From positions 124,001-188,000 of the forward strand of contig WFUF01000027.1 of NCBI GenBank assembly GCA_015485155.1: 64,000 nucleotides of DNA, given 5' to 3'. The notes beneath the pieces are model-generated. The model made no database searches. It was not told the origin of the DNA and saw only the letters and a program-made list of their open reading frames with translations. Shown piece by piece: positions 1 through 64,000 of this stretch. Within the stretch, counting starts at the first letter, position 1; every line of letters begins with the position of its first letter. This DNA is from Robiginitomaculum sp. Lineage in GTDB: Bacteria; Pseudomonadota; Alphaproteobacteria; Caulobacterales; Maricaulaceae. A program made the position numbers and the translations under genes.

Positions 1-726
1 AAGGCCACAGAATATCGGGCCAAATGGGAAAAGTATGAAGCTGATCTGGCTGCGGCAAAAAAAGATGATAAAAAACTGCCATCTCCACCAGCCAGAAACC
101 TGCAGCTTGAAACCCTGGTCGGTGTTCTTGATGATGAAATCAAAATAAACATGCATTGCTATCGCGCTGATGAAATGGCGCAAGTAATTGATATGTCAAA
201 GGAGTTTGGCTATAAAATAACTACTTTTCACCATGCTATCGAAGCCTATAAAATAGCTGATATATTAGCTGAAAACGGTATTTGTGCTGCAATGTGGGCT
301 GACTGGGGAGGCTTTAAGATGGAAGCCTATGACTCGGTTCGCGAAAATATTCCGATGATTGAGCGTGCAGGGGGCTGTGCCATTGTCCACTCCGACAGCG
401 CAGCAGGTATTCAGCGACTTTATCAGGAGGCCGCCAAGGCGCTGGCTGATGGACGCAAGGCCGGGATCAATATCAGTGACGCAGATGCGTGGGCATGGCT
501 AACCAGCAATCCGGCAAAGGCTATGGGCATTGCTGACAAGACCGGGTCGCTGGAAACAGGCAAAAACGCTGATATTGTGCTGTGGAACGCCAACCCTTTT
601 ACAATTCGGGCTCGCCCTGAACAGGTATTTATTGATGGCGCCTTGTTATACGATATAAACGATCCGTCTCTTAGGGCGGTTTCTGATTTTGAATTGGGCC
701 AGCCTGGTGAAGGAGATGTAAAATGA
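1..726 (+). CDS. Amidohydrolase family protein (imidazolonepropionase-like), 5' end outside window
   Basis: The frame is open from base 1, so this is the C-terminal part of a longer gene; the ATG at 151 is internal. Metal-dependent amidohydrolases hydrolyse amide or amine bonds in a TIM barrel. Visible motifs are a His in INMHCYRADEM, the HH of TTFHHAIEAYK, the catalytic-Asp motif VHSDSAAG, and the closing NPAKAMGI...GKNADIVLW segment that returns to the small beta domain. All three metal or catalytic positions expected in this half are present, so it looks active. It overlaps the next gene by 4 bp (ATGA), so the two are co-translated. The substrate cannot be told from sequence; exported relatives are often dipeptidases or related hydrolases. 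Confidence 0.85.
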   Translation, partial: KATEYRAKWEKYEADLAAAKKDDKKLPSPPARNLQLETLVGVLDDEIKINMHCYRADEMAQVIDMSKEFGYKITTFHHAIEAYKIADILAENGICAAMWADWGGFKMEAYDSVRENIPMIERAGGCAIVHSDSAAGIQRLYQEAAKALADGRKAGINISDADAWAWLTSNPAKAMGIADKTGSLETGKNADIVLWNANPFTIRARPEQVFIDGALLYDINDPSLRAVSDFELGQPGEGDVK

Positions 727-1997
727 GTAAATTGTATTTTGCACTATTAGCAACATTATTATTTTCTTCGCCAGCAGCAATCGCCCAAGATTTTGCCATT
801 GTTGGTGGAAAAACCATCACCAATCAGGATAATAACATTATCGAGGATGGTGTTGTTATCATTCAGGACGGAAAAATTACCTCGGTGGGATCACGGGGCA
901 AAACCGATATTCCGGCCGGTATCAGCGTCATTGATGCCAAAGGAAAATGGGTGACACCTGGCATTTTTACCCCATTTTCAAGGGTGGGGCTGGTGGAAGT
1001 TTCTTTGGAAAAATCCACCAATGACACCCGCGCCAAGGACTCACCGTTTTCCGCCGCCTTGCAGGCTTTTGACGGATTTAATCCAAAATCTGAAAATATC
1101 GCCATTACCCGCATTGAAGGCGTTACCCGCATGGCAGTTTTGCCCGCAGCCAGCAGTACAATTTTTGCCGGTAGCGGTGCTTTGGCAGATACGTCCGGCA
1201 GCTTTTCCTCAATAAGCCGTACTCCGGCTTTTATGTATGTGCAAATGGGCGAAGCCGGAGCTTCTATTGCTGGCGGGTCACGTTCTGCTGCGTGGACATG
1301 GCTGCGTCAGGCACTTGGTGAGGCCAAAACATGGCGCCGGGGACGGGAACCTGCAGAACCTTTGCTTACTGCTGCTGATGCATTGGCCATACAAGATGCC
1401 ATGGCTGATGATCTGCCGTTTCTGATTGCCGTTGAAAGAGCCTCTGATTTAATGACCTTGATTGCATTAAAATCCGAGTTTCGCGATTTGAATGTGGTTG
1501 CTGTAGGTGCCAGTGAAGGCTGGATGGTTGCCAGTGAACTGGCCAAGGCTGATATTCCGGTAATACTGGATCCTCACAGAAACCTGCCACAGGGGTTTCA
1601 AAGTCTTGGTGCCACCATGTATAATGCAGTACGCTTGCAAAAGGCAGGAGTTCGCATTGCCATTGCCACTTTAAGTGATGAAGCATTTAACTCCCGTCTG
1701 GTGTTGCAACATGCGGGAAATACTCTGGCTACCGGAATGGACTGGAACCACGCCTTTGCCGCGATTACCTCTGAGCCTGCTCGCATTTTTGGCAAAGAAA
1801 AAACCTGGGGTAAGCTAAAACCGGGCATGATCGGGGATGTGGTGATCTGGGATGGCGACCCGCTGGAATTGATGAGCTCACCCGACATGGTTTTCATTGC
1901 TGGTGAGAAACAGGACATGACATCAAGGCAAACACGGCTTAGAGACCGCTATTTAAGTATTGGTGATGATAATCCCCTGCCCTATGGTTATCGTTAA
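723..1997 (+). CDS. Exported amidohydrolase-like protein lacking metal ligands
   Basis: 424 aa with a clear signal peptide (hydrophobic residues 4-20, cleavage near AIAQ-D), so periplasmic. The amidohydrolase small beta domain is present at both ends: IVGGKTI near residue 26, DGKITSVG near 50, and GDVVIWDGDPLE near 375. The expected PG-x-ID-x-H-x-H metal motif is replaced by VTPGIFTPFSRVG, and I see no HH or HxxD motif later. It is therefore probably a non-catalytic paralogue. It starts inside the stop of the upstream amidohydrolase (ATGA overlap), which suggests the two products act together, perhaps as a heteromeric enzyme. That last point is inference. Confidence 0.8.
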   Translation: MSKLYFALLATLLFSSPAAIAQDFAIVGGKTITNQDNNIIEDGVVIIQDGKITSVGSRGKTDIPAGISVIDAKGKWVTPGIFTPFSRVGLVEVSLEKSTNDTRAKDSPFSAALQAFDGFNPKSENIAITRIEGVTRMAVLPAASSTIFAGSGALADTSGSFSSISRTPAFMYVQMGEAGASIAGGSRSAAWTWLRQALGEAKTWRRGREPAEPLLTAADALAIQDAMADDLPFLIAVERASDLMTLIALKSEFRDLNVVAVGASEGWMVASELAKADIPVILDPHRNLPQGFQSLGATMYNAVRLQKAGVRIAIATLSDEAFNSRLVLQHAGNTLATGMDWNHAFAAITSEPARIFGKEKTWGKLKPGMIGDVVIWDGDPLELMSSPDMVFIAGEKQDMTSRQTRLRDRYLSIGDDNPLPYGYR

Positions 1998-2091
1998 TCT
2001 GTCACAGACATTGACTTAAAGCTGGCTAAGCGTATGGTTCACCGGGTCTGGGCCGATCTGCCTGACCTGACCAGTTGCGAGTAGCTATTTT

Positions 2092-3387
2092 ATGTTTGAT
2101 AAATTGGGCCTGGGACCAAAAACCCTGCAGGCCATTAAAGAAGCCGGATACACCGAGCCAACCCCGATTCAGGCTGGAGCTATCCCCAAAGTACTGCAAA
2201 GACAAGATGTATTGGGTATCGCCCAAACCGGAACTGGCAAAACCGCATCATTCACCCTGCCAATGATCGATATTCTAGGTCAGGGCCGGGCCAAAGCCCG
2301 AATGCCAAGGTCCCTGATTATCGAGCCCACCCGCGAATTGGCAGCTCAGGTAGCAGAAAACTTTGAAAAATATGGCAAATATCATCGTTTAAGCATGGCT
2401 TTGCTTATTGGCGGTGTGTCTTTTGGCGATCAGGACAAAAAACTGATGCAAGGCGTGGATGTGTTGATTGCAACTCCGGGGCGTTTGCTTGACCAGTTTG
2501 AGCGCGGAAAAATCCTGATGTCTGGTGTGCAATTGCTGGTGATAGATGAGGCGGATCGAATGCTTGATATGGGTTTTATTCCCGATATTGAGCGTATTTT
2601 CAAAATGACACCATTCACCCGGCAAACCCTGTTCTTTTCGGCAACTATGCCCTCGGAAATTCAACGTATAGTCGATACCTTTTTGCATAACCCGGCCCGG
2701 ATTGAGGTGGCAAGGCCTGCATCTACTGCCAAGACCGTATCGCAATATCTTGTGTCTCTTCGCCAAAATGACCCTAAGCAAAAGCGAGCGAAATTACGGC
2801 AGGTCATGAAGCAGGAATCCTTAAAAAATGCTATTTTGTTTTGCAACAGAAAGCGTGACGTTGATATTGTTGCGAAATCTCTGGTGCGCCACGGGATAAA
2901 TGCTGAGCCAATCCACGGGGACCTTAGCCAGTCTGCAAGAACTGAAACTCTGGCCAGATTCAAGAATGGGGATGTGCAAATTCTGGTGGCAAGTGACGTA
3001 GCCGCGCGCGGACTTGACATACCCGATGTAAGCCATGTTCTTAATTTTGATGTTCCCCTTCATGCTGAGGACTATGTTCATCGAATTGGAAGAACCGGGC
3101 GCGCTGGCAAAACCGGAACCTCAATAACACTTGCGACACCGCTGGACAGTAAATCACTGGCGGCAATTGAAGACATGCTTGCAAAGCCAATCCCGCCCTA
3201 CCCGATGGCCAAGGAGGCAAAAACCACGCCGCCTCCAAAAGTCGCCAAGGATGGCAAAAGCAAAAAGCGCACAAAAAAACACAAATCAGCCAAGGCTGAA
3301 CATATATCTGACAAAGCCAAAAAATCGCAAGATTCTCAAGATGACAGCACTGGATTTGGATCTCATGTTCCAGATTTTTTCCGATAA
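2092..3387 (+). CDS. rhlE: DEAD-box ATP-dependent RNA helicase, RhlE-like
   Basis: 431 aa. Q motif TPIQ near residue 24, Walker A AQTGTGKT at 44-51, PTREL near 79, DEAD at 152-155, SAT at 183-185, and HRIGRTGRAG in the second RecA domain. The C-terminal 70 residues are rich in Lys, typical of the RNA-binding tails of the RhlE group. It unwinds RNA duplexes in ribosome assembly or mRNA decay in the cytoplasm. It stands alone, with about 94 bp upstream and 200 bp downstream before the next gene. Helicase family is certain; the RhlE subgroup is likely, from the short N-terminus and basic tail. Confidence 0.9.
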   Translation: MFDKLGLGPKTLQAIKEAGYTEPTPIQAGAIPKVLQRQDVLGIAQTGTGKTASFTLPMIDILGQGRAKARMPRSLIIEPTRELAAQVAENFEKYGKYHRLSMALLIGGVSFGDQDKKLMQGVDVLIATPGRLLDQFERGKILMSGVQLLVIDEADRMLDMGFIPDIERIFKMTPFTRQTLFFSATMPSEIQRIVDTFLHNPARIEVARPASTAKTVSQYLVSLRQNDPKQKRAKLRQVMKQESLKNAILFCNRKRDVDIVAKSLVRHGINAEPIHGDLSQSARTETLARFKNGDVQILVASDVAARGLDIPDVSHVLNFDVPLHAEDYVHRIGRTGRAGKTGTSITLATPLDSKSLAAIEDMLAKPIPPYPMAKEAKTTPPPKVAKDGKSKKRTKKHKSAKAEHISDKAKKSQDSQDDSTGFGSHVPDFFR

Positions 3388-3589
3388 TCTGGTAATTGCA
3401 AAAGAACCTCGCCCATAGGTCGGCTTCAATTTCTCCTATCTGTATGATTCTACGTCTGCAGCTTCATTTTGCACGCCAGAGATGGCTGCTCCCATATTTG
3501 TTAATAATCTTTACTAACTGTTTGGCTTTTGTTTTTAGTCTTTTCCGATCCACAGAGGATTTTAAGAATCAAACTGAATTGGGGGCAAA

Positions 3590-4624
3590 ATGTCGAGCGC
3601 GACAAAAATAAAATCCGGCAGTCCAATTGAAATCATGCAGCAGCTCGACATTGATCCGGGCCCGCGCAATTACGAATTATTCTATACTTATTCTTTGGGC
3701 ACAAATTCCAAACTCAATCAGGCGATGGAGCCATACATATCAGGCAAAAAGATATGGACGGAAACTGCTGCTGATGATCTTTATTATCAATATATCTCCG
3801 ATGGCCGTTTGTCCAAAATTCTGGATACGACAACCAGGGAAATGGGCGATGAGTTAAAATCCGTAATGAAAGTTTTGGATCGCGCCGAAAAAGATGCTGC
3901 AAATTACGAAAAGGCTCTGGAAGGGGCTGGCGGTGAATTGCAGGATGTTTCCGACCCAAGGTCTATTCGTGACATTGTGGATCATCTGGTAAAATCAACT
4001 GCAACCATGCAAAAGCGCAGTCAGGAACTGGAAAGCAAATTATCAGAAACCAACAAGCAGGTTGAATTACTGCAAGGCAATCTTGATAGGGTAAAAATTG
4101 AAGCTATGACCGACTCCTTAAGCGGTCTTAGCAATCGAAAACGCTTTGACGAGGTCCTGAAGCAGGAAATGAAGAAGGCCAGAGAATCCGGTAAATCCCT
4201 TGCCCTGCTGTTTTGTGACATTGACCATTTCAAACGATTTAATGATACATGGGGGCACCAGACAGGTGACCAGATCATCAGATTCGTCTCCAGCACCCTA
4301 AAAAGAAATGTCGAAAAAAATCACCTGGTGGCAAGATATGGTGGCGAGGAATTTGCCGTTATCATGCCTATAACCAAATTATCAAAGGCAAAAGATATTG
4401 CCGAAAATATCCGCGGCTTAATCGAACGTAAGAAACTGGTCAGAAAATCCACAAATGAGGATTTGGGCCGAGTAACTATTTCTATGGGACTTAGCCTGTT
4501 TCGCGATACTGATGAAATTGAAGATTTTATCGAACGCTCTGATATGGCCTTATACAAGTCAAAGCAAGAAGGACGAAACCGATTGAGCGTTGAAGAAAAT
4601 GCCTCACAGGAACAAGCGGCTTAA
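3590..4624 (+). CDS. GGDEF-domain diguanylate cyclase
   Basis: 344 aa, no signal peptide or membrane segment. The N-terminal region (about 1-80) has the PRNYELFYTY-type segment that precedes many alphaproteobacterial GGDEF domains. A coiled-coil stretch follows (about 130-175), then a GGDEF domain with DIDHFKRFNDTWGHQTGD and the active-site signature GGEEF near residue 253. The metal and substrate residues are intact, so it should make cyclic di-GMP. The RxxD inhibitory site, five residues before GGEEF, is not present (EKNH there). A GGGGG ribosome binding site lies just upstream of the ATG. Its input signal is unknown. Confidence 0.88.
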   Translation: MSSATKIKSGSPIEIMQQLDIDPGPRNYELFYTYSLGTNSKLNQAMEPYISGKKIWTETAADDLYYQYISDGRLSKILDTTTREMGDELKSVMKVLDRAEKDAANYEKALEGAGGELQDVSDPRSIRDIVDHLVKSTATMQKRSQELESKLSETNKQVELLQGNLDRVKIEAMTDSLSGLSNRKRFDEVLKQEMKKARESGKSLALLFCDIDHFKRFNDTWGHQTGDQIIRFVSSTLKRNVEKNHLVARYGGEEFAVIMPITKLSKAKDIAENIRGLIERKKLVRKSTNEDLGRVTISMGLSLFRDTDEIEDFIERSDMALYKSKQEGRNRLSVEENASQEQAA

Positions 4625-4645
4625 CGGCCTCTCCTGTGTGCTTAC

Positions 4646-5140
4646 TTATTTCTGCATATCTATTTTCATAAACTCGATAGTGTTGATTGCCTCTTGAGAG
4701 ACCCACGGCTCGACTGCTGATTGAACCAATATTTTTAACTCATCCACATCAACCCCATAGCCATTCTCATAATTTGTTTCCACAAGAGCCAGTTTCTTTG
4801 TGTGTGTCTTGCGAATGATTGCATCTTTTATAAAATGGCTTTTACCACGTACAGCCCAGGCATCATAACCATCATTCAAATTGATCCTGACTGCTACATA
4901 CGCATAATTGGATAAATATCCGCGGTTCATTAAAGGTATAACAAGCATAGGAATATCAACAGCTTGCGCCACCTTCTTAGTGTCAATAGACTTTTGTGTT
5001 TTCTCTTCTTTCTCAGTTTTCCAATTAGCCTTGAACTGATTGGAAGCTCCTCCTGAACCACCTTTCTTTTTTGCAGGTGCTGCATAGGCAGGTGCGCTTA
5101 TCAAGAAAGCGCCCAAAATGATAATAGCAATATACCGCAT
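4646..5140 (-). CDS. Small exported protein of unknown function
   Basis: 164 aa. A typical signal peptide (hydrophobic residues 4-18, AYA-AP cleavage) is followed by a Lys/Gly-rich linker, then a compact region from about residue 55. That region contains MLVIPLMNRGYLSNYAYVAVRIN and ends without a membrane anchor, so it is probably periplasmic. I do not recognise the family. It is transcribed towards the GGDEF gene (convergent, 21 bp between stops) and starts 40 bp from the end of thiL. Confidence 0.6.
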   Translation of the reverse strand: MRYIAIIILGAFLISAPAYAAPAKKKGGSGGASNQFKANWKTEKEEKTQKSIDTKKVAQAVDIPMLVIPLMNRGYLSNYAYVAVRINLNDGYDAWAVRGKSHFIKDAIIRKTHTKKLALVETNYENGYGVDVDELKILVQSAVEPWVSQEAINTIEFMKIDMQK

Positions 5141-5180
5141 GAGATTTTCCCTGTTCTTAAGCGAGAATAGTAGAAACCTG

Positions 5181-6149
5181 TCAAAAATGCGTAAACCCGG
5201 CCCCGGTCAATTCAACCGGCTTACCAGAACAGAAAAAATCAAGGCGGTTCTCCTCTGTAACCACGCCAATCCTCGTCAGCGGGCACCGGGCATCAATGGC
5301 AGCTATTTGTTCGCGACGGGCAGGGTTTGCAGTAAATAACAGCTCATAATCATCGCCGCCAAACAGCATCTTAAACCCTTGTTCTTCTGGCAGATCAGTC
5401 TGCCAGCGCATAAAGGCATCTGATCTGGGAATAGCATCCAAATGAATATGCATTCCGACATTACTGGCCTTTGCAATATGAAAAGCATCTGCACCAAGCC
5501 CGTCTGAAATATCAATCATGGCATTTGCCATTCTGCCAAGTGCCTGTGCCGTATCCAGTCTTGGCTCTGGCCACCGATACCGGGAAATGAGATGTTCTTT
5601 TTCAGGCTCCTGCAATAAGGAAAACTCAGATGAATCCTTACCTGATTGCAACATATGTAAACCCAGCGCTCCATCACCCAAGGTTCCAGATACCCAGACA
5701 TCATCACCGGGCCTGGCACCTGAGCGCAAGATTGCCGGGCCAGACAGTTTTCCTATTGCCGTAACCGATACGCAAAACGGCCCCTGCCCCAATACTGTAT
5801 CACCACCAATTAAACCAACGCCAAAGCGTTCACACTCAAGCCCAATCGCCTTTGCTAAACTATCCGCATCTGGAACCTGATCAAAACAAAGCCCCAACAA
5901 TATAAATTCGGCACTGGCTCCCATGGCTGCCAGATCAGACAAATTCACCCTGATTGCCTTGCGAACAATATCAATATGCGTGTCATCAGGCAGCGCATGC
6001 ACACCAGCCTGCACCATGTCTTTTACCACAATCATCTGATTATCTGCGCAAGTGATAATAGCGCCATCATCACCAAGATTTAGGCTTTGCGGGTGTTTGC
6101 CGGCAAATTCGGCCAGGGCTTTAATAAATCCAAATTCTCCGGATTTCAC
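5181..6149 (-). CDS. thiL: Thiamine-monophosphate kinase
   Basis: 322 aa. ThiL phosphorylates thiamine monophosphate to the cofactor thiamine diphosphate. The N-terminal GDDGA motif (residues 26-30), the DMVQAGVHAL segment, VNLSDLAAMGA near residue 75, the GGDTVLG motif and the late DISDGLGADAFHIAKAS and FGGDDYELLF motifs follow the family order. It overlaps nusB by 4 bp and is last in the leftward run glyA-nrdR-nusB-thiL, a common alphaproteobacterial order. The family usually has GDDAA where this protein has GDDGA; the change is conservative. Confidence 0.93.
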   Translation of the reverse strand: MKSGEFGFIKALAEFAGKHPQSLNLGDDGAIITCADNQMIVVKDMVQAGVHALPDDTHIDIVRKAIRVNLSDLAAMGASAEFILLGLCFDQVPDADSLAKAIGLECERFGVGLIGGDTVLGQGPFCVSVTAIGKLSGPAILRSGARPGDDVWVSGTLGDGALGLHMLQSGKDSSEFSLLQEPEKEHLISRYRWPEPRLDTAQALGRMANAMIDISDGLGADAFHIAKASNVGMHIHLDAIPRSDAFMRWQTDLPEEQGFKMLFGGDDYELLFTANPARREQIAAIDARCPLTRIGVVTEENRLDFFCSGKPVELTGAGFTHF

Positions 6150-6637
6150 TCGTGCCTCTTTTTTAATAATGCAGGATCATGAAGGATAGAATCCAGAGTC
6201 GCGTTGATAAAAGCGGTTTCTTTCTTATCAAAAAATGCACTGGCAATTTGTACATATTCATCCAGGACAACTGCGTGCGGTGCATGACTATCAAACAATA
6301 GCTCACAGCACCCGCACCGCAAAATAGCCCGCAATGTTCTATCTATTCGGCTTAATCGCCAGCTTCCCGATAATTTGAGGCGAATAGCCTTATCAATATT
6401 GCTTTGATTTTGAACCACCTGTTCAACAAGTTTTACAAATAAGGTTTTGTCTACTTGTGCATCTGGAAAAAACTCTGATGGCTGGGCCAGCCTTTGTTCC
6501 AGGAACTCCCGAATTACCCCTTTGGCTCCCCTGTTTGAAATTTCCATCTGATACAATGCCTGCACCGCAGCCAGACGAGCATTATGCCTGGCAGCAGCTT
6601 TGGGTTTTTCGGAACCAACCTTTGGTTTTGCGCTCAT
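6146..6637 (-). CDS. nusB: Transcription antitermination factor NusB
   Basis: 163 aa, all-helical NusB fold. Visible family segments are ARLAAVQALYQMEIS near residue 20, the VDKTLFVKLVEQV segment, SRIDRTLRAILRCGCCELL and the end VLDEYVQIASAFFDKKETAFINATLD. NusB with S10 (NusE) binds boxA RNA to make RNA polymerase resistant to termination in rRNA operons. That is relevant here because boxA-like sites occur at 14893 and 52187. It is 38 bp downstream of nrdR, where many relatives carry riboflavin genes, and it overlaps thiL. Confidence 0.92.
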   Translation of the reverse strand: MSAKPKVGSEKPKAAARHNARLAAVQALYQMEISNRGAKGVIREFLEQRLAQPSEFFPDAQVDKTLFVKLVEQVVQNQSNIDKAIRLKLSGSWRLSRIDRTLRAILRCGCCELLFDSHAPHAVVLDEYVQIASAFFDKKETAFINATLDSILHDPALLKKRHE

Positions 6638-6675
6638 ATAACTTTCTCGAATTTATATTTGGCCATTGGGGCGCA

Positions 6676-7131
6676 TCAATCATCCAGCTTTTCATCAGCA
6701 ATAAATCTGGCAAAATCGCGGGTTTCGTTAAAATCCTTGTAAACGGAGGCATAACGCACATAAGCTACCTGATCGAGATTGGCCAGCGCTTCCATCACCA
6801 GCTTGCCAATATAGCGAGATTTTATTTCAAAATCCCCCTCGCTTTCCAGTCTGCGGACAATTGATGAGATCATATTCTCGACCTGATCCCTGTCCATGGG
6901 GCGTTTTTGCAGTGCCATAGAAACCGACCGTGTTAATTTTTCCCGGTCAAAACGAACCCGGCGCCCGGAGCGCTTGATTACATTAAGCTCACGAAGCTGC
7001 ACCCGCTCAAATGTAGTAAACCTTTGACCGCAACTTAAACATTGACGGCGTCTGCGGATGGCAGAGCCATCCTCGGCGCCACGGGAATCTTTTACCTGCG
7101 TGTCTTCGCTTGAACAATAAGGGCACCGCAT
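6676..7131 (-). CDS. nrdR: Transcriptional repressor NrdR
   Basis: 151 aa, the usual family length. An N-terminal zinc ribbon (CPYC at 3-6 and CLSCGQRF near 31-38) is followed by an ATP-cone domain ([16 protein letters not shown] onward). NrdR senses ATP/dATP and represses ribonucleotide reductase genes by binding paired NrdR boxes. It lies 3 bp downstream of glyA, so the two are transcribed together. All four cysteine ligands are present. Confidence 0.95.
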
Positions 7132-7134
7132 GTC

Positions 7135-8424
7135 TTACCTCCGGTAAAGCGGAAATTTTTCTGTGAGCTGCAGTACCCGCTGGCGAACCTGTTCTTCAAC
7201 TTGAGGCTTACCCTGATCTGTATCAACCATTGCGTCTAAAACCTCGACCATCATTTCACCAATCAGCTCAAATTCGGCAATACCAAAGCCACGGGTGGTT
7301 CCTGCCGGTGAGCCAATGCGAATGCCTGAAGTAATGGTAGGTTTTTCCGGATCATCAGGAACACCATTCTTGTTACAGGTGATAAATGCTCTTTCCAAAG
7401 CAGCCTCGGCAGCATTTCCCTTTAGCCCCTTGGGTCGCAAGTCAACCAGAGCCAGATGCGTATCGGTGCCTCCTGATACCAGCGAATAGCCACCTTCAAC
7501 CAGCTTGTTGGACATATGCTGACAGTTCTGGATCACATTTCTTGCGTAAATTTTGAAGTCGGACTGTAATGCTTCTTGAAACGCTACCGCCTTGGCGGCG
7601 ATAACATGCATTAGCGGGCCACCCTGCAGGCCCGGAAAAACCGCAGAATTGATCTTTTTGGCAATGTCCGGATCATTGGTTAAAACCATACCACCACGCG
7701 GCCCGCGCAGTGTCTTATGGGTAGTTGTGGTGACAACATCAGCAAAATCAAGCGGATTACTGTGTTCTCCGGCGGCAACCAATCCTGCAATATGCGCCAT
7801 ATCGACCATCAGAATCGCACCCACCTCATCTGCCACCTGCTTAAATGCAGCAAAATCAATGGCTCTTGGATATGCAGATCCGCCAGCAATAATCAATGAT
7901 GGACGTACCTGTTTGGCCTTGTTACGCACCTCGTCCATGTCAATCTGATGTGATTGCTCATCTACTCCATAGTGTTCGGCCTTAAACCATTTTCCTGACA
8001 GATTTGGTCTGGCCCCATGGGTTAAATGGCCACCAGCATCAATAGAAAGCCCCAAAATAGTATCTCCGGGCTTAACCAAAGCCAGCAGAACCGCCTGATT
8101 GGCCTGACTTCCGGAACTTGGCTGTACATTGGCAAATCCGGCATTGAACAATTGCTTTGCTCGATCAATGGCCAATTGCTCAATTTCATCAACATATTCA
8201 CATCCGCCATAATAGCGCCTGCCCGGATAACCTTCGGCATATTTATTAGTCAATAATGATCCTTGCGCCTGCAACACAGCCTTTGAAACAATGTTCTCAG
8301 ATGCAATCAGTTCAATTTGATTTTGCTGTCGATCCCACTCACGGCTAATCCATGTTGATACCTCGGGGTCAAGCATCGCCAAATCCTGATCAAAAAATTC
8401 AATTTTACCCATTTTAATTTCCAT
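7135..8424 (-). CDS. glyA: Serine hydroxymethyltransferase
   Basis: 429 aa. It interconverts serine and glycine with tetrahydrofolate and is a main source of one-carbon units. The PLP-binding lysine is in [39 protein letters not shown] and the late [15 protein letters not shown] are typical. It is the first gene of the glyA-nrdR-nusB-thiL run. A second in-frame ATG at 8412 gives the more usual N-terminus ([11 protein letters not shown]) and may be the real start. Upstream lies a 295-bp AT-rich gap shared with divergent mucR. Confidence 0.95.
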
Positions 8425-8719
8425 ACCTTAACGTGACAAAACCCTGCACAGCAAAATTTCACAATCACTAACGCTAATTACCGGGTTCATACAAGAGATT
8501 CGTTGCCCCAATGCAGTAGCTATTTTTATTCGATAAATATCTCACCCACAGTGAGAACCCAGCGGCAAAACACATTTTAGAGTTTTATTCTGAGCTATTT
8601 TTTTGAAAAAAAATACCTATTTTTTATAGATTTATAGACATATACGTATAGTATATCATCAAATTAGGGTAAAAAAACCCGATGACAGTTAATAACAAGA
8701 GAGCGGAGTAAGCCAAGAA
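8425..8719. other. AT-rich divergent intergenic region glyA/mucR
   Basis: 295 bp with no ORF I can support. From about 8570 to 8680 it is strikingly AT-rich, with long A and T runs (TTTTTTTGAAAAAAAA around 8600) and TATA-like steps. A small GGGT-A6-ACCC inverted repeat lies at about 8667-8681. Ros/MucR proteins bind AT-rich DNA and commonly repress their own promoters, so autoregulation is plausible but inferred. Confidence 0.5.
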
Positions 8720-9157
8720 ATGAGTTCGATTTCCACTACTAGCCAGACCGATAAATGCATATTGTCGCTAACTACCAGTATTGTTGCCTCATATGCAGGC
8801 AAAAACAAGATGGCGAAAGAAGAGTTGTCGGGTTTGATTCGCTGTGTATATCGGTCGCTTGTAGACATCAGCCACGACAAGGCGCCGGAGCAGCCTCCGC
8901 TGGAGCCGGCCGTACCAATAGAGCGCTCAGTACAGGATGAGTATATTGTCTGCCTTGAAGATGGCAAACGGCTTAAAATGCTAAAGCGCTATTTGCGAAC
9001 CAGATTTAATCTAACCCCTGAACAGTACCGGCAAAAATGGGGCCTGCCCGCAGATTACCCAATGGTTGCCCCCGATTACTCCAGACGCAGATCCGCATTT
9101 GCAAAAGAGCTGGGGCTGGGCCGTGGGATAGGCGTTCGCCAGAACAAACCGGAATAG
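8720..9157 (+). CDS. mucR: MucR/Ros-family transcriptional regulator without canonical zinc ligands
   Basis: 145 aa. The C-terminal DNA-binding domain is clear: SVQDEYIVCLEDGKRLKML, then NLTPEQYRQKWGLPADYPMVAPDYS and a KELGLG end. These regulators control exopolysaccharide, motility and cell-cycle genes. In classical Ros the zinc is held by CxxC and two or three histidines. Here only the first Cys (VCLED) remains, and the His positions are Tyr and Arg (LKRYLRTRF), so the fold would be metal-free, as known for some Ros homologues. It is convergent with the small gene at 9169. Confidence 0.9.
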   Translation: MSSISTTSQTDKCILSLTTSIVASYAGKNKMAKEELSGLIRCVYRSLVDISHDKAPEQPPLEPAVPIERSVQDEYIVCLEDGKRLKMLKRYLRTRFNLTPEQYRQKWGLPADYPMVAPDYSRRRSAFAKELGLGRGIGVRQNKPE

Positions 9158-9168
9158 ACAGGCCGCAA

Positions 9169-9411
9169 TTAAACGATCACACCCTTTTGGGTGGATTCAG
9201 GTTTTGTGCTGTCGGGCTTATTGTCTGCCTGTGCCAACCTTCGCTCCAGCTTGCTAGTTGCAATTTTATGGCTGTAGGCCTCGTCTACATCCAAAGGGGC
9301 TGTAATGCTGACCTCGGTGCCTGTTGCAACATCAATTGCACTGATTTTCAGGGAGTTGCCACAGCGTATGGTCTCGATAATTACTTCTAATTCTTCCCTG
9401 TCAGCACTCAT
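9169..9411 (-). CDS. Small DUF6898-like protein downstream of hemA
   Basis: 80 aa from the ATG at 9411, which overlaps the hemA stop codon (ATGA). The longer frame starting at 9444 lies inside hemA and is not preferred. The core reads [26 protein letters not shown], followed by [11 protein letters not shown], a pattern I associate with the small alphaproteobacterial family DUF6898. There is no signal peptide. The function is unknown; coupling to hemA suggests co-expression. The family name is from memory of the motif and is moderately sure. Confidence 0.65.
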
Positions 9412-10625
9412 GCAGCCTTGGCGACAATGCCCAGTCGATCCCACACTTCACGCAAAGCCACTACCAAGCGCTCCATCAATACATCATCATGCAATGGTGA
9501 GGGCGTAAGTCGCAGGCGCTCTGTGCCCTTGGGGACCGTCGGGTAGTTTATTGGCTGCACATAAATTCCGTAATCAAGTAACAGGCTGTCCGAAACTGCC
9601 TTGCAACTGACCGGGTCTCCAACCAGAAGCGGCACAACATGAGTATCCGAGGCCATTACCGGCAAGTCAGCCTCGCGAAGCAAGGTCTTCAGCCGCAAGG
9701 CCCTTTCTTGATGCTGCACTCGTAACCCATTGTTATTTTTAACATACTTAATGCTGGCAACTGCTCCTGCGGCCAAAACCGGAGCCAGAGCAGTAGTAAA
9801 AATAAATCCTGGGGCATAACTGCGAATTGCATCAACGATCAAACTGTCAGAGGCAATATACCCGCCCATCAGGCCAAACGCCTTGCCTAATGTTCCATTT
9901 ATAATGTGTATCCGATCAACCAGTCCTTCGCGCTCGGCAATCCCGGCGCCACGTTCGCCATACAGACCGACTGCATGCACCTCATCCAGATAGATCAGCG
10001 CATTATACTTGTCTGCCAGATCACATACCTCGTGCAGCGGCCCCACATCACCATCCATTGAGTACACGGACTCAAGAGCAATCACTTTGGAGGCATCAGG
10101 ATCAGCGCCTTGCAATAGCTCTTCTAAGTGTTCGACATCATTATGGCGCCAGATATGCTTGGTTCCCTTGGATCGGCGGATGCCTTCAATCATTGAGGCA
10201 TGATTCAATGAGTCAGAAAAAAACGTGCAGTTTGGCAAAATCCGGGCCAGAGTCGACAAGGTGGCCTCGTTAGCAATATAGCCCGAAGTAAAAAGCAAGG
10301 CTGACTGCTTATGATGCAAATCCGCCAATTCCTCTTCCAGCCGCACGTGAAATCGGGTGGTTCCTGCAATATTACGTGTGCCACCTGCTCCAGCTCCGAC
10401 CTCGGCAATGGCATCGTGCATTGCATCGAGCACAACCGGGTTTTGGCCCATGCCCAGATAATCATTGGAGCACCACACCACCACATCACGGTCAGAGCCG
10501 CCATCTTTTCGCCAGTTGGCTTGCGGGAAATGTCCACGCTTGCGGCGCAGATCGGCAAAAACCCGATACCGGCCTTCGGCTTTGACAGTATCTACTGCCG
10601 CCTGAAAATGTGCCTTGTAATCCAT
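9408..10625 (-). CDS. hemA: 5-aminolevulinate synthase
   Basis: 405 aa, standard length. It condenses glycine and succinyl-CoA to 5-aminolevulinate, the first step of haem synthesis by the C4 route of alphaproteobacteria. The PLP lysine is in [25 protein letters not shown] near residue 50, [11 protein letters not shown] near 80 and [13 protein letters not shown] are characteristic. It supplies haem for the cytochrome c maturation genes elsewhere in the window (44.8-48.9 kb). It is translationally coupled to the small gene downstream. Confidence 0.95.
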
Positions 10626-10752
10626 ACGCTACGCCCGTGTCCCGCAACTCAAATTGGCTGACGAATATTCATACTGCCTTGGGAGCATATAACAGGGGGG
10701 AAATCAAGATGGCAATAATGACCAATTGCCGCGCATGGGCTAAATTTCACTG

Positions 10753-11259
10753 TTACAACTGAAACCGTATGTGGTCGCACCAATAGCGCTCAAGCCGCAA
10801 CAAGGCCCCGTTCAGCTTCTGCAAATCACCGGCTCCAACATTAGCCACCGGCTCCAAAGCCCGTAATTGCCTATCGAAAAGACCTTGAATAATGGCTCTT
10901 ACCTGTTGGCCCTTTTCAGTAAGACAAACATGAACGGCCCGCTTGTCAGTTGGTGAAGGCTGATGGCTCAAATAGCCGGTCTGCACCAGTTTTTTAAGAT
11001 TGTATGATACATTGGATCCCAGATAATGCCCGCGACTGCGTAATTCACCTGCAGTCATTTTTTCATCACCAATATTAAACAGCAACAATGCCTGAACACT
11101 GTTGATTGCTCCGTAACTGGTTCTATCAAGCTCATTTTTTACCACGTCCAGCAATTGCCGGTGCAAACGCTCGACCAAAGTCAGCGTCTGTAAATATTCA
11201 CTGGTAAGGGACCCATCAATTTTGGTTGATGGTTCTGGTTGCTTCTGCGCCAGGCCCAT
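10753..11259 (-). CDS. ldtR: MarR-family transcriptional regulator, LdtR-like
   Basis: 168 aa winged-helix protein. Helix-turn-helix region around residues 70-95 (MTAGELRSRGHYLGSNVSYNLKKLVQTGYL), then the wing SPTDKRAVHVCLTEKG. The GHYLGSNVSYNLKKL segment matches the alphaproteobacterial LdtR group, which in known cases controls an L,D-transpeptidase gene. No such gene is adjacent here. It stands alone between hemA and the valine genes. MarR assignment is certain; the LdtR subgroup is likely. Confidence 0.85.
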   Translation of the reverse strand: MGLAQKQPEPSTKIDGSLTSEYLQTLTLVERLHRQLLDVVKNELDRTSYGAINSVQALLLFNIGDEKMTAGELRSRGHYLGSNVSYNLKKLVQTGYLSHQPSPTDKRAVHVCLTEKGQQVRAIIQGLFDRQLRALEPVANVGAGDLQKLNGALLRLERYWCDHIRFQL

Positions 11260-11361
11260 TGGTTCACCCCGTGCTTGTTATTTTTATCGTTACGGGATGT
11301 GTATCGCAAAATGGCTAAGAACGAATTAAAAGCCCTTGCTTTTTTTTCAACAAATTCAAAA

Positions 11362-12267
11362 TTAGTCAGAAAATTCGCCGCGTAGCATTCTTACAATGCC
11401 GGAAAAATCCATATCATGGCCGCCATTTTCATCAAATCGGGCGTAAAGCTCCTGTGCCTGCGCTCCCAAAGGGGTGTTTGCCCCGGAAGTTTGGGCAGCC
11501 TGTTGCGCCAGTCGCAAATCCTTTAGCATCATCGCCGTGGCAAAACCCGGTTGATAGTCCCTGTTTGATGGCGCAGCCGCAACCGGCCCCGGCACTGGAC
11601 AATAGGAAGTCAGCGACCAGTTCTGCCCGGAGGCTTTGGCAGCAATATCAAAAAACCGCTGTGGATCCAAACCCAGTTTTTCCGCCAGAACAAAAGCCTC
11701 ACAGGTTCCAATCATGGAAATCCCAAGCAGCATATTGTTACAGATTTTGGCAGCCTGTCCGGCTCCGGCATCACCAGCATGAATAACCGCCTTGGCCATT
11801 GGCTCCAATACCGGCTCGGCACGAGCAAAGTCCTTATCGGTGCCACCAACCATGAATGTTAAGGATCCAGCCTCAGCAGCAGCAACCCCGCCTGATACCG
11901 GGCAATCCACCATAGCAAATCCTCTGGATGCGGCCTGCTTGGCAACTTCTCTTGCTGTAGGCACATCAATAGTGGAGCTGTCACAGAACAAGGCTCCTTC
12001 CTTTGCATGGGCAAAAACTCCGTCCTCACCGCCATATACTGCCTGCACATGCTTGCCCGCGGGCAACATGGTAACAACTGCATCAGCGCCATTTACCGCT
12101 TCAGCCAGGCTAAGGCTTGCCCTGCAACCGCCATTTTGTGCAGTTTTTCTTGCATCTTCTGATAAATCAAAGGCTCGGACTTCAAATCCGGCCCCGGCCA
12201 GATTAACAGCCATTGGCCCACCCATATTTCCAAGGCCGATAAAGGCAATACTTGATACTTTTGACAT
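11362..12267 (-). CDS. mmsB: 3-hydroxyisobutyrate dehydrogenase
   Basis: 301 aa. It oxidises 3-hydroxyisobutyrate to methylmalonate semialdehyde in valine breakdown. N-terminal Rossmann motif GLGNMGGPM (about 11-19), the substrate loop DCPVSGGVAAAEAGSLTFMVGG, and the catalytic Lys in GQAAKICNNM. It is the last gene of a three-gene leftward run with the hydrolase that makes its substrate, 8 bp upstream. mmsA, which usually completes the pathway, is not in this window next to it. Confidence 0.93.
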   Translation of the reverse strand: MSKVSSIAFIGLGNMGGPMAVNLAGAGFEVRAFDLSEDARKTAQNGGCRASLSLAEAVNGADAVVTMLPAGKHVQAVYGGEDGVFAHAKEGALFCDSSTIDVPTAREVAKQAASRGFAMVDCPVSGGVAAAEAGSLTFMVGGTDKDFARAEPVLEPMAKAVIHAGDAGAGQAAKICNNMLLGISMIGTCEAFVLAEKLGLDPQRFFDIAAKASGQNWSLTSYCPVPGPVAAAPSNRDYQPGFATAMMLKDLRLAQQAAQTSGANTPLGAQAQELYARFDENGGHDMDFSGIVRMLRGEFSD

Positions 12268-12275
12268 TGATTTTC

Positions 12276-13334
12276 CTATTCGATAAAGGTGAGAGCTTCA
12301 GATTCTGGCAATTGTTCAAAATAACCAGCAACGCTTTCATCAGATATATCCGCCAATTTTGCTGGTTGCCAGAGCGGCGCATTGTCCCGGTCAATCAGCA
12401 AGGCCCGAACGCCTTCGTAAAAATCGACACCGGCAACAAATTTCATACTCAGTCCCAGCTCCATCTGCATGGCAGCCCGAAATTCGAGTTTTTCGCCAAC
12501 AAGCATTTGTTGCAAGGTTACTTTTAAGGCAGTTGGTGACTTTGTTGATAATGTCTTGATCTGCTCTTTAGCCCATTCTGATCCATCATCACGCAATGAT
12601 TGAAGCATTTTTCCCATGCTGTCGGCAGCAAAAATATGATCAATTTTTTCACGATTGCGCGCAAGCTCTGCCTCCTCCGGTAATCCGGTAAGACTATCAA
12701 TGATTTCGCTGACCTGCTCATGGGAATTGGCATCTTCAGCCAAACGGTTGACAATCATTTCGTGCTGGTCAGTTGGCGCAAAATCTGTGGCAATTCCTGC
12801 ATAAAAAGCATCGGCAGCATTAAGCCGGGCACCGCTCAAGGCCAGCCACACCCCGATTTTCCCTGGCAGGCGCGGCAAAAAATAACTACCGCCCACATCC
12901 GGATAAAAACCAATGCCGGTTTCTGGCATGGCAAACAGGGTGGAGCTTCCTGCAATCCGGCGACTGCCATGAACAGAAACTCCGACCCCGCCCCCCATAA
13001 CAAAGCCATCAATCATTGCCACATAAGGTTTTGGATATTCCTTTATGAGGGTGTTTAGGCGATACTCTTCGGTGTAAAACCCGCGGGCATAGGTCAAATC
13101 CTGCCCCCTACCCTCATATAAAAGCCGAATATCACCCCCGGCACAAAATGCCCTGCCTTTAGCACCTTGCACCACTACTCCCACAATCTTTTCATCATCC
13201 CGCCATGAGATCAGCGCCTCGGTCATTGTTCTGATCATGCCCAGGGTAAGCGAATTAAGCGCTTTGGGCCGGTTTAAGGTCAAAAACCCGATTTTTCCTC
13301 TGGTCTCTACGATTATTTCTGGTTCGCTGCTCAT
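12276..13334 (-). CDS. 3-hydroxyisobutyryl-CoA hydrolase
   Basis: 352 aa, crotonase fold. It releases 3-hydroxyisobutyrate from its CoA ester in valine catabolism. FCAGGDIR near residue 61-68, GFVMGGGVGVSVHG near 107 and MPETGIGFYPDVGGSYFL are diagnostic of the hydrolase group as opposed to plain enoyl-CoA hydratases. It overlaps the acyl-CoA dehydrogenase gene by 4 bp, so both are co-translated. Confidence 0.92.
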   Translation of the reverse strand: MSSEPEIIVETRGKIGFLTLNRPKALNSLTLGMIRTMTEALISWRDDEKIVGVVVQGAKGRAFCAGGDIRLLYEGRGQDLTYARGFYTEEYRLNTLIKEYPKPYVAMIDGFVMGGGVGVSVHGSRRIAGSSTLFAMPETGIGFYPDVGGSYFLPRLPGKIGVWLALSGARLNAADAFYAGIATDFAPTDQHEMIVNRLAEDANSHEQVSEIIDSLTGLPEEAELARNREKIDHIFAADSMGKMLQSLRDDGSEWAKEQIKTLSTKSPTALKVTLQQMLVGEKLEFRAAMQMELGLSMKFVAGVDFYEGVRALLIDRDNAPLWQPAKLADISDESVAGYFEQLPESEALTFIE

Positions 13335-14470
13335 CCTGTTAACTCCTGTCGGGCGATGATCACCCGCATAATTTCGTTGGTTCCCTCAAGAATTTGATGC
13401 ACCCGCAAATCCCGCACAATTCGCTCAAGAGGATAGTCACGTAAATATCCGTAACCACCATGTAATTGCAGGGCATCATTTGCCACCTTAAAGCCAGTAT
13501 CAGTGGCATAGCGTTTGGCCATGGCTGCCAAGGAACTTTTGCGCGGATCATTGCTGTCAATGGCTGCTGCTGCCCGATACAGCATCATTCGTGCGGCCTC
13601 CAATTCGGTGACCATATCAGCCAGCTTGAACTGGCTGGCCTGAAAACTGGCAATGGGTTTGCCAAACTGGGTACGGCTTTGAGTGTATTCTTTGGCCAGA
13701 TCACAGGCAAATGAAGCACCGCCCAAAGAACATGAACCTATATTCACACGACCGCCATCCAGTCCGGACATGGCAATGGCAAAACCATCGCCCTCATTTC
13801 CCAGCCTGTTAATCACCGGAACCTTGCAATCTTCAAAAATCACCGCTGCTGTGGGCTGAGCATTCCAGCCCATCTTGTGCTCATTAGCTCCAAAAGACAG
13901 GCCCGGAGTATCTTTTTCCACGATCAAGGTAGATATGCCCTTTGGCCCGGCCTCGCCGGTTCGCACCATGACCACATAAATATCCGAAGCTCCGGCCCCG
14001 GAAATAAAGGCTTTGGAGCCATTTATCACATATTTGTCACCATCACGCACCGCCTTTGTGCGCAAAGAGGCAGCATCAGAACCGGAACCCGGCTCGGTCA
14101 GGCAATAGCTGGCAATCAGCTCCATGCTCATCAAGCGCGGCAAATAATTTGAACGCTGTTCCTGATTGCCATATGTATCAATCATCCATGAACACATATT
14201 GTGAATAGACAAAAATGCTGCTGTGGCCACACAACCACGGCTTAATTGTTCAAAAATCAGGCTGGCATCCAGACGTGATAGAGCAGAGCCGCCAAATTCC
14301 TCACCCACATAAATCCCGGCAAAGCCCAGCGCCGCAGCTTCGCGCAGCACAGCTACCGGAAAGACCTTGTCAGCATCCCATTTGGCAGCATTGGGGGTTA
14401 ATTGATCTTCGGCAAACTGCCGGGCCATATCCCGGATCAGTACCTGCTCTTCGGTTAGCTCAAAATTCAA
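13331..14470 (-). CDS. Acyl-CoA dehydrogenase, probably isobutyryl-CoA dehydrogenase
   Basis: 379 aa. FAD-dependent; in valine breakdown it converts isobutyryl-CoA to methacrylyl-CoA. YCLTEPGSGSDAASL near residue 118, LHGGYGYLRDYPLER and the C-terminal QILEGTNEIMR carry flavin and substrate contacts. AFLSIHNMCSWMI near 83 is typical of the isobutyryl/short-branched group. First gene of the acad-hydrolase-mmsB run; the substrate assignment rests partly on these neighbours. Upstream is the first copy of the dispersed element. Confidence 0.9.
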   Translation of the reverse strand: MNFELTEEQVLIRDMARQFAEDQLTPNAAKWDADKVFPVAVLREAAALGFAGIYVGEEFGGSALSRLDASLIFEQLSRGCVATAAFLSIHNMCSWMIDTYGNQEQRSNYLPRLMSMELIASYCLTEPGSGSDAASLRTKAVRDGDKYVINGSKAFISGAGASDIYVVMVRTGEAGPKGISTLIVEKDTPGLSFGANEHKMGWNAQPTAAVIFEDCKVPVINRLGNEGDGFAIAMSGLDGGRVNIGSCSLGGASFACDLAKEYTQSRTQFGKPIASFQASQFKLADMVTELEAARMMLYRAAAAIDSNDPRKSSLAAMAKRYATDTGFKVANDALQLHGGYGYLRDYPLERIVRDLRVHQILEGTNEIMRVIIARQELTG

Positions 14471-14850
14471 TGATTTACTCTTTCTGTTGATGGCTTGATG
14501 ATGGCTGTTTGTTCCGCCAGCCAGACCCTATCAAAGCCTGCCTCCACCTCCAAGCCCAAGCGTGCAGGTTCAAGCATTTTTTCTAATCAGCGGCAGGACA
14601 TGAAATATCCACAAGTGACGGTTTGGGGTCGGGTCACTCTTAAGGGTCACCGCGAAGGGTCAGTGCTAAGGGTAAGTGCTAAGGGTCAGTGCCATTTTTT
14701 GCTGTCCCTTGAGTGATACTTGTAACACCCTGTAATCACACCCAAAAAGCACTTCGTTATAATAAAACAACCCTTAAATGACCCTTGATGACACTAACTG
14801 ACCCTTCACATACGGGGATAAGTGCAAAAGGCACCCGCCTTTGCCAGAGC

Positions 14851-14859
14851 TGTTATAAT
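14851..14859 (+). promoter_or_regulatory. Extended -10 promoter box in element copy 1
   Basis: TGTTATAAT matches the extended -10 consensus TGnTATAAT and is identical at 52146 in copy 2. There is no good -35 hexamer at 17 bp, which extended -10 promoters tolerate. Predicted rightward transcription would start about 7 nt downstream. Confidence 0.6.
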
Positions 14860-14892
14860 GCAAGGGTTGGGGTGCCTTGTACCCAAACAGAA

Positions 14893-14903
14893 GCTCTTTG
14901 ACA
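14893..14903 (+). promoter_or_regulatory. boxA-like antitermination site, copy 1
   Basis: GCTCTTTGACA resembles the rRNA-leader boxA bound by NusB/NusE (E. coli TGCTCTTTAACA). It lies 39 bp after the TATAAT box and just after a small stem (TTGGG 867-871 with CCCAA 882-886, last three digits). The same order and spacing occur in copy 2. Confidence 0.5.
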
Positions 14904-15161
14904 GGTGAATATTCTTCCAAACCCGGTAATTTCAAGGGTTCTTATACGTCATGCGTGCGCGTAAATATCGGATTTGCCCGCAAGCAATTTTAGCAGGCAG
15001 TCGTATGAATCGCCTTTGTTTTTGCTCTTATCCTATGGGAAAACAGAATAAGCGTTTTTGCATTTACAGATTGCTATTATACGCAAGCGGGGAGCCGCAG
15101 AATGTTTTTATGCGTTACGCCTTGCTTTATGCCTTGCTTTACATTTCGGCATAATTTGCGC

Positions 15162-15629
15162 TCATTGTTTAGCCCGTTGCGCTGTTTTGACCTTATGTGG
15201 GGTCATATCAACAGAAGTTTTACGCAAACAGCCAAGCGTGCAGGAAAGCGCAAAGCTTACCAATTGTTCACTGGCATTTTCGGCGTGGGATATGACCGAT
15301 TTCATGAGTTCAAAGGCAATAAGCTCAGGAACAGGATTGATCATTGAAAGCTGATCATAAAGCCAGCTTTCTCCGTCAAACTCCAAAAACCCGTATTGCT
15401 GGCCCTGCCCCAATAAATGGTCGGTCATCGCCTGAACAAAAGACACTCTCCACGCAGTGTCTTCAGCCTCAAAGGTCGAGCAAACCGCAAACAGGGCTTC
15501 TGCCTCCTTGCGACTGGCCGGGCCATCTGCAAACACCCGCTTTTCAATGGCCAAAGCCTCGCAAATGCTCATTGGGGAAAATTTAGAAATCTGCTGCGCC
15601 AGCAGCTCACCACGACAAAAAACCATCAT
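15162..15629 (-). CDS. Conserved hypothetical protein, possibly shortened at its C-terminus
   Basis: 155 aa, cytoplasmic. The N-terminal half has MSICEALAIEKRVFADGPASRKEAEALF and the next part AWRVSFVQAMTDHLLGQGQQYGFLE...SWLYDQL. These match a pattern I know from longer alphaproteobacterial proteins of unknown function, in which a D/A-W-x3-FV-A-TD-L unit recurs. Here the protein stops soon after one unit and ends in a Lys/Gln-rich tail, so it may be truncated. An alternative start is the ATG at 15572. It faces the dispersed element, and a transcript from 14860 would be antisense to it. Confidence 0.6.
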   Translation of the reverse strand: MMVFCRGELLAQQISKFSPMSICEALAIEKRVFADGPASRKEAEALFAVCSTFEAEDTAWRVSFVQAMTDHLLGQGQQYGFLEFDGESWLYDQLSMINPVPELIAFELMKSVISHAENASEQLVSFALSCTLGCLRKTSVDMTPHKVKTAQRAKQ

Positions 15630-15831
15630 TCACTTCCTGTTCCCAAGGCATTTTCCGGTTCAAAATGAACCGAAACTTGCCTTAAATTTTTGCTTTGTCG
15701 CATTTTTGGCCGCAAAACAGGTTCCCACTTTTGCTAAAAATGCTCATAGCCCTCTTCTTCGGAGTTATTCTGAGCAAAACTATCAGTGCAGGGTTATTTT
15801 TCGGTGAATCAACTAAAATATATATCGGTTA

Positions 15832-16635
15832 TCAGGGATATTCGCTCCTGATCCAGCTAACTTTGCGTTTTTCCAGAAAAGCGCTCAAACCTTCTTTGCC
15901 CTCGTCTGAAGCGCGGCGCATGGCAATATGCTTGGCTGTTTTGTGCATCAAATCCTCATTGATTGGATGGCCGTCTACCTCGTGAACCAGTCTTTTGGCA
16001 TCAGCGACTGCTCCGGGAGCCGTATGAAATGCCAGCTTTGCCAAATGCTCAAGCTGGCTCTCCATTGCCATTTCATCGGCAACCACATATTGCACCAATC
16101 CGATGTTTGCAGCAAAATTTGCGTCAAAACTCTCGCCGGTAATGAACAGGGCGTTGCTCCATCTGGCTCCGATGGCTCGTACAACAAATGGCGATATGGT
16201 GGCAGGAGTAAGCCCAAGCCTAACCTCGGAGAAGCGAAACTTTGCATTGCTTCTGGCCACAGCCATATCGCAGGCAGCAACCAGTCCCGCACCGCCGCCC
16301 ATACAGGCACCATGGACACAGGCAATGGTCAGTATCGGCAGCTCAGACAGGCTTTTAAGCATATTGGCCAGCTTTAGTGCATCGGCTTCGTTCTCTGATT
16401 TGCTGTAATGAGCTGCCGCCTTCATCCAGTTCAAGTCAGCACCGGCAGAAAAACTCCGGCCTGCGCCACGCAATAATAATACCCGGCAATTGGAGGTGCG
16501 AACGGTCTCTATGGCATCGGATAATTCTTCTACCATCAGTGCCGTAAACGCATTATGGGTATCAGGACGGTTCAGCAAAATACTGGCAACCCCTCCGGGA
16601 CTGGCCATCAGCTTTATGGTTTGAAAATCATCCAT
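15832..16635 (-). CDS. Enoyl-CoA hydratase, probably methylglutaconyl-CoA hydratase
   Basis: 267 aa crotonase-fold enzyme. SFSAGADLNWMKAAA near residue 61 and GACMGGGAGLVAACDMAVA near 109 form the oxyanion hole. SEVRLGLTPATISPFVVRAIG is typical of the leucine-degradation hydratase (LiuC). It would hydrate 3-methylglutaconyl-CoA to HMG-CoA. No other leucine genes are adjacent, so the substrate call is moderate. It sits where tgt often follows queA in related genomes. Confidence 0.8.
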   Translation of the reverse strand: MDDFQTIKLMASPGGVASILLNRPDTHNAFTALMVEELSDAIETVRTSNCRVLLLRGAGRSFSAGADLNWMKAAAHYSKSENEADALKLANMLKSLSELPILTIACVHGACMGGGAGLVAACDMAVARSNAKFRFSEVRLGLTPATISPFVVRAIGARWSNALFITGESFDANFAANIGLVQYVVADEMAMESQLEHLAKLAFHTAPGAVADAKRLVHEVDGHPINEDLMHKTAKHIAMRRASDEGKEGLSAFLEKRKVSWIRSEYP

Positions 16636-16697
16636 GGCTTAACTTTCTGTGCAATGAAAATAGGAAGTTACAAGGCTATTGCTGCAATCCCGACAGG

Positions 16698-17792
16698 TCA
16701 AAGACAAAGATCGCTTTTTCCGGTTTTGTCGCACCCGGAACGCCACAGCAAACAGGCATCACCATAGGAATAAAACCGATAACCGGAGTTGATTGCATGC
16801 TCATAAGCCTTGCGCATGGTTCCAAGCCCGCAAAATGCGCTAACCAGCATAAACAGGGTAGACTTTGGCAAGTGAAAATTCGTCAACAGGCCATCTATTA
16901 CCTTAAAATCATAGCCTGGAGTAATAAAAATATCTGTATCGCCCTGCCCGGCCACGACTTCACCATCTGCCGAAACCGCACTTTCCAAAGAGCGCAAGGA
17001 AGTGGTTCCCACTGCGATAATTCGGCGCCCTGCCTCTCTGGCCTGATTTATCGTACTAGCGCTCTGTGGCGGTATCTCACGCCATTCTGCGTGCATTTGA
17101 TGCTGATCGGTATCATCCACCTTTACCGGCAGAAAAGTTCCTGCCCCCACATGCAAGGTAATATAACAAATCTCGATACCTTTGGACTCAAGATCCTTTA
17201 GCATGGCATTGGTAAAATGCAGGCCCGCAGTAGGCGCTGCCACCGACCCGCTCTCATCGGCATATACCGTTTGGTAGTCAGACAAATCCCTGGCATCAAC
17301 GGAACGTTTGCTACCGATATAAGGCGGCAGAGGCACCTCTCCGGCCTGATGAAACAGCTTGTCCAACTGCGCGCCAGAAGCATTAAAACGTAATTGCACC
17401 TGCCCATCCATACCCTTATGCACGACCCTGGCCTGCAATGAGCCGCCAAAGCTAAGCTCATCATCCACCCGCAGGCGCTTTGCCGGCCGCGCAAAAGCCA
17501 GCCAGGTCTGTTCATCAAGACACTTGTGCAAATTGATCGAAACCTGAGCAGGGCCTCCACCGCCAACAGATCGAGCCGGACGCACCCCATGCAAATGCGC
17601 TGCAAAAACTTTGGTATTATTCAAAACCAGCACATCTCCGGGCACCAGAAATTTGCCCAGATCACCCACTATGTGGTCGCCAAGTTCCCCATTGCTATCA
17701 ACCTGCAACATGCGCGCACTGTTTCTGGGCACAGCAGGACGCAAGGCAATCCGATCTTCGGGAAGGAAGAAATCAAAATCATCAACACGCAT
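16698..17792 (-). CDS. queA: S-adenosylmethionine:tRNA ribosyltransferase-isomerase
   Basis: 364 aa. It transfers ribose from SAM to preQ1 in tRNA, making epoxyqueuosine. MRVDDFDFFLPEDRIALRPA at the start, VLVLNNTKVFAAHLHG near 54, APTAGLHFTNAML, and GTTSLRSLESA with the late TNFHLPKSTLFMLVSAF are family hallmarks. The protein runs about 17 residues past the usual YRFYSYGDA end, with an unconserved tail. It is followed by LiuC instead of the common partner tgt. A 24-bp gap separates it from the cyclophilin upstream. Confidence 0.94.
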   Translation of the reverse strand: MRVDDFDFFLPEDRIALRPAVPRNSARMLQVDSNGELGDHIVGDLGKFLVPGDVLVLNNTKVFAAHLHGVRPARSVGGGGPAQVSINLHKCLDEQTWLAFARPAKRLRVDDELSFGGSLQARVVHKGMDGQVQLRFNASGAQLDKLFHQAGEVPLPPYIGSKRSVDARDLSDYQTVYADESGSVAAPTAGLHFTNAMLKDLESKGIEICYITLHVGAGTFLPVKVDDTDQHQMHAEWREIPPQSASTINQAREAGRRIIAVGTTSLRSLESAVSADGEVVAGQGDTDIFITPGYDFKVIDGLLTNFHLPKSTLFMLVSAFCGLGTMRKAYEHAINSGYRFYSYGDACLLWRSGCDKTGKSDLCL

Positions 17793-17816
17793 GAAAAGGC
17801 TTCAAATTATGGGAAC

Positions 17817-18275
17817 TCAGCCGCTGACACTGGCGCTTTCAATTACGCCAGGGTTTGCCGGAGGCTCACCCTTTGGTAGCGCATCTACCGCATCCATGCC
17901 GGAAACAACCTCGCCCCATACGGTGTATTGGCGATCAAGGAAGCTGGCATCATCAAAACAGATAAAGAACTGGCTAGAGGCTGAATTGGGGTTTTGTGAG
18001 CGGGCCATGGAACAAATCCCGCGTTGATGGGATTCTTCGGAAAATTCTGCATCCACATGATTACCGGCACCGCCCATTCCAGTGCCATCAGGACAACCAC
18101 CCTGGGCCATAAACCCGTCAATGACCCGATGGAATGTCAAACCGTCATAAAAGCCTTCGTCAGCCAGTCTTGATATTTGCTCTACATGCTTTGGGGCCAG
18201 ATCCGGCCGCAAACGAATTTTCACATCACCGGTAGACAGTTTAAGTGTCAAAAATTTATCGTTAGTTTCACTCAT
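17817..18275 (-). CDS. Peptidyl-prolyl cis-trans isomerase, cyclophilin type
   Basis: 152 aa, single cyclophilin domain without a signal peptide, so cytoplasmic. FHRVIDGFMAQGG near residue 48 carries the catalytic Arg, with NSASSQFFICF and LDRQYTVWGEV later. It catalyses proline isomerisation in protein folding. It lies between queA and a second, exported cyclophilin in an operon-like leftward run. Confidence 0.93.
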   Translation of the reverse strand: MSETNDKFLTLKLSTGDVKIRLRPDLAPKHVEQISRLADEGFYDGLTFHRVIDGFMAQGGCPDGTGMGGAGNHVDAEFSEESHQRGICSMARSQNPNSASSQFFICFDDASFLDRQYTVWGEVVSGMDAVDALPKGEPPANPGVIESASVSG

Positions 18276-18295
18276 TTTCTTTCCTAATCAAACTT

Positions 18296-19264
18296 TTAAG
18301 GCCAGCGAACAATCACCGGCACGTCAATATTACATACATCGGGCAGCGCTCCGGTCTGCAAACGCAGACCTTCCAGATAACTGGCAAATGTTGGGCTATC
18401 AGTATTCATAACCCACACTTGCGGTGCCTGTGCAGGGTCAAGATCAGATACCAGCGAAAAAGCCTCGATCAGATCAGGAGGCATTGGCGGCTCTCCCTTC
18501 TTGATCTTATAAACATTGCGAAGCCCGGCTCTTACCCGTCCCCACACCGTATATTTCTTATCCAGACTTTCCGGGTAACTTGTTGTTATATAAAATTCAG
18601 CATTGGCACTGTTAATATCACTTCCAAGTCGGGCAGCCGCCACTGCTCCGGGGCAATGCAGCGGCCATGCCTGCACCTTTCCATCCGCGGTCATGCTTGC
18701 CAGCATTGGATTTTGTGAGGCAATTTTGAACCCGTTTATGAACCCGGCATCAGCAGAACGTCGCTCCGACGTTATTACCATATTGGTTTCAGGTGATCTG
18801 CGAAAGCTGAACTCAGCAGGCAATACAGATGTTGGTGCCGGATCTTTGGACAGTAAAGCCGTGTTTCCGGCCTGTGCCATAAAGCCCTCGATTACACGAT
18901 GAAATGGCAAGCCAACAAAATGGCCGCTACGGGCCAAAAAGGAAAATTGTGCCACATGGCCAGGCGTAAATTCCGGTGACATTTCAATCAGGGACACCCC
19001 ATGAGATGTCTTTAGCAAAATCAATTGCTCAGGAGCCACTTTGCGCCAATCCTGCGGAGCAGTTTCAGGGTCATCAAAAGCCGAAACATCTACCGCGCCA
19101 ATAGGCCGAAACATATCGCCTTGCGGAATAGTTACGGCCGGCTGCTCCGCTGGCGTTTCTGTTTCCGCTGCCGAGACAATGGATGAGTCTTCAGGTTCCG
19201 CAGCTCCGCAAGCAAACAGGCTGGCAGCTATAATAGGAGCCAAGGGTATGAAATTACGTATCAT
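18296..19264 (-). CDS. Lipoprotein cyclophilin-type peptidyl-prolyl isomerase
   Basis: The start is set at the ATG at 19264, giving 322 aa with a lipoprotein signal: MIRNFIPLAPIIAASLFAC, lipidated Cys followed by GAAEPEDSS. The start at 19309 would hide this signal. The cyclophilin domain follows a flexible acidic linker: FHRVIEGFMAQAG, NSANAEFYITT and LDKKYTVWGRV. The family residue Gln in SSQFFI is replaced by Glu (NAEFYI), so activity may be reduced. It overlaps coaD by 11 bp. Expected in the periplasm, membrane-anchored. Confidence 0.87.
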   Translation of the reverse strand: MIRNFIPLAPIIAASLFACGAAEPEDSSIVSAAETETPAEQPAVTIPQGDMFRPIGAVDVSAFDDPETAPQDWRKVAPEQLILLKTSHGVSLIEMSPEFTPGHVAQFSFLARSGHFVGLPFHRVIEGFMAQAGNTALLSKDPAPTSVLPAEFSFRRSPETNMVITSERRSADAGFINGFKIASQNPMLASMTADGKVQAWPLHCPGAVAAARLGSDINSANAEFYITTSYPESLDKKYTVWGRVRAGLRNVYKIKKGEPPMPPDLIEAFSLVSDLDPAQAPQVWVMNTDSPTFASYLEGLRLQTGALPDVCNIDVPVIVRWP

Positions 19265-19748
19265 TCTTAAGTTTATTCTCCAACAAGGTTGCAACATTTT
19301 CAGATACAAACGGCTTAATGTTCCCGCCCAATCGGCAAATTTCCTTTACCAATCTTGAGGCAATTGCCTGATGCCGCGGGTCAGCCATTAAAAACATGGT
19401 TTCAATATCCGAGTTCAAATGCTGGTTCATTCCAACCATCTGAAACTCATACTCAAAATCCGATACAGCGCGCAAGCCTCGCACAATGGCATTAGCGCCT
19501 ATCTCCTCGGCGAAGTGCATGAGCAGCCCCGTCATGGGTCTGACTATAACTTCGGCCTGCTCCTGAAACCTGTCCACCTCATGACTTACCATTTCAACGC
19601 GCTCATCAAGTGAGAAAAGCGGTTTCTTCTCGGCATTTGTAGCCACCCCCACCACCAGACGATCCACAAGTTTTACCGCCCGTCCGACCAGATCAATATG
19701 GCCATTGGTTACGGGGTCAAATGTTCCGGGAAACAGTCCTGTTCGCAT
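19254..19748 (-). CDS. coaD: Phosphopantetheine adenylyltransferase
   Basis: 164 aa from the ATG at 19748, the normal family length; the frame upstream to 19892 is the tail of a decayed gene, not coaD. GTFDPVTNGHIDL (residues 8-20) holds the TxGH nucleotidyltransferase motif, and GLRAVSDFEYEFQM and ETMFLMA follow. It makes dephospho-CoA, the penultimate step of CoA synthesis. It overlaps the lipoprotein cyclophilin gene. Confidence 0.95.
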   Translation of the reverse strand: MRTGLFPGTFDPVTNGHIDLVGRAVKLVDRLVVGVATNAEKKPLFSLDERVEMVSHEVDRFQEQAEVIVRPMTGLLMHFAEEIGANAIVRGLRAVSDFEYEFQMVGMNQHLNSDIETMFLMADPRHQAIASRLVKEICRLGGNIKPFVSENVATLLENKLKNDT

Positions 19749-19750
19749 GA

Positions 19751-20015
19751 TTATGCCTGACTTAGCCTGATGTCTTTGGCCAAAACCAAAACACCTATAA
19801 ATAGATAGACAAAACCTGTAGCCCATTTCATCAGACTTTGCACCCATGAATTTTGCAATACCCGACGTAAAATGCCAACATCGATAACCCACAACCCATC
19901 AAGTAAAACGCCAATATCAGAAAAACTGAAGCCAGCACCCTAATCGCGGTAAAAACAGCATGAATAATATATTGGGATTGTATAATGCAAACAGGATGGG
20001 CGACTTAACTATCAT
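19751..20015 (-). pseudogene. Relic of a LysE-family exporter (C-terminal part, frameshifted)
   Basis: The last frame reads GILRRVLQ...LMKWATGFVYLFIGVLVLAK and stops 2 bp before the coaD ATG. Earlier frames read SPILFALYNP, then IIHAVFTAIRVLASVFLILAFYLMG, each joined to the next only by a frameshift. Joined, these give the last three membrane segments and the NPKAxLF-type motif of LysE amino-acid exporters. The N-terminal half is missing, and gyrA ends right upstream. Translation was done by hand in three frames; the family call is likely, the decay is clear. Confidence 0.6.
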
Positions 20016-20035
20016 CCCACCCGTCCTTGCGCATG

Positions 20036-22810
20036 CTATCCAGTAGCTGTGCTGTCACCACCACTGTCTTCTGCTTCCTCTTCGGTTTCGACCACCCTTT
20101 GTACAGAAACGACCCTTTCCTCTCCACGCAAGCGAATAATGGTCACACCAGCCGTTGCCCGTCCGGCAATTCTTACTCCGGCTACGGGAATTCGTATCAA
20201 TTGACCACCATCGGTAACCAGCATAACACCATCTTCTTCCGCAATAGGAAAAGAAGCAGCCAAATGCGCGCCCTTCATCTTATCCAGCCGCAGATCATGG
20301 GCAATCAGTCCTTTGCCCCCGCGCCCTGAAACCCGGTATTCATAGGCAGATGTGCGCTTGCCATAGCCATTATCGGACAGTGTAAGCACAAATTGTTCTG
20401 CTGCTCCAAGTTCGGCAATGCGCTCCAGTGACAGGGCGGCCTCCTCACCTTCTTCGCTTGTTATATCATCTTCGTTTATTTCATCGCCTGAGGCCCGGCG
20501 TGCTGCATTAGACTGCTTCAGATATGCTCTGGCCTCCGCTGGAACAATGTCCACATGGCGCAGTATTGCCATAGATATAACCTCGTCACCATCGGCCAGA
20601 CGAATACCACGCACACCGGTAGATGTACGGCCGACAAACACCCGCACCGCCTCCACAGGAAAGCGGATACATTTGCCCTGTCTGGTGGTAAGCAGAACAT
20701 CATCATCTGCCGAACACGGCTCAACCGCCAAAATACCATCACCCTCATCAGGCTTCATGGCAATCTTGCCATTGCGCATTACATTTGCAAAATCAGAAAG
20801 CTTGTTACGGCGCACCCGGCCAGAGCGCGTGGCAAACATTACGTCCATATCACTCCAGCTATCCTGGTCTTCAGGCAGCACAAGAATAGATGTAATGGTT
20901 TCACCGGCATCAAGTGGAAGCAGATTGACCAGAGCCTTGCCTTTGGTTCTTGGATCCCCTTGCGGCAAACGCCAGACCTTCAGGGTGTAAACCATGCCCG
21001 CAGATGAAAAGCAAAGAATTGGCGCATGAGTAGATGCGACAACCACCTGGCTGACAAAATCCTCATCCTTGGTGGTCATGCCGGCACGGCCGGTGCCGCC
21101 TCTGCGCTGCTCACGATAAACCCCCAAAGGTGTACGCTTGGCGTAACCCTGCGCCGTAAATGTGACCACCATTTCAGCACGAGGTATCAACGCCTCATCA
21201 TCCATATCCAGCTCACCTTCAACAAATTGGGTACGACGCGGTACGGCAAATTCTTCACGGATTTCCATCAAATCATCACGGATAATCTGCAAAACCCGTT
21301 CGCGGGAACGCAAAATTTCCAACAGATCAGCGATAGACTTGGATATTTTCATGGCCTCGTCGCTAATCTCATCGCCGCCCAGAGCAGTTAACCGGGACAG
21401 ACGCAAATCCATAATCGCACCTGCCTGTTCGGCGGTAAGTCTGATGCCACCCTCATCATCCAGTCTGGAGCGAGGATCAGCAATCAGATCAACCAGCGGC
21501 CCCATATCGCGCGCAGGCCATGATCTGGCGCGCAAAGCCTCCCGTGCTGCGGCCGGATTGGGTGAATTTCTTATTAAGGCAATCACCTCATCAATATTGG
21601 CAACAGCCACCGCCAGCGCCACCAGCACATGCGCCCGATCCCGTGACTTGGCCAGATCGAACCGGCAGCGCCGGGCAATGACCTCAATACGAAAATCAAT
21701 AAAGGCCTCTAGCATATCACGCAAATTCATCTGCCTTGGGCGACCATGATCCAGCGCCAGCATGTTAACGCCAAAGCGGGTTTGCAATTGGGAATAGCGA
21801 TATAACTGATTTAAGACAACTTCGGCATTGGCATCACGTTTAATCTCAATAACAATCCGCATGCCAGTACGATCAGATTCATCACGCAGATCAGAAATAC
21901 CCTCAATACGTTTTTCACGCACATGTTCGGCAATTTTTTCGATCAAATTGGCCTTGTTCACCTGATAGGGAATTTCATGAACCACAATGGCAGTTCTTCC
22001 TTTGCGGATTTCTTCGATTGTGCACTTGGCGCGAACCACTACCGACCCCTTGGCCTCAGCCAATCCGGAGCGTGAGCCCATATGCCCGATAATTTCACCG
22101 CCTGTCGGAAAATCCGGCCCCGGAACTATTTCAAGCAACTCATCCATGCTAATGTCAGGATTGTCGATCAGGGCAAGCGTAGCATCGACAACTTCACCAA
22201 GATTATGAGGCGGAATATTGGTCGCCATTCCCACTGCAATTCCACCGGCCCCATTAACCAGCATATTGGGAAACCGTGCCGGCAAAACCGTTGGCTCACT
22301 TTCACCACCGTCGTAATTATCCTGAAATGCAACGGTATTTTTGCCGATATCTGCCAATAAAGCCTCGGCAGACTTATCCATTCTTACCTCGGTGTAACGC
22401 ATGGCCGCAGCGCGATCACCGTCAACTGAGCCAAAATTTCCCTGCCCATCAAGAAGTGGCAGTGACATGGAAAAATCCTGCGCCAGCCGAACCAGGGCAT
22501 CATAAATCGCCAGATCACCATGGGGGTGATATTTACCCATTACATCCCCAACAACACGGGCACATTTGCGATATTTTTTGTCGTGTGTATAACCATTTTC
22601 ATGCATGGCATACAGCACACGGCGATGCACCGGCTTTAAGCCATCACGAACATCAGGGATCGCCCTTGAGACGATAACACTCATCGCATAGTCCAGATAA
22701 GACGATGACATTTCCCTGGTTATGGAGATCGGGGATACCCCCTCTTCCATTGGTGGCTCTCCGCCACCATTTCCATCATTCACCGAACCGTCATTTTCGT
22801 CTGTATTGCT
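20036..22810 (-). CDS. gyrA: DNA gyrase subunit A
   Basis: I prefer the TTG at 22810, which has a GAGGGTG ribosome binding site; an in-frame GTG at 22852 would add 14 residues. About 924 aa. It breaks and rejoins DNA during negative supercoiling. [29 protein letters not shown] and the active-site Tyr in [13 protein letters not shown] are present. The GyrA-box reads QRRGGTG (usually QRRGGKG). In the quinolone region the sequence is [10 protein letters not shown]: Leu stands where E. coli has Ser83, while Asp87 is kept. An acidic Glu/Asp-rich tail ends the protein. Confidence 0.95.
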
Positions 22811-23033
22811 CAAAATATCACCCTCAATTTGATTGCCGAATCGGCGGCGCACAATAAGCCGCCAGACTAACAGCTACATCCGGTTTCTCATAGGTGTATC
22901 AAGGGATCAATTTGGGCATCAGCCTTCATATCACCATGCGCAGACCGTTTTGCTAACCGCCGCACTTTGGCCAATACCCATGCCACAGGCAGCCATTTGG
23001 CAGTTGCCAGATCAGCAGAACTTAAAACAGAGT
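22811..23033. other. Intergenic region between ssb and gyrA
   Basis: About 220 bp. One minus-strand frame stays open for roughly 50 codons (ends DAQIDPLIHL-stop) but lacks a start codon and any family resemblance I recognise. I call no gene here. It must contain the gyrA promoter or leader. Confidence 0.4.
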
Positions 23034-23492
23034 CTAAAACGGAACTTCGTCATCCAGATCATAATCTTTTGCCGGAGATGAACTTTGATCCGGTTTGGAG
23101 CTGGCATAGCCACCGGAGGCAGCACTGTAACCGCCGCTATCGCCTCTGCTGTCAAGCATTTGCAACTCGCCTTTGTATTTTTGCAAAACAATTTCAGTGG
23201 TGCGCACTTCCTGGCCGTCGCGGTTGGTATATTTGCGAGTCTGTAAGGAACCTTCGATGTAAACCTTTGAGCCTTTTTTTAAGTAACGCTCCGCAACACC
23301 TGCCAAATGATCGTTAAAAATTACAATATTGTGCCACTCAGTTTTTTCGCGGCGCTCGCCCGATTGCTTGTCTTTCCACGTTTCAGACGTGGCAATGGAG
23401 AATGTCACCATCCGATCACCCGAGGGCATTGTCCTGACTTCCGGGTCTCTGCCTAAATTTCCTACTATGATTACCTTGTTTACTCCAGCCAT
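23034..23492 (-). CDS. ssb: Single-stranded DNA-binding protein
   Basis: 152 aa from the ATG at 23492, which follows an AGGGGAA site; frames further upstream have no family match. OB-fold region [20 protein letters not shown], then TEWHNIVIF and [12 protein letters not shown] Gly/Ser-rich linker leads to the acidic tip DLDDEVPF that recruits repair and replication partners. It is divergent from uvrA across a 192-bp region holding a LexA box, the arrangement known from E. coli and many alphaproteobacteria. Confidence 0.95.
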
Positions 23493-23643
23493 TTGGTTCC
23501 CCTGCTCGCTATTCATGCCTAAAAGGACAATTGATTCTCTTATAGTGTGGTTTGCTTCACAGGAATAGGCCAGCAATTTTACAATATGCATTGATATTTC
23601 GCACGTTCCCTGTAGGTAGACTACACACTGGACAATTAAGTTT

Positions 23644-23658
23644 GTTCACTTTACGTTC
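23644..23658 (+). promoter_or_regulatory. LexA (SOS) box upstream of uvrA
   Basis: GTTCACTTTACGTTC is a perfect match to the alphaproteobacterial SOS box GTTC-N7-GTTC. It ends 26 bp before the uvrA start codon, in the divergent uvrA/ssb region, so LexA can be expected to repress uvrA and perhaps ssb. Confidence 0.85.
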
Positions 23659-23684
23659 CGTTTGTCAAGTGAGTCGAGGGGTTT

Positions 23685-26540
23685 ATGGCATCCAGATTAA
23701 AGGTCATCAAAATTGTCGGAGCCAAAGAGCATAATCTGCGCAATATTGATGTAGATATCCCCAGAGACAAATTGGTAGTTATCACCGGCCTGTCTGGCTC
23801 GGGCAAATCCTCATTGGCATTTGATACCATCTATGCTGAAGGGCAGCGGCGCTATGTGGAAAGCCTTTCGGCCTATGCACGGCAATTCCTTGAATTAATG
23901 TCAAAGCCTGATGTGGAGCGTATTGAGGGCCTGTCCCCGGCAATTTCCATTGAGCAGAAAACCACCTCACGCAATCCAAGGTCAACAGTGGGCACAGTGA
24001 CCGAAATTTATGATTACATGCGTTTATTGTGGGCCCGCATAGGGGTGCCGTATTCTCCGGCAACGGGCCAACCAATTACCAGCCAGACCATCAGCCACAT
24101 GGTTGATATTCTTATGGCATTGCCAGAAAATACCAGACTATATCTATTGGCTCCGATCGTACGCGGGCGCAAAGGCGAATACAAAAAGGACATTGCCGAA
24201 TTGATGAAGCAAGGTTTCTTGCGTCTGAAAGTCAATGGCGAGTTCTGTGCCATTGAAGACTTTCCTGATCTTGATAAAAAATACAAGCACACAATTGACG
24301 TAGTGGTCGACAGACTTGTCATTAGGGAAGGATTGGAAAACCGTCTGGCTGATAGTCTTGAAACAGCATTGAAGCTGACTGATGGGTTGGCAATAGCAGA
24401 ATTTGCCGATGGCATCGATAAAGACCCCTTGATGTTTTCAGAAAAATTTGCCTGTCCGGTTTCAGGCTTTACCATCCCGGAGATTGAACCAAGACTGTTC
24501 TCATTTAACAATCCGCATGGTGCCTGTCCGACCTGTGACGGCCTGGGAATGACGTCTAAATTTGATGCGGATCTTGTCGTACCCGATAGCGAGCTATCAT
24601 TGCAAAGCGGTGCCATAAAACCATGGTCAAGCGGCTCCTCACGCATGTACCGGCAAACCCTTGAAAGCCTGGCTGGCCATTATGGTGCCAGCATGACTGC
24701 CCCCTGGCATGATCTGTCAGAAGATTTTCAGAACAAAATCCTATACGGCACCGGCGAGGAAGTTCTGCGATTTGTCTATAGCGAAGGCAAACGAAAATTT
24801 GAAACCGAGAAAACATTTGAGGGCGTACTGCCTAACCTGCAACGACGCTGGCGCGAAACCGACAGCAATTGGGTACGCGAAGAGTTAGGTAAATATCAAT
24901 CAGCAGCTCCTTGCGAGGCCTGTCATGGTAAACGGCTAAAACCGCAAAGCCTTGCGGTAAAGCTGGGCGGACTTGATATTTCGGAAGTGACTTCCCTTTC
25001 CATTAAACAGGCCGGCATCTGGTTTAAGGAGTTAAATGTACAACTTAGTAACCAGCAACGAGAAATCGGTTCACGGGTGATGAAGGAAATTCAGGACAGA
25101 TTGTCTTTCCTGAATGATGTGGGACTGGATTATTTATCACTATCACGCAGTTCCGGCACGCTTTCAGGTGGCGAGAGTCAGCGCATTCGTTTGGCCAGCC
25201 AGATAGGATCTGGCTTAACCGGGGTGCTTTATGTGCTCGATGAGCCGAGCATTGGCCTGCATCAACGCGACAATGCCCGCCTGCTGGATACCTTGCGCAA
25301 TCTTCGGGATTTGGGAAATTCGGTATTGGTAGTTGAACATGATGAAGAAGCCATTATGGCCGCTGACCATGTAATTGATATGGGGCCATTGGCTGGTATT
25401 CATGGTGGTGAAGTAATCGCCCAAGGCACGCCAGCACAAATTTGCAAGAACAGGAAAAGCCTGACCGGGCAGTATTTATCCGGAAAAAAACAGGTGCCGA
25501 TTCCCAAAAACCGGCGAGAACCAAACCCAAGACGTATCTTGCGCATTGAGGGAGCTTCGGGGAACAATCTTAAAAATGTTACCGCAGAATTTCCTCTTGG
25601 TCTGTTTGTTTGCGTGACGGGTGTATCTGGCGGTGGCAAATCCACTTTGACCAATGAAACCTTATACAAGGGCGTGATGCGCAAATTACACGGCAGTGTC
25701 AAAGCTCCAATGGCCCATGAGTTTCTTGATGGTGTCGAGCATCTGGACAAGGTTATTGATATTGACCAATCCCCTATTGGGCGCACCCCGCGCTCAAATC
25801 CGGCAACTTATACCGGAGCATTCACCCCAATAAGAGACTGGTTTGCGGGCCTTCCCGAAGCCAAAGCCAGAGGCTATACGCCGGGCCGGTTTTCATTCAA
25901 TGTCAAAGGCGGGCGCTGCGAAGCCTGCCGGGGGGATGGGGTGCTGAAAATTGAAATGCACTTCTTGCCTGATGTTTACGTGCAATGTGATACCTGTCAC
26001 GGCAAACGCTATAATCGCGAAACATTACAAATCCGGTTCCGGGGCAAATCCATATCTGATGTATTGGAAATGACCGTGGACGAAGCTGCAGACTTTTTCA
26101 AGGCTGTGCCGTCTATCAGGGACAAAATGACTACATTACAAAGGGTCGGGCTTGGTTATGTACATGTGGGACAGCGCGCAACAACCCTGTCAGGCGGTGA
26201 GGCACAACGGGTGAAACTGTCTCGAGAATTATCCAAACGGGCTACCGGGCGCACACTTTATATTTTGGACGAACCAACCACGGGACTACACTTTGAGGAT
26301 GTGCGCAAATTGCTAGAGGTCTTGCAGGAGCTGGTAGATACAGGGAACACCGTAATTGTAATCGAGCACAATCTGGACGTGATCAAACAGGCGGACTGGA
26401 TAATTGATCTTGGCCCCGAAGGTGGTGATGGTGGTGGGGAAATTGTTGCAGATGGCACGCCCGAAGAAGTGGCAAAATGTGAACAAAGCTGGACCGGCAA
26501 ATACCTAAAGCCCCTGCTCGATCCTGCATCAGCCCTTTAG
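23685..26540 (+). CDS. uvrA: Excinuclease ABC subunit A
   Basis: 951 aa, full length. Damage-recognition ATPase of nucleotide excision repair. Two ABC modules are visible: Walker [13 protein letters not shown] near residue 33 and [12 protein letters not shown] near 646, each with its signature ([29 protein letters not shown]). Zinc-finger cysteines occur in CPTCDG and CEACHGKR and again in CEACRGDG...CDTCHGKR. An AGGGG site precedes the ATG, and a LexA box precedes that. Its stop codon overlaps the stop codon of the convergent CPBP gene. Confidence 0.97.
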
Positions 26541-27538
26541 AACTTTTCTGAAGATGTTTCTGATTTTGGCAGGCCAAAACGCCAAAACAAAAACCCCGAT
26601 ACCAGAACAGATAAAACAAGTTGCACCACCAGTGCCGGCGTCAAATCCTGCGTGCTGGTGCTTTTGAAAAACGCCTGTGACAAGGCTTCCATAACTTCTT
26701 TTGCTTCCTCACTTTGCAAAATTGCAATCATGGAAAATGCAACTACAAAAAAATTAAATGAGGAATGAAAACCGGCTGCACCCATGATCGAACGATCACG
26801 AATACTGAACAGACCAAACATGATCCCCATAAAAAACATTGCGCCAATGGCAATGCTTCCAATAAGCAGCTGTTTTGAAGAAATAGCCAATCCGTCATTG
26901 AAAAAATAATGCACATGCAAAGAGGCAAAGAGGAATGAGGACATAATCAGCCCAAATACAATCCCCCTTTTAGCTGCCAGTGCACCGAGCAACCATCCCC
27001 GGCAAAACAGCTCTTCTGATGCACCTTGCACAGCAAATAATACGGCCAGTACCACGACCATCATCCAAAACTTGCTGCCGCCCAGATTATCCAAGCCCGA
27101 TAACAGGGTTATTAGTTTCTCGGATGTGGTGCCAAAGGAAAAAATCTCCTGCGCACCAATTACAAGCAAAACCAGTGACAATACAAATAAAAGTCCGCCC
27201 ACAAGCCCGATACCATATTGCCGCCATCCAGTTGCGTCGGATCTAACCCCCAAATCAGCCAGATTCTTTCGCTCTGCGCCCATGCTCCACAGCAAAACCA
27301 GAAAAATCATGGTCAGAGATGACATAAAAACCGTAATAATTATGGTAAGAGCCGAAAAAACCTCAATATCAATATGTGTATCGCTTATCCAGAATAGTAA
27401 CTGGTTCGAAAAGGCAACAATTACCAGAGAAAAAATAGCCGCAGCCTGCGCCGCAAACCAGATAGCAACCATAATTAAAAATATCTTCCATACTGGCAGA
27501 TATTTAACTCGGCCAAGATCAGTAAACGGATATTTCAA
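26537..27538 (-). CDS. CPBP-family intramembrane metalloprotease (second copy of the operon)
   Basis: 333 aa, about eight membrane segments. The three CPBP (Rce1/Abi) motifs are complete: EELFCR at 175-180, FLFASLH near 203 and HSSFN near 262. Family members are membrane proteases or scaffold proteins; some process or protect against small peptides. It is the last of four tightly packed leftward genes (4-bp overlap with the gene before it) and is convergent with uvrA. Its substrate is unknown; the companion membrane proteins are candidate partners. Confidence 0.85.
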
Positions 27539-28530
27539 GGCTCTGTTTTAACTGTTGCTTCGTGTGCCGGAGCCGCATTATTTTTTAGTGGCTCTGCAGA
27601 GTTTTTTGCTTTCCACTTTAGGAAATAGACCGCAATGCCATGATATGACATATAAGACCAATATTCCCAAAGCGTACTTAAAACAAACAGGCTAATCAGA
27701 GGAACAACTGCCAATTTTATAATGAGTTGCAAATCTTCTGCACCAGGTGAAAAACCAATCTGACTAACACCAACAGCCATAAAGGGGGCTGAGATAAAGG
27801 CGACGGCCATAAGGATTATCAGACCTACAACCATAACCACTAAATAAAGTAATAAATAACTGCCCAGCAATTTCCAGAAATGGCCTCTGGTTGCTGAAAA
27901 TGATTCAAAAATGCGTATTTCACTATCGCGCACCGATAGGGCCGGAGCTATAGACAGCTTGACACCCAACCAGAATAAAGCCGCCATTACACCAATAATG
28001 GCAGTTACAACAACCAAAACAGTCAGGGCAGTATTGGGGCCATCGCCATTATCAGTTGCAAAAACCACTGCGGTAATTGCTCCTCCTGCCGGGATCAAAA
28101 GCAAAAAAATAAAAATCAGGAAAATCCCATATATGGCAATATAGACCACCAGAAGGTTTAAGGCTGCCTTGCCATAGCCAAGCCCCAACCATGAACGGCG
28201 CACCTCATCATTTAGCGTCCAGTGATAAAAACTGGCCAATATCATTAAAAAAATTGGTAAAAACAAAAGTCCGCCAAGGGTGGACAAATTAGAAAAAAGC
28301 TCGACCTTCGATAAAAACTCAGGGTCTTGAAACGTCTTTTCATTCCATACTTCAGTATTGGCGACAACTGATATTGCTTCTGCTGCAAAGGGGTAAATAG
28401 CCGCAAGCACAATAGCAAAAAATACCAGCTTGCTTAGCAGATATGCCATTGCCAGCCGCCAGAAATGACGGCTTTTCCTGTCATAACTGGTGGCAAAGAA
28501 TATTGCATCTGAGACTGAGTACCTATTCAT
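27535..28530 (-). CDS. Polytopic membrane protein of unknown function (paralogue of the gene at 29492)
   Basis: 331 aa with about six long membrane helices. The segment APALSVRDSEIRIFESFSATRGHFWKLL near residue 190 corresponds to APAFPAALAEKKIRIFEAAAWTKGQGWRIV in the operon's first gene, so the two are paralogues. The pattern (amphipathic stretch then a helix pair) is common in bacterial membrane proteins of unknown role related to glycerophosphodiesterase membrane domains. It overlaps both neighbours, which are CPBP proteases. No catalytic motif seen. Confidence 0.7.
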   Translation of the reverse strand: MNRYSVSDAIFFATSYDRKSRHFWRLAMAYLLSKLVFFAIVLAAIYPFAAEAISVVANTEVWNEKTFQDPEFLSKVELFSNLSTLGGLLFLPIFLMILASFYHWTLNDEVRRSWLGLGYGKAALNLLVVYIAIYGIFLIFIFLLLIPAGGAITAVVFATDNGDGPNTALTVLVVVTAIIGVMAALFWLGVKLSIAPALSVRDSEIRIFESFSATRGHFWKLLGSYLLLYLVVMVVGLIILMAVAFISAPFMAVGVSQIGFSPGAEDLQLIIKLAVVPLISLFVLSTLWEYWSYMSYHGIAVYFLKWKAKNSAEPLKNNAAPAHEATVKTEP

Positions 28531-29467
28531 GATGCGCCCTCCCCAAAGTTTTTGGTGTTTTTTTACCCGACCATAACCAGACTAGAGCAATAGCCAGCAA
28601 AAGTACAATACTTACCATTAAGCTACCCTCAGGGCCAAAACTTCCCCCCGTTATCCAATTGGCGATTTCCGGCTGTTGCTCCAGATTGGCCAATAGTGGA
28701 TTTACGTCAGTTTTTATGCCGCTGACATTTAAGCCAAAACCAATGCTCATGATCCAGTTCCACGAGGCATGAGCCGCACATACGCCAAGTAAAGAGCGCT
28801 CTTTTAAGGCAAATAGGGCAAAGAACACACCCACAAGAACAATATTGGCAATGGCAATCCAGTTTACATGCGGCCATTCATTGGGCAGATGCAGCACAGC
28901 AAAAAATGATGACGTCACCCCGACCGCCAATGGCAGGCCCCATCTGGAGGCTATTGCCGACATCATCCAGCCGCGCACTAATACTTCTTCGGTTCCTCCT
29001 TGTATGATAAAGCCGAACAGGAATACCACAATAATCAGTAATGCCGCCGGATTTGCAAAAGCAGAAAACCAGCTCGTAACGCTATAACCACCAAATACAG
29101 CAATCAATGCAATTGCCGTGATATTCATTAGCAGCCCAATAGCAAAGCCTCTGCAATATCGCATCCATGCCTTTTCAAAACGCCAGCCAATGCTTTGCAA
29201 TGATCTATTTTCCGCCAATCTCACCCAGGCAAGCACCACAAGCAAGGTCAGACCAAAGCTAACAAACAGGGTGAAAATCAATGACTTTGTGGATCGTGCG
29301 CCTATATCCTCGGCTAAAACACCGGCAAACCCTGCTAAAAGCAATGAAAATGTTTGCGCAACGCCAAGCAGAACCACCCCGATAACCGGCACTAACAGGG
29401 TATAAACGGGATGCAGCTGCGCCTTTTGATCAATAGCGCCAAAAATCTGCGCCTTATACTCAGCCAC
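28523..29467 (-). CDS. CPBP-family intramembrane metalloprotease (first copy of the operon)
   Basis: The GTG at 29467 is chosen because a GGGGG ribosome binding site lies 7 bp before it; the upstream TTG at 29488 has none. About 314 aa with seven to eight membrane helices. All CPBP motifs are present: EEVLVR (residues about 160-165 from this start), FFAVLH and HASWN. It overlaps the next gene by 8 bp and follows the first gene closely. It differs strongly from the other CPBP gene outside the motifs, so this is an old duplication or separate recruitment. Confidence 0.85.
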   Translation of the reverse strand: MAEYKAQIFGAIDQKAQLHPVYTLLVPVIGVVLLGVAQTFSLLLAGFAGVLAEDIGARSTKSLIFTLFVSFGLTLLVVLAWVRLAENRSLQSIGWRFEKAWMRYCRGFAIGLLMNITAIALIAVFGGYSVTSWFSAFANPAALLIIVVFLFGFIIQGGTEEVLVRGWMMSAIASRWGLPLAVGVTSSFFAVLHLPNEWPHVNWIAIANIVLVGVFFALFALKERSLLGVCAAHASWNWIMSIGFGLNVSGIKTDVNPLLANLEQQPEIANWITGGSFGPEGSLMVSIVLLLAIALVWLWSGKKTPKTLGRAHHE

Positions 29468-29491
29468 CGCTATGCCCCCACAGATCAAAAA

Positions 29492-30370
29492 TCAAGAAGG
29501 GCGCAAGCCCCGGTATAAAGCGCTAAACAACCCAACCCTGATCGAGGCCAAAGCTGGAACCAGAAGCAATCCAAGAATATTCCAGTGAAAATTATCGCGC
29601 ATGCGCTGTATATTTGCCGCGGTAACACTGGCATCAATGTTTTCCTCACGCATCACTGCAGGCAAGCTTTCAATTATCGCCAGTCCCGATGCAATAAATC
29701 CCGGAAGCAACAAGATATAAACCGGCGAAAAAGCAATCAGCGAAGCCACAACAATTCTCCAGCCCTGCCCCTTTGTCCATGCTGCCGCCTCAAAAATCCG
29801 TATTTTCTTTTCTGCCAATGCGGCGGGGAATGCCGGAGCAAAGCGCGAGAACAAATAAAAAATGACCAGCCAGACAAATGCAGCACCACCGGCCAGTGCA
29901 AACCATAATTTATTGCCTTCTTGCGTATAGATAAGATCGGGGTTGTCCTTGAGCAATTCCGGATCAATCCCCGATGCTAAAATTGGCGACAGGGCAAACA
30001 TTACCAAAATCGAGACTACTACTGCCACCAGTGCTGCAATGATTGAGATTAAAACCGCTGCCGCTAATAAACGGTATTCGTCGCCGCCCAGATTCAATCC
30101 ACCCAATCCCAGCCTCGGCAAGCCCAGAGATATTCGATACAAGGCCGCAGTCATCATCAAAAACAACAGCCATGAAAATACAGTAAGAAAAGAGCCAAAT
30201 ACGGCCAGCGGGTTTTCAGCATCCACGAATAAATTTATCCAGCCACCCAATATTGCAGTGAAAATAAATGGCGCACCCAGCCAATAGCTTTGCTTCCAAT
30301 TACGGACAAAAAACACCCAACCTGAAAAAACACATTGTAATACCGGCACATTCGATTGTGATTGTTGCAT
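29492..30370 (-). CDS. Polytopic membrane protein of unknown function, first gene of CPBP operon
   Basis: 292 aa, about six membrane helices, no signal peptide beyond the first helix. It shares the IRIFEA...KGQGWRI segment with the gene at 27535. Together the run is membrane protein, CPBP protease, membrane protein, CPBP protease, i.e. two repeats of the same pair. I do not recognise a function. The promoter should lie in the 30371-30836 gap. Confidence 0.7.
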   Translation of the reverse strand: MQQSQSNVPVLQCVFSGWVFFVRNWKQSYWLGAPFIFTAILGGWINLFVDAENPLAVFGSFLTVFSWLLFLMMTAALYRISLGLPRLGLGGLNLGGDEYRLLAAAVLISIIAALVAVVVSILVMFALSPILASGIDPELLKDNPDLIYTQEGNKLWFALAGGAAFVWLVIFYLFSRFAPAFPAALAEKKIRIFEAAAWTKGQGWRIVVASLIAFSPVYILLLPGFIASGLAIIESLPAVMREENIDASVTAANIQRMRDNFHWNILGLLLVPALASIRVGLFSALYRGLRPS

Positions 30371-30836
30371 TTATCTTGCTCTTTGTTCAAAACACGGGTG
30401 ACGCAAAAACGGGATCAGAACCTAACCTCTCATTTGAAACCGTAAAGCCTTATTCGGCAAAACTACTGAACAAGATGGCCCGATTGCAGCCTTTCATACG
30501 CACTGCTAAGGATCTGCCCGATGGCAATCAGTGTGTAATTATGGTTTTTATCTTTTTCAAGCAAAATGGATGGAATTTACGGGACTGAGCCTAATTGCCA
30601 AACCGTGAACCTTCTCCCCACCAAGGAAAGTCATCACTTATCACAAAATTTATTTGTGTATAGTGATCCGACAAACACTCGGAGGGCATTTCTTCGAGTA
30701 GTTCTGCTTGCCATTTTTTCACTGCCCGAAGAGCAAATACACCAAATGAATTTCCCGGAACCTCTATCTCCACTGCAGCATTTTACTGGGAAAAACAGGC
30801 TTGACGTATACCCTTGCCTTGCCCAAAACCCGCATC
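30371..30836. other. Divergent intergenic region between CPBP operon and trmFO
   Basis: 466 bp. A 60-codon minus-strand frame (30591-30773) encodes an unusual composition rich in Trp and Phe (ISDDFPWWGEGSRFGN at its end). It could be a real small gene or a fragment, but I recognise no family and see no strong ribosome binding site. Otherwise I see no RNA gene or repeat. Confidence 0.4.
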
Positions 30837-32201
30837 ATGAAAACAGATATACATATTATCGGCGCTGGATTAGCCGGAACAGAAGCCGCATGGGCCGCAG
30901 CCAATGCCGGCTGTCAGGTGATTTTACATGAAATGCGCCCGGTACGAAAAACCGAGGCCCACCAAACCGACGGTTTGGCTGAACTGGTTTGCTCCAATTC
31001 ATTTCGTTCTGATGATGCACTGAATAATGCTGTTGGTCTGTTACATGAGGAAATGCGCCGCTGCGGATCAATAATAATGGAAGCAGCCAAGCACCATCGG
31101 GTACCTGCTGGCGGCGCTTTGGCTGTTGATCGTGAAGGCTTTTCACAGGCAGTAACAGCCGCCATAGAAAAACACCCGAATATCAAAATTGAACGTGAAG
31201 AAATTGTCGGATTGCCGCCTGCTGACTGGAATAATGTCATCGTAGCCACCGGGCCGCTTACTTCACCTGATTTAAGCGCAGCTATTCTTGAATTAACCGG
31301 AGAAAAAAATCTCGCATTTTTTGATGCAATAGCCCCGATCATACAACATGACAGCATTGATATGAACAAGGCATGGTTCCAATCACGCTACGACAAAGGT
31401 GACGGGGCCGATTATATTAACTGCCCAATGAATGAAGACCAATACAATGCTTTTTTGGATGCGCTTGCCTCTGCCCCCAAAACCCAGTTTAAGCAATGGG
31501 AAAAAGACACCCCTTATTTTGAGGGCTGCCTGCCCATTGAAGTTATGGCAGAACGAGGCCGTGAGACCTTGCGCTGGGGACCAATGAAGCCGGTTGGCCT
31601 GACTAATCCTCACAATCCTGATGTCAAACCCCACGCAATTGTTCAGCTTCGTCAGGATAATAAGCTGGCCACTCTTTACAATATGGTTGGATTTCAAACC
31701 AAGCTGACCTATGGCGCACAGCAAGAGGTTTTTCGCCAAATTCCCGGATTGGAAAAAGCCGAATTTGCCCGCCTTGGCGGAATTCATCGCAATACTTTTC
31801 TGAATTCACCGGTATTGCTCAATGAGACATTGCAATTGCACGCTGATCCAAGATTGCGCTTCGCCGGGCAAATTACGGGGGTCGAGGGCTATGTTGAAAG
31901 TGCTGCCTGTGGCTTGCTTTGTGGGCTTTTTGCTGCTGCGCAGGCAATCGGAATTTCATATAATCCGCCACCAAAGACGACGGCAATGGGCTCACTGCTA
32001 AATCATATTACCGGCGGGCATCTTGCTGGTAAAAATACATTCCAACCTATGAATATCAACTTTGGGCTCATGCCAACGGCTGAAACCCCTTACTATGATG
32101 AAGATGGAAATCGCTTGCGCGGCAAAAACAAAACCAGAGCCCGCCGCCAAATCATTACCAGACGCGCCCTAAAGGATATTGATAGCTGGCAGGCGAAATA
32201 G
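30837..32201 (+). CDS. trmFO: tRNA (uracil-5-)-methyltransferase, folate-dependent
   Basis: 454 aa from the ATG at 30837, where the FAD-binding [11 protein letters not shown] motif begins at about residue 8; the ATG at 30801 adds 12 residues with no family match. TrmFO methylates U54 of tRNA using methylene-tetrahydrofolate and FADH2. [11 protein letters not shown] near residue 50, [11 protein letters not shown] and [20 protein letters not shown] (here [11 protein letters not shown]) are diagnostic. It uses the same one-carbon pool that GlyA supplies. Confidence 0.94.
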
Positions 32202-32293
32202 CCCGGCTGATTTTTAATTTTATCTCTTGTCCAATGCCTGAAGGTAGTGAAGTATAGCAACTGCAACTTCACAGTAGAACCAAAGGTAAATTG

Positions 32294-34228
32294 ATGCGAA
32301 CTATTTTGTTTTTTGCTTGTCTGCTAATTCTGGCTCCAGTATCGGCATTTAGCCAAATGCCACCGATTCATTCTTTTGCTGAAGGACGGGTTATCAATCT
32401 GGTTAGCATTTCACCCAATGGAAAAAGACTGGCATTTGTGCGGCTGACAGATGGCAACCCGATCCTTATCGTCAATGAAATTGGTGGCGGTATGATTTCC
32501 GCAGCTAACCTGTCTGATGTTAAGCCAACTGCATTGCGGTGGGCAGGGAACGATTTTCTATTGATACGGGCAAGCAAAACAGAGCGCGATCACCGACTGC
32601 GCGCAGGATTGCAAAGAAATGAATATATTCGCACCTTTAGCTTTGACATAAAGAACAAAAAACTAACGCAAATGCTTTTGCGCTCATCTAGAAAATTATC
32701 AAGTGTCAGTTTTGATCTCGGCACCGTTATCGGCGTGGATCACAAAGAGCCTGCCGCCTTTATGACTGCATTTAACAAGGAGTATGAGCTAAATGTCTAC
32801 AAGGTGGAAACCAAGCTGGGCCGAGGACATATTGTACGCAGAGGCAAAGGCGCACCGGGTGTTCAAAGATGGATACTAAACTCAAAAAATGAACCTGCTG
32901 TCAGGGTTATCCATAACCAAAAGCACGAGGAGTTTCGCGTGCAGATTCGAGAGGACAAGGAATGGAAAGACATTTATAAAACCGAATCCGAATTGGGCCC
33001 GCTTGTAGCTTCAGGGCTTAACATGGATGAGACGGCACTTGTCGTACAATACTCAAATGATGCCAGACCCTTTCAGACACTCTACGAAATGGACTTAGAA
33101 ACCGGAAAAGTTGGAAAACCATTTTTTAAGGTCGACGGATACGATGTTGAAGGCGCAATTCGGGATCCATATACCAATTTGGTTATCGGGGCGACATGGA
33201 CTGCCGATCAGGATGAGTATCATTGGTTTGACCCGCAGATTGACCGGATCTACAAGGATTTGCGGGCATCACTTGTCGGCTATGCAGTGCGTCTTACCTC
33301 ATGGTCAAGAGATCGCAAAAAATTCATCATTGCAATCGCCAAGCCTGGAGAGCCAGTACAATTTGCCATACATGATGCAAAAGCCAGAACCATCAAATTG
33401 ATAGCCGCTGCGCGCCCGGCACTTAAATCCGTTCAGTTGGGCCCGGTTAAAAGCTACTCATTCAAAGCAAGAGATGGCCTTACCATTCACTCATATCTGA
33501 CAACTCCGCCAAATACCAAAGCCAAAAACCTGCCCTTGGTTGTTCTGCCCCACGGCGGCCCAGAAGCTCGTGATGATGCGAATTTTGACTGGATATCACA
33601 AATGCTGGCAAGCCGTGGCTATGCGGTATTACAACCAAACTTCAGAGGGTCTGATGGCTATGGATGGGATTTCACCGCTGCTGGCTGGGGAGAATGGGGC
33701 AAGGCCATGCAAGACGATGTCACCGATGGTGTTAAGGATCTGATTGCAAAAGGAGTTGCTGACCCCAATCGTATATGTATCGTCGGGGCCTCATATGGCG
33801 GCTATGCAGCTCTTGCCGGCGGCGCTTTTACTCCGGATCTATACAAATGTGTAATCGCTATTTCCGCAGTTTCGGATCTAAAACAGATGTATGACTGGAC
33901 AAGAGCAGCTTATGGCACTGATCATTGGGCGGTAAAATACTGGGATCGCTCAATGACCGGTGAAGATGACAAAAACAATGCCATGCGTTCGGCATCACCG
34001 ATTCACTTTGCAGGACAGTTCAAAGCCCCGGTTCTGCTTATCCATGGCGAAGATGATACCGTGGTGCGCCCGGTGCAAAGCAGGCGAATGAAAAACGCTT
34101 TGAAACGAGCCGGGAAAGATGTGCGGCTGATCGAACAGAAAAACGGAGACCATTGGATGAGTTTTCAGGAAACCAGAATAGATACTGCTGAAGAGGTTCT
34201 GGCGTTTTTGGAAACCCATCTAAAATAA
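32294..34228 (+). CDS. Exported S9-family (prolyl oligopeptidase-type) peptidase
   Basis: 644 aa from the ATG at 32294. A signal peptide (to about SAFSQ) is followed by a beta-propeller-like region (30-370) and an alpha/beta hydrolase domain. The catalytic Ser lies in GASYGGYAAL near 500, Asp in HGEDDTVVRP near 590 and His in NGDHWMSF near 620. HGGPEARDD is the typical oxyanion strand. It cleaves short peptides in the periplasm. A strong terminator follows directly. Confidence 0.92.
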   Translation: MRTILFFACLLILAPVSAFSQMPPIHSFAEGRVINLVSISPNGKRLAFVRLTDGNPILIVNEIGGGMISAANLSDVKPTALRWAGNDFLLIRASKTERDHRLRAGLQRNEYIRTFSFDIKNKKLTQMLLRSSRKLSSVSFDLGTVIGVDHKEPAAFMTAFNKEYELNVYKVETKLGRGHIVRRGKGAPGVQRWILNSKNEPAVRVIHNQKHEEFRVQIREDKEWKDIYKTESELGPLVASGLNMDETALVVQYSNDARPFQTLYEMDLETGKVGKPFFKVDGYDVEGAIRDPYTNLVIGATWTADQDEYHWFDPQIDRIYKDLRASLVGYAVRLTSWSRDRKKFIIAIAKPGEPVQFAIHDAKARTIKLIAAARPALKSVQLGPVKSYSFKARDGLTIHSYLTTPPNTKAKNLPLVVLPHGGPEARDDANFDWISQMLASRGYAVLQPNFRGSDGYGWDFTAAGWGEWGKAMQDDVTDGVKDLIAKGVADPNRICIVGASYGGYAALAGGAFTPDLYKCVIAISAVSDLKQMYDWTRAAYGTDHWAVKYWDRSMTGEDDKNNAMRSASPIHFAGQFKAPVLLIHGEDDTVVRPVQSRRMKNALKRAGKDVRLIEQKNGDHWMSFQETRIDTAEEVLAFLETHLK

Positions 34229-34230
34229 TA

Positions 34231-34256
34231 AAGGCGGCCGGTAGTCTGGCCGCCTT
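34231..34256 (+). terminator. Rho-independent terminator after S9 peptidase gene
   Basis: Perfect 9-bp stem AAGGCGGCC/GGCCGCCTT with an 8-nt loop, followed by CGTTTTATTT. It begins 2 bp after the stop codon and is oriented for rightward transcription; the symmetric A-run before it could also serve the leftward strand. Confidence 0.85.
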
Positions 34257-34301
34257 CGTTTTATTTGCTAATACCCAATTGAGCTAAACAATATCTTGTC
34301 G

Positions 34302-34910
34302 CTAAAACAGGGTCTGGGCACCGGACATGGAAACCAGCATTGGCAGTGAAAGCAATGTATTGGTGCGTGAGAACAACATGGCGGTTCGTGCTGCTGGTGC
34401 CTTGGCCTCGGTAGGTGCATCAATCAGCCCCAGAGCGACTTTCTGATTTGGCCAGATAATGAACCATACATTAAATGCCATAATAAGACCAAGCCACATG
34501 CCAAGACCTAAAAACACATCCTTGCCATTGGCAAATCCGTCCATAGCGCCAAGACTAAGCGTACCAATCAGCGAACCAGTATGGCCAACCAGAGCCAGAC
34601 CTGTCAGCACAGTAAAGGCCGCGCCCCAGCGAAACCAGAACAAGGCGGCAGGCGCAATAACCTTGCCGATTGCCGGTTTTTGCTCATCGGGGATTTTGGC
34701 CATATTCGGGATTTGCACAAAATTGAAATACCACAAAAGGCCAATCCACATCACACCGCTAACCACATGTGTCCAGCGCAAAAATGCAACGGTTACCAAG
34801 CCTGCATTATATGATTCACCCTGTACATAAAAATACAGCACATACATCAATACTGCCAGAATGACCGAAAAAATGATTGTTGAACGTAAGTTTGATAAAA
34901 TTCCAGCCAT
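34302..34910 (-). CDS. PuuD-like (urate hydroxylase N-terminal type) membrane protein
   Basis: About 202 aa from the ATG at 34910, which has an AAGGGG site 6 bp upstream; the ATG at 34928 has none. Six or so membrane helices. RWTHVVSGVMWIGLLWYFNFVQIP near residue 40 and VWFIIWPNQKVALG match the membrane domain of PuuD-type urate oxidases. The cytochrome c domain found at the C-terminus of full PuuD proteins is absent, and no purine genes adjoin. The real role is therefore open; many marine bacteria have such stand-alone domains. Confidence 0.7.
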   Translation of the reverse strand: MAGILSNLRSTIIFSVILAVLMYVLYFYVQGESYNAGLVTVAFLRWTHVVSGVMWIGLLWYFNFVQIPNMAKIPDEQKPAIGKVIAPAALFWFRWGAAFTVLTGLALVGHTGSLIGTLSLGAMDGFANGKDVFLGLGMWLGLIMAFNVWFIIWPNQKVALGLIDAPTEAKAPAARTAMLFSRTNTLLSLPMLVSMSGAQTLF

Positions 34911-35020
34911 AAGAAGCCCCTTAATCATTGTTGGATTCGAGATGCGGTACTATGCCACAGAACCAGCCCCCCCCGTCAATGCTTAGACAGCTATTATTTA
35001 AGACGGTATCTGCAGGCACT

Positions 35021-36208
35021 CTACTCGTTTTCGATCAATTCGCGGTTCACACCAAACAGCATCAACAACGGAGCCGCAATAAATATGGACGAATACGTGC
35101 CAACCAGCACACCCCAAATCATGGTGGCAGCAAACCCGCGCAAGGCTTCACCTCCAAAGAAATAAAGCGGAACCAATGCCAGCAGCGTAGTGATCGAGGT
35201 AATAGATGTGCGAGCCAGTGTCTTGTTAATAGCCAGATCAATCAGATCCGGCATCGCCATTTTCTTATACATGCGCATTTTTTCACGAATACGGTCATAA
35301 ACCACCACAGTATCATTCATAGAATATCCGACAATGGTCAAGATTGCTGCAATACTGGCCAGATTGAACTCAATGCGCGTAAGAGCGAACATTCCAATAG
35401 TAAGTGTTACATCATGAGCCAGCGCAATAACCGCCCCGACAGAAAACTGCCACTCAAAACGAAACCAAATATAGAGCATCATAAAAAACAACGCTCCTAA
35501 AACCGCAGTTACCCCGGAACGAACCAGCTCCCCGGAGACCTTGGGGCCAACAATTTCCGTACGCTGTGATGTAACTCTGCTATAGGTCTCCAGAAGCTTG
35601 TAACGAACCTGATTATATAATTGTTCCTGCAGTTCGGGGCCTGATTTTCTATCTATGACTACAGTCGGCAAGGTTAAAACCAGTGACTTTCCATCTTCAG
35701 CAGCGTTCAGCGCCAAGCCCTCTATTCCCATATCGGCAATAACAGCCGCTCCAGCTTCAAGGTCAAGCTTGTCTGGGGATGATATAGTGGCCGTCCGATC
35801 ACCATCAAAAGAAAAGCTGATATCCGAATAAGCCTCATACAAGGCCTCGTGAACCTTATGTGCGGCTTCTTGCTGCAAACGCTCTTCGCTTACCTCTGGG
35901 TCGGTTGTTTCCTGACGTTCAAAGCGGATCAGCACCTCATTAGGTGCGCCAAATTCCCGAACCTCCACCTCTCCAAGGCCCAAACCACGGACTATCGAAC
36001 CAATTTTTTTCAAATCTGCTGCCTGCTCGGTTTTAATTTCAATATTACCCCCACCCTTAAAATCAATACCAAGGTTAATTCCAAGCATAAAGAAACTGAT
36101 TACAGCCACAATCAACGCTGCAGAGGAAAATCCAAATGCAATTTTCCGATACTTGATAAAATTAAGGCTGGTATCTTCGGGAATTAAGCGAACAAATGAA
36201 AGTGCCAT
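35021..36208 (-). CDS. secF: Protein translocase subunit SecF
   Basis: 395 aa, slightly long for SecF because of an enlarged periplasmic loop (about 60-190). Six membrane helices. GINLGIDFKGGGNIEI near residue 45 and the conserved GYSMNDTVVVYDRIRE near 290 are diagnostic. With SecD it uses the proton gradient to pull exported proteins out of SecYEG. It lies 13 bp after secD in the yajC-secD-secF operon. Confidence 0.95.
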   Translation of the reverse strand: MALSFVRLIPEDTSLNFIKYRKIAFGFSSAALIVAVISFFMLGINLGIDFKGGGNIEIKTEQAADLKKIGSIVRGLGLGEVEVREFGAPNEVLIRFERQETTDPEVSEERLQQEAAHKVHEALYEAYSDISFSFDGDRTATISSPDKLDLEAGAAVIADMGIEGLALNAAEDGKSLVLTLPTVVIDRKSGPELQEQLYNQVRYKLLETYSRVTSQRTEIVGPKVSGELVRSGVTAVLGALFFMMLYIWFRFEWQFSVGAVIALAHDVTLTIGMFALTRIEFNLASIAAILTIVGYSMNDTVVVYDRIREKMRMYKKMAMPDLIDLAINKTLARTSITSITTLLALVPLYFFGGEALRGFAATMIWGVLVGTYSSIFIAAPLLMLFGVNRELIENE

Positions 36209-36221
36209 TAGTCTTCAGTCC

Positions 36222-37853
36222 TTACAGGGAAAGTGTTTTTGGTTTCGCCCGCACCAGCCAATAGCTGGTGAGCAAACGCGAAAACACAAAAGCAGTAAAT
36301 ACGGAGGTAAAAATACCAATTGCCAAAGTGACACCAAAACCCTGCACCGGCCCTGAACCAAACAGCAATAACAGCATTGCTGCAATCAAAGTTGTAATAT
36401 TAGCGTCCAGAATAGTTGATCTGGCTTTGGCAAAACCGGTTTCCACGGCGCTCATTGGACTGCGCCCAATGGCAATTTCCTCGCGTATTCGCTCAAAGAT
36501 AAGCACATTTGCATCCACTGCCATACCAATGGTTAAAATCACCCCGGCAATGCCCGGCAAGGTCAATGTTGCCTGCAATCCTGATAATGCGCCAAGAATA
36601 AGCGTAAGATTAACCAGCAATGCCATATTGGCAATCAAACCAAAGCGGCCATAAACTAAAACCATATAAATCATCACGGCAACAAAACCAACAATCAGGG
36701 CAATCGAACCGGCACGAATTGATTCTTGCCCCAGCCCCGCGCCAACTGATCGCTCATTGAGTGTCTCCAGCTTGGCCGGCAAAGCCCCGGCACGTAATAA
36801 AACCGCCAGATCATTAGCAGCAGTTACCGTAAACCCACCGTCAATAATACCGCTTCCACCCAAGATCGGGCTACGGATTACCGGCGCAGTAATTGATTCA
36901 TTATCCAGCAAAATAGCAAATCTTCGTCCGACATTCTCGGCAGTGGCATTACCAAACCTGATTGAACCGCGTGAATTAAACGAAAATGATACCGCAGGCT
37001 GTCCACTTTGGTTAAATGATTGCTGTGCATCAATCAAATCACTGCCATCAACTAAAACCCGACGCCTTACCAGCAAGTCAGGTTCTGCCGGATTTGTGGT
37101 TTTTACCAGTTTTGCCCCAGGGGGAATTCTCCCGGCCAGAGCCTCATTTATAGAAACAGAAGTGTCCACCAGATGAAAGGTCATCTGAGCAGTTTTTTCA
37201 ATAATTCGCTTGATACGAACAGGATCACTTTCACCTGGCACCTCGACAATAATTCTGGAATTGCCCTGCCGCAAAATAGTAGGATCCTTGGTACCTAATT
37301 CGGTAATACGGTTGCGAATAACTTCAACTGATCTTACTACCGCATCCTTGCTCAGCTTGCTTAATGCCTGATCAGTAATGGTCAGAGAAATCCGGCCAGT
37401 TGCCGCATCAGAAGAAACCTTAAAAGGCTTATCGGCATTTCCCGTAATCAACTGTCCTGCAGGGATTTCATTTAACGGCTTTAAGCGCTCCAGCGCTAAT
37501 TCCATCTGTTCGGGACGGGACAATTTGAAAGAGACCGTATTGCCATTGATCCGAAAATTCCGGGCCGGGACGATAGGTCTTTCACTTCGTAATAATTGTC
37601 GCGCTTCTTCTTGCGTGGTTTCGAGTTTTGCTGTGCGCACCGAGTCCGTATCCACCTCAAACAGCAAATATGACCCTCCTTGCAAATCCAAGCCGAGATT
37701 GACGATTTTGGAAGGCAAAAATCCGGGTATTTTACCGGCAATATCTTCGTCCCCACGGACGGTCACGGGCAAAAAGTTTGGCAGTGCAAAAAGCAATCCC
37801 AGAACCACAATGAACCAGATACCAATTTGCTTTAGGCGCGAAAAATGCAGCAT
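36222..37853 (-). CDS. secD: Protein translocase subunit SecD
   Basis: 543 aa. N-terminal helix, then VNLGLDLQGGSYLLFEVD near residue 51, large periplasmic P1 domain, and five C-terminal helices with GIAGVILTIGMAVDANVLIFERIREE. The proton-path Asp is in GMAVDANV. Works with SecF and YajC. It is 6 bp from yajC. Confidence 0.96.
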   Translation of the reverse strand: MLHFSRLKQIGIWFIVVLGLLFALPNFLPVTVRGDEDIAGKIPGFLPSKIVNLGLDLQGGSYLLFEVDTDSVRTAKLETTQEEARQLLRSERPIVPARNFRINGNTVSFKLSRPEQMELALERLKPLNEIPAGQLITGNADKPFKVSSDAATGRISLTITDQALSKLSKDAVVRSVEVIRNRITELGTKDPTILRQGNSRIIVEVPGESDPVRIKRIIEKTAQMTFHLVDTSVSINEALAGRIPPGAKLVKTTNPAEPDLLVRRRVLVDGSDLIDAQQSFNQSGQPAVSFSFNSRGSIRFGNATAENVGRRFAILLDNESITAPVIRSPILGGSGIIDGGFTVTAANDLAVLLRAGALPAKLETLNERSVGAGLGQESIRAGSIALIVGFVAVMIYMVLVYGRFGLIANMALLVNLTLILGALSGLQATLTLPGIAGVILTIGMAVDANVLIFERIREEIAIGRSPMSAVETGFAKARSTILDANITTLIAAMLLLLFGSGPVQGFGVTLAIGIFTSVFTAFVFSRLLTSYWLVRAKPKTLSL

Positions 37854-37859
37854 GATGAA

Positions 37860-38222
37860 TTACTTTTTTTGCTTAGGCGCGTCATTTGCCGGTTTTGGAG
37901 TGTTCTTTGAACGCACGTCTTGCAGTGTGGCTCGCAATACTTTTACCTTCACCCCGGTGGCTATCTCTATAGTGACTTCATCACTACCATCTACGACCTT
38001 ACTAACCTTACCAATCAGGCCCCCTGCTGTGACCACCGTGTCATTGCGCGCGATTGCATCAACCATGGCCCGGTGTTCCTTAACTCTTTTTTGTTGTGGC
38101 CGAATCAACAAGAAATAAAAAATTGCAAACATTGCAATCATCAGGGCAAAAAAACTAAATGGACTTTGCCCGCCATCGGCCTGCAAGAACATAATCATGT
38201 TGGAAAGCGTTGGTGTCGGCAT
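37860..38222 (-). CDS. yajC: Preprotein translocase subunit YajC
   Basis: 120 aa. One membrane helix (about 25-45) ending in FYFLLIRPQQKRVKEH, then the small beta domain TVVTAGGLIGKVSKV. It is part of the SecDF-YajC complex. First gene of the yajC-secD-secF run; the 200-bp region before it should carry the promoter. Confidence 0.95.
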   Translation of the reverse strand: MPTPTLSNMIMFLQADGGQSPFSFFALMIAMFAIFYFLLIRPQQKRVKEHRAMVDAIARNDTVVTAGGLIGKVSKVVDGSDEVTIEIATGVKVKVLRATLQDVRSKNTPKPANDAPKQKK

Positions 38223-38249
38223 AAATATCCCCTACATATAAAAACAGCA

Positions 38250-38267
38250 CGTAGCATCTAAGCTACG
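38250..38267 (-). terminator. Weak hairpin, possible terminator of the LysM/M23 gene
   Basis: CGTAGC and GCTACG form a 6-bp stem with a 6-nt loop. On the minus strand it is followed at short distance by TGCTGTTTTTA. The stem is short and it lies about 155 bp past the stop codon of the upstream gene, so termination is only a possibility. Confidence 0.3.
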
Positions 38268-38422
38268 CATTCGTGTTTCCGGAATATAAGAGCACCCCGC
38301 ATAAATGCAATCGGGCAAATCAATCATTTGCCATTTTCATTTGGCTTGCACTGTAAAATCGCGCATTAGGCGGACAGCAAGAGCTGTTATTGATACGATC
38401 TAAAAGACTAGCACCATCAATC

Positions 38423-39712
38423 TCATAATTTGGGCAGATGCTTTAGCGGGTCAACCGGCTTTACACCTTTGCGGGTTTCAAAATGCAATTGCGAAACGTC
38501 CACAGATCCACTGGATCCGGCAAGCGCTATCACCTGCCCTTGAGTAACTTCCGCGCCCTCAAGAACCTTGTTTGCCGAATTGTGAGCATAGGCAGTAACC
38601 CAGCCATTATTATGGCGGATAAGAATAAGACGTCCAAAATTTTTCAGTTCTGATCCCGAATAGATCACAGTTCCCGCACGAGCTGCCACCACCTCGGCCA
38701 TGGGGTCGGCGGCAATGTTAATTCCATCATTTCGCATGCCGCCTGCCTTTCCACCAAACCTGGATATTATTTTACCCTTTAACGGCCAGATGAAAGTAGA
38801 ATTTGATGCAGGTTTAAGAGGCTTGGAAACGGTCTTGGGAGCGACAGCCCCACCATTATTTGCCACAGGTTCTGCTGCCTTACTGGGCGCGGCCTTCCAT
38901 TTGCCGTCACTATCCCGGGCCAAAGCCGGTAAGACCAATATGGTATTAGGAGAAATTACAAATGGTTCTTCGATACCGTTAATATTTGCAAGCGATTGAA
39001 AATGAATGTTGTACTTTCTGGAAATAGCATAAAGCGTATCACCTTTTTGCACCCGATAATGCAATGGAGCAGGCAGTTTTAGAACCTGTCCCTTATTCAA
39101 GGCATAGGGCTTTTTCAATTTGTTCAGTTTTATAAGCGGCTCCAGAGCAACCTGGTATTTTTCGGAAAGGCTGAACAGGGTGTCACCGGATTTTATGATT
39201 ACACTTGCCGGACGATCCTTGGTTCTTACGATCTGCACCTGTTCTGCCTGTGAATTTAGCGTATCAACAGGAGGTGAAATGCTGCTCTGTTCTACGGTTT
39301 GTGGCGGGACAGTATCAATATCTGGGTTTAACTCAACAGGAGCCGGGCTTCCCGGTTCAACATCGAGCATATCCAGTTCTTCTTCAGTGGTTAATCCCTG
39401 ATCGATTGCCCCGGGTGAAACATCCTCAACAGGAGGCTTGGCTGTATCGGTGCCATTGCTGTAAGGCGCAGGCTCCACATCCAGCATATCCAATTCCTCA
39501 GCCTCACTTAAATTTTCGGTATTATCCGGTAATATTGCCTCATTAGAGTCAGCAACATGGAATTCAGGCAGGCTTGCCGGTGTTTGTGCCTTGGGAATTT
39601 CCGCAGCGCCAGTACTGCTGGCACCTTTATACTCCACAGGCGCCGGGCCGGCACCTGCCATACAGGCGGACAATGAAAGAGATATGCCCAGATATATCAA
39701 ATTGCGAATCAT
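38423..39712 (-). CDS. LysM and degenerate M23 domain lipoprotein, NlpD/DipM-like
   Basis: 429 aa. Lipoprotein signal MIRNLIYLGISLSLSAC with lipobox LSAC. A disordered region holds the motif EELDMLDVEP twice (about residues 72-81 and 113-122). Two LysM repeats follow (VIIKSGDTLFSLSEKYQV, HYRVQKGDTLYAISRKYNI), then a LytM/M23 domain. The usual HxGxD zinc motif reads NDGIN, so the His ligand is missing. Degenerate M23 proteins of this type activate amidases during cell separation. It lies beside pcm and surE, the usual nlpD neighbourhood. Confidence 0.88.
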   Translation of the reverse strand: MIRNLIYLGISLSLSACMAGAGPAPVEYKGASSTGAAEIPKAQTPASLPEFHVADSNEAILPDNTENLSEAEELDMLDVEPAPYSNGTDTAKPPVEDVSPGAIDQGLTTEEELDMLDVEPGSPAPVELNPDIDTVPPQTVEQSSISPPVDTLNSQAEQVQIVRTKDRPASVIIKSGDTLFSLSEKYQVALEPLIKLNKLKKPYALNKGQVLKLPAPLHYRVQKGDTLYAISRKYNIHFQSLANINGIEEPFVISPNTILVLPALARDSDGKWKAAPSKAAEPVANNGGAVAPKTVSKPLKPASNSTFIWPLKGKIISRFGGKAGGMRNDGINIAADPMAEVVAARAGTVIYSGSELKNFGRLILIRHNNGWVTAYAHNSANKVLEGAEVTQGQVIALAGSSGSVDVSQLHFETRKGVKPVDPLKHLPKL

Positions 39713-39793
39713 TTTGTCAGTTTGGTTAAAACAGGTTAATCAAAGTTTCGCAAAATCCGGCATTTTGAATGTTTTGCACATTAGAATCAGGCC

Positions 39794-40429
39794 CTACAGC
39801 GTTCGGGCAATTCCACGCAATAAAGGCACGAAACGCACTTTACCCAAAACCGTTTTATGAAACTCATCACCATCACGACGAAAAACCATCAGACGCTGGC
39901 GGCCGCTGGGGCCAATGGGTGCAACCAACAGGCCGGTATTACGCAATTGCGCCAGCAGGGCTTCCGGGACCTCTTCAGCCGCGGCCGTCATGATAATACG
40001 ATCAAAGCTGTCCTGCTCCGGCCATCCCATACTGCCATCACCAAGGCGCGGTACAATATTTTTTAGCTTTAGGGCTGCAAACCGCCGCTTTGCCTCTTCA
40101 AGTAATGTCCGATAACGCTCAATAGTATAGACCCGGCGCGACAGCTTGGACAGAATCGCACACTGATAACCGGAACCGGTGCCAATTTCCAACACCTTCT
40201 CCCTGCCTGTAAGACACAAGGCTTCGGTCATCTGCCCGACTACTACCGGCTGTGAAATAGTTTGGCCGCATGATATTGGCAGCGCGCGATCTTCCCATGC
40301 CTGTTCAATGAATTCCGGAGTAACGAACAGGTCACGGGCAGTGGTTTCAATAGCTGACAGCACCTCGTGATCACTGATCCCGGCTCCGCGCAAGGCCAAA
40401 ATAAGTTGTACGGTTTGATGATTTATCAA
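39794..40429 (-). CDS. pcm: Protein-L-isoaspartate O-methyltransferase
   Basis: 211 aa. It methylates damaged isoaspartyl residues so they can be repaired. Motif I, EIGTGSGYQCAILSKL, near residue 80 binds SAM; ISQPVVVGQMTEAL precedes it. The gene is 9 bp after surE, an association known in many bacteria. Confidence 0.94.
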   Translation of the reverse strand: MINHQTVQLILALRGAGISDHEVLSAIETTARDLFVTPEFIEQAWEDRALPISCGQTISQPVVVGQMTEALCLTGREKVLEIGTGSGYQCAILSKLSRRVYTIERYRTLLEEAKRRFAALKLKNIVPRLGDGSMGWPEQDSFDRIIMTAAAEEVPEALLAQLRNTGLLVAPIGPSGRQRLMVFRRDGDEFHKTVLGKVRFVPLLRGIARTL

Positions 40430-40438
40430 GTTGCAACC

Positions 40439-41215
40439 TTATGTAAAAACAGAATTAAGAGCCGCCAGGGTTTTGTAATGGGTCAAATCCATATGCAATG
40501 GAGTTATTGAAATGCGCTTGGCATATATTGAATGTAAATCCGTTCCTTCGGGTGGTGTTGAAAGCCTGCCATTGAACCCCAGCCAATGATATTCACGACC
40601 TCCGGGATCTTTGCGGCTGTGAATTTCAATTAAGTCCGCATCACGCTGGCCCATACGCGTTACCTCGACCCGCTCCACCTCATCCACAGGGCAATCAGGG
40701 AAATTGATATTGATAAGCACATCATCCGGCCACTTGGCTGCAAACAGTTTTTCCAACACCAAACCTGCGTGATGCTCTGCGGTTTCCCAATGAATGACAT
40801 CGTCCACGGTAAAGGGATAGGTTTGCGACAGGGCCACTGAGGGTATTCCCATTTCCATGCCCTGAATTGCCGCAGCTATGGTGCCTGACAGTGTAATGTG
40901 CTCGGCCAAGTTCTGCCCCTTATTCACCCCGGACAGCACCAGATCAGGACGTTTGCCCTCCACCAGTTCCAGCACTCCCATCATCACACTGTCTGTTGGC
41001 GTTCCAAAGACTGCAATATGCCGTTCATCTTGCCTATCAACCCGCAACGGATCACGAATAGACAGCGCCCTTGAGGCTGCTGATTGTTCGGTTGCCGGAG
41101 CGACCACCCATATATCATCAGAGAATTTACGAGCCACCCTCTCCAGCAGGGCAAGACCTGGAGCGTCAATGCCATCATCATTGGACAGCAAGATTCTTGG
41201 ATTCTTCGGGATCAT
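40439..41215 (-). CDS. surE: 5'-nucleotidase SurE
   Basis: 258 aa. Metal-dependent nucleoside monophosphate phosphatase. [14 protein letters not shown] (residues 7-20) carries the metal-binding Asp pair; [21 protein letters not shown] and [11 protein letters not shown] follow the family. It overlaps serS by 4 bp and runs on into pcm. Confidence 0.95.
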
Positions 41216-42489
41216 TTACCAATTACCTTCTGTCCGCCCATATAAGGTTGCAAAACCGTGGGAATATTTATTGAGCCATCTTCATTCTGGTAATTTTCCA
41301 TTACTGCCAGCAAAGCCCGGCCGACGGCGATACCTGAGCCATTTAATGTATGCACAAACCGGATTTGTTTTTCGCCGGTAACCCGGCACCTGGCAGCCAT
41401 TCTTCGAGCCTGAAATTCACCACAATTAGATACCGAGCTAATCTCACGATAACAGTTTTGCGAAGGAAGCCAAACTTCCAGATCATGGGTTCTTCTTGCG
41501 CCAAACCCTGTATCACCAGCGCACAATAGCATAACCCGATAAGCCAGACCCAGTTCTTGTAAAATACTCTCAGCAGCTTTGGTCATGCGATCATGCTCGG
41601 CGGCCGATTGTTCGGGCGCACAGATACTGACCATTTCCACTTTCATGAACTGATGCATTCGGATCAATCCACGTGTGTCTTTACCGGCAGATCCTGCCTC
41701 GGAACGAAAACACGGCGTATAGGCACAAAACCTGTGTGGCAGGCTGGCTTCGTCGGCAATACTTTCACGAGCCATATTGGTCAATGAAACCTCGGCAGTA
41801 GGTATAAGCCAGTGACCAGACGTGGTTTTGAACAGATCATCGGCGAATTTTGGCAGATTATTGGTGCCGATCAGGGCATTGTCACGAACCAGTAAAGGCG
41901 GTGACACCTCGGTAAAGCCATTCTTAAAAACCTGCACATCCAACATAAAACCAGCCAAAGCACGCTCTAGTCTGGCCAGATCACCTTTTAGAAATGCAAA
42001 TCTTGATCCTGATATTTTTGCTGCTGTCTCAAAGTCCAGCATGCCAAGAGCTTCGCCTAATTCAGTATGATCTTTTACCGCAAAATCAAATTTCGCGGGC
42101 TCACCAACCTTCCATAATTCCTGATTATCTGCTTCATCAGCGCCATCTGGAACGTCATCAGCCAATATGTTTGGAAGCGACAACAGCGCATCTCTTAAAG
42201 CCCGCTCTGACTGGTTGACCGCTTCTGCCTGCGCGCCGTTTTCGGCTTTCATTGTTGCCACCAGTTCACGCAGACGCATAAATTCTGCCTCATCACCTTT
42301 GGCTTTGGCCATGCCAATCTGTTTTGAGGCCGCATTGCGAGCGGTTTCTGCTGCCTGGCGCGTGGCAATTGCCTGCCGGCGCTGCTCATCCAGCTCCAGC
42401 AATTTAGCTGCCTGTGGCGGCAAGCCCCTTTTTGCCATAGCCTTGTCAAAATGCTCTGGATTTTCACGAATGGTTTTTATGTCGTGCAT
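41212..42489 (-). CDS. serS: Seryl-tRNA synthetase
   Basis: 425 aa. N-terminal coiled-coil arm (residues 25-100) that grips tRNA-Ser, then the class II core: motif 2 [21 protein letters not shown] near residue 260 and motif 3 [18 protein letters not shown] near 390. First gene of the serS-surE-pcm run. Confidence 0.96.
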
Positions 42490-42713
42490 AATATCGCCCG
42501 TTTTTAATATAATCAGCCGGGTTTACGTTTGCCCTTGGCTCTTGTCCAGATGCCATATCCTGCAAAATCAACCATGATCATCAAATCAAAAGATTTTTAT
42601 CAGCAAATACCCATTTGGTCTTGACCTGTAAGCCAAGATGGTCGGTTGGCAAATTCAAAAATTCCTGTCAGGTTCTTAAGAAAACAAGCAGGCAAATTCC
42701 AGGGGGATATCAT

Positions 42714-42989
42714 ATGGCAGATGAAAGCAACCCAGTAACAGATACCTATTGGCAGGCAAATTTGCGATTACTGGCATTCTTGCTGAGCATCTGGTTCACG
42801 GTTTCTTTTGGCTTTGGCATTTTTTTGCGTGAGTTTCTTGATCAGTGGACTTTGGGAGGGGCGCCGCTTGGTTTCTGGTTTGCCCAGCAAGGTTCAATCT
42901 ATGTGTTTGTGGTACTTATTTTTGTCTATTCATGGCAAATGAATCGCCTGGAAAAGAAAATGGCGGCGGAGTCTTCGGACGATGAGTGA
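42714..42989 (+). CDS. DUF4212 small subunit of sodium/solute symporter
   Basis: 91 aa from the ATG at 42714, after a GGGGG ribosome binding site; the frame open from 42615 has no family match before it. Two membrane helices: LLAFLLSIWFTVSFGFGIF and YVFVVLIFVYSWQM, with FWFAQQGSIYVF between, the DUF4212 signature. These small proteins are always coupled to the VC_2705-type symporter, here overlapping by 8 bp. Confidence 0.92.
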   Translation: MADESNPVTDTYWQANLRLLAFLLSIWFTVSFGFGIFLREFLDQWTLGGAPLGFWFAQQGSIYVFVVLIFVYSWQMNRLEKKMAAESSDDE

Positions 42990-44670
42990 GATACAAGTAT
43001 GGACATGGGGTTTTGTCATTCTCACATTCTGCGCTTATATCGGTATTGCTATATGGGCGCGTGCAGCAACAACCGGAGAATTTTACGTAGCCGGACAACA
43101 TGTGCCACCAGTGCTAAACGGTATGGCAACGGCCGCTGACTGGATGTCTGCGGCCAGCTTTATTTCCATGGCCGGAATTATTGCATTTATTGGCTATGAT
43201 GGCTCGGTATACTTGATGGGCTGGACTGGCGGCTATGTGTTGCTGGCGCTGCTATTGGCCCCTTATTTACGCAAGTTCGGCAAATTTACCGTGCCGGACT
43301 TTATTGGTGATCGTTATTATTCAGACCTTGCCCGTGTGGTTGCGGTCATCTGTGCGATTTTTGTGTCTTTCACCTATATTGCCGGGCAAATGCGCGGGGT
43401 TGGCATTGTCTTTTCCAGATTTTTGGAAATTGACGTGGAACTGGGTGTAATACTAGGCATGGCAATTGTGTTTTTCTATGCGGTTCTTGGCGGTATGAAA
43501 GGCATTACCTACACCCAGATTGCACAATTTTGCGTATTGATCTTCGCCTATCTGGTTCCGGCAATTTTTATTTCCATTTTGATAACTGATACACCGATAC
43601 CACAATTGGGATTACTGGGTAACACCGGAGGCGAGCCTTTATTGACAAAACTGGATAATCTAACCCGTGAGCTTGGATTTACACCATATTTATCGGGCAG
43701 CAAATCCATGATTGACATGACCGCAATCACTTTGGCTCTGATGGTGGGAACTGCCGGGCTTCCTCATGTTATAATCCGTTTTTTCACAGTGCCAAAAGTC
43801 TCCGATGCCAGAATTTCCGCAGGCTGGGCACTGATTTTCATTGCCCTGCTTTATAGCACGGCCCCGGCGGTTGCAGCATTTGCCCGGCTTAATTTCATCG
43901 AAACCGTAAATGGCTCGGTCTACGAGCCGGCGCAGGCAAAAGCCGAAGAAAAAGCAACTCCAGACTGGTTTCATAACTGGCAAAAGACCGGACTGCTTCA
44001 CTGGAATGACAAGAACCAGGACGGCAGACTTGATTATAATGGTGGCGAGCATAACGAGGTCGAAGTAAACCGCGATATTATGGTGCTGGCCAATCCCGAA
44101 ATAGCCAATCTGCCACCCTGGGTGATTGCGCTGGTTGCTGCTGGAGGGCTGGCCGCAGCGCTTTCTACGGCTGCCGGGTTATTATTGGTGATTTCCTCAT
44201 CGGTTTCCCATGATCTGGCCAAAAGGGTATTATTCAAAAACCTTAGCGACAAGAAAGAACTGCTGATTGCCCGAATAGCAGCAATTGCCGCAATAATGGC
44301 GGCGGGCTATTTGGGCATAAATCCGCCGGGATTTGTGGCGCAAGTGGTGGCCTTTGCCTTTGGGCTGGCCGCAGCCAGTTTTTTCCCGGTTATTGTACTT
44401 GGCATTTTTACCAAAACCGCCAATAGCTGGGGGGCGATTTGCGGCATGTTAGGTGGCATTGGCTTTACCATGGCCTATATTATCTGGTTCAAATTTATTG
44501 AGCCTGATGCCAATACTCCTGAAAACTGGTTATGGGGTATTTCTCCTGAAGGAATTGGTGTTGTTGGTATGGTGATCAATTTTGCGCTGGTGATTATTGT
44601 CTCCAGATTAACGGCTCCGCCGCCAGAGAATGTGCGCGATATGGTACAAATGATCCGGCATCCGGAATAA
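42982..44670 (+). CDS. Sodium:solute symporter, VC_2705/acetate-type
   Basis: 562 aa, about 13 membrane helices. AADWMSAASFISMAGIIAFIGYDG near residue 51 and AGLPHVIIRFF near 255 belong to the solute:sodium symporter family. Between helices there is a large soluble insert (about 315-370) that contains DKNQDGRLDY, an EF-hand-like calcium loop. Related two-subunit systems move acetate or similar short acids. Substrate here is not known. Co-translated with DUF4212 gene. Confidence 0.9.
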   Translation: MSEIQVWTWGFVILTFCAYIGIAIWARAATTGEFYVAGQHVPPVLNGMATAADWMSAASFISMAGIIAFIGYDGSVYLMGWTGGYVLLALLLAPYLRKFGKFTVPDFIGDRYYSDLARVVAVICAIFVSFTYIAGQMRGVGIVFSRFLEIDVELGVILGMAIVFFYAVLGGMKGITYTQIAQFCVLIFAYLVPAIFISILITDTPIPQLGLLGNTGGEPLLTKLDNLTRELGFTPYLSGSKSMIDMTAITLALMVGTAGLPHVIIRFFTVPKVSDARISAGWALIFIALLYSTAPAVAAFARLNFIETVNGSVYEPAQAKAEEKATPDWFHNWQKTGLLHWNDKNQDGRLDYNGGEHNEVEVNRDIMVLANPEIANLPPWVIALVAAGGLAAALSTAAGLLLVISSSVSHDLAKRVLFKNLSDKKELLIARIAAIAAIMAAGYLGINPPGFVAQVVAFAFGLAAASFFPVIVLGIFTKTANSWGAICGMLGGIGFTMAYIIWFKFIEPDANTPENWLWGISPEGIGVVGMVINFALVIIVSRLTAPPPENVRDMVQMIRHPE

Positions 44671-44770
44671 CTGCATCATTTTGTGCGACAAGTGCGTAAA
44701 ACCGTTGGCAATGTCATCCATTTCAGGCACAACACATAAAATATAATTCAAAAAGGACACCTGTGGGCTA

Positions 44771-46759
44771 ATGGCTGCAGAAATTGGAAACTTTACCCTG
44801 ATCCTGGCGTTCCTGATGGCGATCGTGCAAAGCGTGGTGCCAATGATCGGAGCAAAAACCAACAATGTTCGCCTTATGCTGGTGGCGGATACCACTGCTC
44901 TTGGACAATTGATATTTATTGTTATTGCGTTTTTTGCCCTGACGCTGGTTTTTGTCAATTCGGACTTTTCGGTAAAGCTGGTGGCTCTGCACTCTCATTC
45001 CCTAAAGCCGCTTTTGTATAAAATATCCGGGGTATGGGGCAATCACGAAGGCTCGATTTTGCTGTGGGTGGTGATGCTGTGCCTGTATGGGGCTGCAGTA
45101 CCCATATTCGGTCAGGCTCTGCCGGTTCGGCTAAAGGCCATGGCCCTTGGTGTACAAGGCATGGTCGGCACCGGCTTTATCGGGTTTATCCTGTTTACCT
45201 CAAACCCGTTTGAGCGGCTGGCCAACCCTCCTGCTGATGGCAGCGGACTTAACCCCTTATTACAGGATCCGGGACTGGCATTGCATCCGCCGTTTTTATA
45301 TCTGGGCTATGTGGGTTTTTCCATGGCATTTTCGTTTTCGGTTGCTGCCCTGCTTGATGGAAAAGTAGATGCACTTTGGGCCAGATGGCTAAGACCATGG
45401 GTATTGTCCGCATGGTCGTTTTTGACCATAGGCATATCAATCGGGAGCCTGTGGGCCTATTATGAACTTGGCTGGGGTGGCTGGTGGTTCTGGGATCCGG
45501 TGGAAAACGCATCGCTTCTGCCATGGCTGGCAGCTACCGCCCTGTTGCACTGTACCTTGGTAGTTGAACGCAGGCATGCGCTGGTTAACTGGACGATCAT
45601 GCTTGGAATTTTGACCTTTTCCCTAAGCCTGATTGGAACATTTCTGGTTCGCTCCGGAGTGCTGACCTCGGTACATGCCTTTGCAACGGATCCTGAGCGC
45701 GGCGTTTATATTTTATTGATGCTAATGCTGGCATCTGGCGGAGCGCTTACCTTGTATTCATTGCGTTCAGGCTCGCTTCGGATTGGCAATGGCTTTAACC
45801 TGCTTAGCAAGGAAGCCGGTCTTACTGTCAATAATATTTTATTGGTCTGCGCCACTGCTGTGGTCTTTTTAGGCACGTTTTATCCCTTGCTTATTGATCT
45901 GATGAGCAATGACAAGATCACCGTCGGCCCGCCATTTTTCAACTTGTATTTCGGAGTAATTTTTGGACTTATCATCCTGTTCATGGGCATCGGGCCATTA
46001 CTGAAATGGCGCAGTGATAACTGGCAAAGCATTGCCCGCCCCATAGGTTTCTTGCTGGCGGGAAGTTTTTTGCTTGTTATTGGCTTCTTGTTGTTTGGCC
46101 TATCGGTATTAGGCGGAGTTGGGCTGGCACTGGCGTTTTGGCTGTTTTTTGGAACCTTGATAAGCTATGGTCGCAAAATTCGTCTTGGGCGCCAGAGCCT
46201 GTCACAAAGCTGGCAATTGGCAAAACGATTGCCCGCAGGAGTATACGGGTTTCTTCTCGCTCATATCGGGGTGGCGGTAATGGTGGTAGGTGTCACCAGC
46301 ATGGGGGTCTGGTCACAGGAAACCATTTTGATGATGCGCATCAATCAACAGGCAAGCCTTGGCGGTTATACCGTTGAGCTGCAAAAAGTGGTTGAACAAA
46401 AAGGTGCCAATTATACGGCTGAAACGGCTGTATTTAATATATCAAAGCAGGGGCGCGTATTGGGCAGCACATCCTCTGAGCGCCGGTTTTACCCGGTACG
46501 TGGCATGCAGACCACCGAAGCTGGAATTTATGTCCGACCAAGCCATAACTTATATCTGGCCATTGGCGAAGGCGATGAACAAAGAGGCTGGGCGGTACGG
46601 ATTTATTTTCACCCCTTCGTTAGCTGGATCTGGATTGGCTCGTTATTCATGGCTTTTGGCGGATTTGTTGCCCTTGCTGATCGAAGATTGCGCCTGCCCA
46701 AATTAGAACCATCCCGGCCAGCATCTGATCAATCAGGAAAGATGGAGCCTGCACAATGA
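44771..46759 (+). CDS. ccmF: Cytochrome c-type biogenesis protein CcmF
   Basis: 662 aa, around 15 membrane helices. The tryptophan-rich WWD motif GWGGWWFWDPVENAS near residue 240 and HPPFLYLGYVG near 175 are diagnostic. With CcmH it forms the haem lyase that attaches haem to apocytochrome c. First of four overlapping genes; ccmE, often found before ccmF, is not here. Confidence 0.96.
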   Translation: MAAEIGNFTLILAFLMAIVQSVVPMIGAKTNNVRLMLVADTTALGQLIFIVIAFFALTLVFVNSDFSVKLVALHSHSLKPLLYKISGVWGNHEGSILLWVVMLCLYGAAVPIFGQALPVRLKAMALGVQGMVGTGFIGFILFTSNPFERLANPPADGSGLNPLLQDPGLALHPPFLYLGYVGFSMAFSFSVAALLDGKVDALWARWLRPWVLSAWSFLTIGISIGSLWAYYELGWGGWWFWDPVENASLLPWLAATALLHCTLVVERRHALVNWTIMLGILTFSLSLIGTFLVRSGVLTSVHAFATDPERGVYILLMLMLASGGALTLYSLRSGSLRIGNGFNLLSKEAGLTVNNILLVCATAVVFLGTFYPLLIDLMSNDKITVGPPFFNLYFGVIFGLIILFMGIGPLLKWRSDNWQSIARPIGFLLAGSFLLVIGFLLFGLSVLGGVGLALAFWLFFGTLISYGRKIRLGRQSLSQSWQLAKRLPAGVYGFLLAHIGVAVMVVGVTSMGVWSQETILMMRINQQASLGGYTVELQKVVEQKGANYTAETAVFNISKQGRVLGSTSSERRFYPVRGMQTTEAGIYVRPSHNLYLAIGEGDEQRGWAVRIYFHPFVSWIWIGSLFMAFGGFVALADRRLRLPKLEPSRPASDQSGKMEPAQ

Positions 46760-47295
46760 AAATACAGCCTATCAAATTTTTGCCGGTTATTATCCTGCTT
46801 GGCATTGGCATCGCTTTTGCGTTTGGGCTGCGCAATGATCCAAGTAAACTTGCCTCAACCATGATTAACAAGCCATGGCCGGATTTTACGCTGGAGCGGG
46901 TGATTGCAGATCAGCCAGCCTTCAGCCGGGAGGATCTGCACGGCAAGATTTCTTTAGTTAATGTATTTGGCTCATGGTGCGCAGCTTGTGTACAGGAACA
47001 CCCGATGCTGATGCGCCTTGCCAATCGCGAAGGGGTGATCATCTATGGCATTGACTGGCGCGATACCGCAGAGGCCGGATCTGCATGGCTGGAAAAATAT
47101 GGCAACCCCTATCGCAAGGTGGGACTGGATGCCAATAGTCGTCTGGCTATTGATTTGGGAGTAACTGGCGCTCCGGAAACCTTTTTAGTCGACAAAAACG
47201 CTCAAATCCGCTTCAAGGTCGTGGGGCCCATTGATGAAAAAATCTGGACAGAGCAATTAAAACCCATGATCCAGTTATTGCAAAACGAAACATGA
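46756..47295 (+). CDS. ccmG: Thiol:disulfide interchange protein CcmG/DsbE
   Basis: 179 aa. N-terminal membrane anchor (10-26), then a periplasmic thioredoxin fold with active site GSWCAACVQEHP near residue 74 and the cis-Pro motif GVTGAPETFLVD. It reduces the haem-binding cysteines of apocytochrome c. Overlaps ccmF and ccmH by 4 bp each. Confidence 0.95.
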   Translation: MKIQPIKFLPVIILLGIGIAFAFGLRNDPSKLASTMINKPWPDFTLERVIADQPAFSREDLHGKISLVNVFGSWCAACVQEHPMLMRLANREGVIIYGIDWRDTAEAGSAWLEKYGNPYRKVGLDANSRLAIDLGVTGAPETFLVDKNAQIRFKVVGPIDEKIWTEQLKPMIQLLQNET

Positions 47296-47765
47296 AAAAC
47301 CAACTAACAGTTATTTTGGCAATTCTGCTGTTCTTTGGGACTGCAGGTTTTTCATTTGCAGTTAAGCCAGGTGAACAATTATCTGATCCGAAGCTGGAAC
47401 AACGCGCCCGCACCATTAGCAAGGGCCTGCGCTGTGTGGTCTGTCAAAATCAGTCAATTGACGATTCTGATGCGGAACTGGCAGGCGATATGCGCAAGCT
47501 GGTGCGTGAGAGAATACTTGCTGGTGACAGCGATCAGCAGGTTAAGGACTTTATGGTGGAGCGCTATGGCAATTTTGTCTTGATGAAGCCGCCATTGGCC
47601 GTCAACACTTTGGGGCTGTGGTTGTCTCCAGTGCTGTTTATCCTGATCGGAGTCGGCTTGTTCTGGCATGTTTCCAGACGAAAACCACAAACCAAAAAAC
47701 CAATTGATACTGATGAAACCGAACACAGGCTTGAAGAAGTCTTAAACAAAATGAAAAAGAATTGA
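47292..47765 (+). CDS. ccmH: Cytochrome c-type biogenesis protein CcmH (CcmL)
   Basis: 157 aa. Signal peptide, then GLRCVVCQNQSIDDSDAELA with the redox CxxC near residue 46, RERILAGDSDQQVKDFMVERYG, and one C-terminal membrane helix (about 105-125). It takes part in haem ligation with CcmF. It lies 1 bp before the CcmI-type gene. Confidence 0.95.
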   Translation: MKNQLTVILAILLFFGTAGFSFAVKPGEQLSDPKLEQRARTISKGLRCVVCQNQSIDDSDAELAGDMRKLVRERILAGDSDQQVKDFMVERYGNFVLMKPPLAVNTLGLWLSPVLFILIGVGLFWHVSRRKPQTKKPIDTDETEHRLEEVLNKMKKN

Positions 47766-47766
47766 T

Positions 47767-48909
47767 ATGTTGTGGATTGCAATTGCCCTTTTCCTGTGCG
47801 CGGCCATTTTGTTGCTTGCTTTGCCATTCTACCGTAATCATGACCGCCAAAGCCGTCAGCAAATGCTGGCATTGAAGCAAAATCTGCAAACTATTGATAT
47901 GGATGAGAAATCTCAGGATATATCAAAATCTGAAGCGGAAAAACAGCGCAAGGATACCGCGCGACGGATTATTGCCATGGAAGAACAGGGTTTGGTGACA
48001 AGAGGCCCAGATAAGGTTGATCGGACTATTTTTATATCATTGGCTGCGATGATTATTATTGGCGCCTTTGGTCTTTATGCCCTGCTTGGCTCCCCGCAAT
48101 TAGCAAGCCCTGCCCCGACAATTGCCCAGCCTGCTCCTCCTTCGGAATTTGAAGATGCAATAGTCCGTCTGGTAGCCCATCTTGATGAAAACCCTTCTGA
48201 CGGCGAGGCCTGGCGATTACTGGCATGGTCGCTGACACAGGTTAACCGGCTGGAAGAAGCCAAAACCGCTTATGAAAAAGCCATTGCCATTGACCCGAAC
48301 AGTGCCGAGGCTTTTTCCGGCTATGGCGAATTACTGGCATTGCGCGCCAATGGACAAATAACTGAACAGGCGCAGCAGGCATTAAGCAAAGCCCTTGAAC
48401 TAAACCCTATGGACGCTCGCGCCGGTTATTACAGCGCAATTGCCAAGCGCCAAAGCGGTGATAATGAGGCAGCCCTTAACATCTGGATCAAAATGCTTAA
48501 AAATGCCCCGGATGATGCCAAATGGCGGGCGGGCTTGCTGCAAGAAGCCAAAGACCTTGCCACAGAAATCGGCGTTCCGTTTCCTGATGATTTGGAGGCA
48601 AAAGCCCCCAAAGGCCCCAGTGCCGAGCAGATCATAGCCGCAAACAATATGAGCCCAGAACAGCAACAGGACATGATTGATGCAATGATCAATCGTCTTG
48701 AGCAAAGACTGGCGCAAAACCCTGACGATTTGCAAGGTTGGCAACAATTGATACGCTCGCACATGGCGCAAGGTAATACCAACAAGGCCAAAGATGCTCT
48801 TGCTAAAGCCATAAGCGCATTTAAGGACGACACTAGGGCCCTGGCAGAATTAAACCAGTTGGCCAATTCACTACAAATATTCAGCCATAAACCAGCCGCA
48901 GAACAATAG
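47767..48909 (+). CDS. ccmI: CcmI/CycH-type TPR protein of cytochrome c maturation
   Basis: 380 aa. N-terminal helix pair in the membrane (1-20 and about 85-105), then TPR repeats (AWRLLAWSLTQVNRLEEAKTAYEKAIAIDPNS near 155). CcmI binds the C-terminus of apocytochromes and hands them to CcmF/H. A later stretch repeats a RLEQRLAQNPDDLQGWQQLIRSH unit. Last gene of the ccm run; the accessory island begins right after it. Confidence 0.9.
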   Translation: MLWIAIALFLCAAILLLALPFYRNHDRQSRQQMLALKQNLQTIDMDEKSQDISKSEAEKQRKDTARRIIAMEEQGLVTRGPDKVDRTIFISLAAMIIIGAFGLYALLGSPQLASPAPTIAQPAPPSEFEDAIVRLVAHLDENPSDGEAWRLLAWSLTQVNRLEEAKTAYEKAIAIDPNSAEAFSGYGELLALRANGQITEQAQQALSKALELNPMDARAGYYSAIAKRQSGDNEAALNIWIKMLKNAPDDAKWRAGLLQEAKDLATEIGVPFPDDLEAKAPKGPSAEQIIAANNMSPEQQQDMIDAMINRLEQRLAQNPDDLQGWQQLIRSHMAQGNTNKAKDALAKAISAFKDDTRALAELNQLANSLQIFSHKPAAEQ

Positions 48910-48930
48910 CCTTAAGAACCACAGGCATAA

Positions 48931-49227
48931 CCTGCACCTGTTGTTTGGAACAAGTCAAACGGGTTTAGAGCGGTTGGGACGCGCGGACAGTCCATTACGG
49001 GAGTGTTAGGTTCGAATAACTTTGCGTTTGGCTCAACTTATTCTGAAATAACCACCTTTGTTGGTAGCATTTTCAATTTCCCAAATCCTCCTGTATCTTC
49101 AACAGAGATTGACGGGTTTTTTGGGCTTGGCGGTGGCGCTGCATCAATTGCAGGCGCCAAATTTCAGCTTGGGATAGACATTGATGAGGCCTTAGTTAGT
49201 CTGCGTAAGTACAGATGTGTAGGATAA
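48931..49227 (+). pseudogene. C-terminal fragment of an unknown protein at the island edge
   Basis: Open from 48931 without ATG; a GTG at 49003 gives 74 aa. The end is Gly/Ala-rich (FGLGGGAASIAGAKFQLGIDIDEAL). I do not recognise it. Its position, next to Rhs remnants and just before a short ORF broken by an IS, suggests it may be the tail of a toxin-type protein. That is inference only. Confidence 0.35.
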
Positions 49228-49249
49228 TTCTATGAAATACGTGACAATC

Positions 49250-49687
49250 CTAGGGTGTGGACTCAATTGACCACTGCCTGATAGCGAAGATGTGTACCAT
49301 GGCTAGGAAGTTTCGAGAAAGCTTTTCGAAACGGGTGGCCAGCCTTCGCATATCCTTCATTTTGCAGAAGAACCGCTCAACGATATTGCGCATTCGGTAG
49401 AGGTTTTTGTCATGCGGGATCGGGGTTCTTGCATTTGATTTAGATGGAATGACTGCCAAGGCACCTTCGTCGGCAATGCGCTGGCGAATGCTTGCGCCGC
49501 CATAGGCTTTGCCTCCTACTATGGCCAACGGGTTGTTCAGACCATCCTCCAGCAAAGCAGGAATGACCTGACTGTCACGCACTTGGCCACCAGTGATAAC
49601 TACCTGTACCAATTGCCCTTTCTCGTCGACTATCGCGTGAACCTTACTCGTGCGACCTCCGCGTGAGCAGCCGATATCCTGCGCCAA
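49250..49687 (-). CDS. IS5-family transposase, C-terminal frame (OrfB)
   Basis: 145 aa as an ORF; real translation would come through -1 frameshifting from OrfA. Contains IGCSRGGRTSKVHAIVDEKG and the third catalytic residue, Glu, in RMRNIVERFFCKMK. The expected second Asp (usually ADKAYD or GDKGYD) is Gly here: VGGKAYGG. The element is therefore probably unable to move on its own. Its stop codon uses the terminal CTAG. Confidence 0.85.
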   Translation of the reverse strand: MAQDIGCSRGGRTSKVHAIVDEKGQLVQVVITGGQVRDSQVIPALLEDGLNNPLAIVGGKAYGGASIRQRIADEGALAVIPSKSNARTPIPHDKNLYRMRNIVERFFCKMKDMRRLATRFEKLSRNFLAMVHIFAIRQWSIESTP

Positions 49688-50084
49688 CTCCCCCCTTTTG
49701 CGCCGGTTGCTGCTCGATGGGTCTTAACGATAGAAGCATCAATGAACAACAAACTGTCCTCATTGGTTTTGGCCAAAGCTTCAAATATCCCGCGCCAAAC
49801 GCCCGGGCGCGCCCATCTGGCATAGCGATTGTAAACAGTGGTTCGTGACCCATAGTGCTCCGGCAAATCACGCCAAGGTGCGCCGGTTCGCAAAATATGG
49901 AATATCCCATTCAACACCCGGCGGTCATCTACCCGTTTCGGCCCTCTCTTATTCAAGGGTAATAGCGGCTCAATAATGGCCCATTCTTCATCCGACAAGT
50001 CAAAACGCATAATTCAATCTCCTTTTGAGAGTTTGAATCAGCGTTCGGTAATAAAATCGATTCTATGAACTGGGTTCAGACCCT
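49252..50084 (-). mobile_element. IS5-family insertion sequence (IS427-like group)
   Basis: About 833 bp between CTAG target copies (49250-49253 and 50083-50086). Terminal inverted repeats GGGTGTGGACTCAATTG and GGGTCTGAACCCAGTTC (read inward) match at about 13 of 17 positions. It holds two overlapping transposase frames on the minus strand. A second, isolated end of the same or a related IS lies at 51076-51123 in inverse orientation. Confidence 0.85.
49630..50010 (-). CDS. IS5-family transposase, N-terminal frame (OrfA)
   Basis: 126 aa. Starts MRFDLSDEEWAIIEPLLP, the usual DUF4096-type N-terminus, with GAPWRDLPEHYG following and the first catalytic Asp in LFIDASIVKTHRAA. The frame is left at the run AAAAGGGGGG (about 49687-49697); after it the OrfA sequence is no longer transposase-like. 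A -1 slip there joins OrfB, as in many IS of this group. Confidence 0.88.
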   Translation of the reverse strand: MRFDLSDEEWAIIEPLLPLNKRGPKRVDDRRVLNGIFHILRTGAPWRDLPEHYGSRTTVYNRYARWARPGVWRGIFEALAKTNEDSLLFIDASIVKTHRAATGAKGGSWRRISAAHAEVARVRFTR

Positions 50085-50174
50085 AGTAAAATGGATGATG
50101 AGGAACTTCTCACAATAAATGGGCGCCGCGTAGGTACCGGGGAGTGCAGCGATTTTTTGGTATTCGTTGATTAA

Positions 50175-50271
50175 TTAGGGGTTATACGGTAATGGTATGG
50201 ACGCCCTCGTTTTTTGATTTACACTTACGATGAAAAATAACACTATGACGGGAGGATAGGAACTTATGATT
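50175..50271. other. Short degenerate stretch between broken ORF and Rhs tail
   Basis: About 100 bp with several stops in every rightward frame. GATAGGAACTTATGATTTAGGCC just before the Rhs tail looks like a damaged version of the D-x-NLYAYVNNDP codons of an Rhs core, so the Rhs frame breaks here. Confidence 0.35.
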
Positions 50272-50274
50272 TAG

Positions 50275-50517
50275 GCCTATGTCAACAACGATCCGATGAA
50301 TGCAACGGATCCGAGTGGGCGGCAAAGTCATGTTTTTGGTGGCCCAAGTCATGTTTCTGATAACTATGTGCCATCAACAGGTTCAGTTTCAACGGGTGAA
50401 ATTCTCATTGGGGCTTCAATCGCATTGGCTCCTGTAGCCGTTGTTGCTGCAGGATGGGATATTAAAGGGGCTGTTGGATTTGAAGTTCCATTTGATGGCC
50501 GTTTTGAGTGTGAATAA
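50275..50517 (+). pseudogene. C-terminal tip of an Rhs/YD-repeat protein
   Basis: Begins AYVNNDPMNATDPSG, the hallmark end of the Rhs core domain that precedes the variable toxin tip. An in-frame TAG at 50272 cuts it from any upstream core. The tip (about 65 aa) has one hydrophobic stretch, ILIGASIALAPVAVVAAG, and ends FDGRFECE. No toxin motif is recognised. Rhs proteins deliver such tips into rival cells; this one is a fragment only. Confidence 0.7.
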
Positions 50518-50532
50518 CTATAGGGCAAAATC

Positions 50533-51071
50533 TTGAAGAAATATTCATTACAAAAACCAATATCATTGCTATCAATTTATTTATTAGCTCTATTTATTTA
50601 TACTTTTTAGTTGTATTTAAGCTTGGTTCAAATTACAGGGCGATGGACATTATTGGTTTTGTTATTTATTTGGTGGCTCAGATGTCTTGGATTTTCGCCT
50701 CGTATATCTTATTAAGGAGTAAGCTTAACCATGAAAATGCATATGGGAAAATTAGATATATAATATACTGTTCGGCTGCTGCCTTAGGAATAATTGTATC
50801 ATTATCATTTGGACCGCGCGAACTATTCACTTCTAATTCGTTTGTGGGAAATGTAGTTGACAGTATCGGCGTAATTTCGTTTCTTATTTTAATGTTTGCG
50901 TATGTGAGAGTATGCTGGTTAAATGCGTATATGTTGCAAATCATGGAACGAACTACTCATTTAAGAAGTTCAGAAATTTTTGGGACGTTTGTGTTGTTCT
51001 TATACTGGCCAATTGGTGTCTTTTTCCTTCACAAGCGGTTAATAAATTTAGATGCTCATCAAGCCTCATAA
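50533..51071 (+). pseudogene. AT-rich four- to five-helix membrane protein with a probable frameshift
   Basis: From ATG 50643 the frame gives 142 aa with about four membrane helices (MDIIGFVIYLVAQMSWIF, ISFLILMFAYVRVC, FGTFVLFLYWPIGVFF). Directly upstream another frame starts with TTG at 50533 (KKYSLQKPIS, then a helix) and stops at 50608, where the second frame is already open and continues the helix. A one-base shift would join them. The DNA is visibly richer in A+T than its neighbours, a sign of transfer. Position right after an Rhs tip suggests an immunity protein; inference. Confidence 0.5.
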
Positions 51072-51075
51072 TTTA

Positions 51076-51123
51076 CTAGGGTCTGAACCCAATTCATAGC
51101 ATTGATTTTATTACCGAACGCTG
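51076..51123 (+). mobile_element. Isolated IS end, inverted relative to the complete IS
   Basis: Starts CTAGGGTCTGAACCCA and matches the inward reading of the right end of the IS at 50086 over about 48 bp with three mismatches, then similarity stops. No transposase follows. It is a remnant of a second copy whose body was lost. Confidence 0.8.
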
Positions 51124-51487
51124 GAATTACGGTGGGGCGTCCATAGATGACAGTTTACTAAATGCACTTAATTATTTCCACCCTTCGTCCTGGGGCCACG
51201 TCTTTGATGTGGCTGGTGTATCCGTCTGCCCTGCCGGGCCTTCTACAGCTATTTTTCATCCACCGGATCAAAAATTTGAACTGATGTTCAAACTCTTCCT
51301 AAGTATCATTGGCCCGGACGACGATTATGATTTGTCAATGGATGCAGGCATCAAATATGGCTTTGATGAGTTTACTATTTGCGGATTCTTGTGGATTGAC
51401 CCGAGGCCCCACAACATCACCGACCTGATGGAAGCGGCCTGTAACGCTATCGAAGAGGTGTGGCTGGATGAACCAGCAAAAGAGTAA
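51122..51487 (+). pseudogene. 5'-truncated gene next to the lone IS end
   Basis: The frame is open from the IS end (WNYGGASIDDSLLNALNYF) to the stop at 51485, about 121 aa; a GTG at 51209 would give 92 aa. Acidic, soluble, with DDDYDLSMDAGIKYGFDEFTI and DLMEAACNAIEEVW. I do not recognise a family. Such small acidic proteins are common among Rhs-linked immunity proteins. The loss of the start at the IS boundary argues for a broken gene. Confidence 0.45.
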
Positions 51488-51941
51488 CGCGCTAAATTCA
51501 CCCGCTTTGCACAGCTTTGGTGCGGCTTTAGAAAGCTTTCGAAAGGGTCTGTGGGCGATTTTGGCAAAAATACGCCCCATCACAGCTTACATGGGCATTA
51601 TGGGCGCCAGTACGGCAAATTTTCAAGCGGGTTGAGTTTTGCAGCCAAAAGCTTTATCTTGGGAGCAAGAGGCGGGTAACTACCAACAGGTGGGAGCGGC
51701 CTTCGGGCTCTGCGCCGTACCACCCCCGCCTCTTTATTCGTCCCATCACAGCTTGAAGAGACGCCATCAACGCCAGTGCGGCAAATTTTCAAGTGGGCTG
51801 ATTTTTAGCCAAATTATGCCAGTGTCGCTCACGCGGCCTGAGGCATGGATACCCGGAAGGCACTCTGTCGATCCGTGTGGGAGCTTCCGACCCACCAGGC
51901 CGCTTCCATCATTTATTACCGATAACGGTGCCGCTAGTGAC
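51488..51941. other. Non-coding island stretch with a direct repeat pair
   Basis: About 450 bp. Holds two related 63-bp blocks (51573-51635 and 51739-51801). No gene is supported in any frame; the DNA is mixed in composition and looks degenerate. Confidence 0.5.
51573..51801 (+). repeat. Pair of 63-bp imperfect direct repeats
   Basis: Blocks at 51573 and 51739 share CATCACAGCTT near the start and CGGCAAATTTTCAAG near the end; 48 of 63 positions agree by hand count. They are 166 bp apart. They may mark a past duplication of cassette-like units; I see no integron attC features. Confidence 0.6.
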
Positions 51942-52145
51942 GGTCATTCTTAGGGTTACTCTTAGGGTCATTCTTAAGGGTCAGTGCCATTTTTCGCTGC
52001 CCCTTGAGTGATACTTGATATCCCCTGTAATCATACCAAAGCAGTACTTGTTGGTAATAAAATAACCCTTAAATGACCCTTGTGGATACTGACTGACCCT
52101 TGAGGATCGGGGATAAGTGGTAAGGATGCCCGCAACCTTAAAACC

Positions 52146-52154
52146 TGTTATAAT
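52146..52154 (+). promoter_or_regulatory. Extended -10 promoter box in element copy 2
   Basis: TGTTATAAT, identical to 14851-14859, again without a clear -35. Rightward transcription would run through the hairpin and the boxA-like site, then antisense to the ORF at 52239. Confidence 0.6.
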
Positions 52155-52186
52155 GTAAGAGCTGGGGCAAAACCCCCGACAAATAA

Positions 52187-52197
52187 GCTCTTTGACA
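52187..52197 (+). promoter_or_regulatory. boxA-like antitermination site, copy 2
   Basis: GCTCTTTGACA, 38 bp after TATAAT and preceded by a 4-bp GGGG/CCCC stem (52164-52167 with 52173-52176). The stem differs in sequence from copy 1 but keeps its place. Confidence 0.5.
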
Positions 52198-52238
52198 GGT
52201 AAATATTTTTCTCAAAACCAATAAAACAAAAAGGGTTT

Positions 52239-52454
52239 TCAACACTCATCTGCGCGCAAGCAAGCTGTCAGAAATTGCTTCTTGCTGGCGTGTTTTTCTG
52301 CTTTATCCGCTGTGGAAAAGCGTAAAAACATTTTATTGGAGGCTTGGCCGGTGTTTTGGCCGATCCTTGATATGACCTGATTATCAGAATTGCTGGTCAG
52401 GGAGTTGGTTTGCATGGTTTCCTGATTGCTCCGCGTTTTCGCGGCCGACTGCAT
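52239..52454 (-). CDS. Small hypothetical protein beside element copy 2
   Basis: 71 aa, rich in Ser, Thr, Asn, Gln and Lys, no signal peptide or membrane helix. The end reads FLRFSTADKAEKHASKKQFLTA. The frame is open a further 15 codons upstream without a start. I do not recognise a family; the composition resembles phasin-like or other amphipathic proteins, but this is weak. Its 3' end runs into the dispersed element. Confidence 0.4.
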   Translation of the reverse strand: MQSAAKTRSNQETMQTNSLTSNSDNQVISRIGQNTGQASNKMFLRFSTADKAEKHASKKQFLTACLRADEC

Positions 52455-52514
52455 GAACGTTTCAAGCCAGACAAAAGAAAGCCTCCAATATGACTCTACT
52501 ATTCAAAGAACGCT

Positions 52515-53948
52515 CTAATATCCCAAAATGGCCTTGGTTTCCAGATATTCCTCAAACCCGGCAGGGCCACGCTCACGGCCATTGCCTGATTGCTTATAGC
52601 CACCAAATGGCATGGTAAAGTCCGGCTTGGCACCACATAAATGCACCATGCCAGTGCGTAGCTCAGAAGCAATTTCACGCACCTTGTCCATATTTGCTCC
52701 CGACACATAACCCGAAAGCCCATAAAGCGTATCATTGGCGATCTGAATGGCCTCGGCCTCATCCTCATAGGGCAAAATGCTCAAGACCGGGCCAAAAATC
52801 TCCTCCCGGGCAATTCTCATATCATTACTGACATTACCAAATACGGTAGGACGCACATAAAATCCCTGATTTAATCCATTGGGACGACCCGGCCCGCCCG
52901 CTGCCAGCGTCGCACCTTCTTTGATGCCGCTTTCGATCAAATTTTGAATTTTGTTCCATTGCGGCTCTGAAACCACCGGCCCCATCACCATGCCGTCGGA
53001 ATTGGGATCGGCCACTTCTATGGCGTTGGCGGTTGCCGCTGCTACCTGCATAGCCTCGTCCATGCGCGATGCCGGCACCAACATTCGCGACGGCGCATTG
53101 CAGTTTTGACCTGAATTGATCGACATGCTTTGCATGCCGCTGGAAACCGCCTTGGCAAAGCCCTCCTTATCCAGATCGTTCAAAATGATATTGGCAGACT
53201 TTCCGCCCAACTCCTGTGATACCCGCTTCACCGTCAAGGCCGCGGCCTGTGCTACAGCAATACCGGCGCGGGTTGAGCCGGTAAAGGAAACCATATCAAT
53301 GCCAGGGTGACTGGCAATTGCGGCTCCGACCACTGGCCCATCACCATGAACCATATTGACCACACCGGCAGGGATTTGCGACGCATCAAGAATTTCCATC
53401 AAAATCTGTGCTGAAATCGGCGAAACTTCCGATGGCTTCCACACCACGGTACACCCGGTCGCCAATGCTGGAGAAAGCTTGCAAAAAATCTGGTTCATTG
53501 GCCAATTCCACGGGGTGATCAGTCCACATACACCCACCGGCTCACGAACAATTTTTGCGCCGGAACGCATTTTGCTGAACTCAAAGGTTTTTAAGGTTTC
53601 AATATCCGAAGCCAGCAATCCCATACCCACTGCGGCCTGCATGCTTGAGGAAATCCACGCCGGAGCACCCATTTCCTCGGTAATGGCTTTGGCAATATCA
53701 TCCTGCCGCCTGGTGTATTCTTTTAAGATTCTCTGTAACAGCTCTATGCGCTCCTCGCGCGAAGCTTTTGACCAATTACCAAAAGCGGCACTGGCAGCAG
53801 ATACAGCACGATCCACATCAACAGAGCTGCCTTGTATAACTTGCGCACATATCTGTTCATTTGCCGGGTTGATTACGTCTAAAAGTTCATTGCCCTCAGG
53901 CTGTATCCAACTGCCATCCACATAAAATTTATCAAGAATTTTCATCAT
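52515..53948 (-). CDS. NAD(P)-dependent aldehyde dehydrogenase
   Basis: 477 aa. Catalytic Cys in SGQNCNAPSRML near residue 278, general-base Glu in QELGGKSANII near 244, and the NAD-loop GSTRAGIAVAQAA before it. ITPWNWPMNQIF near 138 is the usual cofactor segment. It oxidises an aldehyde to an acid; the substrate is not known. Transcribed 23 bp after a ferredoxin-reductase-like gene, so the two may serve one oxidation pathway. Confidence 0.92.
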   Translation of the reverse strand: MMKILDKFYVDGSWIQPEGNELLDVINPANEQICAQVIQGSSVDVDRAVSAASAAFGNWSKASREERIELLQRILKEYTRRQDDIAKAITEEMGAPAWISSSMQAAVGMGLLASDIETLKTFEFSKMRSGAKIVREPVGVCGLITPWNWPMNQIFCKLSPALATGCTVVWKPSEVSPISAQILMEILDASQIPAGVVNMVHGDGPVVGAAIASHPGIDMVSFTGSTRAGIAVAQAAALTVKRVSQELGGKSANIILNDLDKEGFAKAVSSGMQSMSINSGQNCNAPSRMLVPASRMDEAMQVAAATANAIEVADPNSDGMVMGPVVSEPQWNKIQNLIESGIKEGATLAAGGPGRPNGLNQGFYVRPTVFGNVSNDMRIAREEIFGPVLSILPYEDEAEAIQIANDTLYGLSGYVSGANMDKVREIASELRTGMVHLCGAKPDFTMPFGGYKQSGNGRERGPAGFEEYLETKAILGY

Positions 53949-53971
53949 TTACCTCTTTGGCTTGTTTGAGC

Positions 53972-55189
53972 TTACAGCAATAATTCCTTCATCGGAATGT
54001 CCGGGTTTCTTAACTTGTCCACATCGAGGCTTACGCCCTTGGCAATAAGCATGCGCGAAACCATATATTCTGCCGGAGCATTAATCGCATCACATGCCAG
54101 CAATCGACCATCTTTGAGATAAAAAATCGCCAAAGAGCAATCAGCGTCCAGCTTGCGGATAATCACCTGATCATGACCGCTGTGCAAGCCTGCAATTTGC
54201 AATTTAACATCATATTGATCCGACCAGAACCATGGTACAGCATTATAAGGTTTGGGTTTCTCGCAAATAGCTGCTGCTGCGGCTTTGCCCTGATCAATGG
54301 CATTTTGCACCGATTCAAGACGTAAATTTCGGCCATAAAGCGCACTGGGGTGATGACTTACATCACCGACCGCATAAACATGCCTAGCCGAAGTCTGGCA
54401 AAGTTCATCAACCACAATACCATTTTCACAAACAATTCCTGCCTCTTGTGCCAGCTCCTCATTAGGGATAACCCCGATTCCAACCACTACAATATCGGCG
54501 GGCAGTTTTTTGCCGTCCTGCAAAGTGACAGCCTTAACTTTTTGCTCACCCTCAAAACAGGTGGCAGTAGTGTTCAGTAGGATTTGCACACCGGCCTTGC
54601 GATGAATTTCTGTTATAATATCTGCAAGCTCAGACCCGGAAACCCGTGCCAGAACCCGATCCTGTGCCTCAAGTACGGTTACGTCCATGCCTTGTTTTAC
54701 TGCGGTGGCAGCACATTCAAGACCAATATATCCAGCCCCGATAGCGATTAGTTTTTTGCCCGGAGCAAAAGCCTTGCGGATATGCTCGGCATCAGCCAGA
54801 GATCGCAAATAGTAAATCTGCTCAAGATCATTGCCGGCAATTGGCAGGGGTCTGGGCCTAGTACCTGTTGCCAGCACCAGATCCGAAAACCCAAGCATGC
54901 TGCCATCATCCAGTTCAATGCAGGACTCATCAAGATGCAGGTTTGTGACCCGGGTTTGCGTGCGCAGTTGAATATCAAATTTTGCCCAAAACTCATCGGG
55001 GCGCAAAAATAAATCCTCACGGGGCATATTGGATGACAAATAAGCCTTGGACAAAGGTGGCCGCTGATATGGCGGAACAGCTTCGTCACCGATCAGGGTA
55101 ATCGGCAGCCTGTAACCTAATTGCCGTAAACTGGCTGCCACTTGTGCGCCAGCCTGTCCTGCGCCGACGATCGCGGTTCCTGCTTGCAC
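53972..55189 (-). CDS. FAD-dependent ferredoxin/rhodocoxin reductase-type oxidoreductase
   Basis: 405 aa. N-terminal FAD site GAGQAGAQVAASLR (residues 8-21), PPYQRPPLSKAYL near 40, NADH site GAGYIGLECAATAVKQG near 150, and VYAVGDVSHHP near 268. These reductases pass electrons from NADH to a ferredoxin that feeds a P450 or dioxygenase. No ferredoxin or oxygenase gene is adjacent. Upstream of the aldehyde dehydrogenase in one transcription unit. Confidence 0.9.
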   Translation of the reverse strand: MQAGTAIVGAGQAGAQVAASLRQLGYRLPITLIGDEAVPPYQRPPLSKAYLSSNMPREDLFLRPDEFWAKFDIQLRTQTRVTNLHLDESCIELDDGSMLGFSDLVLATGTRPRPLPIAGNDLEQIYYLRSLADAEHIRKAFAPGKKLIAIGAGYIGLECAATAVKQGMDVTVLEAQDRVLARVSGSELADIITEIHRKAGVQILLNTTATCFEGEQKVKAVTLQDGKKLPADIVVVGIGVIPNEELAQEAGIVCENGIVVDELCQTSARHVYAVGDVSHHPSALYGRNLRLESVQNAIDQGKAAAAAICEKPKPYNAVPWFWSDQYDVKLQIAGLHSGHDQVIIRKLDADCSLAIFYLKDGRLLACDAINAPAEYMVSRMLIAKGVSLDVDKLRNPDIPMKELLL

Positions 55190-55301
55190 GAATGGCTCCT
55201 ATTGTTCTGACTGCTGACAATAGTAAAAGACAATCACCAGCTAGCAAAGCCAGAATAATTGTTTTACAAGCCTGTTTTTCTGGGAATATGGAAAATCAGC
55301 C

Positions 55302-55823
55302 ATGCAGAAACTGATAATTGCCATTGTAGCGGGCTCATTATTTGCCATTGCCTCCTGTTCTGTCGAACAAGATACAGAATCAGAAAAACCAACAATTGAT
55401 CAAACCCAGAACATGGCTTTCACCACAGAGCCAATAGCGGATATAGAAGTCCCCAAACAATGGGCAGGTGCGGATATTGCCATGGGCAAGCGCGAATTTA
55501 GCAAATGCCGAGCATGTCACACCACATCCAAAGGCGGAGCGCAACGCATTGGCCCCAACCTCTATGGTATTTTTGGCTCCAAAGCTGCAAGCAATCCTGA
55601 ATTTCGTTTTTCAAAGGCTTTGCAAGACAGCAATATCCTGTGGACTGCCCAGACAATGGATCAATGGATTGCTGATCCAAAACAAATGGTAAAGCAAACC
55701 AGCATGAGTTTTGTCGGCATTCGCAACCCTGAAAAACGCGAGGCACTTCTGGCCTATTTGTACCAGCAAACCCGATCAGATACCCAAGAAACTAAAACTT
55801 CCGCCACCAACCCAGACCAATAG
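55302..55823 (+). CDS. Lipoprotein class I cytochrome c
   Basis: 173 aa. Lipoprotein signal with Cys in AIASCSVEQD near residue 19. The haem site is KCRACHTT near 69, GPNLYGIFG follows, and the axial Met is probably in KQTSMSFVGI. A polar tail of 25 residues ends it. A membrane-anchored electron carrier matured by the Ccm system at 44.8-48.9 kb. Divergent from the ferredoxin reductase; the 3' end overlaps the next, convergent gene by 32 bp. Confidence 0.92.
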   Translation: MQKLIIAIVAGSLFAIASCSVEQDTESEKPTIDQTQNMAFTTEPIADIEVPKQWAGADIAMGKREFSKCRACHTTSKGGAQRIGPNLYGIFGSKAASNPEFRFSKALQDSNILWTAQTMDQWIADPKQMVKQTSMSFVGIRNPEKREALLAYLYQQTRSDTQETKTSATNPDQ

Positions 55824-56607
55824 CCCTGTCGGCAACTACATTGCGCCCGGATACTGGTTGCATTACATAAAGCTGAATCGCTGACGTTGGCGAATATGAC
55901 CAGACCAAAGATCCTTGGGTTTTGACTGATCGCAAGGTTCTGGTGCCGGAAAATACGGCCCGGTCACCATGCAGAACAAATACCTGCCCCATCAGCATGA
56001 TATTCTTTGCCGGATAAATGCCAACGGTCATATCAAGACGCCACTCGTCAGGTATGGTTGCGTTTCTGAACTGCCGTGCAAGCTGAAAGTCCAGAAAACC
56101 ATGACGCCGAAATAGTGAAAACGAACGACCTGCCAATGCTCTTACTTCCCACTCAAGATCGCCCTCACCCAGCCGTATATCCAGACCATTCTCAGCATTT
56201 CCTGGAATAGACACCCCGCCCTGTGCAGAAAAAACCCACTTGTTCAAATCAGCAATTTTCCGCTTGATTGCAATTTGCGAAGCACCAATACCAGCCTTGG
56301 CATCCATGGTATTGTCCCGTTGCAGGCGCACATCCTGTACAGCAAATCGAGCCGTAAGCGACCAGTTTTCAGACAAGCCATATTCCCCATAAACAGCAGA
56401 CTCCAGCTTGTAAAAGTCTATCCTTTGCAGCGGGCTACCATCATCACTATAGGCAATTTGGGCCCTGTGAACAGCAACAGAAGTGATCACTTCCGATGCT
56501 CCTGGCTTCTGTAACCAGGCACCTGCCAATGCCGGGAGGCAAAACCCTGCCCAAAGCAGGCACGGCCAGTACCAGCCGCGCCAGATTATTCTCACACACC
56601 TGCGCAC
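55792..56607 (-). CDS. Probable outer-membrane beta-barrel protein
   Basis: 271 aa with a signal peptide (hydrophobic 12-27, ALA-GAW). The rest alternates short polar and aromatic strands (SLTARFAVQDVRL, HGFLDFQLARQF, TQGSLVWSYS) and the last residue is Phe (GWWRKF), typical of barrel proteins. I do not recognise the subfamily. Overlaps the cytochrome c gene tail to tail. Confidence 0.65.
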   Translation of the reverse strand: MRRCVRIIWRGWYWPCLLWAGFCLPALAGAWLQKPGASEVITSVAVHRAQIAYSDDGSPLQRIDFYKLESAVYGEYGLSENWSLTARFAVQDVRLQRDNTMDAKAGIGASQIAIKRKIADLNKWVFSAQGGVSIPGNAENGLDIRLGEGDLEWEVRALAGRSFSLFRRHGFLDFQLARQFRNATIPDEWRLDMTVGIYPAKNIMLMGQVFVLHGDRAVFSGTRTLRSVKTQGSLVWSYSPTSAIQLYVMQPVSGRNVVADRAIGLGWWRKF

Positions 56608-56794
56608 TTGTTTATCCGCCCCTACCCCCTTGGTAAAACCTTAATACACGCCTGTGCTGTAAATGCCACTAAAACAATCATTCTACCTGCACCTGCTGCT
56701 AGAAGCAAATGGACTAACAGCATGCACGCAGATGAATTAACTGTAATTAAAAGATTTTTTGAAATTCTAACCCCTAAAATCAGATGGATATAAT

Positions 56795-57895
56795 ATGACC
56801 GACCTTAGCGCTGCTCTTAGCATGTCTCAATTGGCAAAACTTGCGCAATCCAAAAATCCGCAAAAGCGGGATAAGCTGTTTTTAGCTCTGGGATCCCTGT
56901 GCGCCCAAAAACCATTAGATGAAACTCCGCAAGACAGCGCCTTTTGCGAGATTATGTTTTTGCTCAACAAGGACGCTTCCAAAGATGCTCGCCAGCAAGT
57001 TGCCAATTTACTGTGCGAAAAAGACTGGTCGCCTCGAAGTCTGGTATTGGCATGGGCTATTGATGAGGTTCCTGTGGCCAACCCGGTTTTGCTTAAAAGC
57101 CCGGTGTTAACTGATGATGATCTGGTTACTGTCGCTAAAAGCAGTAGCCTGTTCCACCGTATTGCTATTGCTGATCGTCCAGAAATTACCGAAAAAATCA
57201 CCAGCACTCTGGCTCACTTTAGTGAACCGGAAGTATTGATTGCCATGACCGGCAACACTACGGCCACCATGACTATGGAAACCTTTGCCTCTTGTGTACG
57301 AGTATCTAGGCGTCATGATGCTCTGCGCCTGAAACTTGCCGACCGCAGCGACCTGCCACGAAGCCTGATCCCCTCATTATTTGCCTATTCCAGCACAGAG
57401 GAAAGAAAAAAAATTGCGGTAAATTTCAACGTAGATGTAGAAAAATTCTCAGACATAGTAAGACAGGCCGTTCTTGCAAAATCAGTGTCAGCAGATGACA
57501 CCACCATATATGGCACCAGAGAACTTGAAATTGCCCGGCTTGTGTCCAAGCTGTCCAAAGCTGGAAAACTAACTCCGGCATTTGCTATTCGTGCTGCATC
57601 CGAAAACAAGATTCCATTATTTGAACATGCCATTTGCTCGTTGGCGGACATACCTTTGGAGCAGTTTCGCTCAGCGCTTTCACGCAGCCCGACAATGACC
57701 CTTGCTTTGGCCTGTCATGCTGCTCGCCTAGAGCGGGCAGTGTTTCCATCGCTGCACCGTAATTTACAGGCGCGGGGTTATTTTACCGAGCCGTTAACCG
57801 AAGAGATTACTACCAAGGCAGCACAGGCATTTTCCAGCCATTCACCAGCCGGTGCAGCGGTAGCTTTACGCCTGTTAGCCAGCAACAACACTTGA
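56795..57895 (+). CDS. DUF2336 domain-containing protein
   Basis: 366 aa, helical, soluble. The repeat-like pattern (DARQQVANLLCEKDWSPRSLVLAWAID, FHRIAIADRPEITEKITSTLAHF, LADRSDLPRSLI) matches alphaproteobacterial DUF2336 proteins, built from HEAT-like helices. Function unknown. It lies 31 bp before the NAD kinase gene and may be co-transcribed. Confidence 0.8.
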   Translation: MTDLSAALSMSQLAKLAQSKNPQKRDKLFLALGSLCAQKPLDETPQDSAFCEIMFLLNKDASKDARQQVANLLCEKDWSPRSLVLAWAIDEVPVANPVLLKSPVLTDDDLVTVAKSSSLFHRIAIADRPEITEKITSTLAHFSEPEVLIAMTGNTTATMTMETFASCVRVSRRHDALRLKLADRSDLPRSLIPSLFAYSSTEERKKIAVNFNVDVEKFSDIVRQAVLAKSVSADDTTIYGTRELEIARLVSKLSKAGKLTPAFAIRAASENKIPLFEHAICSLADIPLEQFRSALSRSPTMTLALACHAARLERAVFPSLHRNLQARGYFTEPLTEEITTKAAQAFSSHSPAGAAVALRLLASNNT

Positions 57896-57926
57896 CATCA
57901 GGCGCAGGAAGCTGTGACTGCACATA

Positions 57927-58709
57927 ATGACTGTTGCAAACTCCAGATTTAATTCAATAGCCGTTGTTGCTTCATCAAATCCAAAAGCGCAAGATGGCTA
58001 TCATGAGCTGATAAATGCCTGCGCCGATCATATTTCAGACCATCCTGATGTAATTGTAGCCTTGGGCGGAGATGGGTTTATGCTCGAAGTCCTGCACAAA
58101 CAAATAGGTGCTTCAATTCCGGTATTTGGTATGAATCGCGGCTCTATCGGTTTTTTGATGAATGACTTTCATGTTGATGATCTATTGGCACGGCTAAACG
58201 CCAGTGAACCTGCAATTATCCGGCCCCTTCGCATGATTGGTGAAACTGTTGATGGTGTGCAGTTTGATGAACTTGCAATCAATGAAGTATCCTTGTTCCG
58301 GCAATTCCATCAGGCCGCAAAAATCAGCATTTCCGTAGATGGCAAACCCAGAATGAGCGAATTGATAGCTGATGGTATCCTTGTTTGCACCCCAACCGGC
58401 AGTACCGCCTATAATTTATCGGCCCATGGCACCATTATTCCTTTGGATGCGCGGGTGCTGGCTCTAACCCCGATCAGCGCATTTCGGCCACGCAGATGGC
58501 GCGGAGCCTTGCTCAACCACCAAAGCGTGGTGCGCTTTGATGTCATTGAGCCTGAAAAAAGGAGGGTAAGTGCGGTTGCGGATAACAGGGAAATACGCAA
58601 TGTAAAATTTGTCGAAGTAAGAGAGAGTAAATCAATTAAACTTACCATGCTGTTTGACAGGGGACGGGCACTGGATGAGAGAATCGCCCTGGAACAATTC
58701 AGCACGTAA
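57927..58709 (+). CDS. nadK: NAD kinase
   Basis: 260 aa. Phosphorylates NAD to NADP. GGDGFMLEVL near residue 46 is the GGDG motif, FGMNRGSIGFLMN and ELIADGILVCTPTGSTAYNLSAHG follow, and GPI/LALTPISAF ends the core. Length and order are typical of alphaproteobacterial NadK. Confidence 0.95.
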   Translation: MTVANSRFNSIAVVASSNPKAQDGYHELINACADHISDHPDVIVALGGDGFMLEVLHKQIGASIPVFGMNRGSIGFLMNDFHVDDLLARLNASEPAIIRPLRMIGETVDGVQFDELAINEVSLFRQFHQAAKISISVDGKPRMSELIADGILVCTPTGSTAYNLSAHGTIIPLDARVLALTPISAFRPRRWRGALLNHQSVVRFDVIEPEKRRVSAVADNREIRNVKFVEVRESKSIKLTMLFDRGRALDERIALEQFST

Positions 58710-58746
58710 AACAGCCGATTAAATCAATAGCGATTAGATCCTATCA

Positions 58747-60069
58747 TTAAAAAACAAGAAACAGCGCAACTGCCATTATTGTACCGATCACCGGAATCAC
58801 CACGGTTAATGCTGCAACCGGGCCATATGCGTCCTTGTGGGTTTCGCCGCAAATCGCCCGGATAGTGGTCACCACATAACCATTGTGCGGCAGGCTGTCC
58901 AAGGCACCCGAAGCAATGGCAATCACCCGATGCAGGCTTTCCGGATCCACTGGGTGTTCAGCACCCTCACCCACATAATGCGGAGCCAATAAGGGAAGGG
59001 CAATTGTTTGCCCTCCAGAGGCCGAACCTGTTAAGCCGCAAATCACACTTACCGCGATTGCTGCGGCAATCAATGGGCTTACCGGCAGATCGGTCACAGT
59101 ATTTAACGCCAGATCAAAGGCTGGAGATGCCTTGGCCACAGCGCCAAAACCCACAACCGCCGCCGTATTGGCAACGGCAATTATTGCACCCACTCCCCCG
59201 GCGCTAAACGCCGCCCCCAGCCCAAGAAGCTTTGTATAATGAATGGCCATAAGAACCAAAACGCCCGCCAATAACGCAACCACCAGTGCGTCCAGCCCCC
59301 AATCCCTAAAATAAAAAGCCGTAGCCTGCACAACAAACAGCGGCATCACACAAAGCAACGGGTTGGGCAGATTATCCATAGACCTGATTTCATTGTCATC
59401 GTCACGAGCATGGAACCTCTCGCCTCTCGCCTTGGCCTTTGCCAACATTCTGGCCAGCCAGACAAAACCCAGTGCCGCCATTACCAGGGCCACCGGCAGG
59501 CTGACCTGCCAGCCTGCCATATAGGTGGTTCCCAAATACTCGGTTGGAATAATATTCTGTATTTCCGGAGAACCCGCCGAGGTCATGGTAAATGTCACCG
59601 AACCAAAAGCGATTGATCCGGGAATAAACCTTCTGGGCAGATCTGCTTGCCTGAAAAGGCTGACCGCCATTGGATAGACCGAGAATGCCACAATAAATAC
59701 GCTTACCCCCCCATAGGTCAACAAAGCGCAGGCTGTAACAACTGCGGTACTGGCATAACGAATACCAAATTTTTGCACTACCCAGTGAGCCACACTGTCC
59801 GCAGATCCCGTATCCTCCATCAATTTACCAAAAACAGCACCGAGCAGGAAAACTATGAAAAACTTGCTCACAAAGCCGGTAAATCCGGACATATAGGTGC
59901 TGGTAAAATCTTCTGCTCCGGCACTGGCCGTGGCCGGCAATAAGGCTATCCCGGCGCTAATTGCAACAATTATTGCGCACAAGGGGGCCGCAATCAAAAT
60001 GCTCCAGCCGCGCATGGCCATCACCACCAGCAAGACCAGGCTTGCTATTAAACCGATCATTGCCAGCAT
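58747..60069 (-). CDS. GntP-family permease
   Basis: 440 aa, about 12 membrane helices. GFTGFVSKFFIVFLLGAVFGKLMEDTGSADSVA near residue 60, TSAGSPEIQNIIPTEYLGTT and LTGSASGGQTIALPLLAPHY near 340 are characteristic. Family members import gluconate or other hydroxy acids with protons. Substrate unknown. It follows a MarR regulator gene by 50 bp on the same strand. Confidence 0.85.
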   Translation of the reverse strand: MLAMIGLIASLVLLVVMAMRGWSILIAAPLCAIIVAISAGIALLPATASAGAEDFTSTYMSGFTGFVSKFFIVFLLGAVFGKLMEDTGSADSVAHWVVQKFGIRYASTAVVTACALLTYGGVSVFIVAFSVYPMAVSLFRQADLPRRFIPGSIAFGSVTFTMTSAGSPEIQNIIPTEYLGTTYMAGWQVSLPVALVMAALGFVWLARMLAKAKARGERFHARDDDNEIRSMDNLPNPLLCVMPLFVVQATAFYFRDWGLDALVVALLAGVLVLMAIHYTKLLGLGAAFSAGGVGAIIAVANTAAVVGFGAVAKASPAFDLALNTVTDLPVSPLIAAAIAVSVICGLTGSASGGQTIALPLLAPHYVGEGAEHPVDPESLHRVIAIASGALDSLPHNGYVVTTIRAICGETHKDAYGPVAALTVVIPVIGTIMAVALFLVF

Positions 60070-60119
60070 GAAAATCCCCTAATACATACATTAACTAGAG
60101 CGCAGCCTGCGGCCGAAAT

Positions 60120-60587
60120 TTAGTCCTGGGCAATAGCGGCTATTGCCCTGTTTTCCAACTCATCCAGCAAACGAAATAATTGATCAATTTCGGAGCTGCT
60201 TAATCCCTGTAAAAGCACCTTTTCCTGTTCCAGAGCCAAAGGAGCAATTTCGTCGTGAATGTCCCTGCCGGTTTTGGTCAGTTTCAAAATCTGCTCCCGG
60301 CGGTCTTTTGGTGAAGTGCTGCGCACAACCAGCCCGCGCTTGAGCAGGCCGGAAACAGCCCTGCTTACGGTCATTTTATCCATTGCCGCCTGCATTGCCA
60401 CCTGTTGCGCTGTTCTTGCGCCGCCAGCCCCCAACATTGCAATAACCCGCCACTGCCAGATACTTAAACCAAAGCGATCCCGATATAGACTGGCGATTAA
60501 ATTACTGACCTGATTGGAAACCACAGACAGCCTGTATGGCAGATATTCTGCCAGTTTCCACGAAGAATCTTGCCTGGTATCGCTCAC
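60120..60587 (-). CDS. MarR-family transcriptional regulator
   Basis: 155 aa winged helix. SIWQWRVIAMLGAGGARTAQQVAMQAAMDKMTVSRAVSGLLKRGLV (about 42-87) holds the recognition helix, followed by the wing STSPKDRREQILKLT. It is 3 bp downstream of a fumarylacetoacetase-family gene, so a role in controlling aromatic-acid breakdown is plausible. Confidence 0.9.
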   Translation of the reverse strand: MSDTRQDSSWKLAEYLPYRLSVVSNQVSNLIASLYRDRFGLSIWQWRVIAMLGAGGARTAQQVAMQAAMDKMTVSRAVSGLLKRGLVVRSTSPKDRREQILKLTKTGRDIHDEIAPLALEQEKVLLQGLSSSEIDQLFRLLDELENRAIAAIAQD

Positions 60588-60590
60588 GGT

Positions 60591-61607
60591 TCAAGGGCCG
60601 GTATATCGGGTGACTTTCTGATCAATACGACCGAAAATGCTATGACCATCTGCATCACGCATTTGTATGGAAACCTGATCACCAAACTTCATAAACGGAG
60701 TGGATGCAGAGCCATTTTCTATTGTCTCGATCATTCGTATTTCTGCTATGCACGAATAGCCATCACCACCTTGCGAAATTGGTTTGCCAGCACCACCATC
60801 AAGCTTGTTGGAAACAGTTCCTGATCCAATAATTGCGCCTGCTCCAAGCGGTCTTGTTTTTGCTGCGTGGGCAATGATCTGCCCAAAGTCAAAGGTCATG
60901 TCCTTACCGGCATCAGCCTTGCCAAATGGCTCATTGTTCAAGGACACCAACATGGGTAAGTGCAATTTACCACCATCCCACGCCTCTCCCAGCGCGTCCG
61001 GTGTTACCGCTACCGGAGAAAATGCCGATGATGGTTTTGACTGAAAAAAACCAAAACCCTTGGCCAATTCAGCTGGAATTAACCCACGCAAGGACACATC
61101 ATTCACCAACATGATCAAAACGATTTTGCTGGCCGCAAGTTCAGGGCTTGCTCCCATGGGCACATCATCAACGATGACGGCGACTTCTGCTTCCATGTCG
61201 ATGCCAAAAGTCTCATCATCAGCCATTTCAATGTCTTCACGTGGCCCAAGGAAACAGTCTGATCCACCCTGATACATCAAAGGGTCTGTCCAGAATGTTT
61301 CAGGCATTTGCGCCCCTCTGGCCTTGCGCACCAATTCCACATGATTGACATAGGCAGAACCATCTGCCCACTGAAAAGCACGAGGCAACGGCGAAGCACA
61401 CTCCCGTTCCCGAAAACGCTCCACTGGCACAGCACCGGCTTCAAGGCTTTGATAAAGCGCCCTTAATTGTGGCTCACACTTTGCCCAATCATCCAAAGCC
61501 GCCTGTAATGTTGGCGCAATGCGCCCGGCATCCGTATATCTGGTCAAATCTTCCGATACCACAACCAGACGGCCATCACGACCAGATTTTAATGATGCAA
61601 GTTTCAT
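60591..61607 (-). CDS. Fumarylacetoacetate hydrolase family protein
   Basis: 338 aa from the ATG at 61607; the frame upstream to 61664 has no family match. YQGGSDCFLGPREDIEMADD near residue 110 and EAEVAVIVDDVP with LVNDVSLRGLIPAELAKGFGFFQSKP form the metal and substrate site. The late GAGAIIGSGTVSNK matches the family turn. Such enzymes cleave fumarylacetoacetate in tyrosine degradation or related diketo acids. Forms a pair with the MarR gene. Confidence 0.9.
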   Translation of the reverse strand: MKLASLKSGRDGRLVVVSEDLTRYTDAGRIAPTLQAALDDWAKCEPQLRALYQSLEAGAVPVERFRERECASPLPRAFQWADGSAYVNHVELVRKARGAQMPETFWTDPLMYQGGSDCFLGPREDIEMADDETFGIDMEAEVAVIVDDVPMGASPELAASKIVLIMLVNDVSLRGLIPAELAKGFGFFQSKPSSAFSPVAVTPDALGEAWDGGKLHLPMLVSLNNEPFGKADAGKDMTFDFGQIIAHAAKTRPLGAGAIIGSGTVSNKLDGGAGKPISQGGDGYSCIAEIRMIETIENGSASTPFMKFGDQVSIQMRDADGHSIFGRIDQKVTRYTGP

Positions 61608-61717
61608 ATTTAATACCTTATGCTGACTCACGGGTTTGACGTGCGAACGCCTATTCAGAAGCATTGTTTCTCAGAGGTATTGTTTACACCAGATTCGCGC
61701 ATCTTCCTACAAAGAAA

Positions 61718-61743
61718 AAGGCCCGCTCATCTGAGCGGGCCTT
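61718..61743 (-). terminator. Rho-independent terminator after TonB-dependent receptor gene
   Basis: Perfect 12-bp stem AAGGCCCGCTCA/TGAGCGGGCCTT with a 2-nt loop (likely 4 nt in RNA), followed on the minus strand by TTTTTCTTTG. It lies 26 bp beyond the receptor stop codon. Confidence 0.9.
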
Positions 61744-61769
61744 AGTCCGAATGTTTTGATTTTCAAAAA

Positions 61770-64000
61770 CTAGAAGCTTTTGTCAACCTGGAAGTAGAAG
61801 TAACGACCAATGGTGTCATAGGTACCAAATGGAGTATTCTCGGTTGGTGAGAAGAAACCATCAACCTCTTTCCAGTATGGAGGCTGCTTGTCAAAGACAT
61901 TATCAACACCAGCAGCTACCGACAGAGTATCAGTTACATTGTAACGGATGTTCACGTCATTATAGAAGTACCAGTCGCGAATAACATAGGATTCAACCAA
62001 TGTAGCCGCATCAGCTGCAGAATATCCAAAATCATTGATCAGATAATCAAGAGCTCTTTGCTCATCACCTTCAATTGGTGACAGGGTGCGAACTGACCAT
62101 GCTACGCGGTACTTGTCAGTTGTATAGCTGGCAGTGGTATTAATTTTCCACTCGTTGAAACAGGCTGCTATAAAACCCATACAACGTCCAGCAAAATCAA
62201 GTTGATTTCCGTCATCATCAATTGAAATACGGGAAATAATGTAACTACCGCTTACATTCAAGCCCAAGTCACCATTACCAACTTCGGTGCTGCCGCTGAC
62301 GGTAAAGTCAACGCCTTCACTGCCGTCTAAACCTGTGGAGTTACCAAAGGCACGATCCACCCGCAGAATGTCACCACCATTTTGACGGGTAATCTTGCTG
62401 CACTGGGACACATCACCAAGAATATAACACTCCTGGAGGATATCGTTCAGACCCTCAACAATAATTGGGTTATTTATCTCAATGTCATAATAATCAACCG
62501 CAGCAGAGAAGTTATATTTGCTAAGGAAGTTATTTCCAGGCGTATAAACCATGCCCAGAGTTCTTTGCTTTCCGGTTTCCGGCAACAGATTATCACCAAC
62601 CAGACGGGAACCAACTGTAAATGACAGCAATTGCGCACTAGTTTGCAAGAAGTCAGATCCATCACCAACACCGGCAGCAACACATTGCGGAGTATTCACA
62701 CCAACCACAAAATCATCATTGGGATCGTTGGGCGTTCCATTATCGTTAAGAGAACCGCCACATGGGTCAGTATAGGTGGGGAATCCACCGGAGCCGCCAT
62801 TAAACAGATTGCTGATACTTGGCGCACGGAACGATGTTGAAATAGTTCCACGGAAACGCAAGTCTTCTATTGGTGACCATGACAAGGCCAGACGATAAGT
62901 TTCACCGGCATCAAACGTATCATAAGAAGAAATACGCCCGGCGCCACTGAATGTCAGTTCCTCAAACATTGGCTGACCAGCCATTAACGGGATTTGTATC
63001 TCACCAAAGTAATCGGTTGAGGTCAATGAACCGTTTGTGGAAGTTGCTGGGTTGCCTGATGAATAGCCGTTCTCAATAGCAGCATCCACATCAGTGGCAC
63101 CACGCAATCCGCGGCCTTCAACACCGATCAAAGCCTGAACGGAACCAGCTGGCAATTCAAATAGTGAATTTCTGAATGTTGCCTGCCATTGAGTACCGGT
63201 TGAGCTGAATTTATCGACAGTGTTCAGCCTGATAAAGTTAGCAGCACCAGGAGTGATTGAGTTAGGGCCAAACATATTCAGTGGCTCACAGCCCTGTTGA
63301 CGGGCAAGCTCGCTGGCACACTGATAGTTCACGCCGCCAACTGTCACAATACCAGGACCTGAATTGGTGGTCACTTCAGTATTGAACGCCTGTTCAACCC
63401 GTAACATATCAATCAGATTGCCGTTCTTGTCAGTACCATTATTGAGGTCTGCGGTGTAGGAAATTTCCCAACTACCACCACTGAAGAATGGAATATCACC
63501 TTCTGGCAGGGTACCATCCAATGCCAATACTGTACGGAATGTGTCGGATTCCTGGTCAAACAGACGCGGACCAACATCAAGCATCCGCTTACGGTAAATA
63601 ACATCACGCGGAGAATCCCCTACCTGAGCCCAGAATTGCTCGTTGAATGGATTATCTCGTGGAATGACCAGACCGTAGGTAAACTGGGCACCATTTCCAA
63701 GAGGCACCGGAGCCAGATCCTGCTGTGAACGACGCTTGTTATACATGGCTTCCATAGAGAAGTTCACATATTCGTTGAGTTCATAATTTGCGGTAACCAG
63801 AGCATTCAACGAAGTTGAAGGAGTACGCAAATAGTTCAGCGGATTAAAGTTATAAGCATCACCGAAGAAGTTAAATGGACGGGGTACACCACCAGGCCCT
63901 GTTTGATCAACAATAAGTGATCCTCCAAGATTCTGGTCGTTAATACCAATACGGCCAGCAGGAATAAATGATGAACCGGAGCACTGATCGTTGGCACCAG
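61770..64000 (-). CDS. TonB-dependent receptor, N-terminal part outside window
   Basis: The frame stays open to base 64000, so the signal peptide, TonB box and plug are missing. The visible 743 residues are barrel strands: SLSWSPIEDLRFRGTISTSFRAPSISNLF near the middle is the receptor signature, and GVDNVFDKQPPYW with the end YFYFQVDKSF is typical. It imports a scarce nutrient (iron complex, sugar or vitamin). The many acidic, Asn-rich loops resemble receptors of oligotrophic marine alphaproteobacteria. No ligand can be named. Confidence 0.92.
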   Translation of the reverse strand, partial: GANDQCSGSSFIPAGRIGINDQNLGGSLIVDQTGPGGVPRPFNFFGDAYNFNPLNYLRTPSTSLNALVTANYELNEYVNFSMEAMYNKRRSQQDLAPVPLGNGAQFTYGLVIPRDNPFNEQFWAQVGDSPRDVIYRKRMLDVGPRLFDQESDTFRTVLALDGTLPEGDIPFFSGGSWEISYTADLNNGTDKNGNLIDMLRVEQAFNTEVTTNSGPGIVTVGGVNYQCASELARQQGCEPLNMFGPNSITPGAANFIRLNTVDKFSSTGTQWQATFRNSLFELPAGSVQALIGVEGRGLRGATDVDAAIENGYSSGNPATSTNGSLTSTDYFGEIQIPLMAGQPMFEELTFSGAGRISSYDTFDAGETYRLALSWSPIEDLRFRGTISTSFRAPSISNLFNGGSGGFPTYTDPCGGSLNDNGTPNDPNDDFVVGVNTPQCVAAGVGDGSDFLQTSAQLLSFTVGSRLVGDNLLPETGKQRTLGMVYTPGNNFLSKYNFSAAVDYYDIEINNPIIVEGLNDILQECYILGDVSQCSKITRQNGGDILRVDRAFGNSTGLDGSEGVDFTVSGSTEVGNGDLGLNVSGSYIISRISIDDDGNQLDFAGRCMGFIAACFNEWKINTTASYTTDKYRVAWSVRTLSPIEGDEQRALDYLINDFGYSAADAATLVESYVIRDWYFYNDVNIRYNVTDTLSVAAGVDNVFDKQPPYWKEVDGFFSPTENTPFGTYDTIGRYFYFQVDKSF

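Follow-up and report, generated by a model that had tools for sequence, protein, structure and literature searches.

Phased GGGTCA arrays in Robiginitomaculum probably control a multicopy small-RNA gene specific to the genus

Results

Two phased repeat arrays lead into a promoter and a boxA

The window, a stretch of 64,000 nucleotides from the genome of a marine Robiginitomaculum sp. (G000), carries two copies of a phased repeat array, each followed by an extended -10 sequence, a boxA and a predicted non-coding RNA. The neighbouring genes with a Pfam match encode an acyl-CoA dehydrogenase, an enoyl-CoA hydratase, an aldehyde dehydrogenase and a transposase fragment, and no initiator gene was found among the neighbours of the two copies. 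The features of the two sites are listed here.

14629..14690, + strand: copy 1, direct GGGTCA-type repeats, five units phased at 13 bp, three of them perfect AAGGGTCA
14694..14757, + strand: copy 1, central conserved block (TTTTTTGCTGTCCCTTGAGTGATACTTG...CCCTGTAATCACACC...AGCACTT), conserved among the G000 copies
14769..14806, + strand: copy 1, inverted array of CCCTT-type sites about 10-11 bp apart, two of them perfect TGACCCTT
14814..14824, + strand: copy 1, GGGGATAAGTG, recognisable across subgroups of the genus
14851..14859, + strand: copy 1, extended -10 TGTTATAAT, with TATAAT in 38 of 41 G000 rows
14866..15059, + strand: copy 1, predicted non-coding RNA of about 190 nt, its start placed from the -10 and its end from the T-run
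14870..14884, + strand: copy 1, boxB-like hairpin between the -10 and boxA, suggested by its fold, by z-scores over many copies and by stem changes
14893..14903, + strand: copy 1, boxA GCTCTTTGACA
14919..14941, + strand: copy 1, second hairpin (AAACCC...GGGTT)
15027..15059, + strand: copy 1, CTTATCC..GGGAAAA core hairpin with T-run, predicted terminator
51939..51983, + strand: copy 2, direct repeats, one of them perfect
52064..52101, + strand: copy 2, inverted CCCTT array
52109..52119, + strand: copy 2, GGGGATAAGTG
52146..52154, + strand: copy 2, extended -10 TGTTATAAT
52161..52335, + strand: copy 2, predicted non-coding RNA with a TTTATCCGCTGTGGAAAA core and a T-run weaker than that of copy 1
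52187..52197, + strand: copy 2, boxA GCTCTTTGACA

In copy 1 the repeat units start at 14629, 14642, 14655, 14668 and 14681, exactly 13 bp apart; the units at 14642, 14655 and 14681 are perfect AAGGGTCA, and those at 14629 and 14668 read TCGGGTCA and AAGGGTAA. Copy 2 has GACGGTCA at 51939, TAGGGTTA at 51951, TAGGGTCA at 51963 and AAGGGTCA at 51976, the last alone being perfect, at spacings of 12, 12 and 13 bp. The inverted TGACCCTT follows twice in each copy (14779-14786 and 14799-14806; 52074-52081 and 52094-52101), and both copies contain AAGGGTCAGT and ACTGACCCTT. The original prediction of five direct repeats 13 bp apart in copy 1 and four at 12-13 bp in copy 2, a difference in unit number, with inverted units behind them in both, was borne out.

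Nine AAGGGTCA occur in the window where 1.95 were expected, a number reached in none of 100 shuffles. The genome-wide motif scan that had been proposed as a check gave a large excess, with 240 AAGGGTCA against 52 for the reversed control and 107 GGGTCAN{5,8}GGGTCA pairs against one in the control, both counted among the matches listed. Copies 1 and 2 are 79% identical over 173 nt without gaps, and their likeness extends beyond the array, through the -10 and boxA. The array had been placed correctly, but it is not the whole element: it forms the left part of a longer, apparently non-coding unit of about 430 bp.

The unit recurs across the genome and within the genus

The genome of the window (2.39 Mb in 27 contigs) was searched at the DNA level and yielded 41 pieces, which were 73-85% identical to copy 1, barring copy 1 itself and one 31-nt piece. 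Their parts follow one order: on the left, direct GGGTCA repeats, a conserved core (CTGTCCCTTGAGTGATACTTG .. CCCTGTAATCA) and TGACCCTT sites 10-11 bp apart; in the middle, GGGGATAAGTG, the extended -10 TGTTATAAT, a short hairpin and boxA GCTCTTTGACA; on the right, another hairpin and a variable stretch, followed by the TTATCC..GGGGAAAA core and the T-run. Of the 41 rows, 38 have TATAAT and the other three are truncated at contig ends; among the matches listed, 35 rows extend to boxA, and 32 of them have GCTCTTTGACA without a mismatch.

We then searched with R1, a sequence-only model of the promoter and boxA (159 positions). R1 gave matches in 16 of 61 genomes, all within the genus (16/18, own genome included), and none in the 43 genomes of other genera of the family and order. 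Each of G000, G009 and G014 had at least 48 matches and G006 had 34, some of the matches being halves truncated by contig ends. The model was built from 26 rows, all but one chosen by a search expression that contained TATAAT and boxA, so the invariance of these two motifs in its rows carries no evidence. A plain DNA search of 41 genomes detected the unit in G000, G006 and, weakly, G009 only, and the wider spread in the genus therefore rests on R1. A pattern scan of named genomes located 32 loci in Robiginitomaculum MAGs (S012, NORP30, NORP327), and the same scan also matched one MAG titled 'bacterium' (SKS1.bin17); near relatives carrying the unit are titled Robiginitomaculum MAGs. On these counts the window's genome holds about 40-50 scattered copies as a lower bound, and the unit appears limited to the genus within the genomes searched. 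We found nothing describing these elements in the open-access literature, to which the search was confined (subscription papers lay outside its scope), and the genus-specific multicopy arrangement seems undescribed.

For comparisons within the genus we used four subgroups: A, which includes G000; B, G009 and G014; C, G012, G015 and G016; and D, G002, G003, G004, G005, G007, G011, G013 and G017.

Copies are diverged and mosaic

The copies are diverged and mosaic, and distant species have few positions in common. The flanks of G006 elements are mostly 91-98% identical to G000, and separate parts of one G006 element often best match different G000 copies. Both flanks were matched for 9 of 30 G006 rows (L051 and L107 being one place), with L051 and L055 left uncounted for matches under 90 bp. 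L044 maps to one G000 copy, and L049 probably does likewise, its partners being G000 contig ends; for L047, L102, L046, L111 and L097 the flanks map to different G000 copies, with at least one interior copy in each case. Such re-paired flanks mean either that copies recombine or that short reads were misjoined. At least 18 of the 54 contig ends of G000 lie inside copies, which makes the units a main cause of the breaks in this assembly. Several of these ends have exactly 151 identical bases in common, and given both facts misassembly is a real possibility.

Between subgroups, 34 G009 and G014 copies (out of at least 96) were compared with the flanks of G000, and six had any match: three strong (>80% identity, >100 residues), one spanning 27 residues, and two distant. 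The boundaries of the unit are not sharp. An end match of at least 10 occurred in 3 of 51 usable copies (74 loci given), compared with 4.9% between the ends of different copies, and on this ground a MITE with terminal repeats was rejected.

At L162 (G000:C17:6300-8400) the array is followed directly by a transposase gene, which we take to be IS1595-like. Upstream of copy 2, a 52-nt inverted repeat (50039-50090 and 51072-51123, 94% complementary, about 1 kb apart) adjoins an IS4/5-type DUF4096 transposase fragment (49630-50010); together they may be what is left of an insertion sequence. The left flank of copy 2 (about 51100-51700) is 88.5% identical over 602 nt to the left flank of L024 (G000:C27, about 73 kb).

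The predicted RNA begins with an rRNA-type leader and ends at a T-run

The boxA GCTCTTTGACA is identical over 11 nt to that of the genome's own 16S (rrn) leader, and in the window it occurs only at copies 1 and 2. It is preceded by a hairpin, as in the boxB-boxA antitermination site of rrn type. In each of the four groups tested, the spacer from the -10 to boxA is predicted to fold more stably than its single-nucleotide shuffles, with mean z of -2.37 for 31 distinct sequences of G000, -2.3 for 13 of G006, -1.66 for 33 of G009 and G014, and -1.15 for 11 of G012, G015 and G016. In G000 the stems of this hairpin differ in sequence and are still complementary.

Counted from the boxA, the 140-nt bin contains a TTTTT in 22 of 39 G000 copies and 9 of 14 G006 copies. 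Among 33 G009 and G014 copies it lies at 140 nt in 14 and at 150 nt in 18, with a further T-run at 100 nt in 15, and in G012, G015 and G016 the T-runs are scattered over 140-180 nt (2, 4, 3 and 3 of 11). The predicted RNA measures 185-196 nt in G009 and G014, where the T-run was sought in a fixed interval and alignment A4 comprised 34 rows less L043 and L141. A separate alignment, A6, comprised 34 sequences less four. A promoter and a terminator of its own, which mark a stand-alone small-RNA gene, are thus present as far as sequence can tell, and from these signals we infer that the RNA may be transcribed and antiterminated.

The body of the RNA is less distinctive in its fold. RNAalifold gave no consensus structure for the G000 RNA bodies, and single folds were weak to modest (z was -0.41 and -2.15 in the two window copies and -1.96 in L017). 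Three named helices of G009 and G014 had 89.7% of their cells paired, compared with 34-61% when slid, and their covariation was not above that of column shuffles (366 of 500 as high). Rfam at its gathering score had no match in the window or in L040, and at E up to 1 over six loci it gave three matches, none overlapping an element, so a known RNA family was set aside. A separate 6S RNA candidate lies at G000:C19:52156-52314, with 42.4 bits just under the Rfam cut-off of 46.4. The core of the G009 and G014 RNA, TTTATCC[AG]CT..GGGGAAA, resembles the DnaA box TTATCCACA, of which L142 has a perfect one.

A converging gene usually lies to the right, and subgroup D may dispense with the RNA

The right-hand gene converges on the unit in 22 of 30 copies in A (G000), 23 of 27 in B, 10 of 13 in C and 15 of 22 in D, and strictly tail-to-tail gene pairs make up 13/30, 12/27, 6/13 and 8/22; open reading frames were called mechanically, and copies lacking a 100-aa frame on one side were omitted (11/41, 7/34, 1/14 and 4/26). 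With the right-hand gene mostly converging, copies as a rule do not drive downstream proteins, and a promoter for such proteins was rejected as their role. The median distance from the -10 to the end of the converging gene is 240, 236, 207 and 27 bp in A, B, C and D, so that in C the RNA roughly fills the gap, and in D there is hardly any room for it.

Sixteen rows of the distant subgroup D, from G002, G011 and G017 only, were read by eye. Fifteen of them have the array, GGGGATAA or a variant, and a -10, with no recognisable boxA; in the sixteenth, L183 of G002, boxA and an RNA-like body are retained. A GC-rich hairpin beside the -10 in G002 looks, again by eye, like the terminator of the converging gene. 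Since 15 of the 16 rows are without a recognisable boxA RNA, the RNA is not the constant part of the unit, and the array with its promoter may be.

Similar arrays precede ruvC, beside a gene for a tandem-HTH protein

One G000 array is without an RNA gene and stands directly upstream of ruvC, the next open reading frame reading by eye as ruvA. This array (L128:553-1840, G000:C2) fills the divergent intergenic region between ruvC and a gene for a tandem-HTH, small-terminase-like protein. We located ruvC in 14 of the 18 genomes of the genus and read the full upstream stretch in 8 and the last 70 nt in all. By eye, array-like repeats stand upstream of ruvC in 12 of the 14, the exceptions being G016 and G005; in subgroup D they are CCCCTT repeats phased at about 11 bp. 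In 5-mer content, a soft test, the ruvC region was nearest to the arrays of its own subgroup in 12 of 14 genomes, with values of 0.46-0.58 against control means of 0.44-0.49; control maxima were higher, and some control windows overlap elements. The exceptions were G000, nearer to B (0.544) than to its own subgroup (0.523), and G005, best with C; G014 was nearly tied, and G016 fell below its control mean.

The tandem-HTH protein has 178-201 aa (141 in G010; starts were guessed), two HTHs and a conserved C-terminal part. It is encoded in 17 of the 18 genomes of the genus (as a fragment in G006), with one marginal match among the 43 others. In 11 of the 14 genomes having both this gene and ruvC, the two stand divergently on one contig; in G016 and G005 the tandem-HTH gene lies away from ruvC, and in G003 both genes are near contig ends. 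All 16 members searched match a PHROG small-terminase family (E up to 0.01), and Pfam assigned HTH_7 to 13 and Terminase_5 to 2. The gene order of a small terminase was not seen, the neighbour in those 11 of 14 genomes being ruvC and not a large terminase gene. A profile search covered 200 genomes of the order, including two from the genus; full-length matches came from those two alone, and 28 others gave partial matches, mostly to one HTH. Matches to the second HTH and C-terminus came from a sister genus (G021, G151, G160, G194) and from a small number of further genomes, G140 and G109 among them. The G194 relative directly precedes a large terminase gene and matches no Pfam or PHROG family at E 0.001; the array model, run in the sister genus on G021 only, gave no match there.

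NCBIfam Cbp1 weakly matched 4 of 16 members, member 1 scoring 19.8 against a curated cut-off of 140 bits. Against solved structures the family profile hit 8vd6, a 'CAP REPEAT' entry, at E 8.8e-14 with no single stretch passing, and this likeness was set aside; a single protein gave nothing better than E 0.26. Read by eye, the promoters of the tandem-HTH gene across the genus repeatedly have a box like CTTATCC[AG]AC, placed about 15-18 bp upstream of a TAT-type -10, and the core of this box is the reverse complement of the unit's GGATAAG.

The tandem-HTH small-terminase-like protein is the leading, unproven candidate for binding the arrays. Two HTHs facing the same direction would suit direct repeats about one helical turn apart. 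The case is circumstantial: fast-evolving genes tend to look genus-limited, and the partial profile matches extend to the sister genus, in which the array model had no match in G021, the one genome tried.

Discussion

We consider it reasonably probable, with ample room for doubt, that the phased AAGGGTCA array serves to regulate a multicopy small-RNA gene specific to the genus, with a boxA leader and a tandem-HTH binder. A DNA-binding protein would cooperatively occupy direct repeats in helical phase, spaced at 10-13 bp according to subgroup, and would either load RNA polymerase at the extended -10 promoter or keep it off, so that activation and repression are both conceivable. The transcript would start with the rRNA-type hairpin-boxA leader, which could be expected to recruit NusB/S10 and shield an untranslated RNA from Rho, and would run for about 190 nt to an intrinsic terminator, any role of the RNA itself being conjectural. 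The approximately 40-50 units, usually with a converging gene on the right, would exchange sequence among themselves. The likely binder would be the tandem-HTH protein, whose gene is divergent from ruvC across an intergenic region with a like array. The idea of a cooperative protein-binding array, put forward in the original prediction, has good backing in the sequence from the dozens of copies, the kept phasing, the large genome-wide excess and the arrays at ruvC.

The iterons proposed in the same prediction fare differently. Regularly spaced direct repeats with inverted partners do resemble a plasmid or prophage replication origin, but tens of copies across one genome are not one origin locus, the window copies have metabolic enzymes and a transposase fragment as their Pfam-matching neighbours and no initiator gene beside them, and in G000 the arrays lead into a promoter, boxA and predicted terminated RNA. 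Enrichment at plasmid or phage origins, which was to point to replication, was not seen in a search of viral contigs with one strict pattern from G000-type copies (no match). Copy number and neighbourhood led us to reject an iteron origin, to which we give almost no credence, and the viral-contig result likewise led us to drop a phage unit. Binding of the arrays by a known phased-repeat regulator, MraZ or another, we hold equally far-fetched. MraZ recognises three or four repeats with GGG in them, spaced by about 10 bp, but the mraZ promoter of G000 has TTCCCAT-type repeats and no GGGTCA array, and MraZ was discarded because its own operator differs there (mraZ upstream regions were read in G000, G009 and G015 and were poorly located in G002 and G011).

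A selfish dispersed element, mobile, non-autonomous and without host function, settling behind genes, is unlikely but deserves some weight. The mosaic copies, the array directly before a transposase gene and the small share of G009 and G014 copies with any G000 flank match (6/34, 3 of them strong) agree with it; the end-match frequency of 3/51 against 4.9%, with no terminal inverted repeats, counts against it, and the arrays upstream of ruvC, present in most of the genus, point to a role of the binder in the host. It is also rather improbable that the arrays are chromosome-wide protein stations, centromere-like or nucleoid-organising, to which the RNA promoter is secondary; ParR/parC, with its 11-bp repeats, is the natural comparison. 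Array copies in dozens, a phasing near one helical turn, the mostly converging right-hand genes and the 15 of 16 G002, G011 and G017 rows with array and promoter and no boxA RNA all suit such stations. Pure binding sites, however, would have no use for the boxA, hairpin and T-run that are kept in A and B and more loosely in C, nor for a -10 kept in 38 of the 38 G000 rows that reach it. A more speculative version, which we regard as a long shot, has a domesticated small terminase, with its second HTH and its place beside the gene of the Holliday-junction resolvase RuvC, read some 50 stations as recombination or pac-like packaging starts of a sequence-specific gene-transfer system, the boxA RNA being part of the machinery by opening or guiding the site. 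The contig ends within copies (at least 18 of 54) and the re-paired flanks of five copies between two close genomes fit this reading, but misassembly can explain both.

If the multicopy small-RNA gene is real, one genus runs tens of rRNA-style non-coding units from a type of cooperative array also used at ruvC. To our knowledge, a small-RNA gene family of such size would be far above what is usual. It would also connect DNA recombination with an orphan regulator descended from phage packaging, and would offer a natural test of boxA antitermination on short RNAs.

Parts of this arrangement are familiar from other systems. Tandem HTHs that coat repeated DNA are known from Cbp1, and the candidate binder likewise has tandem HTHs, but its NCBIfam score is far under the cut-off and no CRISPR context was seen. 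Cbp1 is the CRISPR-repeat binding protein of Sulfolobales (PMC10883916). The candidate resembles small terminases, including gp1 of gene transfer agents, in its HTH and conserved C-terminal part and in the PHROG match of 16 of 16 members, and its sister-genus relative adjoins a large terminase gene, yet matches no Pfam or PHROG family at E 0.001; it differs in having two tandem HTHs and in adjoining ruvC instead of a large terminase gene. RcGTA gp1 is reported to be without an HTH (PMC6854486).

Among dispersed repeats, the intergenic repeats of Rhizobium and Caulobacter are comparable. In Coxiella, MITE-derived sRNAs are reported to arise from dispersed intergenic repeats (PMC5896051). The unit is like such sRNA-encoding repeats in being multicopy, intergenic and diverged between copies, but it has its own array promoter and a boxA, no terminal inverted repeats were found in it, its array also stands before ruvC, and it is confined to one genus among the genomes searched. 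A parallel within the RNA is the rRNA operon leader with its boxB-boxA and Nus antitermination, which has the same hairpin and then boxA after the -10, with 11 nt identical. Unlike that leader, the unit has no rRNA behind it, and it combines a short predicted RNA, tens of copies and a phased array upstream.
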